Position numbers and translations under genes: made by a program. From Thermoplasmata archaeon (lineage in GTDB: Archaea; Thermoplasmatota; Thermoplasmata; Thermoplasmatales; GCA-001856825), in the NCBI GenBank assembly GCA_021797855.1, contig JAJZYX010000009.1:1-35824 (forward strand): a DNA stretch of 35,824 nt, given 5' to 3'. Positions within the stretch are counted from its first letter, which is position 1; every line of letters starts with the position of its first letter. This document shows, in pieces, positions 1 to 35,824 of this stretch. Under the pieces are notes generated by a model, which was not told the DNA's origin, did no database searches, and was given only the letters and a program-made list of their open reading frames with translations.

Positions 1-134
1 GTAACGGCTTCCGAATACGCCTTGCTCCCCCCTTCTTCAAATATGAGGAGTACTGCATCCCGAGTGATCTGGGTTCCGAAACTTGTCCTGAAAGGCTTAA
101 GAAGTGGGATGGAAATCTTGCTGTAGCTTAGCAT
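1..134 (-). CDS. Enolase-superfamily protein, MenC/N-acylamino-acid racemase-like (N-terminus only, cut by window edge)
   Basis: Only the first 44 codons lie in the window, reading leftwards from an ATG at 134. The peptide contains ISIPLLKPFRTSFGTQITRD, the typical first strand and capping loop of o-succinylbenzoate synthase/N-acylamino-acid racemase proteins (basic stretch, PLxxPFRTSFGT, then a short strand VLLIFEEGG). In this family the full protein is about 350-370 residues, and the catalytic Lys/Asp/Glu residues lie further on, outside the window, so substrate cannot be judged. The frame stays open upstream to the end of the ABC ATPase gene, but ATG 134 gives the usual family N-terminus. 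It follows the ATPase gene by 58 bases on the same strand, so the two may be co-transcribed. A second, different enolase-superfamily gene lies at 24116-25234. Confidence 0.7.
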   Translation of the reverse strand, partial: MLSYSKISIPLLKPFRTSFGTQITRDAVLLIFEEGGSKAYSEAV

Positions 135-192
135 GAGAGTTGTATGTGGTTCGACAACTAAAATTTTTGTCGTTCCTATGGCAGAAATTTTT

Positions 193-948
193 TTACCTGA
201 GGGTACCCCTCAGCGCGCTAACTATTGAAGTAATGTCCTCCGTGGAGGTTAACCCTATGAATAAGTCCTCCAGACTTTTTTCCTTGAGGAGTTCAGAAGT
301 TTTCCCCTGGGCAACGATCTTTCCTGCCTTCATAATTGCGATCTCTTCGCACACATTCTCAGCAATCTCCAGTATGTGTGTCGAGAAGACCACAGTCATC
401 CCATCATTAACGAGACTCCTAAGAAGGTCTCTAAATATCTTTGCTGACTGCGGGTCAAGTCCGTTTATGCTTTCGTCTAGTATCAGTATCTTCGGGGCGT
501 GTATCAGTGCGGCTATTATTGAGACCTTCTGTTTAGTTCCGAATGACAGGCTTCCTATGAACTGGTCGTTGTATTCTTCCATCCCGAAAGCTCTGGTCAG
601 GTCATCGGCACGCCTCTCTGCAATGTCCTTCTGAATCCCCCTAATGGAGCCTATGAAGCTGAAATATTCATAGGGGGTAAGACTTTCATACAAGTATGGG
701 GTCTCGGGAACATAACCGACTATTTTCCTTACACCAATCTGGTCAACTCTTGCATCTATCCCCTCAACGAACACGGACCCCCTTTCGAATTGTGATATAC
801 CAGCCATGACCTTCAGAAGAGTAGTCTTCCCGGACCCGTTCGGTCCCAGGATTCCGAATACCTGACCACCCTTTATTTCCAATGAAAAGTCAGACAGTAC
901 TTCCTTCTCTCCGTAGAATTTGCTGAGAGAGATGATCTTTATTGACAC
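193..948 (-). CDS. ABC transporter ATP-binding protein
   Basis: A 251-residue nucleotide-binding subunit of an ABC transporter, probably of the ABC-2 export type. Walker A GPNGSGKT is at 35-42, the signature LSFGTKQKV at 134-142, Walker B ILILDE at 154-159 and the switch His at 191. The Q-loop position carries Glu (GYVPETPYLY), as is common in ABC-2 ATPases. The gene starts with GTG at 948; no better ATG lies nearby. No permease gene is next to it in the window: a MenC-like gene follows downstream and the aminotransferase upstream is divergent, so the membrane partner must lie elsewhere or beyond the left edge. A perfect 12-base palindrome sits just before the start codon. The transported substrate cannot be inferred. 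Confidence 0.9.
   Translation of the reverse strand: MSIKIISLSKFYGEKEVLSDFSLEIKGGQVFGILGPNGSGKTTLLKVMAGISQFERGSVFVEGIDARVDQIGVRKIVGYVPETPYLYESLTPYEYFSFIGSIRGIQKDIAERRADDLTRAFGMEEYNDQFIGSLSFGTKQKVSIIAALIHAPKILILDESINGLDPQSAKIFRDLLRSLVNDGMTVVFSTHILEIAENVCEEIAIMKAGKIVAQGKTSELLKEKSLEDLFIGLTSTEDITSIVSALRGTLR
197..213 (-). other. Perfect 7-bp stem-loop at the 3' end of the ABC ATPase gene
   Basis: CTGAGGG and CCCTCAG flank a 3-base loop and cover the last ATPase codons immediately before its stop. On the transcript an A-rich run follows. It could mark an mRNA end or modulate read-through into the MenC-like gene; nothing in the sequence decides this. Confidence 0.4.
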
Positions 949-953
949 ACTAG

Positions 954-965
954 ATTAGGCCTAAT
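954..965. promoter_or_regulatory. Perfect 12-bp palindrome before the ABC ATPase start
   Basis: ATTAGGCCTAAT is a perfect palindrome starting 6 bases upstream of the GTG start of the ATPase gene. This is where the transcription start of a leaderless or nearly leaderless archaeal mRNA would fall, so it is a candidate repressor operator. An 8-base part, AGGCCTAA, recurs near 34196 just upstream of the acyl-CoA ligase TATA box. Function is inferred from position only. Confidence 0.35.
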
Positions 966-1120
966 GTATTCATTATCTTTTCTAATCACGAGGAGAGTTA
1001 CGGGCCTCTCCAGGGAATATAGATAGTTAGGGCCGTCATGTTTAATCTGTAACCAGCGCATGAATCTACTCCTTGAAATTGGGGGGTGAAGATATTATTG
1101 TCTCATTCACGCCCGTGAGA

Positions 1121-1130
1121 ACTTAAATAT
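1121..1130 (+). promoter_or_regulatory. TATA-like box of the aminotransferase gene
   Basis: ACTTAAATAT is centred about 26 bases before the ATG at 1152, the archaeal TATA-to-start distance. It suggests a leaderless mRNA starting at or next to that ATG and favours it over the TTG at 1146. Confidence 0.5.
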
Positions 1131-1151
1131 GAAGGGGAAATATTCTTGAAG

Positions 1152-2291
1152 ATGGTTTCAACCAGATTCAAGGAAATAGTCCCGTCTCCTACTGTGTCAC
1201 TGAACAATAAATTTTCAGAGCTGAAGGAGAAGGGGGAGAATGCTATATCATTCGGCGTCGGAGAACCGGACGCAACGACCCCTGAGGACGTTATCGAATT
1301 CGCTGCCCGGAAAGCGAAGGAAGGGAAGACTCACTACACATCCTCTATGGGTATAAAGGAGCTGAGAGTTAGAATTGCAGAGAAATACAGCAGGATGACG
1401 AACAAGGATATTGCGCAGGATGATGTGATAATAACCCCTGCGAAATTTGCACTCAACATGGCCGTGCAAGCGGTAATAGAGCCTGGAGAGAGGGTCCTCA
1501 TTCAGGACCCGAGTTTCGTTTCATACACTGAGATAATTAAGATTGCCGGAGGGGTCCCCGTTTACTTCCCCTCAAGAGAGGACGGAAGCCCAGATATTGA
1601 GGCAGTGAAGGAACTTATAGATCATCGTACAAGGATGATCATGATCAACTCGCCCTCTAACCCTCACGGGTGGGTCGCTTCAAAGGAGGATATGAGGGCA
1701 ATAACAGATGTTGCATTGGACAAAGACCTATACGTGGCATCGGACGAGATATACGAAATGATAATATACGAAGGTACTCACATATCCCCTCTCTCATATC
1801 CAGGGATGGAGGAAAGGACGTTCGTAATAAACGGTTTCTCAAAAAGTCATGCAATGACGGGCTGGAGGCTCGGGTATTTAATTTCTCCTCCAGGGTTCAC
1901 GCATTATATAGACGCGTTCCAGCAGCAGACGATTACCTGCGCTCCGTCTATATCACAATATGCTGCGCTTAGGGCAATGGATAATACCGAATTCCCGGAA
2001 AAGATGAGGTTGACATTCAAAAGGAGAAGGGATCTACTCTATTCCATTCTGTCAAAAAGCAGCGGACTCGAGATTAAAAAGCCAGCAGGAACATTTTACT
2101 CATTCCCAAGGTTAAGAAACGGAATGTCAGGTGAAGAATTTTCCGTCAAGCTTCTTGAAGAGAAGAGGGTACTGGTCACCCCTGGGTCAGGATTCGGTCC
2201 CTCCGGGGTTGATCGGGTGAGGATCTCGTTTGCCCTATCGGAAGACAATCTAGAAGAGGGCGCAAGGAGAATAGTAGAATTTCTAGGTTGA
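1152..2291 (+). CDS. PLP-dependent class I aminotransferase (aspartate aminotransferase family)
   Basis: A fold-type I aminotransferase of 379 residues that transfers an amino group to a 2-oxoacid. The N-terminal ISFGVGEPDATTP motif, the NSPSNPHG motif near 166 and the PLP-binding lysine in FSKSHAMTGWRLGY (Lys 231) are all present, as is the C-terminal VRISFALS segment with the substrate-carboxylate Arg. Length is normal for the family. An in-frame TTG at 1146 would add two residues, but the TATA box at 1121-1130 points to leaderless translation from ATG 1152. The ABC ATPase gene is divergent and no operon partner follows. Substrate (aspartate, aromatic or broad) cannot be read from the sequence. 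Confidence 0.9.
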   Translation: MVSTRFKEIVPSPTVSLNNKFSELKEKGENAISFGVGEPDATTPEDVIEFAARKAKEGKTHYTSSMGIKELRVRIAEKYSRMTNKDIAQDDVIITPAKFALNMAVQAVIEPGERVLIQDPSFVSYTEIIKIAGGVPVYFPSREDGSPDIEAVKELIDHRTRMIMINSPSNPHGWVASKEDMRAITDVALDKDLYVASDEIYEMIIYEGTHISPLSYPGMEERTFVINGFSKSHAMTGWRLGYLISPPGFTHYIDAFQQQTITCAPSISQYAALRAMDNTEFPEKMRLTFKRRRDLLYSILSKSSGLEIKKPAGTFYSFPRLRNGMSGEEFSVKLLEEKRVLVTPGSGFGPSGVDRVRISFALSEDNLEEGARRIVEFLG

Positions 2292-2416
2292 TGCGGGGAA
2301 GGTTGGGTCGTATTGTCTGTTGACGGAAACCCACCAGACGCCTCAATTTTTATACAAAATTTCCGATGGATAATAGGATTTAGCTGGAGCCTAGAGGGAA
2401 GAGTTCACTGCCAGCC

Positions 2417-2806
2417 CTATTTCCTCTTCTTCCTGTAGGCGGTGTATTTCATCTGATCGAATTCAAGAATGTGCCTTATCTTCTTGGATATGAGGTATTT
2501 GCTTATGTCCTCGGATACATCCCTGACGTACGTCTCTGGTAGGGGTGCAAGTATAGTAATCTCCCTTTTGCCGAGAGGAAATATCATCCTGAGCTTCCCT
2601 TCCCTGGTATAACCTTCTGGCTTCCTGTTGTTTTTTACGTCCAGCATGTTGAGCATGATAATCACGTCCCTGTGGTCCGGCTCGTCCTCCATCTCATTTG
2701 TTTCCTTGAAGAAAAGTTCCATCATGCCCCTGAAACTCTTCTCTAGTTGCTTCCATTCGAAATTCTGAGGGAAAATTATGTGTCCGCTCCAGTTCTTCAT
2801 ATGCAC
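2417..2806 (-). CDS. Conserved-looking hypothetical protein downstream of rpoK
   Basis: A 129-residue soluble protein not matched to any family I know. It begins with a Trp/Phe-rich stretch (HIIFPQNFEWKQL), has a charged central part (KETNEMEDEPDHRDV), a basic strand segment (GKLRMIFPLGKREITILAPL) and a basic tail ending in YRKKRK. There is no signal peptide or membrane segment. The GTG start at 2806 directly abuts the rpoK stop codon, and an in-frame ATG at 2800 is the alternative. This arrangement implies one mRNA and probable translational coupling with rpoK. The basic tail and the RNA polymerase neighbour would fit a nucleic-acid-related role, but that is only a guess. Confidence 0.7.
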   Translation of the reverse strand: MHMKNWSGHIIFPQNFEWKQLEKSFRGMMELFFKETNEMEDEPDHRDVIIMLNMLDVKNNRKPEGYTREGKLRMIFPLGKREITILAPLPETYVRDVSEDISKYLISKKIRHILEFDQMKYTAYRKKRK

Positions 2807-2998
2807 CTACTTTGCTTTCTGTTTCTTCTTGACGGTCATAGGTATTGCATCATTCTCAAATTCTATCATTGCAATCTTGAGAGGATCTATGACATCCTTA
2901 GGGATTTCGATGAGAATGGGAGCGCCCATGGATATCTGGAGAGCCCTGGCCCCTACGATTCTTGCCTTTTCATATTTAGAGTATCTCCTATTTGACAT
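2807..2998 (-). CDS. rpoK: DNA-directed RNA polymerase subunit K (Rpb6/omega homologue)
   Basis: Small archaeal RNA polymerase subunit that helps assemble and stabilise the large subunit. The family core is clear: [20 protein letters not shown], then a [19 protein letters not shown] segment and a basic end. The chosen ATG at 2998 gives 63 residues and is preceded by GGTGG, a plausible ribosome-binding site. In-frame ATGs at 3022 and 3040 would lengthen the N-terminus by 8 or 14 residues, which the family does not need. It lies between a GAF-domain gene upstream (59-base gap) and an unknown gene whose start codon touches the rpoK stop, all leftward and probably one operon. Confidence 0.92.
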
Positions 2999-3056
2999 CA
3001 AACCACCCGGTGAATACCTCATAATACTTGAAGCTGTCACAATAGCCCCGTTCTAG

Positions 3057-3509
3057 TTATAGCCTTCTCCCTATTAAATTTGTTATCTTGTCGAGGAAAC
3101 TTTTGTCCTGGTTGGTGAACGGGTCCGTGAAATCGCTGTCTATATCAATCTCCCCGATGACCTTACCATCCCTGAAGATTGGTGCGACTATCTCAGACTT
3201 CGTTTCAGGGAAGCAAGCGATATACCTGGGATCCTTTGAGACATCCGGAACTATGACCGTCAGTTCTTCTTTCGCAGCAAGGCCACAAATGCCATCGCCA
3301 ATCTTAATCCTCTTATGTTCCGTCTCTTTGGGCCCGGAAAAAGTACGGAGAACCAGGTCGTTTCCTTCCACCATATATATTCCGACCCAGTTGTAGTGGG
3401 CAACATTCTTATTCAGGAATCTCACCGTGAAGGAAGCTGCATCATCCTCTTCCGTTTTCAGCTCATTCTCAAACTTAGCAATCAGAGAAGTGAAGTCTGT
3501 TTTCCTCAC
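3057..3509 (-). CDS. Single-GAF-domain protein, free methionine-(R)-sulfoxide reductase-like
   Basis: A 150-residue protein that is essentially one GAF domain. It resembles free methionine-(R)-sulfoxide reductase (fRMsr): NWVGIYMV, then GDGICGLAA, then DPRYIACFPETKSEIVAPI and GEIDIDSDF. Two Cys residues expected in fRMsr are present, in GICG and in IACF; I do not see the third, less conserved Cys. The enzyme would reduce free methionine sulfoxide in the cytosol using a thioredoxin-like donor. Translation starts at GTG 3509; a TATA-like CTTATAAC about 26 bases before it suggests a leaderless mRNA. It leads the gene group with rpoK. A non-catalytic ligand-sensing GAF protein remains possible. 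Confidence 0.75.
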   Translation of the reverse strand: MRKTDFTSLIAKFENELKTEEDDAASFTVRFLNKNVAHYNWVGIYMVEGNDLVLRTFSGPKETEHKRIKIGDGICGLAAKEELTVIVPDVSKDPRYIACFPETKSEIVAPIFRDGKVIGEIDIDSDFTDPFTNQDKSFLDKITNLIGRRL

Positions 3510-3662
3510 GACACCTAATTTTTACCTGTTATAAGAAAGTTAGTGGTTTTGGGGGAAGCAATGGCACTGTATAAGCACACTGGTGACGTATAGTAGAGCT
3601 TTAGCATTGGATATGAAATCCCAGAACTGGTGAAAGTTTTTATCCATCACGTCCCTAATCGA

Positions 3663-4472
3663 ATGATGTTATACCTCGTCTCCATTGACAAGATAAAAGG
3701 TGACGACAAGGAATATCAGGTGAATCAGGATGAATTCATCAGAATCTACCTAGATATCCTCCAGAAAGGGGAGGGAACATACAACGGGGAAGAGGTAATC
3801 CTGTCCCCTTCCTTCAAAAAAAAGCAGGTCAACTTCGGGCTTCTCAAAGAAAGTCTCAGGACGCTGAATAGGAAACTCCTCACTACGAAGCTGACGGAGG
3901 ATCAGCTGATTGAAAAGATCATATCCACATTGGATGAAATGGAAAGATTCGAGAATTACCTGGAACAGAAGGTCGATGAAACTTCGATTTTTATGAAATA
4001 TGCGACATCCGCAAAAGGCGATTTCTCAGACAAAATTGCGGGGATGCTTGCAGAAGTCAGAGGTTTTGTAAAGGAGTTGGAGAAGACACTGGATGAATAT
4101 GTGGAAAGAAATTCACCAAATCTGAAGAAGATCGTCGGATACAAGGTTGCCGCAAGGCTTCTGAAGTCATTTGGAGGAATCAGGAATCTTGCACTTAGCT
4201 CCGCCAGTACTGTGCAAATTATAGGTGCTGAGAAGGCGTTCTTTAGGTTCAGGAAGGGTAGAGGGACACCACCCAAACACGGTATCATATATGAAATCCC
4301 TGACATCTATAGGGCGCCAGCTAAGAAAGCAGGTAAAATATCTAGGGCTTATTCCAATGCCATAGTCAAAGCAGCGCGAGCAGATTTTGCGGGAATAGTC
4401 TCGGACTCCGACGAAAAACTAAGAAAGAGGATTGAAGAGATAAGAAAATCAAGCAAAAAGCAGGAATCCTGA
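3663..4472 (+). CDS. nop5: Nop5/Nop56-family box C/D RNP core protein
   Basis: Scaffold protein of archaeal box C/D sRNPs, which bridges L7Ae/sRNA and fibrillarin for 2'-O-methylation of RNA. The Nop domain is clear in the C-terminal half: PNLKKIVGYKVAARLLKSFG, ASTVQIIGAEKAFFRF, the GTPPKHGIIYEIPDI signature and GKISRAYSNAIVKAARADF. A charged helical region before it fits the coiled coil. The N-terminal part, which binds fibrillarin, is divergent and short. A GTG at 3630 would add 11 residues, but TTTTTATC near 3638 is 26 bases before ATG 3663 and fits a leaderless start there. Fibrillarin, the usual neighbour, is not in the window. The protein ends in a lysine/serine-rich tail. Confidence 0.88.
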   Translation: MMLYLVSIDKIKGDDKEYQVNQDEFIRIYLDILQKGEGTYNGEEVILSPSFKKKQVNFGLLKESLRTLNRKLLTTKLTEDQLIEKIISTLDEMERFENYLEQKVDETSIFMKYATSAKGDFSDKIAGMLAEVRGFVKELEKTLDEYVERNSPNLKKIVGYKVAARLLKSFGGIRNLALSSASTVQIIGAEKAFFRFRKGRGTPPKHGIIYEIPDIYRAPAKKAGKISRAYSNAIVKAARADFAGIVSDSDEKLRKRIEEIRKSSKKQES

Positions 4473-4507
4473 GTTTTGTGGTTGATGCAAAAATAAGGGA
4501 GAAAGGG

Positions 4508-5566
4508 TTACTTTCCTCTTCTCCTCCTTGCCAGGAATGCGATTGACCCAGCAACCAGAATGACAACAGTTATCCCTATTACAACTATGTCTTGAACTGG
4601 GAACGTTGTACCTGACCCAGAGACAATTGCAAGAAGATTCGATGAAGTGGCTTCTGCGTCACCGGTAGTAGTGACAGCGGCACTGGGATCGATTCTCAAC
4701 TTCAGCGTGTATATGCTTCCGTTATCGTTAATAGTTGAATTTACAGTGTAATTTGTTGTTGTGTTGTAGTAAAATGTAGTTGTGTTGGAGTTACTGTCGT
4801 ACACCCTAACCCAGCTCGTCAGAGGCACGCCAAACACGTGAAAATTCACGGTGCTGTATGTTGCAACATTTGAGTTGAACCCAGATTGATCAAAGAACAA
4901 TCCAAGATTTATTCCTCCTGCTCCTGAATTGCCATCCCCGAGGCTCAGGTCTCCGAGCTCATTCACGTCCATCTTGCTGGTGATATCGGCATTAACAGTT
5001 ACGTTGAGGAATGGGACTCTCACGGCTAGATTGCCATGGAATGTGCTTTCAAGCTTTCCTTGAACCCCGAAGGCTCTCCAAGACATGTCGATGACTGTTG
5101 TGTTGCTGCCAGTTTTCTTGGTTACGTTTGTAATCGTAAGATGGAGCGTCATGTTTCTATAGACCGTAAGATTTGTTTGGTTTGCAAACGCATGTACATG
5201 GTAGGAAATGGTTGCATTTACCACGTGAATTATAGTTTGATTTGATGTTGAGTTGGTAGATGCATTTATGGTCCCTGAGGACGTGTTTCCTGCTATCTTA
5301 ACTTGGTTCATGTCCTGCTGCAACTCCTGCCTTGTCGTTCCGTTGACATAGGAAGTGGCATTAAGCCACATGACGGTCCCGTTGAGCTGTTTAGATGCAT
5401 TGCTTCCTGCAGGGTAGGTGTAATAGAGCACGTAGTTGCTGGTTGTGTTAACGTTTGCCACGTTCGTCTGGGAGTCTATTGTTGCGTGCATTGTTGTGGC
5501 GGAGCTCAGAGGCAGAGCCATCATGGCAATTATTGCTGCCAACGCTAGTACTGTCAAAGACTTCAT
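4508..5566 (-). CDS. Secreted, membrane-anchored Asn/Thr-rich surface protein
   Basis: A 352-residue protein with an N-terminal signal peptide (hydrophobic residues about 4-22, ending PLSSA), a long extracellular part and one C-terminal transmembrane helix (about 327-347) followed by the positive anchor ARRRRGK. The extracellular part is very rich in Asn, Thr and Ser with many N-x-S/T sequons, so heavy N-glycosylation is likely. No enzymatic motif is seen. A GAGGTC ribosome-binding site lies shortly before the ATG at 5566. It is convergent with nop5, with 35 bases between the stops. A GT-C-like glycosyltransferase gene lies 1.3 kb away. A cell-envelope or solute-facing role is likely; the exact function is unknown. 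Confidence 0.8.
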   Translation of the reverse strand: MKSLTVLALAAIIAMMALPLSSATTMHATIDSQTNVANVNTTSNYVLYYTYPAGSNASKQLNGTVMWLNATSYVNGTTRQELQQDMNQVKIAGNTSSGTINASTNSTSNQTIIHVVNATISYHVHAFANQTNLTVYRNMTLHLTITNVTKKTGSNTTVIDMSWRAFGVQGKLESTFHGNLAVRVPFLNVTVNADITSKMDVNELGDLSLGDGNSGAGGINLGLFFDQSGFNSNVATYSTVNFHVFGVPLTSWVRVYDSNSNTTTFYYNTTTNYTVNSTINDNGSIYTLKLRIDPSAAVTTTGDAEATSSNLLAIVSGSGTTFPVQDIVVIGITVVILVAGSIAFLARRRRGK

Positions 5567-5769
5567 AAACTTTTGACCTCAAGATAATTTAACTAATTGT
5601 TGGTACAACTTTCAAAAATTAATACAATTTTGGAACGCCACTGGGCAACTTCCGGTTTTAAAACCCATAACAAGAGAAAGCGAAAATTCCTCCTGATAAA
5701 TAGAAATTGAAGGCAGTCTTCTTCCCTGATAAGTTAAAGTAGTCATTTTCCATCTTCATAGGCGATAGC

Positions 5770-7062
5770 ATGGAACCAGTTCTACAGGTGGCCCTAGATT
5801 TTGAGAATCTCCATCGAGCGCTGCAGGTAGCAAAGGAAGCAGTTGAAGGTGGGGCGGACTGGATAGAGGTGGGGACTCCCCTAATCAAGAGCGAGGGGAT
5901 GAATGCAGTAAGAGAAATAAAGAAGAATTTTCCGAACAAGGTAATTGTAGCTGACATGAAAACAGCTGACGTCGGGGGATTCGAGACAGAGCTTGCAGCC
6001 AAGAGCGGTGCGCAAATAGTAACCATACTTGGAATAAGCGACGATCCTACGATAACGGAAGCGGTAAAAGCAGGAAAGAAGTACGGGGCAGAGATAATGA
6101 TAGATCTCCTCCAGATCGAGAACGTAGAGGAAAGGGTCAAACGTCTTGAAAAACTGGGGGTGAAGTATTTCTGTGAGCACGTAGGCATAGACATGCAGAT
6201 GATTGGAAAGAACCCGATGAAGATACTTGAGCGCGTTGTTGCGTCGACTAAACTGCCCGTTGCCGTGGCGGGCGGCCTCAACAAGGAATCCATACCAGAA
6301 GTTGTGAAGAGAGGAGCTTCTATAATAATCGTTGGAGGTGCAATAACCAAAGCACCCAACGTTACAGAGGAAACAGCAGCAATTAAGAGAGTGATGGCAA
6401 CCGGAGTTGCAGAGCACTCCGAACTTTACAAGAAATATTCGAAAGATGAGATAATCGAAGCCCTCTCAAAGGTGTCGTCATCAAACGTCTCAGATGCTAT
6501 GCACAGAGGAGGCGCGATTCACGGTATTGTTCCAAGGGTGAACCCTGGGACAAAGATCGTCGGAAGGGCTCTGACAGTGAAGACAGTGAACGGGGACTGG
6601 GCGAAGCCTGTTGAGGCTATAGACAGGGCAAGAGAGGGGGATATCATAGTAATAGATGCAGATGGAGGTGAAGATGCAGTCTGGGGTGAACTTGCGTCAT
6701 GGAGCTGTGTGACCAAAAAGGTGAAGGGGGTTGTAATCTGGGGTGCGATCAGGGACCTAGATGCCATCATGAAGATTCCGTTCCCCGCATTCTCCAGGTA
6801 TGTCTCCTCGAACGCCGGGGATCCTAAGGGCTTCGGCGAGATTGGCAGCGAGATTGAGATTAACGGGATAAAAATACGAACAGGAGACTACATCATCGCC
6901 GACTACTCAGGCGTTGTTGTGATACCTGAAGAGGAGGCGTTGGAAGTGACCAATAGAGCAATCGATGTTGCGGAAAGGGAGAATAGAGTGAGGGAGGAGA
7001 TAAAGAGGGGGAGTACTCTTTCGTCTGTCCAGAAACTTGAGAAATGGGAGAAGGTTGGCTGA
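5770..7062 (+). CDS. hps: Bifunctional 3-hexulose-6-phosphate synthase / RraA-like protein
   Basis: A 430-residue two-domain fusion. Residues 1-210 are a 3-hexulose-6-phosphate synthase of the OMP-decarboxylase superfamily: catalytic Asp 10 (VALDFEN), Glu 33, the ADMKTAD motif at 61-67, and the phosphate-binding AVAGGL and IIVGGAIT loops. It condenses formaldehyde with ribulose 5-phosphate or, in archaea lacking the oxidative pentose pathway, runs in reverse to make pentose. Residues 220-425 are an RraA/HMG-aldolase-like domain, with GIVPRVNPGTKIVGRALTV, GELAS near 306 and WGAIRDL with Arg 328-Asp 329. The same fusion is known in other archaea, but the role of its RraA half is unsettled. No phospho-hexuloisomerase gene is adjacent. 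The last 170 bases overlap the 3' end of the convergent membrane-protein frame. Confidence 0.9.
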   Translation: MEPVLQVALDFENLHRALQVAKEAVEGGADWIEVGTPLIKSEGMNAVREIKKNFPNKVIVADMKTADVGGFETELAAKSGAQIVTILGISDDPTITEAVKAGKKYGAEIMIDLLQIENVEERVKRLEKLGVKYFCEHVGIDMQMIGKNPMKILERVVASTKLPVAVAGGLNKESIPEVVKRGASIIIVGGAITKAPNVTEETAAIKRVMATGVAEHSELYKKYSKDEIIEALSKVSSSNVSDAMHRGGAIHGIVPRVNPGTKIVGRALTVKTVNGDWAKPVEAIDRAREGDIIVIDADGGEDAVWGELASWSCVTKKVKGVVIWGAIRDLDAIMKIPFPAFSRYVSSNAGDPKGFGEIGSEIEINGIKIRTGDYIIADYSGVVVIPEEEALEVTNRAIDVAERENRVREEIKRGSTLSSVQKLEKWEKVG

Positions 7063-9031
7063 TTGGGCCCCCCGGATTGTTTTCCCTGTATATGGCCTCA
7101 TAATATGTGAGGTTGTACCCTTCATTTCCCAGGTAAGTCCAGTTGAGTTCGAAGAGGTAGGAAGTGCTGTTTCCGTTGACCGAACTGTTCTCAAACACTA
7201 GTTTGAAGGGTTGCTTGAAGAACTTGGTGAACGCAGACCCGTTAACTTGGATAGGGGGCTGATTGGGATTGAGGGAGCTGTTGAAGCCCCACACCCCGTA
7301 TCTAAGCATGTAGGTGTTGAGGAATACGTACCCAATGGGAGGGTATGACCCATTGTCACCGGTTATTTCATTGGTGGCATTTGTCCAGCTGGTTGAATTC
7401 CACAGGGTTGATATGTTGTTGAACGGGGAATAGAATCCGTAGGAATAGAGAAGTATCCCGATCTGGTGGTCTGTGGCCACAGAAAGGTTCCTGTTGCCCA
7501 CCTCCGCGAGATACTGAATGGTAGCGTTATCCTGGAGAGTAATTGCCTCCGTGTGCGAAGGTACAAATTCAGAAACCATCGGGTAACTAGCCACTCCCAT
7601 TAATAACACCAACGATACCGCAGCGATGACTATTACGTTTTCCAGCGGTCTCCTTGCGGACAAAGTTACCCGCCTCATCGTACTTACAGCTTTTCCCTTT
7701 GGGATTGTGACGACCGTTAAGCCAGCAGGGGTGTTAATGGCAATGGGGGTGCTCACATGCTGGGTACCGGTGTACTGCCGCTCTATTGTTCGCTTTCCCT
7801 GCCTCCTTTCATTACGGAAGTACCTGTACCAGTTTATTAGAACGTACCCGGCAATTACGCTAAACGGTTCAGAAAGGTATTCTATGTTCCTGGCAGGTAT
7901 CAAAACTGTATTTCTAGAGGCGAAGCTATACAGAAGGGAAAGCACAATTGCCATACTCCAGCCGAGGATTTCGAATACGTTGTTTTCAGCGAGAAAATAT
8001 TTGATTCCTATGACGGAGACTGAAATGAAAATGATGAATGGAAGCGAGATGAAGATTGCGTAGGCGGTGATGTACCCGGGCACAAATCCCGTTGCCCTGA
8101 GTATGAAGAACGATACAACGAGTAGAAATACCGCCAAGAATACAAGCCAAACATCCCTCCTAGGTGCAATCTCCAGCTTCAGTTTTGAAATGACACCAAT
8201 GGCATATCTTCTTAAGGTAGTGGAGTCGACTCTCCTTAGGATATAGAACATGCACAGAACCAAGGCATAGAAAAGGGACAGAACTGCACCGTATCCAAGG
8301 CCATGTATTGCCCTGGAGAAGAAGAGAACCATGTTTGGCACCCGGAGAAGAAGATACGCCATCATCAACGTTCCAGAGAGCTCTATTATCATCATGTCGG
8401 AGAGAATCTTGTCCTTCCACTTGGTGCTGAAGAGATTTACTCCGAAGACCATTCCTATGATTGAAATCAGGAAGAAGTAAGTTGAAAGTTGGTGGGACAG
8501 GACGAGCAGGACGATAGAAAATGAAAGGGGGATGAGGAATACCCTCTTCCTGTGGTAAGCGAGGAAGAAGTAGATCGATAGCAGGAGGAAAAAGTGACCG
8601 GTTGTGAGGTAATTCGGCTGGGATGTCTGGTACAGTTGGATTGGGCTAACCACAAGCAGGAAGGCTGCGAGGGAGGATGTTATCCTGTCAAGGCCAGCTT
8701 CCCTTGAGATGAGGTAGAGCAGGAAAGGTGTGAGCCCCCCAAGGATGGGTATGGAATAGTCAAGGGATGTGCTGATGGGGAGACCGGTTACGTAGTGAAC
8801 AGCATCAACAATCAAGTAAGTGACCGGGAAATACTGATACCCGTCAGACCCCCAAGGGGAATTCGGGGGGTATGCCAACGACTTGCTGCTTAGAAAGGCC
8901 TGGCTGAGGTAATAATAGATACCGTAATCGTTACCCCAAGCATAATAGAGGATGTTAGGGATGAGTCTTATCGCTATTCCAGCTATGATGATGGCGGAAA
9001 TTGCAATGATCTCCTCCCTCTTTAACTTCAT
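6893..9031 (-). CDS. Polytopic membrane protein, GT-C/oligosaccharyltransferase-like
   Basis: A 712-residue protein with about a dozen hydrophobic helices from residue 8 to about 500, then a soluble, sequon-rich C-terminal part. Near the N-terminus, after the first helix, it has YYAWGNDYGIYYY with an acidic Asp 35, the position where GT-C glycosyltransferases carry their catalytic acidic motif. That, and the long multi-helix-plus-soluble-tail layout, suggest a lipid-linked sugar or oligosaccharyl transferase, probably for surface glycoproteins. The canonical AglB/STT3 WWDYG signature is not visible, so this is not a confident AglB. The frame runs 170 bases into the convergent hps-rraA gene; this Ser/Pro-rich tail (about the last 56 residues) looks like antisense sequence. 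GGAAGGA before ATG 9031 is the likely ribosome-binding site. Confidence 0.65.
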   Translation of the reverse strand: MKLKREEIIAISAIIIAGIAIRLIPNILYYAWGNDYGIYYYLSQAFLSSKSLAYPPNSPWGSDGYQYFPVTYLIVDAVHYVTGLPISTSLDYSIPILGGLTPFLLYLISREAGLDRITSSLAAFLLVVSPIQLYQTSQPNYLTTGHFFLLLSIYFFLAYHRKRVFLIPLSFSIVLLVLSHQLSTYFFLISIIGMVFGVNLFSTKWKDKILSDMMIIELSGTLMMAYLLLRVPNMVLFFSRAIHGLGYGAVLSLFYALVLCMFYILRRVDSTTLRRYAIGVISKLKLEIAPRRDVWLVFLAVFLLVVSFFILRATGFVPGYITAYAIFISLPFIIFISVSVIGIKYFLAENNVFEILGWSMAIVLSLLYSFASRNTVLIPARNIEYLSEPFSVIAGYVLINWYRYFRNERRQGKRTIERQYTGTQHVSTPIAINTPAGLTVVTIPKGKAVSTMRRVTLSARRPLENVIVIAAVSLVLLMGVASYPMVSEFVPSHTEAITLQDNATIQYLAEVGNRNLSVATDHQIGILLYSYGFYSPFNNISTLWNSTSWTNATNEITGDNGSYPPIGYVFLNTYMLRYGVWGFNSSLNPNQPPIQVNGSAFTKFFKQPFKLVFENSSVNGNSTSYLFELNWTYLGNEGYNLTYYEAIYRENNPGGPISQPSPISQVSGQTKEYSPSLSPPSLYSPFPQHRLLYWSLPTPPLQVSQQRLSSRR

Positions 9032-9097
9032 TCCTTCCTTTAAATACTACGGCAATTTCTATTTTATCTTTTGCTTGGAGGAAGGGTAATTTGTGTA

Positions 9098-9110
9098 TTT
9101 TTATATATCT
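9098..9110 (+). promoter_or_regulatory. TATA box of the NAD kinase operon
   Basis: TTTTTATATATC lies about 27 bases before the ATG at 9132, matching a transcription start at or next to that ATG. NAD kinase itself begins 50 bases further on, so the transcript should begin with the short leader ORF. Confidence 0.55.
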
Positions 9111-9131
9111 GTAGTAGATTCCTCACCAACA

Positions 9132-9185
9132 ATGTTCAACCTCTTCGCGATAGCTTTCGGGATCAGGGGGGTGGCCGAGAGTTGA
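9132..9185 (+). CDS. Possible leader ORF overlapping the NAD kinase start
   Basis: A 17-codon frame (MFNLFAIAFGIRGVAES) opens with ATG at the position expected for a leaderless start from the TATA box at 9098-9110. Its TGA stop at 9183-9185 overlaps the TTG start of NAD kinase (TTGA). A GGGGGTGG ribosome-binding site for NAD kinase lies inside the short frame. This arrangement is what translational coupling would need. The peptide is too short for any homology argument and could be a chance frame. Confidence 0.4.
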   Translation: MFNLFAIAFGIRGVAES

Positions 9186-9988
9186 AGATAGGATTCGTGG
9201 CAAAACCAGAGTGCCCGAAGTGCACTGATTTAATTAGATTCCTAACAGCTTATCTCAAGGACAATGGTAACGATTTCCTCCTTGAGTCTGGGACTGCCAG
9301 GGAGATGAAGATGGACGGAGCGAAGGTTGAGAAGATGGACGTTGACGCCATAATAACCGTTGGGGGGGATGGCACGGCACTCTGGACACTTCAGAAGACA
9401 AATATCCCGATACTTCCCATAAACGTTGGGAGCCTGGCGTTCCTTTCGGAGGTAGACTCCTCAGGCGCCATAAACTGCATCAACAGGCTCCTTAGGGGGG
9501 AATACCGCGTGGAGGAAAGGGCGAGGATAAAGACAACTGTTAATTCAAGGAGGCTCCCTGATTCCTTGAACGAGGCGGTTCTCAAAACCATGATAATGTC
9601 GAAGATAAGGTGGTTTGGAGTGTATCTGGACAACGATTTCATTCACAATATCAGGGCCGATGGGATAATAATAGCCACGCCCACGGGGTCCACTTCTTAT
9701 TCCTTAAGCGTTGGAGGTCCGATACTTGATCCGAAGGTGAAGGGTTTCATCATCTCGTACATGGCCCCATTCAGCCTTAGCGCAAGGAGCATGGTCGTGC
9801 CATCACAGTCAACGATAAGAGTGGTAGCCCTCGACAAGGGAAAGAACATCATGCTCACTCTCGACGGTCAGGAGGGTATAGAGGTAGGCTTCCACGACGA
9901 GATGTTCTTCACTGAGAGCGAGCACCCTGCTAAGTTCATAAGGTTCAACTCCGATTTTTACAAGAATGCAAGGGAGAAAATGGGATGA
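9182..9988 (+). CDS. nadK: NAD kinase
   Basis: Phosphorylates NAD to NADP, the only known de novo route to NADP. From the TTG start at 9182 it is 268 residues. The GGDGT motif is at 61-65 with catalytic Asp 63, the NE motif at 130-131, and the glycine-rich ATPTGSTSYSLSVGGP at 165-180. The start gives the usual N-terminus MKIGFVAKP and is preceded by GGGGGTGG. The frame is open 111 bases further upstream, but that part overlaps the promoter and looks non-coding. The gene overlaps the next one by 4 bases (ATGA), so NAD kinase, JAMM protease and ComB-like phosphatase are one operon. Confidence 0.93.
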   Translation: MKIGFVAKPECPKCTDLIRFLTAYLKDNGNDFLLESGTAREMKMDGAKVEKMDVDAIITVGGDGTALWTLQKTNIPILPINVGSLAFLSEVDSSGAINCINRLLRGEYRVEERARIKTTVNSRRLPDSLNEAVLKTMIMSKIRWFGVYLDNDFIHNIRADGIIIATPTGSTSYSLSVGGPILDPKVKGFIISYMAPFSLSARSMVVPSQSTIRVVALDKGKNIMLTLDGQEGIEVGFHDEMFFTESEHPAKFIRFNSDFYKNAREKMG

Positions 9989-10347
9989 AGATAAGGAGAG
10001 GTGTAATCGAACTCGTCATGGAAAGTAGCAAGGACTCCCTGCCAAATGAATTTGCCGCACTCCTCAAGGCAAAGAGGGATGTGATTTATGAAATTGCCCT
10101 CCTCCCGGGAACAATATCAGGGGACAGAAGTGCGATAATGCAGCTATGGGCAAGGCCTCTGGACCTCGGTTACGTAGGAACGGTTCATTCTCATCCATCG
10201 GGGGTAATTTACCCGAGCGACGAAGACAGGAGCCTTTACTCTAAATTTGGGAACATTCATATCATAGTTGGGTATCCCTTCAACTTGTATTCATGGAGGG
10301 CCTTCAATAACGAGGGCTCGGAGATAACACTGGAAATGGTTCAATGA
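9985..10347 (+). CDS. JAMM/MPN+ domain metalloprotease (candidate desampylase)
   Basis: A 120-residue stand-alone JAMM domain. The zinc site is complete: Glu 22 in NEFAALL, His 68 and His 70 in HSHPSG, Ser 78 and Asp 81 in PSDED. Archaeal single-domain JAMM proteins of this size cleave isopeptide or linear bonds of ubiquitin-like SAMP proteins; others act on sulfur-carrier precursors. No ubiquitin-like or E1 gene is in the window, so the substrate is unknown. It overlaps the NAD kinase stop by 4 bases and its own stop overlaps the next start by 4 bases, which implies coupled translation of all three genes. Confidence 0.88.
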   Translation: MKIRRGVIELVMESSKDSLPNEFAALLKAKRDVIYEIALLPGTISGDRSAIMQLWARPLDLGYVGTVHSHPSGVIYPSDEDRSLYSKFGNIHIIVGYPFNLYSWRAFNNEGSEITLEMVQ

Positions 10348-10976
10348 TAAGGATCACAGATGGCAGGTACATCAGGAATGTTTACGGAACAGCGGTCGTG
10401 GCGGACATATTCAGGGCGACCTCAAACATTGTCGTTATGATCATGAAGGGGGCTGCCGAAGTAATTCCTGTTGACAACGTAAGTGATGCTTATGCGCTCA
10501 AGGAAAAGGGTTACATCCTCTTCGGGGAGGACAACCTTGAGCCAATAAAGGGTTTCGATTACGGTAACTCACCTACGGAAACGTTCAGTCTGGATCTTGA
10601 GGGAGCAAAGGTTGCTATCAAGACAACTAACGGGTCTGCAACGATTATCAGGGCTGGTGAAGGGGCGCTGATCGGTTCTTTCCTCAACATCAATTCACTT
10701 TCAAGGTACCTGAGGAACAAGGAGGTTCACATATTCCCCGCAAACCTTAAGAACGGAGTTTCAACAGAAGACAACGAGTTCGCCTATGCTCTTACGAAGA
10801 AAATTCTCGAACCAGGCTCCAATATAGAGGTCAACCTGCTTCGTGCAAAGAACGGAAACGGCAGCGCGCTCCTTAAGAAGTTCAACCTAGAGAAAGATAT
10901 AGATTTCTGTCTTCAGGTAGACTTTACCGATGTTATCCCCATTTACCGTCAGGGAAGGATAGTGAAGCTGCAGTGA
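10344..10976 (+). CDS. ComB-family protein (2-phosphosulfolactate phosphatase-like)
   Basis: A 210-residue protein of the ComB family. Family signatures visible are VVADIFRATSNIV (Asp 21), the FGED segment near 60, GFDYGNSP at 70-77 and the TTNGSAT stretch from 94. ComB removes phosphate from 2-phosphosulfolactate in coenzyme M biosynthesis in methanogens, but homologues occur in organisms without coenzyme M and their substrates are mostly unknown. Nothing methanogenic is seen here, so a different phosphatase role is likely. It starts inside the JAMM gene stop codon (ATGA) and ends directly against the stop of the convergent MFS gene, with no spacer. Confidence 0.82.
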   Translation: MIRITDGRYIRNVYGTAVVADIFRATSNIVVMIMKGAAEVIPVDNVSDAYALKEKGYILFGEDNLEPIKGFDYGNSPTETFSLDLEGAKVAIKTTNGSATIIRAGEGALIGSFLNINSLSRYLRNKEVHIFPANLKNGVSTEDNEFAYALTKKILEPGSNIEVNLLRAKNGNGSALLKKFNLEKDIDFCLQVDFTDVIPIYRQGRIVKLQ

Positions 10977-12221
10977 CTACTTTGATTTCTCCCTGAGAAA
11001 TATCAGAATACCTGCTATTACAACCAAGGAGGCTACGATGTAATCGATGTAGAAACCGAATCTCACAACTATAATCCCGGTTAGTGCAGAACCTATCACT
11101 GCACCGAAGCTCTGGACAGCGTTGTATGTCCCGGCAACCCTCCCTCTTTCCTCTGGCTTGGAAAGGTTCGATACTAGCGTCCCTGTTCCGACCGATATGA
11201 AAGCCCACAGTGCCCCAAGAAGGGAATATATGAGGAGAAGGCCGACGAACAAGAGCGGTTTGAAGGAGACAAATGCAACAAGCGCCACTGTCGAGGGGAA
11301 TATGACTATTCTTGAAATTATCGCAATCATTGCCACCTTCCTGTTGCCATATTTTGTGCACGTCAGCCCAGAGAATCCGAAGGTGATTGCGCCCAGAAGG
11401 TAGTTGCCAAGGTAGATGAGGAAGTATACCGACGACGATACCCCCAAGTTTGCTGTAAGCATTATGGGGAACTCAACGAAGAAAAGCTGGAACCCGGTCA
11501 TCATTATTAGGAATCCAACTATGATGTATTTGAGATCCTTCTCGAGTTCCCTGAAGTGAAAGTTGAAATGAATGATCTGGGATGGGAGGTATCTGACCCT
11601 TTCTATAACCCTGAATGTTCTTAACGGGACCTCGTCCCTCACCACCTTCTTCTTGCTTTCTTGAATATAGAGGTGGCCAAGGATGGCTGATAGGACGTAG
11701 AACACGAAGGACACCAGATACAGATACCTTAGAACATAGGGTTTGGGGAATGCGCCAGTGAAAGCAGCTGAAAACAGTACCCCTGCAATGTTTCCGTAGC
11801 TGTTGTACTGGGAGAATTTGGATATTTTCATCGACCAGTCTTTCCTTTCCGTCAGTTCCATTATTAGGACGGAGGAGACCGGAGTGACCGCGCTTCCGAA
11901 GAACCCGGAAAGGAACGACACCCCTATAAAATACTCGATGTTGAACGAAATGGAATACATCAGTGCCGTGACTGCTAGGGATATGAAGCCTATGTAGATG
12001 AATATCTTTCTCTTTCCAAGCCTGTCAGAGAGATTCCCCCAGAAGAAGAGGCCTATGATTGTTGCAATGGATGACACTATGACGAAAGCAGAATATTCAA
12101 CCGCCCCGCCGGCCAGAAGCTCTGTAATGAACAATGGCGCCAGCGGGCCGGTTATTCCTGCTGACGTATTCATCGGGAAATATGAAAGAAACCATCTGTC
12201 CCTTCCAGGGGGGTTGTTCAT
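10977..12221 (-). CDS. Major facilitator superfamily transporter
   Basis: A 414-residue membrane protein with about 12 hydrophobic helices in two halves separated by a charged central loop (near 195-230). The MFS loop 2-3 signature appears as GNLSDRLGKRKIF after helix 2, with a weaker repeat in the second half (GLTCTKYGNRKVA). Length is typical. The ATG at 12221 is preceded by a TATA-like GTTTAAATA about 32 bases upstream. It is convergent with the NAD kinase operon (stops adjacent) and divergent from a possible small ORF at 12289. Substrate is unknown; drug or metabolite export is the common role for such proteins. Confidence 0.85.
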   Translation of the reverse strand: MNNPPGRDRWFLSYFPMNTSAGITGPLAPLFITELLAGGAVEYSAFVIVSSIATIIGLFFWGNLSDRLGKRKIFIYIGFISLAVTALMYSISFNIEYFIGVSFLSGFFGSAVTPVSSVLIMELTERKDWSMKISKFSQYNSYGNIAGVLFSAAFTGAFPKPYVLRYLYLVSFVFYVLSAILGHLYIQESKKKVVRDEVPLRTFRVIERVRYLPSQIIHFNFHFRELEKDLKYIIVGFLIMMTGFQLFFVEFPIMLTANLGVSSSVYFLIYLGNYLLGAITFGFSGLTCTKYGNRKVAMIAIISRIVIFPSTVALVAFVSFKPLLFVGLLLIYSLLGALWAFISVGTGTLVSNLSKPEERGRVAGTYNAVQSFGAVIGSALTGIIVVRFGFYIDYIVASLVVIAGILIFLREKSK

Positions 12222-12288
12222 TCTTGGGTAATTTCTTGCAGTTATTTGTATTTAAACATAGATCGTATTTTAACTAGATATTTGCGTC

Positions 12289-12429
12289 TTGATTACCAAA
12301 GAACGGAGACTGCTGAACTCTTCGCCGCGTCTCGTCAACGAATCAACGATTGACGAGATTGCTGATTTCTACTCAAAATACGAAGCAATTCCCTGTCCTG
12401 TCAATTTGAAATGGAGGTATATAGAATAG
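12289..12429 (+). CDS. Possible small protein (46 residues)
   Basis: A TTG-started frame in the 260-base gap between the MFS and PfkB genes. The conceptual peptide has a protein-like composition (LVNESTIDEIADFYSKYEAI, then CPVNLKWRYIE) and no membrane segment. TATA-like sequence occurs around 12248-12259, which could also serve the divergent MFS gene. It contains a perfect 9-bp inverted repeat at 12330-12358. No homology is recognised, the start codon is weak, and a chance frame of this length is quite possible. Confidence 0.3.
   Translation: MITKERRLLNSSPRLVNESTIDEIADFYSKYEAIPCPVNLKWRYIE
12330..12358. repeat. Perfect 9-bp inverted repeat with 11-base spacer
   Basis: TCTCGTCAA and TTGACGAGA are exact complements separated by 11 bases. 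It could form an RNA hairpin or be a dimeric protein-binding site. It lies inside the possible small ORF between the MFS and PfkB kinase genes. Confidence 0.5.
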
Positions 12430-12481
12430 CTGATGCATCATACTGCAACTCTTCTCTCTTTATGCGCTCATTAAGCATCTC

Positions 12482-13297
12482 TTATTCGCAGTCCTTTTCC
12501 CAGTCCACCTCGCGGAGGGCTGAAATGCCTCCCCTGAGGTAAATGCCAGCGATCCAGTTGGCACACGCCACTGCCTTCTTCATCTCCATCCCTCTGTATA
12601 GTGCTGAGTACAGGCCGGCCCGGAAAGCGTCTCCCGCTCCGAGGGAGGAAACCTTCCCTATTCTCTCGGTTGGGATGAGCTCCTCCCTGTATATTGCCCC
12701 CCTCTCACCCAGAGTAACAATCGTTTTCTCATAGTCTATCCTTGCGAAGGATGAAAGGTAGTTGAACTCGTGTTCATTCAGCACCACAATATCTGCGATT
12801 CTCAACGCTTCCGAAAGCAGCTCCCTCTTCCATCTGTACTCTATTTCCTGACCCGGATCAAAAACATTGATGCTTGAGCTCTTCCTCATCAGTTTCAATA
12901 TCCATTCCGGGTTTGATGTGGCAAAATGGCAGTACTTCGTGTTGATTTCGTAATCCTTGCCTGGATGGTTCATCGGTCCCTGGTACATATAAGCTATCTG
13001 GTTCGTACCCGAGTCGACAATGTAGCAGATAGGCCCCTCCTCGTCGACGGTTTCAAGGTTCAGTTCTATATATTCACCCTTGAGCTGAGCCAGCAGGTCT
13101 TCGGGAAAGTTTCTGGAGATTCTTGATATCAGGGTGACAGGAGTTGAGAGCGCTGCCGAAAATCTTGCTATATTAGCCCCCGTTCCCCCAAGCCTTTTAT
13201 CAACTGAACGTACCTGCTCACTTCCAAACGTGGGTATGCGTTTGACGTCAAGAACCACATCTACGTTGATATGGCCAACAACGGTCAGGAAGCTCAT
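12482..13297 (-). CDS. PfkB-family carbohydrate/nucleoside kinase
   Basis: A 271-residue ribokinase-fold kinase. It starts VVGHINVDVV, has the KRLGGTGANIARF glycine pair at 37-38 and the GAGDAFRAGL motif with catalytic-base Asp 223 and the anion-hole glycines. It closely follows the layout of uncharacterised PfkB kinases of Thermoplasma as I remember them (GPICYI and YQGPM-type segments in the lid). Substrates in the family include sugars, nucleosides and pyridoxal. It begins 8 bases after pdxS on the same strand, so the two are almost certainly co-transcribed, which makes a B6-related substrate worth considering. It is short for a ribokinase (usually about 300). Confidence 0.85.
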   Translation of the reverse strand: MSFLTVVGHINVDVVLDVKRIPTFGSEQVRSVDKRLGGTGANIARFSAALSTPVTLISRISRNFPEDLLAQLKGEYIELNLETVDEEGPICYIVDSGTNQIAYMYQGPMNHPGKDYEINTKYCHFATSNPEWILKLMRKSSSINVFDPGQEIEYRWKRELLSEALRIADIVVLNEHEFNYLSSFARIDYEKTIVTLGERGAIYREELIPTERIGKVSSLGAGDAFRAGLYSALYRGMEMKKAVACANWIAGIYLRGGISALREVDWEKDCE

Positions 13298-13305
13298 TAA
13301 ACTAT

Positions 13306-14313
13306 TTACCAGCCCCTGCCCTGTATCTTCTCGGATGCCTCCATCTTCTCTACATCCCTTCCTTTCATCCCGGAAAGGCCCTTGCTCATCTCCACCATTA
13401 CTGATGGGTCATCCCATGCTGCAGTAGCCTGAACTATTGCGGAAGCCATCTTGCGTGGATTCGCACTCTTGAATATTCCACTTCCAACGAATATTCCGTC
13501 TACGCCGTGTTCCATCATCAGGACGGCATCGGCAGGGGTCGCAACCCCCCCGGCCGCGAAGTTCACTACCGGTAGCCTCTTTGCCCTCTTAATCTCCCTC
13601 AGAACCTCATGGATTCCAGCCTTTATCTCCCCGTACGTGTAGTTTCCGAATATCACGTCATTGTCTGTGACAACCTCCCTCCCGTAGAGTCCTCCCCTAA
13701 CTTCCCTTATGAGGTTTTCGTAACTCTTTGAAATGTTTAGCGTCATCTCCCAGAGCTCGTTCTCGTCAGCTAGCACTACCTCCTTGATTCCCTGGTTCAC
13801 CATTCTCACGTGCCTCACAGCCTCGATTATGTCTCCTGTACCTGCCTCCCCTTTAGTCCTGATCATGGCTGCACCCTCCCAGATCCTTCTCACTGCTTCC
13901 CCAAGATTCCTGGCGCCGCAGACAAACGGAATGGATATTTCTTTCTTGTAGACGTGGAAGTACGGATCAGCCGGCGTGAGGACCTCAGACTCATCGATCA
14001 TATCTATTCCAAGATTCTCCAGGGCCTTTGCCTCCGCGAGGTGCCCAATCCTCACCTTTGCCATCACCGGAATGGTCACAGCGTCCACGATTTCCTTTAT
14101 CTTCAGGGGGTCTGCCATCCTTGCAACTCCTCCTTCTGCCCTTATATCCGCCGGAACTCTCTCCAAGGCCATGACTGAAATTGCACCGGCCTCCTCAGCA
14201 ATCTTCGCCTGGTCGGCGTTGGTCACATCCATGATTACGCCCCCCTTTGTCATGTGGGCAAATCCCTTTTTGAGAAGGTCTGTACCATACTTAACATTGA
14301 TTTCAGCTGCCAT
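13306..14313 (-). CDS. pdxS: Pyridoxal 5'-phosphate synthase, synthase subunit PdxS
   Basis: Makes pyridoxal phosphate from ribose/ribulose 5-phosphate, glyceraldehyde 3-phosphate and ammonia supplied by PdxT. The family is unmistakable: [46 protein letters not shown] with Schiff-base Lys 86, [22 protein letters not shown] and the QGRGW C-terminus. ATG 14313 gives 335 residues, normal length, and a CATATATTTT box at 14335-14344 is 27 bases upstream, implying a leaderless mRNA. The frame is open another 96 bases upstream, but that part runs through the promoter. The glutaminase gene pdxT is not nearby. A PfkB kinase follows 8 bases downstream; purC is divergent. Confidence 0.95.
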
Positions 14314-14334
14314 ACTATACCTATTACAATCTTC

Positions 14335-14344
14335 AAAATATATG
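14335..14344 (-). promoter_or_regulatory. TATA box of pdxS
   Basis: CATATATTTT on the minus strand, centred 27 bases before the pdxS ATG, which fits a leaderless transcript and fixes the start choice. Confidence 0.5.
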
Positions 14345-14455
14345 TTTCCAAATTTGAGGAAGGTTATACCAAAAAGGAAATGACGAGAAGGATATGCTGA
14401 GATTACCAAGTCATCGGGTGGGCGACGCGCTCCTTTCTCTTCCCTAGGAACGAAA

Positions 14456-14462
14456 GTTTAAT
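14456..14462 (+). promoter_or_regulatory. TATA-like box of purC
   Basis: GTTTAAT is centred 26 bases before the purC ATG at 14485. No ribosome-binding site is seen in between, which fits leaderless expression. Confidence 0.4.
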
Positions 14463-14484
14463 GTCTGTCCAAAGATAATGAATC

Positions 14485-15375
14485 ATGAAACTCATCAGGA
14501 AGGGGAAGGTCAAGGAAGTTTATGACCTCGGAGAAAAGCTGCTTTTTATCTTCACGGATCAAATTTCAGTTTTCGACAAGGTGATACCTTCCCTCGTCCC
14601 GGACAAGGGTGAGTCGCTTGCAAGGACATCAAACTACTGGTTCGAGATAGCTTCCAGAATTAACATACCCAATCACCTCCTGGAATTCAGGAACAAGAAG
14701 GAGATGGTAGTTAGGAAGTTCAAAATCATAGAGAGTGGAGCGACCAAAGATATGAAAAACTACCTTATCCCACTAGAGTTCATAGTAAGGTACTATGTGG
14801 CCGGCTCTCTGCTGGATAGGATCGAGAAAGGCAAAACCAAATTTCAGGACCTCGGATTCAGAAGCCCACCCAAGCACGGGGATAAGATACCTGAACCACT
14901 CTTTGAGATGACCACCAAGTTCGAAAAGACTGATAGGCTGCTTGACCTAAAAGAGGCGATGCAGATAGGCGGGCTAGGGAAGGAGGATGTGGAAAATATA
15001 GGGGAGATGATCTTCAAGATGGATGGAGAGATCAATAGGACCACCCTCGCAAGGGGTCTTATACACGCCGATGGAAAAAAGGAATTTGCCCTAGACGAAG
15101 AAAGGCGACCTGTTCTTGTTGACACCTTCGGGACTGCTGACGAGGATAGGTTCTGGGAGGCAGAAGAGTACGAAAAGAATGGAAATCTAGTGGAAAGAAG
15201 CAAGGAATTTGTGAGGCAGTACTACCGAAGAATCGGATATTACCAACTCCTGACAGAGGCCAGAAGCAAGGGGATTGAAGAACCTCCAATACCCGCCCTT
15301 CCACCCGAAATGATTTCAGAGACTTCAAAATTGTACAGGAACCTATTTGAAAGGATTACAGGGCAGAAGTGGTAG
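14485..15375 (+). CDS. purC: Phosphoribosylaminoimidazole-succinocarboxamide synthase
   Basis: Joins aspartate to CAIR with ATP to form SAICAR in purine synthesis. The 296-residue protein has the family landmarks in order: KGKVKEVYDLGEKLLFIFTD, ISVFDKVIPSLVPDKG, the IPLEFIVRYYVAGSLLDRI segment with GSL, PPKHGDKIPEPLFEMTTK, the IHADGKKEFALDE and VDTFGTADEDRFW motifs. Length fits the longer archaeal/eukaryotic-type enzyme. It stands alone; the pdxS gene is divergent with about 170 bases between, and a tRNA gene follows. No other pur genes are in the window. Confidence 0.95.
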   Translation: MKLIRKGKVKEVYDLGEKLLFIFTDQISVFDKVIPSLVPDKGESLARTSNYWFEIASRINIPNHLLEFRNKKEMVVRKFKIIESGATKDMKNYLIPLEFIVRYYVAGSLLDRIEKGKTKFQDLGFRSPPKHGDKIPEPLFEMTTKFEKTDRLLDLKEAMQIGGLGKEDVENIGEMIFKMDGEINRTTLARGLIHADGKKEFALDEERRPVLVDTFGTADEDRFWEAEEYEKNGNLVERSKEFVRQYYRRIGYYQLLTEARSKGIEEPPIPALPPEMISETSKLYRNLFERITGQKW

Positions 15376-15520
15376 GGGAAAGAAATTCCCGTAGACGAAT
15401 ATTATGGGAAGGGGATCTGAACCTGTCCCCTTCTGGCAGAGAAATGATGCCACGTGAGGCAGTCAAAAGACACGGAGCAGATGAAATGAGGTCAAATATC
15501 AACGCATAATTGTCAGATTC

Positions 15521-15528
15521 TTATAAAA
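15521..15528 (+). promoter_or_regulatory. TATA box of tRNA-Leu
   Basis: TTATAAAA lies about 38 bases before the mature 5' end of the tRNA, which leaves room for a short 5' leader removed by RNase P. Confidence 0.5.
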
Positions 15529-15561
15529 GAATAAATAAAATGAATGACTTTTGCTCGGTGG

Positions 15562-15646
15562 GCGGAGGTTGCCGAGCTAGGTCAAAGGTGCCAGATTGAG
15601 GGTCTGGTTCCGTAGGGATCCGAGGGTTCAAATCCCTCCCTCCGCA
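15562..15646 (+). tRNA. tRNA-Leu (anticodon GAG)
   Basis: A complete class II tRNA of 85 bases. The acceptor stem pairs GCGGAGG with CCTCCGC and ends with discriminator A. The anticodon stem CCAGA/TCTGG (15591-15595 and 15603-15607) encloses the loop TTGAGGG with anticodon GAG at 15598-15600, reading CUC and CUU leucine codons. The T arm is GAGGG-TTCAAAT-CCCTC. A long variable arm lies between, as expected for leucine. The CCA end is not encoded and no intron is present. Confidence 0.95.
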
Positions 15647-16390
15647 TTCTGGTAAAGACGTGGCAAGTTTGCAGACGAACCTGTGTTAGGCATCAAGTTG
15701 TTCCGGTCATTTATCTTTGATAGTTCAAAATGAGGCGCACGTAATTGCGACAGGGTCCCAAAGGAATCTGTCCAGATGCTCGATCTATTGATCGATCCGT
15801 AGAAATCAATCTCAATCAGCAGTAGAAACCTCTGTTATGCCGGAGAATGATGGTGACATTCTCAAGTCAGGTGAAGTTGCCGTATAGGCAAAGGATATAG
15901 CTTCCACAGACCGGACCCATCCATCGAACCTGGGGCGTGCTGCATACTACTCATCAAAGGGGATGTGATTATGTTCTAGAAGAATTTGGCTCTAGACATC
16001 GTCCAGCTTGAATTAAGGCATGAAGCGGTGGCTTCACAGGTGATAGCCGCAGATGGTGCCTCCAAAACACTTTCTTCCGATCAGGTTAACTGAATGATGG
16101 AAATGCTCGTCACGTCGATCCCGCTATTAGGGATCAGCAAGCTTGAAAAACACTGCGATAACCGCAGCCTTTCTAGTTTCCTCTATGTCCAACTATACGG
16201 AAGGAAGTGCGAAGACAGTAAAAGGCAGCGGGTTCCTTCGATCCTTAGTCACCGAATCCACAAATGGAATGCCCCGAAAAGGTTGTCACGAAGGAGGCAT
16301 AACACTTACTGTGGAACATTTATTTTATGGAAATTCACAAAGAGGAAGCGTTTAATCGACCTAAAGGTGCTTAGTCTGCGTAACAGATAA
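15647..16390. other. About 750 bases without an intact gene, downstream of tRNA-Leu
   Basis: No frame on either strand is convincing here. The longest plus-strand frames (16094-16390 and 16143-16355) start without promoter or ribosome-binding signals and match no family I recognise. A frame before 16094 is open back to about 15992 and is broken by a TGA, which could mean a decayed gene. No copy of the tRNA 3' end is seen downstream, so an integrated element is not supported. It may be a decayed gene or genes, or hold an unrecognised RNA. Confidence 0.4.
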
Positions 16391-16391
16391 G

Positions 16392-16401
16392 GTTTTATAA
16401 G
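16392..16401 (+). promoter_or_regulatory. TATA box of PEP carboxykinase gene
   Basis: GTTTTATAAG centred about 26 bases before the ATG at 16423, fitting a leaderless mRNA. Confidence 0.5.
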
Positions 16402-16422
16402 ATATTCTTTACGCTCTATCAC

Positions 16423-18300
16423 ATGAAAAGTTCTGTAATTTCTGATAGGAACCTATTTGCTCCCTCTGAAATGTCCAAAATACAGATGCTTAAGAACGAC
16501 GATCTTCTAGACTTTATTTCTCATTTTATACAACTGATGGAGCCGTCATCAGTTTTTATTGTGACCGATTCCCAACAAGATTACGAATACGTGAGGAGAA
16601 AGGCAATTGAACTCGGTGAAGAGAGATCGCTCTCCTTTCTTAATCACACCTACCACTTTGACAACTATTACGACCAGGCAAGGGACAAGGAGAACACAAA
16701 GGTCCTCACCACCCATGGCGAGAAACTTCCTTTCATCAATACCGCCGACCGTAATGAGGCGATAAAGGAAATTGAGGGGTTAATGAAGGGCATAATGAGG
16801 GGGAGGACCATGCTGATAGGATTCTTTTCCCTGGGCCCGCGAGAGTCACCCCTCTCCATAAAGGGAGTCCAGATCACAGATTCCTACTACGTTATGCACA
16901 GCGAGATGATCCTCTACAGGAGAGACTACGATTACTTCGTCAAGCACCCCCAAGCTACTTTCTTGAAGTTTGTTCACAGCCAGGGAGAAGTTGATTCCAG
17001 AAAGGTTAGCAAAAATTTGAAGGAGAGGAGGGTCTATTTCGATCTTGAGGGGAATACATCACTTTCGGTGAATACCCAATATGCGGGTAATACGGTCGGT
17101 CTCAAGAAACTCGCCTTCAGGATCACTATTGCAAACGCCCTGAGGGAGGGGTGGCTTTCAGAGCATATGTTCCTCATGGGCGTAAACGGGAAAGGGAACA
17201 GGGTTTCATATTTTACGGGTGCATTTCCATCCGGATGCGGCAAAACCTCAACCTGCACGATTCCATCTGAAAGACTTGTTGGGGATGATCTAGTATTCAT
17301 AAAGAATGACAATGGTATCGCGAAGGCCATAAATGTTGAGAGCGGAGTGTTTGGGATCATTGACGGCGTTAACGCAGTTGATGACGTTACCATCTGGGAA
17401 GCAATTCACAGCGATAACGAGGTGATATTCTCAAATGTTCTCGTCAGCGAGGGGAAGCCATACTGGAACGGCATGGGTACTCCTATTCCGGACAAAGGGG
17501 AGAATCACAGTGGGGAATGGAGAAGGGGAAACAAGGATGCAGAAGGGAAGGAGATAACTCCGTCGCACAAGAATGCCAGATTCACAGTCAGTCTGGATGC
17601 GTTCAGGACTTTGGACAAGCGAGCGCTTGAGGAAAAGAATGGTGTTCCTGTAAAAGGAATTATATACGGAGGAAGGGATAGTGACACCTGGCCACCTGTA
17701 TGCGAGTCTCTCAATTGGAATCACGGCGTGATAAACAAGGGAGCAAGCATAGAATCCGAGACAACGGCAGCTAGCCTTGGAAAAACTGGTGTGAGAACTT
17801 TCAACGCTATGTCAATAATGGAGTTCCTGTCCGTTGACCTGGGGAAATACCTGAATAACTACCTCGAGTTTGGGTCGAAACTAAAGAGCAAGCCAAGGAT
17901 ATTTGCAGTGAACTACTTCCTGTCAGAGGGAGGGAAATACCTGAATGAAAAGACGGACAAAGTTGTCTGGCTGAAGTGGATGGAAAAGAGGGTACATGGT
18001 GAAGCGGATGCAATACTAACTCCCATTGGTTACGTTCCGAGGTTTGCGGACCTCGTCCAACTGTTCAGAGAGATGCTTGGGAAGGAGTACACCAGGGGGG
18101 AATACGAAAAGCAGTTCAAGGTAAGGATATCGAAGCTGATTCAAAAAGACGAGAGGATCAAGGAAATTTATTCTGGCATCAGCACAACCCCCAGAGATGT
18201 TATTGAGGAACTGGATGCAGAAATAGGCCGGCTCAGAGAATTTTCGAAGAAATATGGAGAAGAAGTATCCCCATTTTCACTCCAAGAGGAATCAATTTGA
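16423..18300 (+). CDS. pckG: Phosphoenolpyruvate carboxykinase (GTP)
   Basis: Converts oxaloacetate and GTP to phosphoenolpyruvate, GDP and CO2, the entry to gluconeogenesis. At 625 residues it has the full GTP-type length. The P-loop AFPSGCGKTS is at 267-276 with Lys 274, the kinase-2 motif VGDDLVFI at 286-293, followed by ESGVFGIIDGVN. Further on are the HKNARF segment, GRDSDTWPPV and the YVPRF stretch near the C-terminus. The start codon follows a TATA box by the leaderless distance. It is the first of three rightward genes, followed by a phospholipase-B-like hydrolase and lysA, each with its own upstream signals. Confidence 0.96.
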   Translation: MKSSVISDRNLFAPSEMSKIQMLKNDDLLDFISHFIQLMEPSSVFIVTDSQQDYEYVRRKAIELGEERSLSFLNHTYHFDNYYDQARDKENTKVLTTHGEKLPFINTADRNEAIKEIEGLMKGIMRGRTMLIGFFSLGPRESPLSIKGVQITDSYYVMHSEMILYRRDYDYFVKHPQATFLKFVHSQGEVDSRKVSKNLKERRVYFDLEGNTSLSVNTQYAGNTVGLKKLAFRITIANALREGWLSEHMFLMGVNGKGNRVSYFTGAFPSGCGKTSTCTIPSERLVGDDLVFIKNDNGIAKAINVESGVFGIIDGVNAVDDVTIWEAIHSDNEVIFSNVLVSEGKPYWNGMGTPIPDKGENHSGEWRRGNKDAEGKEITPSHKNARFTVSLDAFRTLDKRALEEKNGVPVKGIIYGGRDSDTWPPVCESLNWNHGVINKGASIESETTAASLGKTGVRTFNAMSIMEFLSVDLGKYLNNYLEFGSKLKSKPRIFAVNYFLSEGGKYLNEKTDKVVWLKWMEKRVHGEADAILTPIGYVPRFADLVQLFREMLGKEYTRGEYEKQFKVRISKLIQKDERIKEIYSGISTTPRDVIEELDAEIGRLREFSKKYGEEVSPFSLQEESI

Positions 18301-18404
18301 ACATGGAAGCAAGTCGGGATGGGACTTTTCCATTGAATTGCAATAGGTCCAGATATATAACCACGTAAGAAATGGAATTAAAGATTAAGAATCTGGGGTG
18401 ATAG

Positions 18405-19676
18405 ATGAAGAATAACGAATTCATCTTCGGAGAGGTATCTGGAAGCCCAGTGGAGATAGGAACCTGGATTGGAAAAAACTTTAGCAGGAAGCTCCGGAGG
18501 ACGATAGACAGTTTCAACTTTATCTTCAATCATGACTTTGGCAAAACTTGGCAATGGTTGATTGATTTCTCCCTCACCAATTTCCAGAAATTAATTGACA
18601 TAGAAATCATGGAGGAGATGGAGGGTATCGTCAAGGGATACAACTCAGTTGCGAGTGATAGGATAAGATACGAAGACATACTTGCTCTAAACGTCATGTT
18701 CGATGCGGAAAGTTTCCTTACGCAGAAGGAAGGGGCAGCCAATGGGTCCTGTACTTCCTTCATATCAACCGGCGATTTCACATCGGACCGGGATGTGATT
18801 CTTGCCCACTCCACCTGGTGGAGATATTTCACGGCAGTGAACTTCGACCTCATTCTAAAGGTAGTTCCGGACAATGGGTACAGTTTTGTAATGCAGACGG
18901 CCCCGGGGCTTGTTTTCAGCGGCACGGATTTCTACTACAACGAAAAGGGGATCATGGCGAGCGAAACAACACTCGATGGGATCAACACTTACAGCACGAA
19001 TGGTATACCGATATTTCAGAGGCTGAGGCTCGCAATCCAGCATTCAGATTCCATCTATAGTTTCTCCAAAAGGATCATAGAAGGTAATACTGGTGGGTAC
19101 TCGAACGATTACCTGATGGGGGATGCAAGAGAAAAGGAGATCGGTCTGCTGGAAATTGCAACTCATAACCACGTATTATCGAAGAAGAACAACGGTTACT
19201 TTATTTCCAGCAATATGGTGCAGTTCGATGAGGTCAGAAGAGAATCAAATATAAAATATGATAATTCAATCAACTCAGATAACGCACGGCTTTTCAGGCT
19301 AAAGGAACTGATGGAGGATGAGGTTCTGACCATAGACAGGTGCAAACGGATCCTGGCAGATCACTTAGACTACTCACTGGGTCAGGACAGGCCGGGGAAG
19401 AACTCGATCTGTGGTCACAGGGAAGAGGAACCAAACGTTGATGTATTTGATCGGAAAGGTCCTTACTACCCTATTGGCTCCATAGACGGGAAAATTGTTA
19501 CGGGAAAAGGGGCACTCTCTGGCATTTCCCACATAAAGTGGGGAAAACCCTGTTCAGGCGTTTTTGAAAGTTCTGCATTTCTGGCTTCTCATTCAGAATA
19601 CGCTTGGACGGAACAGTTTCTCGAAGATGTAGGGTCAGAAGAGTGGAAGATTGTATCTCATGGATGGAAAAGATAG
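18405..19676 (+). CDS. Phospholipase-B-like / C45-type Ntn hydrolase
   Basis: A 423-residue protein of the Ntn-hydrolase superfamily. The candidate nucleophile is Cys 116 in ANGSCTSFIS, followed by HSTWWRY at 135-141, TAPGLVFSGTDFYYNEKG and SETTL. These segments line up by eye with eukaryotic phospholipase-B-like (PLBD/LAMA) proteins (C-S-A, H-N-T-W, PG-x-S-x-DDFY, TETT). Related enzymes are autoproteolytic acyl hydrolases or acyltransferases on amide or ester bonds. There is no signal peptide, so it is probably cytosolic, unlike the lysosomal members. A TATA-like ATATATAA at 18353-18360 and a GGGGTGAT ribosome-binding site very close to the ATG precede it. Substrate unknown; an amidase is as likely as a lipase. 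Confidence 0.7.
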   Translation: MKNNEFIFGEVSGSPVEIGTWIGKNFSRKLRRTIDSFNFIFNHDFGKTWQWLIDFSLTNFQKLIDIEIMEEMEGIVKGYNSVASDRIRYEDILALNVMFDAESFLTQKEGAANGSCTSFISTGDFTSDRDVILAHSTWWRYFTAVNFDLILKVVPDNGYSFVMQTAPGLVFSGTDFYYNEKGIMASETTLDGINTYSTNGIPIFQRLRLAIQHSDSIYSFSKRIIEGNTGGYSNDYLMGDAREKEIGLLEIATHNHVLSKKNNGYFISSNMVQFDEVRRESNIKYDNSINSDNARLFRLKELMEDEVLTIDRCKRILADHLDYSLGQDRPGKNSICGHREEEPNVDVFDRKGPYYPIGSIDGKIVTGKGALSGISHIKWGKPCSGVFESSAFLASHSEYAWTEQFLEDVGSEEWKIVSHGWKR

Positions 19677-19757
19677 TTAAGCTCCATGGTGATTAGTTGC
19701 ATAAATTGAGACCGCATATCTTAAAAGAACTCATATAATAAATGCGCATTGTAAATT

Positions 19758-21017
19758 GTGAACATAGAGGATATCATTTACGAGCAAAAGGGATCGTTAT
19801 ATCTGGACGGTAAGAACCTGCCTGGACTGGCAAAGAAGTACGGTACTCCCATTATAGTCTATTCAAAGAGGAAAATTCAGGAGAATGTGGGGAAGCTAAG
19901 GAAGGCCTTTTCTGGTGGCAGAACCTCTATACACTTCTCCATCAAATCAAACTACAACCCCTTCATACTTCGCATGCTTCAGGGGATGAATGTTGGGGTA
20001 GACGCAGCTACCCCTAATGAGGTAGCGCTAGCACTCAAAGTAGGTTTCCCCGCGGAGAAGATAATAGCCACGCCTAACAACATGTCCAGGGAAGACCTTC
20101 TTTCAATAACAAGACAGGGGGTGGTACTGAACTTTGATGATATTTCTCAGATGAAATTATTGGGTGATGATTTACCGGAAGTGGTTTCTTTCAGGATAAA
20201 TCCCGGTATAGGGAGAGGGCAGTTCAAGGGGATAAAAACCGGAGGGAGGGGGAGCAAGTTTGGGATTCCCCCCGAGGTGGCAGTGAAAGCGTATAGAATG
20301 GCGAAGAGGAAAGGGGTTAAAAGGTTCGGAATCCATATGATGACAGGGTCCAACGTTCTTGATCCTTCGTTCTTCGATCGATCTTCCTATCTGTTTTTCA
20401 GGATTGCAGACAGAATCGCCAGGGAGAATGGAATAGAATTTGAGTTCCTCGACATTGGCGGAGGATTTGGAGTACCTTACAATATTGAGGATAAGGAACT
20501 AGACGTAGACGAAGTCGGTCATTACATTCTCCGCAATTTCAGCAAGTTCAGCTCCAAAGGGCAGTTCCGGGACAGTCAGCTTATACTTGAGCCTGGCAGG
20601 TTCATAATTGCGAACGCAGGAGTGCTGCTCGCATCGGTGACGGGGATAAAGAGGTACGATAATGTGCTTGTGGGAATGGACGTGAGCATGAACACTCTAA
20701 TTAGAATTCCACTCTATGGGGCAGTTCACCCGGTGTTTGTTGCAAACAGGACTTCAGATTCAAGGAAGGTATCAGTCAATCTAGTGGGACAGGTCTGTGA
20801 GAACACGGACATCCTCTTCAGGTCAATATCCCTTCCCAGGTTGGAAGTAGGCGATACAATTGCGATTCTCAATTGCGGGGCTTACGTCACTTCAATGTCT
20901 TCGAATTACAACCTCCTTGCCCGTCCGATGGAGATAATGATCGATGGTAGCAAGGAAAGGGTTATAAGAAGAAGGGAGACAGTCGAAGACATCCTCCAAT
21001 CTTTTGAAAATGTTTAA
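19758..21017 (+). CDS. lysA: Diaminopimelate decarboxylase
   Basis: PLP enzyme that decarboxylates meso-diaminopimelate to lysine. The fold-type III family marks are present: PLP lysine in HFSIKSNYNP (Lys 63), DAATPNEVALAL, RINPGIG, the HMMTGS segment, LDIGGGFGVPY, LEPGRFI, the CENTD motif with the active-site Cys and the SNYN end. At 419 residues it has normal length. It starts with GTG at 19758, 22-24 bases after a CATATAATAA box, so it is probably leaderless. A related decarboxylase acting on another amino acid cannot be excluded, and no other DAP-pathway gene is in the window. Confidence 0.87.
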   Translation: MNIEDIIYEQKGSLYLDGKNLPGLAKKYGTPIIVYSKRKIQENVGKLRKAFSGGRTSIHFSIKSNYNPFILRMLQGMNVGVDAATPNEVALALKVGFPAEKIIATPNNMSREDLLSITRQGVVLNFDDISQMKLLGDDLPEVVSFRINPGIGRGQFKGIKTGGRGSKFGIPPEVAVKAYRMAKRKGVKRFGIHMMTGSNVLDPSFFDRSSYLFFRIADRIARENGIEFEFLDIGGGFGVPYNIEDKELDVDEVGHYILRNFSKFSSKGQFRDSQLILEPGRFIIANAGVLLASVTGIKRYDNVLVGMDVSMNTLIRIPLYGAVHPVFVANRTSDSRKVSVNLVGQVCENTDILFRSISLPRLEVGDTIAILNCGAYVTSMSSNYNLLARPMEIMIDGSKERVIRRRETVEDILQSFENV

Positions 21018-21050
21018 CTTCCAACTGAAAACTTTGAAGGAAAATAGACT

Positions 21051-21077
21051 ATAAAAATAAGAAAAATGATAAAAGGA
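21051..21077 (-). terminator. T-rich transcription end for the peptide-binding protein gene
   Basis: On the minus strand, just past the stop of the leftward gene, three T-rich runs (TTTTAT, TTTTTCTT, TTTTTAT) follow one another. Archaeal RNA polymerase terminates at such runs. It lies in the 71-base gap between two convergent genes. Confidence 0.45.
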
Positions 21078-21088
21078 AATAATTGCAG

Positions 21089-23989
21089 TCAGGTGTAAGT
21101 GAGGTAATCGTACATTAGTATTCCGCCAAACATGACGTTTTCCTGATAGGACGTGATCGAGGTGGGTGAAATATGCGAGTTTACCACCCAGTATCCGCTA
21201 ATTGAGTAGAGGTAGACGTCGACCGTCATGTTGACCAGCTCCTCATTCATTTCGTGGAAATATTTGAGCGCAAGCGTAGTGTTGCTCGTACTGCTGGCAA
21301 TTGCATACATCTGGTCCATAGCGGTCAGGTTGTTGTACTGCTCAACCATTCCTGGCAGGCCGCTCACGGGATTTGAGGAGTTGTTGAACCAGGAAGGATA
21401 GAATCCTTGGGGTCCCATGAAGAAACTGTTGATGCTGGGATAAGCTATCGGTCCCATGTAGTCAGTCGGATACGGATAATCTGGTTCCCAGAGAGCTTGA
21501 AGGATTGGAGCAGGGTTCTGTGTCGGAACCTCCCAAGCTGTCACCTCGTTGTTTGGACTCGGCTCAACAGGGAACGTTGCACCCGGTATTATCTGTTGAA
21601 GGTCTTGACCCCACGTTGTGGCCCCTTCCACGTCCACAGGGTCCGCGGTATAAACTGCTATCGGAATGCTCAGCGGCGCTCCCCGATAGAGGACGTCGCC
21701 GGCCGTGATCCCCCCAGCTGTCACCGATGCTATTGTCAAACCCTCCGCTGCAAAGTAAGGGGAGTTGACGAAGGCCGTCCAGTTCTGTTCGGCATACGTC
21801 ATGTTGAACTGAGGCAGCGAGACGCCAGCAGCAAGTAAGCTTGCGTTATTCTGGTAACCCAACATGCCGTAAGGCAGAGCTCCAGCGTAGCCAGTTCCGA
21901 ACGTAGTGTTGTATACCTTATTTCCGACCTGTTCAGCTAGATAATATGGGTAGTTGTAGGCGTCGGCAAATGCCCTTCTGACCTGTATTGAATCAAAGAA
22001 AGTCTGCGGAACATTGGCCGTAGGGAAAACGGAAGAGAGGAGAGTTTCGTTTATGTTCGCATTTAGCTGGTACCAATATATACCTATAGTTGGGAACGTG
22101 TAAACGTCAACGATGCCGGATTTCTGAAGGCTCTGAACTGCGTACCAGTCACTCGTCGGGAAGAACGCAGCTGCCCCTGCAAACCCTGACTTCAGTTGAA
22201 GGTACTGTGTGGACTCTTCTCCTATATATTCAAGTACCACCCGCCCAATTGAAGGTCTGGGCATCCATCCGTTCCCTGGGGGGTTGTAGTTAGGGTTTGC
22301 AACCAGGACGACTTCAGATGCAGGAATAGTGTAATCAATCATGTAGGGCCCGCTTGACATGATGTTGTTTACCAAGTAACTGATGTAGTCTCCAGCATTC
22401 CCGTGCGCCTGGTAGGCCAAGAAGTCAGATGCATTCCACCCTATGCCACCTCCGTGTTGCTGCGCCCACGAAGCATCTATGATCCACCCTCCACTGACCT
22501 GCCCGAGGATTTCATATACCAGGGAAGGTGACATCGGATTCTGGAAGTGGAACGTCACATTGTTAGTTGCGTTGTCCCAGGTTATATTCTGGGTAAGATT
22601 CCAGAATGTGTTCGAAGTATAGTAATTTCCTGGCAGCAGGTACTGGGCCTGGATCCATCCAGGAGTTCCAGGGCTTCCTGCATCAAAGAGGAGTGTCCTG
22701 TAGAATGAGAAGGCTACATCCCATCCGGTAACGTGAGTTCCGTCCGCAAATGTGGCGTTTGACCTGATGTGGAACGTATAGTTCTCGTAAGGTTTTATTT
22801 GCACCTTGTAGCTTCCAGAGTATCCCGCTATGGATGGGTTGACGGTTACAGTGTAATTGTTCCAGTTTGTATTGATTCCTCCATTCGCAGTTGTTGGAAG
22901 ATAGGCAGCAAGGTAGGGGAAGAATCCGCTGGAGCTTGTTCCGTTGTAACCCACCAGTGTTGCCATCGTGTTAGCATCTATTTCGAAATTCTGTATGCCG
23001 TAGGCAATCGCTGGATCAATTGTCACGTACCCGCCTGTAGTGGCCTCTGCGTTAACAAATGTCGTTCCAGCAGCAGATGTGGTGGAATATTCTGCTGCAC
23101 TTGAGAATACTGGGATATCTTCGTAGTAGGCAGTGTTATAAACCCCTAGGGAGGTATTCACCATTCCTGTTGTTGAATTGACTTCAGCCGTAAAAGTGTC
23201 CAGTTCAAGCTGGTAGTAACCTGATGAGAGCGTTATGTTGAAGAGTGCAGTGCTCAAAGGAAGCTCATAAAGACCTGATGAACTGTTGAAATAATAAGGA
23301 AGCACTGCACTTCCAACCACAGATCCATTGAGCGAAACAGTTAGGGATTGCGACACCACCTGATAGCTGCTGTTTGCTGGAGGCGTAAAGTACCCGATCA
23401 GGAGCGAGAGGGAGGTACCTGGCTTGTAAATCCAGCTGTTATTGACAACCGGTTGGGCCGAAGATGATTGTATTGCGATGTTTCCGTACGACTCGTTTTG
23501 CGGAAGAGCAGATGCGGCTTCATTCACGCCGACAGGTATAATCTGTCCATTCCCTGAGAATGTGGAGCTTGGATAGCTCACTGTGTAGTAGATGTAGTAT
23601 GACCCGGGGGAGGAATATGTGTGGGAAACGTTAACGTAATCTGATCCCGAGTAAGGTATCACCTGAGGCGACCCATCCCCCCAGTTAATTGTCAGGCTGT
23701 TGAACTTACCATTCGTCTTGATAGATAGGTTGTAGGGCTCATTGTACTGTGCAATCGCATTTGCCGAAACTATTTGTGCCGAAGTTCCCACGGGAGTTGA
23801 TTGCTGGGGATGATAAAACGCCAGAACTCCGAGTGCGGCAACTATCACGACTAAAACAACGATAATTGCATACCACTTTGTGTCTGAGGGGCGCTTCCTC
23901 TCCGGAGAAATCTGCGCAGGGGAATTCGGCCGTTGGTCATCTTTTCCAATTTCTGTCATCTCTTGTTCCTCCAAAATTCCAACATTCAA
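21089..23989 (-). CDS. Membrane-anchored peptide-binding protein (SBP family 5) with PKD domain
   Basis: A 966-residue protein. A charged cytoplasmic start is followed by one transmembrane helix (about 41-61, WYAIIVVLVVIVAALGVLAF). Next comes a PKD-like domain (about 88-150: LTINWGDGS, HTYSSPGSYYIYYTVSYP), and from about 330 a solute-binding family 5 (oligopeptide/nickel) domain with TFADGTHVTGWDVAFSFYR, NPNYNPPGNG and VRRAFADAYNYPYY. It should capture peptides outside the cell for an ABC importer. No permease or ATPase genes are adjacent. It is rich in N-glycosylation sequons. Two in-frame starts, 23989 and 23959, each have their own ribosome-binding site (AGGTGA and GGAGG). The dipeptide epimerase next door supports a peptide role. 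Confidence 0.85.
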   Translation of the reverse strand: MNVGILEEQEMTEIGKDDQRPNSPAQISPERKRPSDTKWYAIIVVLVVIVAALGVLAFYHPQQSTPVGTSAQIVSANAIAQYNEPYNLSIKTNGKFNSLTINWGDGSPQVIPYSGSDYVNVSHTYSSPGSYYIYYTVSYPSSTFSGNGQIIPVGVNEAASALPQNESYGNIAIQSSSAQPVVNNSWIYKPGTSLSLLIGYFTPPANSSYQVVSQSLTVSLNGSVVGSAVLPYYFNSSSGLYELPLSTALFNITLSSGYYQLELDTFTAEVNSTTGMVNTSLGVYNTAYYEDIPVFSSAAEYSTTSAAGTTFVNAEATTGGYVTIDPAIAYGIQNFEIDANTMATLVGYNGTSSSGFFPYLAAYLPTTANGGINTNWNNYTVTVNPSIAGYSGSYKVQIKPYENYTFHIRSNATFADGTHVTGWDVAFSFYRTLLFDAGSPGTPGWIQAQYLLPGNYYTSNTFWNLTQNITWDNATNNVTFHFQNPMSPSLVYEILGQVSGGWIIDASWAQQHGGGIGWNASDFLAYQAHGNAGDYISYLVNNIMSSGPYMIDYTIPASEVVLVANPNYNPPGNGWMPRPSIGRVVLEYIGEESTQYLQLKSGFAGAAAFFPTSDWYAVQSLQKSGIVDVYTFPTIGIYWYQLNANINETLLSSVFPTANVPQTFFDSIQVRRAFADAYNYPYYLAEQVGNKVYNTTFGTGYAGALPYGMLGYQNNASLLAAGVSLPQFNMTYAEQNWTAFVNSPYFAAEGLTIASVTAGGITAGDVLYRGAPLSIPIAVYTADPVDVEGATTWGQDLQQIIPGATFPVEPSPNNEVTAWEVPTQNPAPILQALWEPDYPYPTDYMGPIAYPSINSFFMGPQGFYPSWFNNSSNPVSGLPGMVEQYNNLTAMDQMYAIASSTSNTTLALKYFHEMNEELVNMTVDVYLYSISGYWVVNSHISPTSITSYQENVMFGGILMYDYLTYT

Positions 23990-24115
23990 CGGTCACCTGA
24001 ATTTAAGACTTTCTAAAATTTTTGATTTGAATTTGGTAGTAATTATCATGTCAGAGCGTTGATTCATGCAGTCTTGGCGCTTGTCAGAGAGAGAAGTGGA
24101 TGTGACTCACTGAAT

Positions 24116-25234
24116 TCACCACCTTTTCCTCGATGGACTGGAGGCGAATCCAACCCCTCTTACTGGGGTGTTGACTCCTGATTTGTATTCGACACCGCCG
24201 TCAAAAGGCTGACTCGCGATGGAGTGGAAACCGTCCAAGTCCGTATAAATCACATTTGATAGAGACGAGGCTACTGACAGAGATGCCGCTATTGCCAATT
24301 TGCTTTCCACCATGCATCCAACCATCGCATCGATTCCATAGGATTGCGCCGTGACAAGGGTCTTGAATGCCCTCCTTATCCCCCCGCTCTTTGTTAGCTT
24401 TACGTTGACGAGGTCTGCGCTCTCCGATAGAATTGATTCTATGACATCGAATGGCTCGCCTATGGACTCATCAAGCATGATCGGAATCCCGCTCTGCCTC
24501 CTCAAGAGGCCGATCTCATTCAAGTTGTGCCTTTCCATCGGTTGTTCAAAAAACAGAGCGCCCTCGTCTGCAAGGACCTTAGCAACCTTAAGTGCATCCC
24601 TTAATTTGAATCCTTGATTTGCATCCGCATAGAATTTCCTGCCGTCCAGATGTTCTGAAACTGCCTTAATTCTCATCACGTCTAAGTCCGCGTTCCCTCC
24701 TACTTTCACTTTCACTATCCTTACATTCATCTTCTTTAACTCTCTCAGTGACCTGAGGCTGTCTTCAACCGAGCCGAGTCCTATTGTCAGACTTGTCTCC
24801 CTCTGTGTCAGGCCTCCTCCGAGTAATTCAGTTACATGAATCCCGTAAGTTTTGCCTACAAGGTCATGAAGAGCCATGTCTATTGCATTCTTAGCAGTCG
24901 GATTTGAATAGACGGAGCGATACACATCTTCTAAAAAAGCCTCAATCCCGTCGTAACGCCTCCCCTTTAAGTGCCTTAGTATCTGAACTGAAGTTTCGAA
25001 GACTCCTGCGGGGACTTCACCAGTTATTTCCTGAATTGTTGACCCCTCGCCAAATCCAGAGTGATCTTCCGAGATCAACTCTACTATTGTCCCTTCGTAA
25101 TCGTAAACTGTTCCAAGAGAAATCCTGAATGGAGTTGTGAGAGGAATTTTCAGCAGATTTACTTTAGCTTTTCGGACGGTAACATCCCCTACCCTTACGT
25201 CCAGGTCCACAACTTCCCTTCTAGAGACAGACAT
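24116..25234 (-). CDS. Dipeptide epimerase (enolase superfamily)
   Basis: A 372-residue member of the muconate-lactonizing subgroup. The catalytic Lys pair is KVKVG (Lys 175, Lys 177), metal ligands are Asp 204 (DANQ), Glu 230 (EQP) and Asp 255 (DES), and the second base is Lys 279 (VNVKLTKSGG). The GCMVES and DLDGF motifs (Asp 332, Asp 334) are typical of L-Ala-D/L-Glu-type dipeptide epimerases, where the Asp pair binds the substrate amino group. It would interconvert epimers of dipeptides, for example from bacterial cell-wall peptides. GGTGG precedes the ATG at 25234. It lies just upstream of the peptide-binding protein, same strand, with a 126-base gap. Exact dipeptide preference cannot be read by eye. 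Confidence 0.85.
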   Translation of the reverse strand: MSVSRREVVDLDVRVGDVTVRKAKVNLLKIPLTTPFRISLGTVYDYEGTIVELISEDHSGFGEGSTIQEITGEVPAGVFETSVQILRHLKGRRYDGIEAFLEDVYRSVYSNPTAKNAIDMALHDLVGKTYGIHVTELLGGGLTQRETSLTIGLGSVEDSLRSLRELKKMNVRIVKVKVGGNADLDVMRIKAVSEHLDGRKFYADANQGFKLRDALKVAKVLADEGALFFEQPMERHNLNEIGLLRRQSGIPIMLDESIGEPFDVIESILSESADLVNVKLTKSGGIRRAFKTLVTAQSYGIDAMVGCMVESKLAIAASLSVASSLSNVIYTDLDGFHSIASQPFDGGVEYKSGVNTPVRGVGFASSPSRKRW

Positions 25235-25416
25235 TTTTCCACCAAGTTCTTTTAACTCAAGTAGTTAGTCTGCGACCTTATTTAGTCTTTTACGGGTTCT
25301 ACCGATGGAGCCTAATTTATGAACCACTCATGGAGAAATTCTATTTGTGGAGATTAATTAGTCGCAAAGGAAATGCTTATAATCTGTCTCGCCTAACTCA
25401 AAGAGGTGACTTATAA

Positions 25417-26859
25417 ATGAGCGATAAAACTATCTCTGGCGAAGCTCAATCTGTCCAGACCCTGAGAAAGGATGCGGTGAAGTTCTGGGGACTCGTGTTT
25501 TATGCGGTTTCCATAATTTTCCCTGCTGGAGCATTCGCTGTTACTGGCGTAACCGCGATGGTCTTCGGTGGCGTTACCGCTCCACTCGCTTTCCTAATAG
25601 CTGGGGCAACCCTGTTTCTGGCCATAATTGCGGTCTATGTTTTCAGTGAGAAGGTCGCAAATGCAGGTGGATACTTCAAATTTGTAGAGGCAGCAACTCA
25701 GAATAAGTACATCTCTAAGAGTGTAGGTTTCTGGCATCTGTTCTGGGTTGTTGGTGACATAGTGGGTGCAAGTATCGTCGTAGGCTGGTTTGTATATGTT
25801 AGTCTTATAGCCCTCTTCAATTATACCCTTCCATTCTATGCCGTCGTGCTTCTGAGCCTCATAGTTCCGGTATTGTATCTTGTGATTGGCTACCTTGGGA
25901 TAAGAATCGCAACCAGGACTGCCCTCTTTATCGGCCTCATGCAGATTGTTTTCTTCGTCATTCTTGGAAGTGGGCTTCTCATTCTGAGCCACAACCATAG
26001 TCTCGCGGCGTTCAACATTGCCAACTCCACCAACGGACTGTACGGGTTCTTCCTGGCAATGGTTATAGGGGCGTTCTTGGCGTACGGAGGGTACGGGTCA
26101 GTTGTCTCCCTTGGGGAAGAGGCTCATCTCCCTAAGACTAGCCTAAAGAAGGCGATAGTTGCTGCGCTGCTGATAATGGTTGCTTTCGACACATTCGTCG
26201 TTTACTCCATAGTAGCCTCTTCAGGTGCGAATTTCAGTACAGTAGTGGGCTCATTCGCGCCTGGGATATATCTGGCACAACAGTATATGGGAATAGACGT
26301 AGCATTCCTTGCATTCCTGATAGTCATCTTCGCTCAGATATCCTCACCTGTGATTTTCGGTAATAGCGGGGCAAGAACCATTTTCGCATTGGCAAGGGAC
26401 GGCGTATTTCCGAAAAGCCTCGCAAAGGTGCACAGGAAGTATCAAAGTCCTCATATTGCAACCATATGGCTCTTCATAGTTCTTGTGGTGGGAATTCTAG
26501 CAACTCTGGCCGGATTCGTTAGTGCATTGGGGGTATCAAACGGATTGTTCTATGGATTCTCAGCCTGGTTCACCGCGATCACTGTTTTCACGCTGCTGTA
26601 CCACATCATAACGAACCAATCTCTTGCATTCTTCCTCAAAAGAATTAAAACGAAGATCAACGTACCTTTCCACATAATTGGGCCAGCGATAGCAAGCATC
26701 ATAATGGCTATAGCTATCTACTACTCTCTCGCAGGTCTTTCTGGGCCCCTTCTGGTAGCAGACTTCATGATCGTTGTCTGGATCGTGCTTGGCATAATAA
26801 TTATCTACGCAAGAAGGAACTATCTTAAAGTTGACACCGTGGAAGAATTGACGAAGTGA
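25417..26859 (+). CDS. APC-family amino acid permease
   Basis: A 480-residue integral membrane protein with about 12 helices. Features of the amino acid-polyamine-organocation family are the first helix VFYAVSIIFPAGAFAVTGV, the YVFSEKVANAGGYFKFVE segment after helix 2, and FLAYGGYGSVVSLGEEAHLPKT before the central loop. The helix-8/loop region carries GNSGARTIFALARDGVFPK. It imports amino acids. A strong ribosome-binding site, GAGGTGA, lies 7 bases before the ATG, with TATA-like CTTATAAT at 25376-25383. The class III aminotransferase follows 14 bases later, so uptake and deamination of the same amino acid are probably linked. The substrate is unknown. Confidence 0.9.
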   Translation: MSDKTISGEAQSVQTLRKDAVKFWGLVFYAVSIIFPAGAFAVTGVTAMVFGGVTAPLAFLIAGATLFLAIIAVYVFSEKVANAGGYFKFVEAATQNKYISKSVGFWHLFWVVGDIVGASIVVGWFVYVSLIALFNYTLPFYAVVLLSLIVPVLYLVIGYLGIRIATRTALFIGLMQIVFFVILGSGLLILSHNHSLAAFNIANSTNGLYGFFLAMVIGAFLAYGGYGSVVSLGEEAHLPKTSLKKAIVAALLIMVAFDTFVVYSIVASSGANFSTVVGSFAPGIYLAQQYMGIDVAFLAFLIVIFAQISSPVIFGNSGARTIFALARDGVFPKSLAKVHRKYQSPHIATIWLFIVLVVGILATLAGFVSALGVSNGLFYGFSAWFTAITVFTLLYHIITNQSLAFFLKRIKTKINVPFHIIGPAIASIIMAIAIYYSLAGLSGPLLVADFMIVVWIVLGIIIIYARRNYLKVDTVEELTK

Positions 26860-26873
26860 TAGAAGGTTAGAAA

Positions 26874-28043
26874 ATGGTAACTCCGGAATTCAAGCAGATC
26901 AGGGGTAGGATAAGGACCGTCGGAAAATACACCGTGGATATACGTAGAAAGGAATATTTGGATTTCTCCGGGGCCGCAATGGCCGTGGGTCATAATTTCG
27001 TAACCCCTTCTGATCTTACTTCTCCCGTGTCATTCCTTGTGTTCAGGAATTCCTACACGGAGCGATTGATGGGGAAGCTCAAGACCATGTCTGGATTCAG
27101 CAATGTTGCTTTCGCAACGTCTGGAACGGAGGCTTGTGACGCTGCCCTCCAAATGAATTATGGGAAAGCCTACATATCGTTCGAAGGTGCATACCACGGT
27201 CTTGACTACATCACTTATCTGGTCTCTAACGGAACAGGAATTGACAGGAAGAACGGCATAGTTCACCTTAAATTTCCAAACTCGGAGGTAAGTGAGGAAT
27301 ATGCAATTCAAGAGAACGAGAGAATTCTGAAAAAGGCTTCCAGGGTATTAGATACGGAAGGAGGTACAGTAATCACGGAATTAGTGCAATCTGACGGGGG
27401 AATCAACGTCATGGGAAAGCAGTTTGCCAGCTCGCTAAAAGAGATGGTCAGGGATTTTAATTTGAGACTGATCGTCGACGAAGTTTATACTGCCCTCGGT
27501 AGGTCAGGGGAAATGTTCCTTTACAAGAGCTATGGGTTGAGACCAAATTCTGTTTGCCTGGGAAAGGCCCTTGGAGCTGGGCTTCCACTAGGGGCAGTGT
27601 TGTACAACGGAGACTATCCTCTCTACAAGAATAATGTGGTAAGCATGCAGGCAGCCACCATGTTTACCGCAAGGGTAGCGCTGAAGGTTTTGAGTAGGAT
27701 CACGGAAGAGGAAGTGCGATATGTTCGCGAAATGGGGAAAGAAATTATTGAAAGGTTACAAGAAATCAGGAACGAAAGAATAAAGGAGGTCAGGGGAAGA
27801 GGATTCATGATAGGGGTGGAATTCGTTGATTCTAGAGGGAAACCTGATCCAGAATATTCACTGAAAATGAGAAATAGGATTGCAAAGAAGGGTGTGGTTT
27901 GTACCCTTGTCGGAGCAAAAAACAATGTTCTAAAGATAACTCCTCCGGTTACGATTCCTCGAAGAATGTTGGAAAGAGGAGTATCAATAATTGCAGATGA
28001 ACTTAAGGCCACGCAGGAGTTTAAAGGGAGAAGATTACATTGA
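26874..28043 (+). CDS. Class III PLP aminotransferase
   Basis: A 389-residue fold-type I aminotransferase of the ornithine/4-aminobutyrate/glutamate-semialdehyde group. Landmarks are ATSGTEACDAAL, the AYHG stretch, IVDEVYTALGRSG (Asp 202) and the PLP lysine in CLGKALGAGLPLG (Lys 231). The VRGRGFMIGVEF segment and the ITPPVTIP end are also typical. It is a little shorter than the usual 400-450. It shares a transcript with the APC permease upstream (14-base gap), which points to catabolism of an imported amino acid rather than biosynthesis. It could be a glutamate-semialdehyde-aminomutase-like mutase, but no tetrapyrrole gene is nearby. arg genes lie beyond the next, convergent gene. Confidence 0.85.
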   Translation: MVTPEFKQIRGRIRTVGKYTVDIRRKEYLDFSGAAMAVGHNFVTPSDLTSPVSFLVFRNSYTERLMGKLKTMSGFSNVAFATSGTEACDAALQMNYGKAYISFEGAYHGLDYITYLVSNGTGIDRKNGIVHLKFPNSEVSEEYAIQENERILKKASRVLDTEGGTVITELVQSDGGINVMGKQFASSLKEMVRDFNLRLIVDEVYTALGRSGEMFLYKSYGLRPNSVCLGKALGAGLPLGAVLYNGDYPLYKNNVVSMQAATMFTARVALKVLSRITEEEVRYVREMGKEIIERLQEIRNERIKEVRGRGFMIGVEFVDSRGKPDPEYSLKMRNRIAKKGVVCTLVGAKNNVLKITPPVTIPRRMLERGVSIIADELKATQEFKGRRLH

Positions 28044-28102
28044 AATGAGGAATAGAATGACCCCTCAGCAGTCACTTATGATGCATTGTAACTGGTATTC
28101 CT

Positions 28103-28161
28103 ACCTAACGAATAGGTCCAACAGTCCCTAGGTTTTAGTGGAAGTTTGGATCACCTAGGTG
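28103..28161. repeat. Cluster of three CCTAGG-type palindromes between convergent genes
   Basis: Within 59 bases are ACCTA-N5-TAGGT (28103-28117), CCTAGGT (28127-28133) and the perfect palindrome CACCTAGGTG (28152-28161). All share the CCTA/TAGG half. They could be protein-binding sites or an RNA structure at converging transcript ends; no function is established. Confidence 0.4.
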
Positions 28162-28201
28162 GATATGCTCTGTGCCTCACTACACAAGGAATAGCGGGGA
28201 T

Positions 28202-28230
28202 GCTAGCTTGTCAAAACTTCGTAAGCTAGC
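28202..28230 (-). other. Hairpin spanning the stop codon of the ACT-domain gene
   Basis: GCTAGCTT and AAGCTAGC form a perfect 8-bp stem with a 13-base loop. The right arm of the mRNA hairpin contains the TAG stop, so the structure covers the last codons and the stop codon. It could protect the mRNA end or affect termination. Confidence 0.4.
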
Positions 28231-28796
28231 GTTGAATCTTTCTTGTTCAAAATGAGTATTGTTTCGTTGGAGCACGAAATAAGCTGAAGAATATTGATCC
28301 CCCTTGCAAAGAGTTTATGAGTTATTCTCATTACAAACCCAGGCGTTTTCTCTATTTCCTTTGAAGAGAAAATGTGTATCATGCTGACGTCTCTATCTAT
28401 CGCAATATTCGATGTGGCGGATGGAATTCTACTCTCGATTTCGTCTATGATGTACACAATACTATCATGAAGATGAGTTGCAGATATGTACTTCATAGCC
28501 AACGGAGTTTTGGAGGTAAGTACGCAGATCTTGTCTTGCAGAGAGATTTTGCTCTTCTTCAGAAGGTCGTCGGCCCTTGTTTTCCCTGGTTCTTCATCTA
28601 ACTTACTCTTTACCCTGTTCAATGCGGCCCTTACTGAAATTGGATTAAGACCTTTTTTTTCTTTCAAAACGAGGTCTGCTAATTTACTAATATTTACTAT
28701 TCCTGTTTTCAGGGAAAGCATATAATCTGGATTCTCAAGGAGGAATCTTACTACCCTGCTTTCAACAGTATCCTTCACTGTTTTCGAATTTCTCAT
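28203..28796 (-). CDS. ACT-domain protein with N-terminal helical (HTH-like) region, candidate regulator of argGH
   Basis: A 197-residue protein. Residues 1-75 are helical and resemble a winged-helix arrangement (VVRFLLENPDYMLSL, NISKLADLVLKEKKGLNP, ISVRAALNRVKSKL). Residues about 133-197 resemble a C-terminal ACT domain as in aspartokinases: VSMIHIFSS, TPGFVMRITHKLFARGIN, ILQLISCSNETILILN. ACT domains bind amino acids, so an amino-acid-responsive transcription regulator is the natural reading. The gene is divergent from argG-argH across a 114-base AT-rich region. A palindrome at 28802-28816 lies between its TATA-like sequence and its ATG, fitting autoregulation. The DNA-binding part is inferred, not a clear match. 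Confidence 0.65.
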   Translation of the reverse strand: MRNSKTVKDTVESRVVRFLLENPDYMLSLKTGIVNISKLADLVLKEKKGLNPISVRAALNRVKSKLDEEPGKTRADDLLKKSKISLQDKICVLTSKTPLAMKYISATHLHDSIVYIIDEIESRIPSATSNIAIDRDVSMIHIFSSKEIEKTPGFVMRITHKLFARGINILQLISCSNETILILNKKDSTLAYEVLTS

Positions 28797-28801
28797 GGAA
28801 T

Positions 28802-28816
28802 TACATGATTAATGTA
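28802..28816. promoter_or_regulatory. Candidate operator: palindrome at the start of the ACT-domain gene
   Basis: TACAT-GATTA-ATGTA is a perfect 5-bp dyad with a 5-base spacer, 6-20 bases upstream of the ATG at 28796. On the minus strand a TATA-like GTTAAAATATAC overlaps its outer edge. Binding here would block initiation of the ACT-domain gene. A weaker dyad, AATGA-N9-TCATT (28861-28879), lies directly before the argG TATA box. Confidence 0.45.
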
Positions 28817-28882
28817 TATTTTAACATTTGTATATAAGAAAAATTAAAATTCATATCTAAAATGATTATTTTGGTCATTATT

Positions 28883-28892
28883 CTAATATATT
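28883..28892 (+). promoter_or_regulatory. TATA box of argG
   Basis: CTAATATATT is centred about 24-26 bases before the ATG at 28911 and supports that ATG, not the in-frame TTG at 28905, as a leaderless start. Confidence 0.5.
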
Positions 28893-28910
28893 AATGGTAG
28901 ATCCTTGGTT

Positions 28911-30128
28911 ATGAAGGAAAGGGTACTCCTATTGTATTCTGGAGGTTTGGATACTTCCGTCATGATAAAATGGCTGCAGGAACAACAGAATCTTGACGTG
29001 TTGACTTTGACACTAGATGTAGGCCAGGAAAAGAATGACCTGGAAAGAATTGCTGAAAAGGCAAGGAAACTAGGTGCAGTGAAGACAATTACGGAGGATG
29101 TTAAGGATAAGTTCGCTAACGAGTTCGTTTCACAGGGAATAATGAATAACGGTCTCTATATGGATAAGTACCCTCTTTCCACGAGTCTAGCAAGACCTCT
29201 AATGGCTATGGAAGCTGTGAAGTTTGCAGAGCAGAATGATTGCGACATCATAGCCCATGGATCAACAGGGAAAGGGAACGACCAGGTAAGATTCGAAGTC
29301 TCTATAAGGGCGTTGAATGAAGACCTCACGGTCATCGCACCGGTAAGGGAAATGAACATGAACAGGGACGAGGAAATAGAGTATGCGAAAGTTAAGAACA
29401 TCGAAATACCCAACGGTGGAAAATACTCTGTGGATGAAAACTTATGGGGAAGGTCAGTTGAAGGATCGAACATTGAATCCATAGATGAAGGAATTCCGGA
29501 GGATGCTTATAAGTGGGTCCTGCCTGTTGAGAAGTCATTAGACATTCCGGTTGATATATTAATTACATACAGCGAGGGATTACCGGTTGAGCTGAACGGA
29601 AGAAAGATTCCGTTGAAGGATTTAATTGCGGAACTGAATTATATCGCAGGCCAAAGCGGTGTGGGAGCTATAGATATGATTGAGGACAGAGTTGTCGGAA
29701 TAAAGAGTCACGAATTCTATGAGTGTCCTGCTGCCGTCACAATTATAAATGGGCATAAATATCTAGAATCTCTAGTACTGACGAAGAGAGAAAACCAACT
29801 TAAGAAGTTGATGGACCAACAGTTTGCGGATATGGTTTACAGCGGTCTCTGGTTTGACCCTCTGATGGATCACATAAAGAAGTTCCAACAAAGTATTAAC
29901 GGCGCAGTAAATGGGAAGGTTAAACTGAAGTTATACAAAGGGAATATAATCCCATTAGGTGCTGAAAGCGCGAATTCCCTTTATGACTTTTCCAAGTCGA
30001 CATATGGAAAGAACCAGACATTTGATCAGAGCAAGGCTCCAGGTTTCATATACATATTCGGAAGTCAAACAATTGCAGCCAAAAAGGCAAGGAAGAGACA
30101 TTTGGAAGAGATGGTAATGAAAGAGTGA
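28911..30128 (+). CDS. argG: Argininosuccinate synthase
   Basis: Condenses citrulline and aspartate with ATP to argininosuccinate. The 405-residue protein starts ERVLLLYSGGLDTSVMIKWL, with the ATP-binding SGGLDTS motif at 10-16. It continues with the family segments AHGSTGKGNDQVRFE, KYSVDENLWGRSVEGSNIE and GVGAIDMIEDRVVGIKSHE. Length is normal. The TATA box at 28883-28892 places translation start at ATG 28911. argH begins 4 bases after its stop, forming an argG-argH operon, and a divergent ACT-domain gene with candidate operators shares the upstream region. Carbamoyl-transferase and early arginine genes are not in the window. Confidence 0.96.
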   Translation: MKERVLLLYSGGLDTSVMIKWLQEQQNLDVLTLTLDVGQEKNDLERIAEKARKLGAVKTITEDVKDKFANEFVSQGIMNNGLYMDKYPLSTSLARPLMAMEAVKFAEQNDCDIIAHGSTGKGNDQVRFEVSIRALNEDLTVIAPVREMNMNRDEEIEYAKVKNIEIPNGGKYSVDENLWGRSVEGSNIESIDEGIPEDAYKWVLPVEKSLDIPVDILITYSEGLPVELNGRKIPLKDLIAELNYIAGQSGVGAIDMIEDRVVGIKSHEFYECPAAVTIINGHKYLESLVLTKRENQLKKLMDQQFADMVYSGLWFDPLMDHIKKFQQSINGAVNGKVKLKLYKGNIIPLGAESANSLYDFSKSTYGKNQTFDQSKAPGFIYIFGSQTIAAKKARKRHLEEMVMKE

Positions 30129-30132
30129 CCTC

Positions 30133-31503
30133 ATGGTGAAAATATGGAGCGGCGGAGCATCTAAGGAGGGGGGTATAGACCTCTCCGACGTAATGACCAG
30201 TGAGGACGCGAAGATAGATTCCATCCTTCTCGACTATGAATTAACCTCTCTCATCGCTTATCATTTGCAACTCAGAAATGAATCTATAATCCCTTTGAAG
30301 GATAGTGACTCTATACTAGCTGGATTGGTTTCTATGCTTGGAAAGAAGACCAAACTGGATCCAGCTCTTGAAGACGTGCATGGATTTGTAGAGAATTACC
30401 TCAAGAAGAAGGGTGGGAACGCATACAAGAATCTCCGAGTTTTCCTTTCAAGGAACGAGCAGAGTCATACAAACATAAGGTCTTTCTACATTGATCATCT
30501 CCTGAGGGTCTCTAAAAATCTCATCTCCATTTCGGAGTTAATGCATGTTCGCAAGGGAAAATCCAAGGGAGAGATGCCGGGTTATACACACAACCAACAG
30601 GCAATGCCAGTAACAGTTTCAAGTTATTTTGACTACTTATCAAGGACATTCTTGGATGTGTCACTCGAAGCCATTAAGCAATGTGATGAACTTATGGAAA
30701 CGTCACCATTAGGCTACGGATCGGGTTTCGGCTCACTTTCACCAGTAGATTTTAATGCCATTGCAAAGAATCTAGGGTTCAAATCAAAAACAAGAAATCC
30801 TATGGCTGGGGCCTTTCACCGGGGATTTGACGATCTTAATGTTTCGGTCTTTTTGCTGAAAGTAATGGTCCTTCTCTCCAGAATATCTCAGGATTTCATA
30901 ATCTTTAGTAGTGGGAAATCACCATTCGCAACACTGCCTTCAGGATTTACTACTGGGAGCTCGCTTATGCCGAACAAGAAGAATCCAGACTTCCTAGAAA
31001 TGGTTCAGGGGTATGCATCGGAGGCAGTTGGTCGTTTAGTCTCAACTTCTGGGATTCTATTGAACAAACATTCCGGGTACCACAGGGAATTCCAGATATC
31101 AAAGGATGGAACTATTGAATATATGATCCTGGCAGAGAAGCTTCTAGATCACTTTCGCGCTTTCCTGCTCAAAGTTGGGCTTGATGAAGAGAAGGCCAGG
31201 GAATCAATGGAAAATTCCGTAAACGCCACCGCGGAGGCATATTCAATCTTCAAATCAGGAAAATCGTGGAAAGACTCATACGCACTCGCCGGGGAGAAAG
31301 TAAGAAGAGGCATTCCTCTTGATTATCATAGACCTCAGGAGTACGACTCCGTAAGCAATACAGACATCTTATTGGCAAAAAGTGAGAGGGGAAAAATACT
31401 TCGTTCTTGGAGTAAACCAAGGAAGGAAACGATAAACAAAGCTAAGCTCATAATATCAGGAAGTAGAGCCGGAGGGAGACAATCGAAAGGGAGGTACGCT
31501 TAA
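30133..31503 (+). CDS. argH: Argininosuccinate lyase
   Basis: Splits argininosuccinate into arginine and fumarate, the last step of arginine synthesis. In the 456-residue protein the fumarase/aspartase-superfamily signature GSSLMPNKKNPD is at 275-286, with the flexible catalytic loop Ser. The catalytic His region is MPGYTHNQQAMPV (His 153), and the start MVKIWSGG is typical. Some usual sequences are altered: LSRNEQSHT replaces the common SRNDQVATD, so the enzyme is divergent although the Asn is retained. It is separated from argG by 4 bases and surely co-transcribed. The C-terminus ends in a basic, Gly/Arg/Ser-rich tail. Confidence 0.94.
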   Translation: MVKIWSGGASKEGGIDLSDVMTSEDAKIDSILLDYELTSLIAYHLQLRNESIIPLKDSDSILAGLVSMLGKKTKLDPALEDVHGFVENYLKKKGGNAYKNLRVFLSRNEQSHTNIRSFYIDHLLRVSKNLISISELMHVRKGKSKGEMPGYTHNQQAMPVTVSSYFDYLSRTFLDVSLEAIKQCDELMETSPLGYGSGFGSLSPVDFNAIAKNLGFKSKTRNPMAGAFHRGFDDLNVSVFLLKVMVLLSRISQDFIIFSSGKSPFATLPSGFTTGSSLMPNKKNPDFLEMVQGYASEAVGRLVSTSGILLNKHSGYHREFQISKDGTIEYMILAEKLLDHFRAFLLKVGLDEEKARESMENSVNATAEAYSIFKSGKSWKDSYALAGEKVRRGIPLDYHRPQEYDSVSNTDILLAKSERGKILRSWSKPRKETINKAKLIISGSRAGGRQSKGRYA

Positions 31504-31580
31504 AAATCATGATATGCGAAATGTGAAAAACTTAAATCTTTCATTCTCCCCGCGAGCTTGCACTTTTACGTGGATGTCAA

Positions 31581-31599
31581 TGCATTATAACAAAATGCA
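31581..31599. promoter_or_regulatory. TATA-like box inside a 6-bp inverted repeat, before the dioxygenase-like gene
   Basis: TGCATT and AATGCA flank ATAACAA, and the left arm overlaps a TATA-like GCATTATAAC. The repeat ends 9 bases before the GTG at 31608. It may combine the core promoter with an operator. Confidence 0.3.
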
Positions 31600-31607
31600 C
31601 AAATAGC

Positions 31608-32414
31608 GTGGATAGATTTTTTAGGGTGATAGAGGCCGTGGCTTTCGTACCTAATTCCCCTACCCTTATAGGCAATCTAGGTATTGACCACTCTAAAACT
31701 GTGACTGCACTTCAATCTATTGGGGAGTCCCTTGCCGACAAGATTGATGCTGTCGTTGTCATGACTCCACATTTCCAGACTTTTGGTTCATTTCAATTGG
31801 TTTCATCGAATAAGCTAAAACAGATATACGATTTCTACGGATTCCCGAAAGAATTCTACAACGTGAGGTATGAACCACCTGGAGACCCAGATCTCGCCGG
31901 TCAAATAGTCAGCCTAGCAGAGAATGCTGAAATTCCAATTTCCCAAACCACTGACTGGGGCTTAGATCATGGGGCGTGGTCACCGCTTTTCCACATATTC
32001 AGAGGGTCAAACGTTCCGGTAGTACCCGTTTCGATATCACCGGATTTGGGTAAGGGGGCGCACAGGTCACTGGGTGCAATGATGAGGTCTAGCTCCATAA
32101 GCAAGAGGCTCCTTCTCATTTCTTCCGGCTCCCTAATACATCGTCTCGACCTTTTTCAGGCAGGGAGTAAATCTCTCCCCCCTGAAGCTGGAGAATACCT
32201 AAATCTTTGTCTGACATCATTCCAAAGGGGAAGCTGGGATGCAATTAGAAATGCACCAAAGGAATTCTTCAATGCAGCTGCTCCAGAAGGTTATAATCTT
32301 CCTTTAAATTTTATCGAAGGTGCTGTGGGAGAGAGGTTCAGGGCAACGGTCATGAGTAATGAGATGGAATTCAATGTAGCCTCCATGACCACCGTGGTCT
32401 TCAACAGTCTGTAA
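31608..32414 (+). CDS. Class III extradiol dioxygenase-like (LigB/DODA) protein with altered metal site
   Basis: A 268-residue protein of the LigB/4,5-DOPA-dioxygenase family, whose members use Fe(II) or Zn(II) to open catechol rings. Family features are VVVMTPHFQTFG (His 55), the YDFYGFPKEFYNVRYEPPGDPDLA stretch's PGDPDLA end, WGLDHGAWSPL (catalytic His 121), VPVVPVSI and SSGSLIHRL (His 178). The first metal-ligand His, normally in a PHPPLL or GHGSP motif near the N-terminus, is replaced: VAFVPNSPTL has Asn 16. The enzyme may therefore bind metal weakly or have another function. Translation probably starts at GTG 31608; GTG 31626 is an alternative. It follows argH by 104 bases with its own promoter-like sequence. 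Confidence 0.75.
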   Translation: MDRFFRVIEAVAFVPNSPTLIGNLGIDHSKTVTALQSIGESLADKIDAVVVMTPHFQTFGSFQLVSSNKLKQIYDFYGFPKEFYNVRYEPPGDPDLAGQIVSLAENAEIPISQTTDWGLDHGAWSPLFHIFRGSNVPVVPVSISPDLGKGAHRSLGAMMRSSSISKRLLLISSGSLIHRLDLFQAGSKSLPPEAGEYLNLCLTSFQRGSWDAIRNAPKEFFNAAAPEGYNLPLNFIEGAVGERFRATVMSNEMEFNVASMTTVVFNSL

Positions 32415-32609
32415 TTTGTTCTTACCCACAAAGGTGGATTTTGAACTGGCTCCTCTTTATTGGGGAATATAAAAAAGGTTTTTCTAGCCATCTCGCGGAT
32501 ACTACACCAATAAGCATACGTAATCCAGTCGCACATTTTCCAGATGATAAGAACCCATTTCCCTCACCCTTTGTATGTACCTCGCTGTTCCACGGATGGC
32601 GGAGCTTAT
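32415..32609. other. Gap between convergent genes with an isolated TATA-like sequence
   Basis: No convincing gene. AATATAAAAAAGG at about 32466-32478 on the plus strand resembles a TATA box, but no coding frame of substance starts about 26 bases downstream. It could be chance in an AT-rich tract or drive a small RNA. Confidence 0.3.
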
Positions 32610-34151
32610 TTATTTTGACTGTTTGTCCACCGTAACCCTCAGAACTTTCTTGTCTATCTTTCCAGTGCTAGTCATGGGCATATTTTCCACCAAGATAAAG
32701 CGATCAGGTATCCACCATCCCTTGATCAGTCCCTTCGATGCGAGTTCCGTGAGATAAGTTTTTATCGTTTCATCTGGGACAGGTTTTCCTGTACTTGTAC
32801 GGTAGATCGCCACGGGTCTCTCAACCCATTTATCATCGTGCATTCCTATTACAGCTACATCTACGATCTCACCTATACCAGAAATATAATACTCAAGAAG
32901 TCCGCTTGGAATGAATTCTCCTCCGCTTTTGATGAGGTCCTTTATTCTATCTCTTATTCTTATCTTTCCCTCATCCGTAAACTCTGCAGAGTCACCTGGG
33001 TAGAACCAGCCGTTCCTGTATGCCGTCTCCTCTGGCATATTAAAATACCCATCGGGTATCCAGGGGGCCTTGAACTTCAGCTCGTTATTCTCCCCTTCTA
33101 TTCCAAAATCCGTAAATATAAGGGGCGTGATGGAATTGACTGCATCTGCGTTCCTGCGGGAAAAATCATCTGTCACATTTGAGTTCCCGATTCCTGCCGC
33201 AAGTCCATCTGTAAAACCGTATATTCCTGTCAGTTCTATGTGATGCTCAGAAGCGAAGTTGAGTATGCCAGAAGGGATGGCTGATCCCCCGATGAGTATC
33301 TTCATGTGATCGAGGGAATCCCTTTCTGCGGCTGTCAGGGCATTGAACATCGTTGGAACCATGCTCATCCACGTCACTTTGTTTTTCCTTATGTTTTCAG
33401 CAGCCCCTTTTGGGTCAAATCTTCCACCTAAGATATAGTTTGAGCCAAGGAGAGTGGAGATGAAGATGGTCCCCCATGACCATAGATGGAAGAAAGGAAT
33501 CAGAGAGAATACAGTGTCGACAGATGTAAGCCTCGCAGGTCCCGGAAATGCAGAGAGATTTGTTTCCATGGCCCACGTGGTCAACACGATATCCCTGTGC
33601 CTGTATTTAACGCCTTTGGGCTTCCCGGTTGTACCGCTGGAGAAGAGCACTGAAGCAGCACGATTCTCATCCAGCACCGGAAGTTCAATTCCTTCATGGG
33701 ACGAATGCTCGTACTCCTGAATAACTTTGCCGGATTCTCTAACATCCTCACTTTTGATATGACCAGAACTAGATACAGCCACGGCCAGTTTCTCAAAATC
33801 TCTGGAATATAAAAGATGAGTGCTACCGGCCTCTTTCATCGATGAGATAACCTGTGCTGGTGGCTGCCTCACGTCAACGGGATGTATGATATTTCCGGAG
33901 AGAGGTATTGCGTATATTAGCGAGGCGAAATCTATCGTATTCCAGTCCATTACTGATATAGTCCTTTTTTCCCCAACGTCTCTATGCAATTTGTCAGCTA
34001 TTCTTATAATCCTTTCATAAAATTCCCTGTAACTTATGCTTTCCCTGCCATCAGTTAGCTCCCCCGTATTCCTCGACCGGACGGTCTTCAAAAATAACTT
34101 TTCCAGAGTCAGTCCGTGATTGTTAAGCTGTGGATAAGACATAATAAGCAT
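32610..34151 (-). CDS. AMP-forming acyl-CoA synthetase/ligase (ANL superfamily)
   Basis: Activates a carboxylic acid as an acyl-adenylate and usually transfers it to CoA. The 513-residue protein has the P-loop-like SSGTTGKPKG at 171-180, FFHLWSWG, the GIYGFTDGLAAG region in place of the usual YGxTE, GWFYPGDSAEF with the ribose-binding Asp and the hinge RDRIKDLIKSGGEF. The C-terminal catalytic Lys is in STGKIDKK (Lys 498). It most resembles medium/long-chain fatty-acid or aryl-CoA ligases, but substrate is not determinable. ATG 34151 and ATG 34142 are both possible starts; TATA-like TTTAAATAT lies around 34182-34190. No other fatty-acid genes are adjacent. Confidence 0.9.
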   Translation of the reverse strand: MLIMSYPQLNNHGLTLEKLFLKTVRSRNTGELTDGRESISYREFYERIIRIADKLHRDVGEKRTISVMDWNTIDFASLIYAIPLSGNIIHPVDVRQPPAQVISSMKEAGSTHLLYSRDFEKLAVAVSSSGHIKSEDVRESGKVIQEYEHSSHEGIELPVLDENRAASVLFSSGTTGKPKGVKYRHRDIVLTTWAMETNLSAFPGPARLTSVDTVFSLIPFFHLWSWGTIFISTLLGSNYILGGRFDPKGAAENIRKNKVTWMSMVPTMFNALTAAERDSLDHMKILIGGSAIPSGILNFASEHHIELTGIYGFTDGLAAGIGNSNVTDDFSRRNADAVNSITPLIFTDFGIEGENNELKFKAPWIPDGYFNMPEETAYRNGWFYPGDSAEFTDEGKIRIRDRIKDLIKSGGEFIPSGLLEYYISGIGEIVDVAVIGMHDDKWVERPVAIYRTSTGKPVPDETIKTYLTELASKGLIKGWWIPDRFILVENMPMTSTGKIDKKVLRVTVDKQSK

Positions 34152-34292
34152 ATCCCTGAAATTGTATATCAGTTTTTGCAGATATTTAAATTGTCAGGCC
34201 TAAGATTAGCATTCTCGCAAGTTCCTATGGATTTACATCCTTTCTATGGGCCATCTTGAGGTTGAACATAGGTTCTGTTTACGAACACTAAC

Positions 34293-34331
34293 GGGCCCGA
34301 GGGGATTCTACCCCCCTAGGGGTACGGGCTC
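34293..34331. other. GC-rich structured element in an AT-rich intergenic region
   Basis: GGGCCCG (34293-34299) can pair with CGGGCTC (34325-34331, one G-U). Inside it lies a second hairpin, TACCCC-CCTA-GGGGTA (34309-34324), which itself contains the perfect palindrome CCCCTAGGGG. The surroundings are strongly AT-rich, so the element stands out. It may be an RNA structure, an operator, a terminator-like element or an element boundary. Confidence 0.45.
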
Positions 34332-34441
34332 ATCACTTAAATTATAGACGATGAATATTAAATAATTTTCTGATCCTGATATTTTACATTCATATAGCAA
34401 TGTCGTAACAGAGGATGTATCCTTAAGTTTGCGCAACTTTA

Positions 34442-35449
34442 GTGGCACTACGTCAAGCGAGCAAAAGTTTTTTCATTAATCAGCATTATAGTATTGTGTC
34501 TGTGCAAATTAAAGATGATTTTCAACAAGTTATGCAGGAGAATTTGTTTCATTCAAAACGACGCGAACTGCTCATTGAAATTCAAAAACAGCTCGGAAAA
34601 AAATTGGAAGAAAGTTTAGCAGTAGCTTCTTACATAGCCAATACTTCGGATCCAGCTATAGCACCCCTTACAATGATGAGCCTTTCCCATATTATGCATT
34701 TTGAAGATATTGTCAAAACTGCTAAAAATGGTGATCAAAACAAACTTGCCTTGATCCTAGAAACTTATGGTGGCGAGTCTGATTTTCCAGAGGAGGCTCT
34801 AAAAAGAATACACACATATTTTGATGAATTCTATGTCGTGGCTGTAAATATATGTAAATCCGCAGGCACACTGTTATCTCTTTTGTCCAATAAACTGATA
34901 GCAATTAAATCTGCAAGCTTTGGGCCAGTTGATCCTCAATTATTGATAAGTGGCCCGCAAGGAAACCAATCAATAGCAGCTAGAAGTGTAAAGGAAACTA
35001 TGGAAAACACAATACAGGATTTTATCGATCACAAAATAAAGAACATACCTTCGCAGTTTAAACCTAGCTTGATAGCGGCCATCCTAACCTCACAAAACTA
35101 CCTCCTTTATCAAAATTCACTGGACGCGCTCGCCCAAACAGAGAAAGTCATAGATAATTATCTTAAACCAAGAACTAAAATAAATACGACCAAGTTAAAG
35201 CAAGAACTCTTAACAACGCCTCTTTCTCACGCACAGGGTGTTTCAATTGACGACCTCAATAAACTGGGCATAGATACAATTTCCTTAGAACCAAATGATA
35301 ACCTAGCGAGACTTATTATAGAATATCATAGACGTGCTATGAGAGCCTTAGTCATGGAGGTACAAGGTAACAACGCTGTTGGAACATTATTATTTGAAAA
35401 TGAAAATAGAAGTTTACAAATTAACGTTAAGGTTCAACAGGCCCGATGA
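34442..35449 (+). CDS. Serine dehydrogenase proteinase (SDH) family, ClpP/SppA-fold serine protease
   Basis: A ClpP-crotonase-fold protease of up to 335 residues. The oxyanion-type glycine loop appears as LILETYGGES (109-113), the nucleophile region as NICKSAGTLLSLLS (Ser 140), and GPVDPQL at 161-167 is the family hallmark. The usual HTPGG is changed to ETYGG. The helical N-terminus (about 30-95) is typical. There is no signal peptide or membrane helix, so it acts in the cytosol. The GTG start at 34442 is weak; GTG 34499 or ATG 34532 could be real. Base composition is much more AT-rich than the neighbours, which suggests transfer. SDH-family proteases occur in accessory and mobile contexts; the target is unknown. 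Confidence 0.75.
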   Translation: MALRQASKSFFINQHYSIVSVQIKDDFQQVMQENLFHSKRRELLIEIQKQLGKKLEESLAVASYIANTSDPAIAPLTMMSLSHIMHFEDIVKTAKNGDQNKLALILETYGGESDFPEEALKRIHTYFDEFYVVAVNICKSAGTLLSLLSNKLIAIKSASFGPVDPQLLISGPQGNQSIAARSVKETMENTIQDFIDHKIKNIPSQFKPSLIAAILTSQNYLLYQNSLDALAQTEKVIDNYLKPRTKINTTKLKQELLTTPLSHAQGVSIDDLNKLGIDTISLEPNDNLARLIIEYHRRAMRALVMEVQGNNAVGTLLFENENRSLQINVKVQQAR

Positions 35450-35694
35450 AATCAGTTTACCAGTTTCTAACTACTTCGATTCTGACAACAGGTTCTGATG
35501 CGAACCCAGGCATTATCTTAGTCGGGTTCGACAGTATAGACTGTAAGATGGGGTCAATTAACATGTTGGCTGATTTTTTTTTCTTTTCAGTAGTCATGTA
35601 TGTTAATCAATCTAACAAAGATAAACATTTCTTTTATGATTGCTGTATTTACAGTTCTTTAGGTATGTGTGACCTCTTTATTCAAACCTGGTAA
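35446..35694 (+). CDS. Possible small protein coupled to the SDH protease gene
   Basis: An 82-codon frame whose ATG overlaps the protease stop codon (ATGA), the pattern of coupled genes elsewhere in the window. The conceptual product has no recognised domain. It has a hydrophobic Phe-rich stretch in the middle (LADFFFFSVVMYV), a Cys-rich C-terminal part and no obvious homologue. Its composition is not clearly protein-like, so it may be a chance frame in AT-rich DNA or a decayed gene. Confidence 0.3.
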   Translation: MKSVYQFLTTSILTTGSDANPGIILVGFDSIDCKMGSINMLADFFFFSVVMYVNQSNKDKHFFYDCCIYSSLGMCDLFIQTW

Positions 35695-35731
35695 TAATAT
35701 ACTTTAAGTTTGATTACATTCTCTATGCTGG

Positions 35732-35824
35732 ATGGCGAAGAAATCTTATCCCAAGGGTATGACAGAAATGGAGTGGAAGAGGAAGCAGGGAATGGAGCTT
35801 CTCAGGATGGGAACAAAACAGGCA
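35732..35824 (+). CDS. Start of a gene with an HTH/transposase-like N-terminus (cut by window edge)
   Basis: The last 31 codons of the window open with ATG 35732, about 27 bases after a TATA-like ACTTTAAG, and remain open to the edge. The peptide is short and basic (MAKKSYPKGMTEMEW, then KRKQGMELLRMGTKQA). The pattern of an alpha-helix ending in a small turn with GxKQA resembles the first helices of the helix-turn-helix in IS630-type and similar transposases or resolvase-like proteins. With so little sequence the family is not certain; its position at the edge of an AT-rich segment fits a mobile element. Confidence 0.45.
   Translation, partial: MAKKSYPKGMTEMEWKRKQGMELLRMGTKQA

Follow-up and report, generated by a model that had tools for sequence, protein, structure and literature searches.

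Few archaeal regulators of amino acid synthesis have been characterized, and a literature search found none for arginine in Thermoplasmatota. In a Thermoplasmata archaeon, a gene coding for a small ACT-domain protein lies divergently to argG and argH on the 35,824 nucleotides analyzed here (contig JAJZYX010000009.1, positions 1 to 35,824; “the window”), which raises the question of whether this protein controls the two arginine genes, and from which site. A first-pass annotation, made from the nucleotide sequence, had described a protein with a helical N-terminus and an ACT domain, and this description agrees with ORF analysis, profile searches, Foldseek and AlphaFold2: the ORF was confirmed, and its product comprises 197 amino acids. 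The features of the locus are compiled in Table 1.

Table 1. Positions of genes, protein domains and regulatory elements in the window
Feature	Position	Strand	Evidence
Candidate regulator gene, ACT-domain, 197 aa	28203..28796	-	ORF; ~38 orthologs at 40-80% identity; alignments
Second ACT domain, residues 137-196, with conserved TPGF...GINI segment	28209..28388	-	Pfam ACT_7, aspartate kinase models, Foldseek
First, reduced ACT-like unit, residues 83-134, modelled as strands only	28395..28550	-	AlphaFold2, alignment
N-terminal domain, basic and helical, residues 11-81, presumed to bind DNA	28554..28766	-	AlphaFold2; net charge +7
Helices 36-46 and 52-67, helix-turn-helix-like spacing	28596-28691	-	AlphaFold2
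Candidate operator TACAT-GATTA-ATGTA; core ACAT-N5-ATGT at 28803-28815	28802..28816		Top palindrome over 26 orthologous gaps
Weaker overlapping dyad AATGT-N8-ACATT, straddling the ACT promoter block	28811..28828		Unbiased scan
TATA/BRE-like promoter block of the ACT gene, AATGTTAAAATATA (minus strand)	28815..28828	-	Most conserved non-coding block, near relatives
Degenerate copy ATAT-CTAAA-ATGA, 6/8, 55 bp before the argG ATG	28853..28865		Upstream of argG box
TATA-like conserved block of the argG promoter, TCTAATATATTAATG	28882..28896	+	Near-relative alignment
argG, argininosuccinate synthase	28914..30128	+	TIGR00032, 443.8 bits, above cut-off; start codon ATG
argH, argininosuccinate lyase	30133..31503	+	PRK06389.1 (NCBIfam), E 2e-110, just under cut-off; TIGR00838, E 3e-54

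Among 101 related genomes, close orthologs of the ACT gene occur in 38 of the 43 genomes that possess argG, as compared to none of the 58 genomes without argG (Fisher p ~1e-22, a figure which ignores the relatedness of the genomes). Genome G011, in which argG is represented by a fragment at the end of a contig, was counted as an argG genome, and G068 has a 24-residue piece at a contig end. The ACT gene is oriented head-to-head with argG in 29 of the 38 ortholog genomes, separated by some 115-155 bp; in eight others it is located next to argH or close to the arginine operon, and in one the contig breaks. Five argG genomes have no close ortholog. In four of them a diverged homolog is adjacent to argG, transcribed divergently in G012 and G014 and co-directionally in G024 and G036; in G038 the diverged homolog and argG are on separate contigs. 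At the level of the phylum Thermoplasmatota, 16 of 23 loci adjoin genes that match argG, argC, argD or carA in tblastn. Six neighboring aminotransferases were scanned; four scored above the argD cut-off, the fifth is truncated and matches argD best, and the sixth belongs to another class-III family and lies beside an argD. In a phylogenetic tree, the window protein falls inside a well-supported argG-linked clade, and arginine gene contexts are scattered over the tree rather than limited to one clade.

A second ACT paralog, which shares about 17-22% identity with the window protein, was found at L040:1876-2556, L053:6602-7273, L054:7109-7840 and L052:10561-11232. It is divergent from a LysW-type argC-argB-argD-lysX-argE operon in genomes G047 and G085, and likewise in G073, where one operon member was not called; in G072 (L052) it faces a lysX homolog. 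In L040 and L053-L054, this paralog and the argG-type ACT gene are arranged tail-to-tail. Other ACT paralogs are divergent from genes of APC amino acid permeases (L041:2570-3259, L052:4035-4673, L060:6519-7199, L061:6831-7487, L062:6599-7240 and L063:6705-7328), suggesting that the family controls uptake as well as synthesis. In L064-L066, L068, L070 and L072, a further paralog has as its neighbor a tRNA thiolation gene of the PP-loop (TtuA-like) type; gene order is conserved in this neighborhood, which has no evident link to arginine. In the window itself, genes for an APC permease and for an aminotransferase of class III lie just past the ACT gene (25417-26859 and 26874-28043). The best profiles for the aminotransferase, of acetylornithine type, score far under their cut-offs, and it may be a diverged enzyme with an unknown substrate.

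The C-terminal part of the window protein matches the ACT end of an aspartate kinase model (E 9e-9), and residues 134-196 match Pfam ACT_7 with an E value of 8e-5, slightly under the Pfam cut-off. ACT_7 matches all 36 family members examined, and aspartate kinase ACT profiles also match members. The best 50 Foldseek matches of the ACT part were all aspartokinases or their regulatory domains. The AlphaFold2 model, computed from a shallow alignment of seven sequences (mean pLDDT 82, pTM 0.59), contains N-terminal helices at residues 11-21, 23-31, 36-46, 52-67 and 70-81, followed by a strands-only ACT-like unit and a complete second ACT domain. About 16 alignment columns that are present in the paralogs are absent from the first ACT unit of the argG-linked subfamily. 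The conserved TPGF...GINI segment of the second ACT domain is typical of ACT ligand sites. Taking a beta-alpha-beta-beta-alpha-beta fold and a conserved PG...G.NI segment as the mark of the ACT domain superfamily, profiles and fold identify the protein as a member.

Tandem ACT units and the best fold match to regulatory domains liken the protein to aspartate kinases; however, it has no kinase domain, and a helical N-terminal domain takes its place. The net charge of this domain is +7, and 35 of 36 members have Arg or Lys at position 61, which falls within the fourth helix. When modelled alone, it formed five helices without wing strands (pLDDT 74). A search of PDB folds with this model gave no match at E <= 0.001, a profile search of the PDB with the N-terminal domain found nothing, the single window-protein sequence retrieved only noise from the PDB, and profile searches of the family with helix-turn-helix families gave nothing above noise. 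The winged helix for which structure prediction had been proposed was not predicted from this shallow alignment and, since the five-helix N-terminus matches no solved structure, we infer rather than recognize DNA binding. The same data leave some room for a stand-alone allosteric subunit without DNA binding, which would sense an amino acid and control ArgG or another arginine enzyme by contact: the closest structure and sequence matches are the allosteric ACT units of aspartokinases, and no DNA-binding fold was recognized. We nevertheless regard such a subunit as unlikely, in view of the operator-like dyad that recurs in the shared gap (see below), the conserved divergent arrangement, the basic N-terminus and the paralogs beside permease genes, for which an enzyme subunit would not account.

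The gap between the ACT gene and argG spans 117 bp in the window and is 80% A+T. It contains seven perfect dyads with halves of at least 5 bp, as compared to 8.1 expected from dinucleotide shuffles, so that neither dyad of the first-pass annotation stands out in this sequence, and a dyad picked out by inspection carries no weight on its own. We rely on an unbiased scan of all 256 4-bp half-sites with 15 spacers over 26 ACT-argG gaps. ACAT-N5-ATGT ranked first, occurring in eight regions versus 0.2 expected; its nominal p value of 5e-11, which is inflated because the 26 gaps are related sequences, compares with a best value of 1.4e-4 among 100 shuffled sets. The perfect dyad TACAT-N5-ATGTA of the first-pass annotation, which contains this core, is thereby borne out as the top palindrome and as conserved across relatives. 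The distance between the motif and the argG start differs among clades, amounting to 105 bp in the near clade, to 66 bp in L017 and L018, and to 77 bp in L027, L030-L032 and L034. Among seven near relatives, pairwise identity amounts to 0.87 in the half-sites and 0.38 in the spacer. The 886 kb examined of the window's genome (G000) contain 12 copies, of which 11 are inside ORFs, the window copy being the sole intergenic one; over the tabulated loci, four exact intergenic copies were found in 64.5 kb, every one of them in an ACT-argG gap. An operator-like dyad close to the promoters of both the gene itself and its presumed target is conserved, though absent in some clades: no site of at least 7/8 was found in the gene-pair clades L014, L016, L024-L026, L033, L036 and L047.

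A wider regulon was found neither in G000 nor elsewhere in the material searched. In the complete genomes G031 and G022, for each of which only 15 motif sites were placed against genes, ACAT-N5-ATGT is no commoner than its reversed control, and the proposed search before other arg genes yielded no copy upstream of argC operons.

The start codon of the ACT gene is preceded, at a distance of about 25 bp, by a conserved TATA/BRE-like block, and this short distance suggests that the ACT transcript is probably leaderless. The dyad is located between this box and the start codon, and its proposed overlap with the ACT start region stands, as judged from the alignment. The second dyad named in the first-pass annotation, AATGA-N9-TCATT before the argG TATA box, is present as written at 28861-28879. 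It was rejected as an operator, being private to the window genome, missing in its near relatives, most of which carry TTTAACTAAT in its place, and unremarkable against chance; conservation among relatives with the same gene pair thus holds for the first dyad but not for the second. On the argG side, L003 and L011 have 7/8 copies of ACAT-N5-ATGT at the position equivalent to the degenerate copy of the window. ATGT-N8-ACAT, the core of the weaker dyad which straddles the ACT promoter block, ranked third in the scan (five regions versus 0.2 expected) and may be an extra half-site or a part of the promoter.

A rival reading is that the protein is an amino-acid-responsive regulator with its true site in another element, for instance the block at 28811-28828, ACAT-N5-ATGT being a by-product of shared promoter sequence. 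One dyad half does touch the promoter block, several clades are without sites, and the overlapping AATGT-N8-ACATT is also high-ranking. Descent of one promoter, however, does not explain the occurrence of the motif in three clades at three distances from argG, nor does it explain why the halves are kept while the spacer varies. We consider this reading improbable, slightly more so than the allosteric subunit, and regard ACAT-N5-ATGT as probably the binding site of the ACT protein, as predicted from the comparative data.

The locus is best explained, and in our judgment more probably than not, by a small one-component regulator of arginine synthesis which is autoregulated, responds to an amino acid and uses ACAT-N5-ATGT. 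The basic helical N-terminal domain would bind this site as a dimer, and an effector from the arginine pathway, most likely arginine, would bind to the ACT domains. Protein bound at the dyad would lie across the region where transcription of its own gene starts and, being located between box and ATG, would hinder initiation, resulting in self-repression. Expression of argG-argH would be tuned to amino acid supply from the same site and from the weaker copies nearer argG. The first-pass annotation had left the choice between an arginine and an aspartate sensor; since homologs are linked to argC, argD, lysX and carA, a signal from the arginine pathway is favored, and arginine appears more likely than aspartate as effector. 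Overall, the first-pass observations are partly confirmed, and the interpretation as an arginine-linked ACT regulator is partly supported. Its core, an ACT regulator tied to arginine synthesis and having an autoregulatory dyad, gained strong comparative support from co-occurrence with and divergence from argG, from the arginine genes that adjoin family members and from the top rank of the first dyad in the scan; the winged helix and the argG-side dyad found no support.

Among known systems, the regulator would work like TrpY or Lrp, although by the tests made it is a member of neither family, nor of ArgR. TrpY, the tryptophan regulator of Methanothermobacter, is divergent from the operon it controls, has its sites in the shared gap, represses its own gene and is amino acid responsive (PMC6737238). 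The window protein resembles it in its helical N-terminus, its ACT-like C-terminus and its position divergent from a biosynthetic operon, but lacks a significant sequence match beyond 38 ACT columns. That it should be a TrpY-family member with its target switched to arginine genes is very improbable, for although TrpY shares the divergent, autoregulated arrangement and three of 36 family members give weak TrpY_fam matches (best E 0.004), the window protein gives none, profile comparison yielded 29% probability over those ACT columns only, and the same genome encodes a separate protein far closer to TrpY_fam (G000:C19:44950-45426, E 4e-46, under the curated cut-off). Membership in TrpY (NF053754) was rejected for want of a model match above cut-off, which leaves only the analogy.

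FL11, an archaeal Lrp/AsnC protein, binds arginine and lysine and responds to arginine (PMC2995911). Like such proteins, the window protein would be a one-component regulator of an archaeon in which an alpha-beta domain binds the amino acid; no AsnC-type helix-turn-helix or RAM/AsnC profile of Pfam or NCBIfam matched the window protein at E <= 1. With bacterial ArgR it shares only the presumed role in the regulation of arginine synthesis, but it has ACT domains instead and another dyad, and no ArgR profile of Pfam or NCBIfam matched at E <= 1, in line with the earlier view that it is unlike ArgR.

DUF7523 (PF24367), which also occurs in Haloferax volcanii, covers the N-terminal helices in all 23 phylum-level members (best E 1e-10); several homologs pass its gathering score, while the window protein itself has no match. 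Presumably the window protein belongs to COG2150, a group of ACT-domain proteins of similar size and architecture which are predicted to regulate amino acid metabolism. One listing (PMC1852104) gives COG2150 as specific to almost all Euryarchaeota. For COG2150, for DUF7523 and for archaeal ACT regulators, literature searches turned up nothing on function.

In a single compact locus, the gene, a 13-bp predicted operator core and the target are found together, making it, on comparative grounds, a promising case of a regulator that responds to arginine, belongs to an archaeal ACT family on which little work exists and has one supported candidate operator, and a directly testable candidate for an archaeal arginine-gene switch. 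More tentatively, the arginine-pathway regulator of Thermoplasmatota may be a widespread, uncharacterized archaeal ACT family which has a DNA-binding domain unlike any solved structure, employs separate paralogs for argG, the argC-lysX operon and amino acid uptake, and takes the role that ArgR has in bacteria. The phylum-wide linkage to arginine genes would also provide a conserved, uncharacterized (DUF7523-like) protein with a function.
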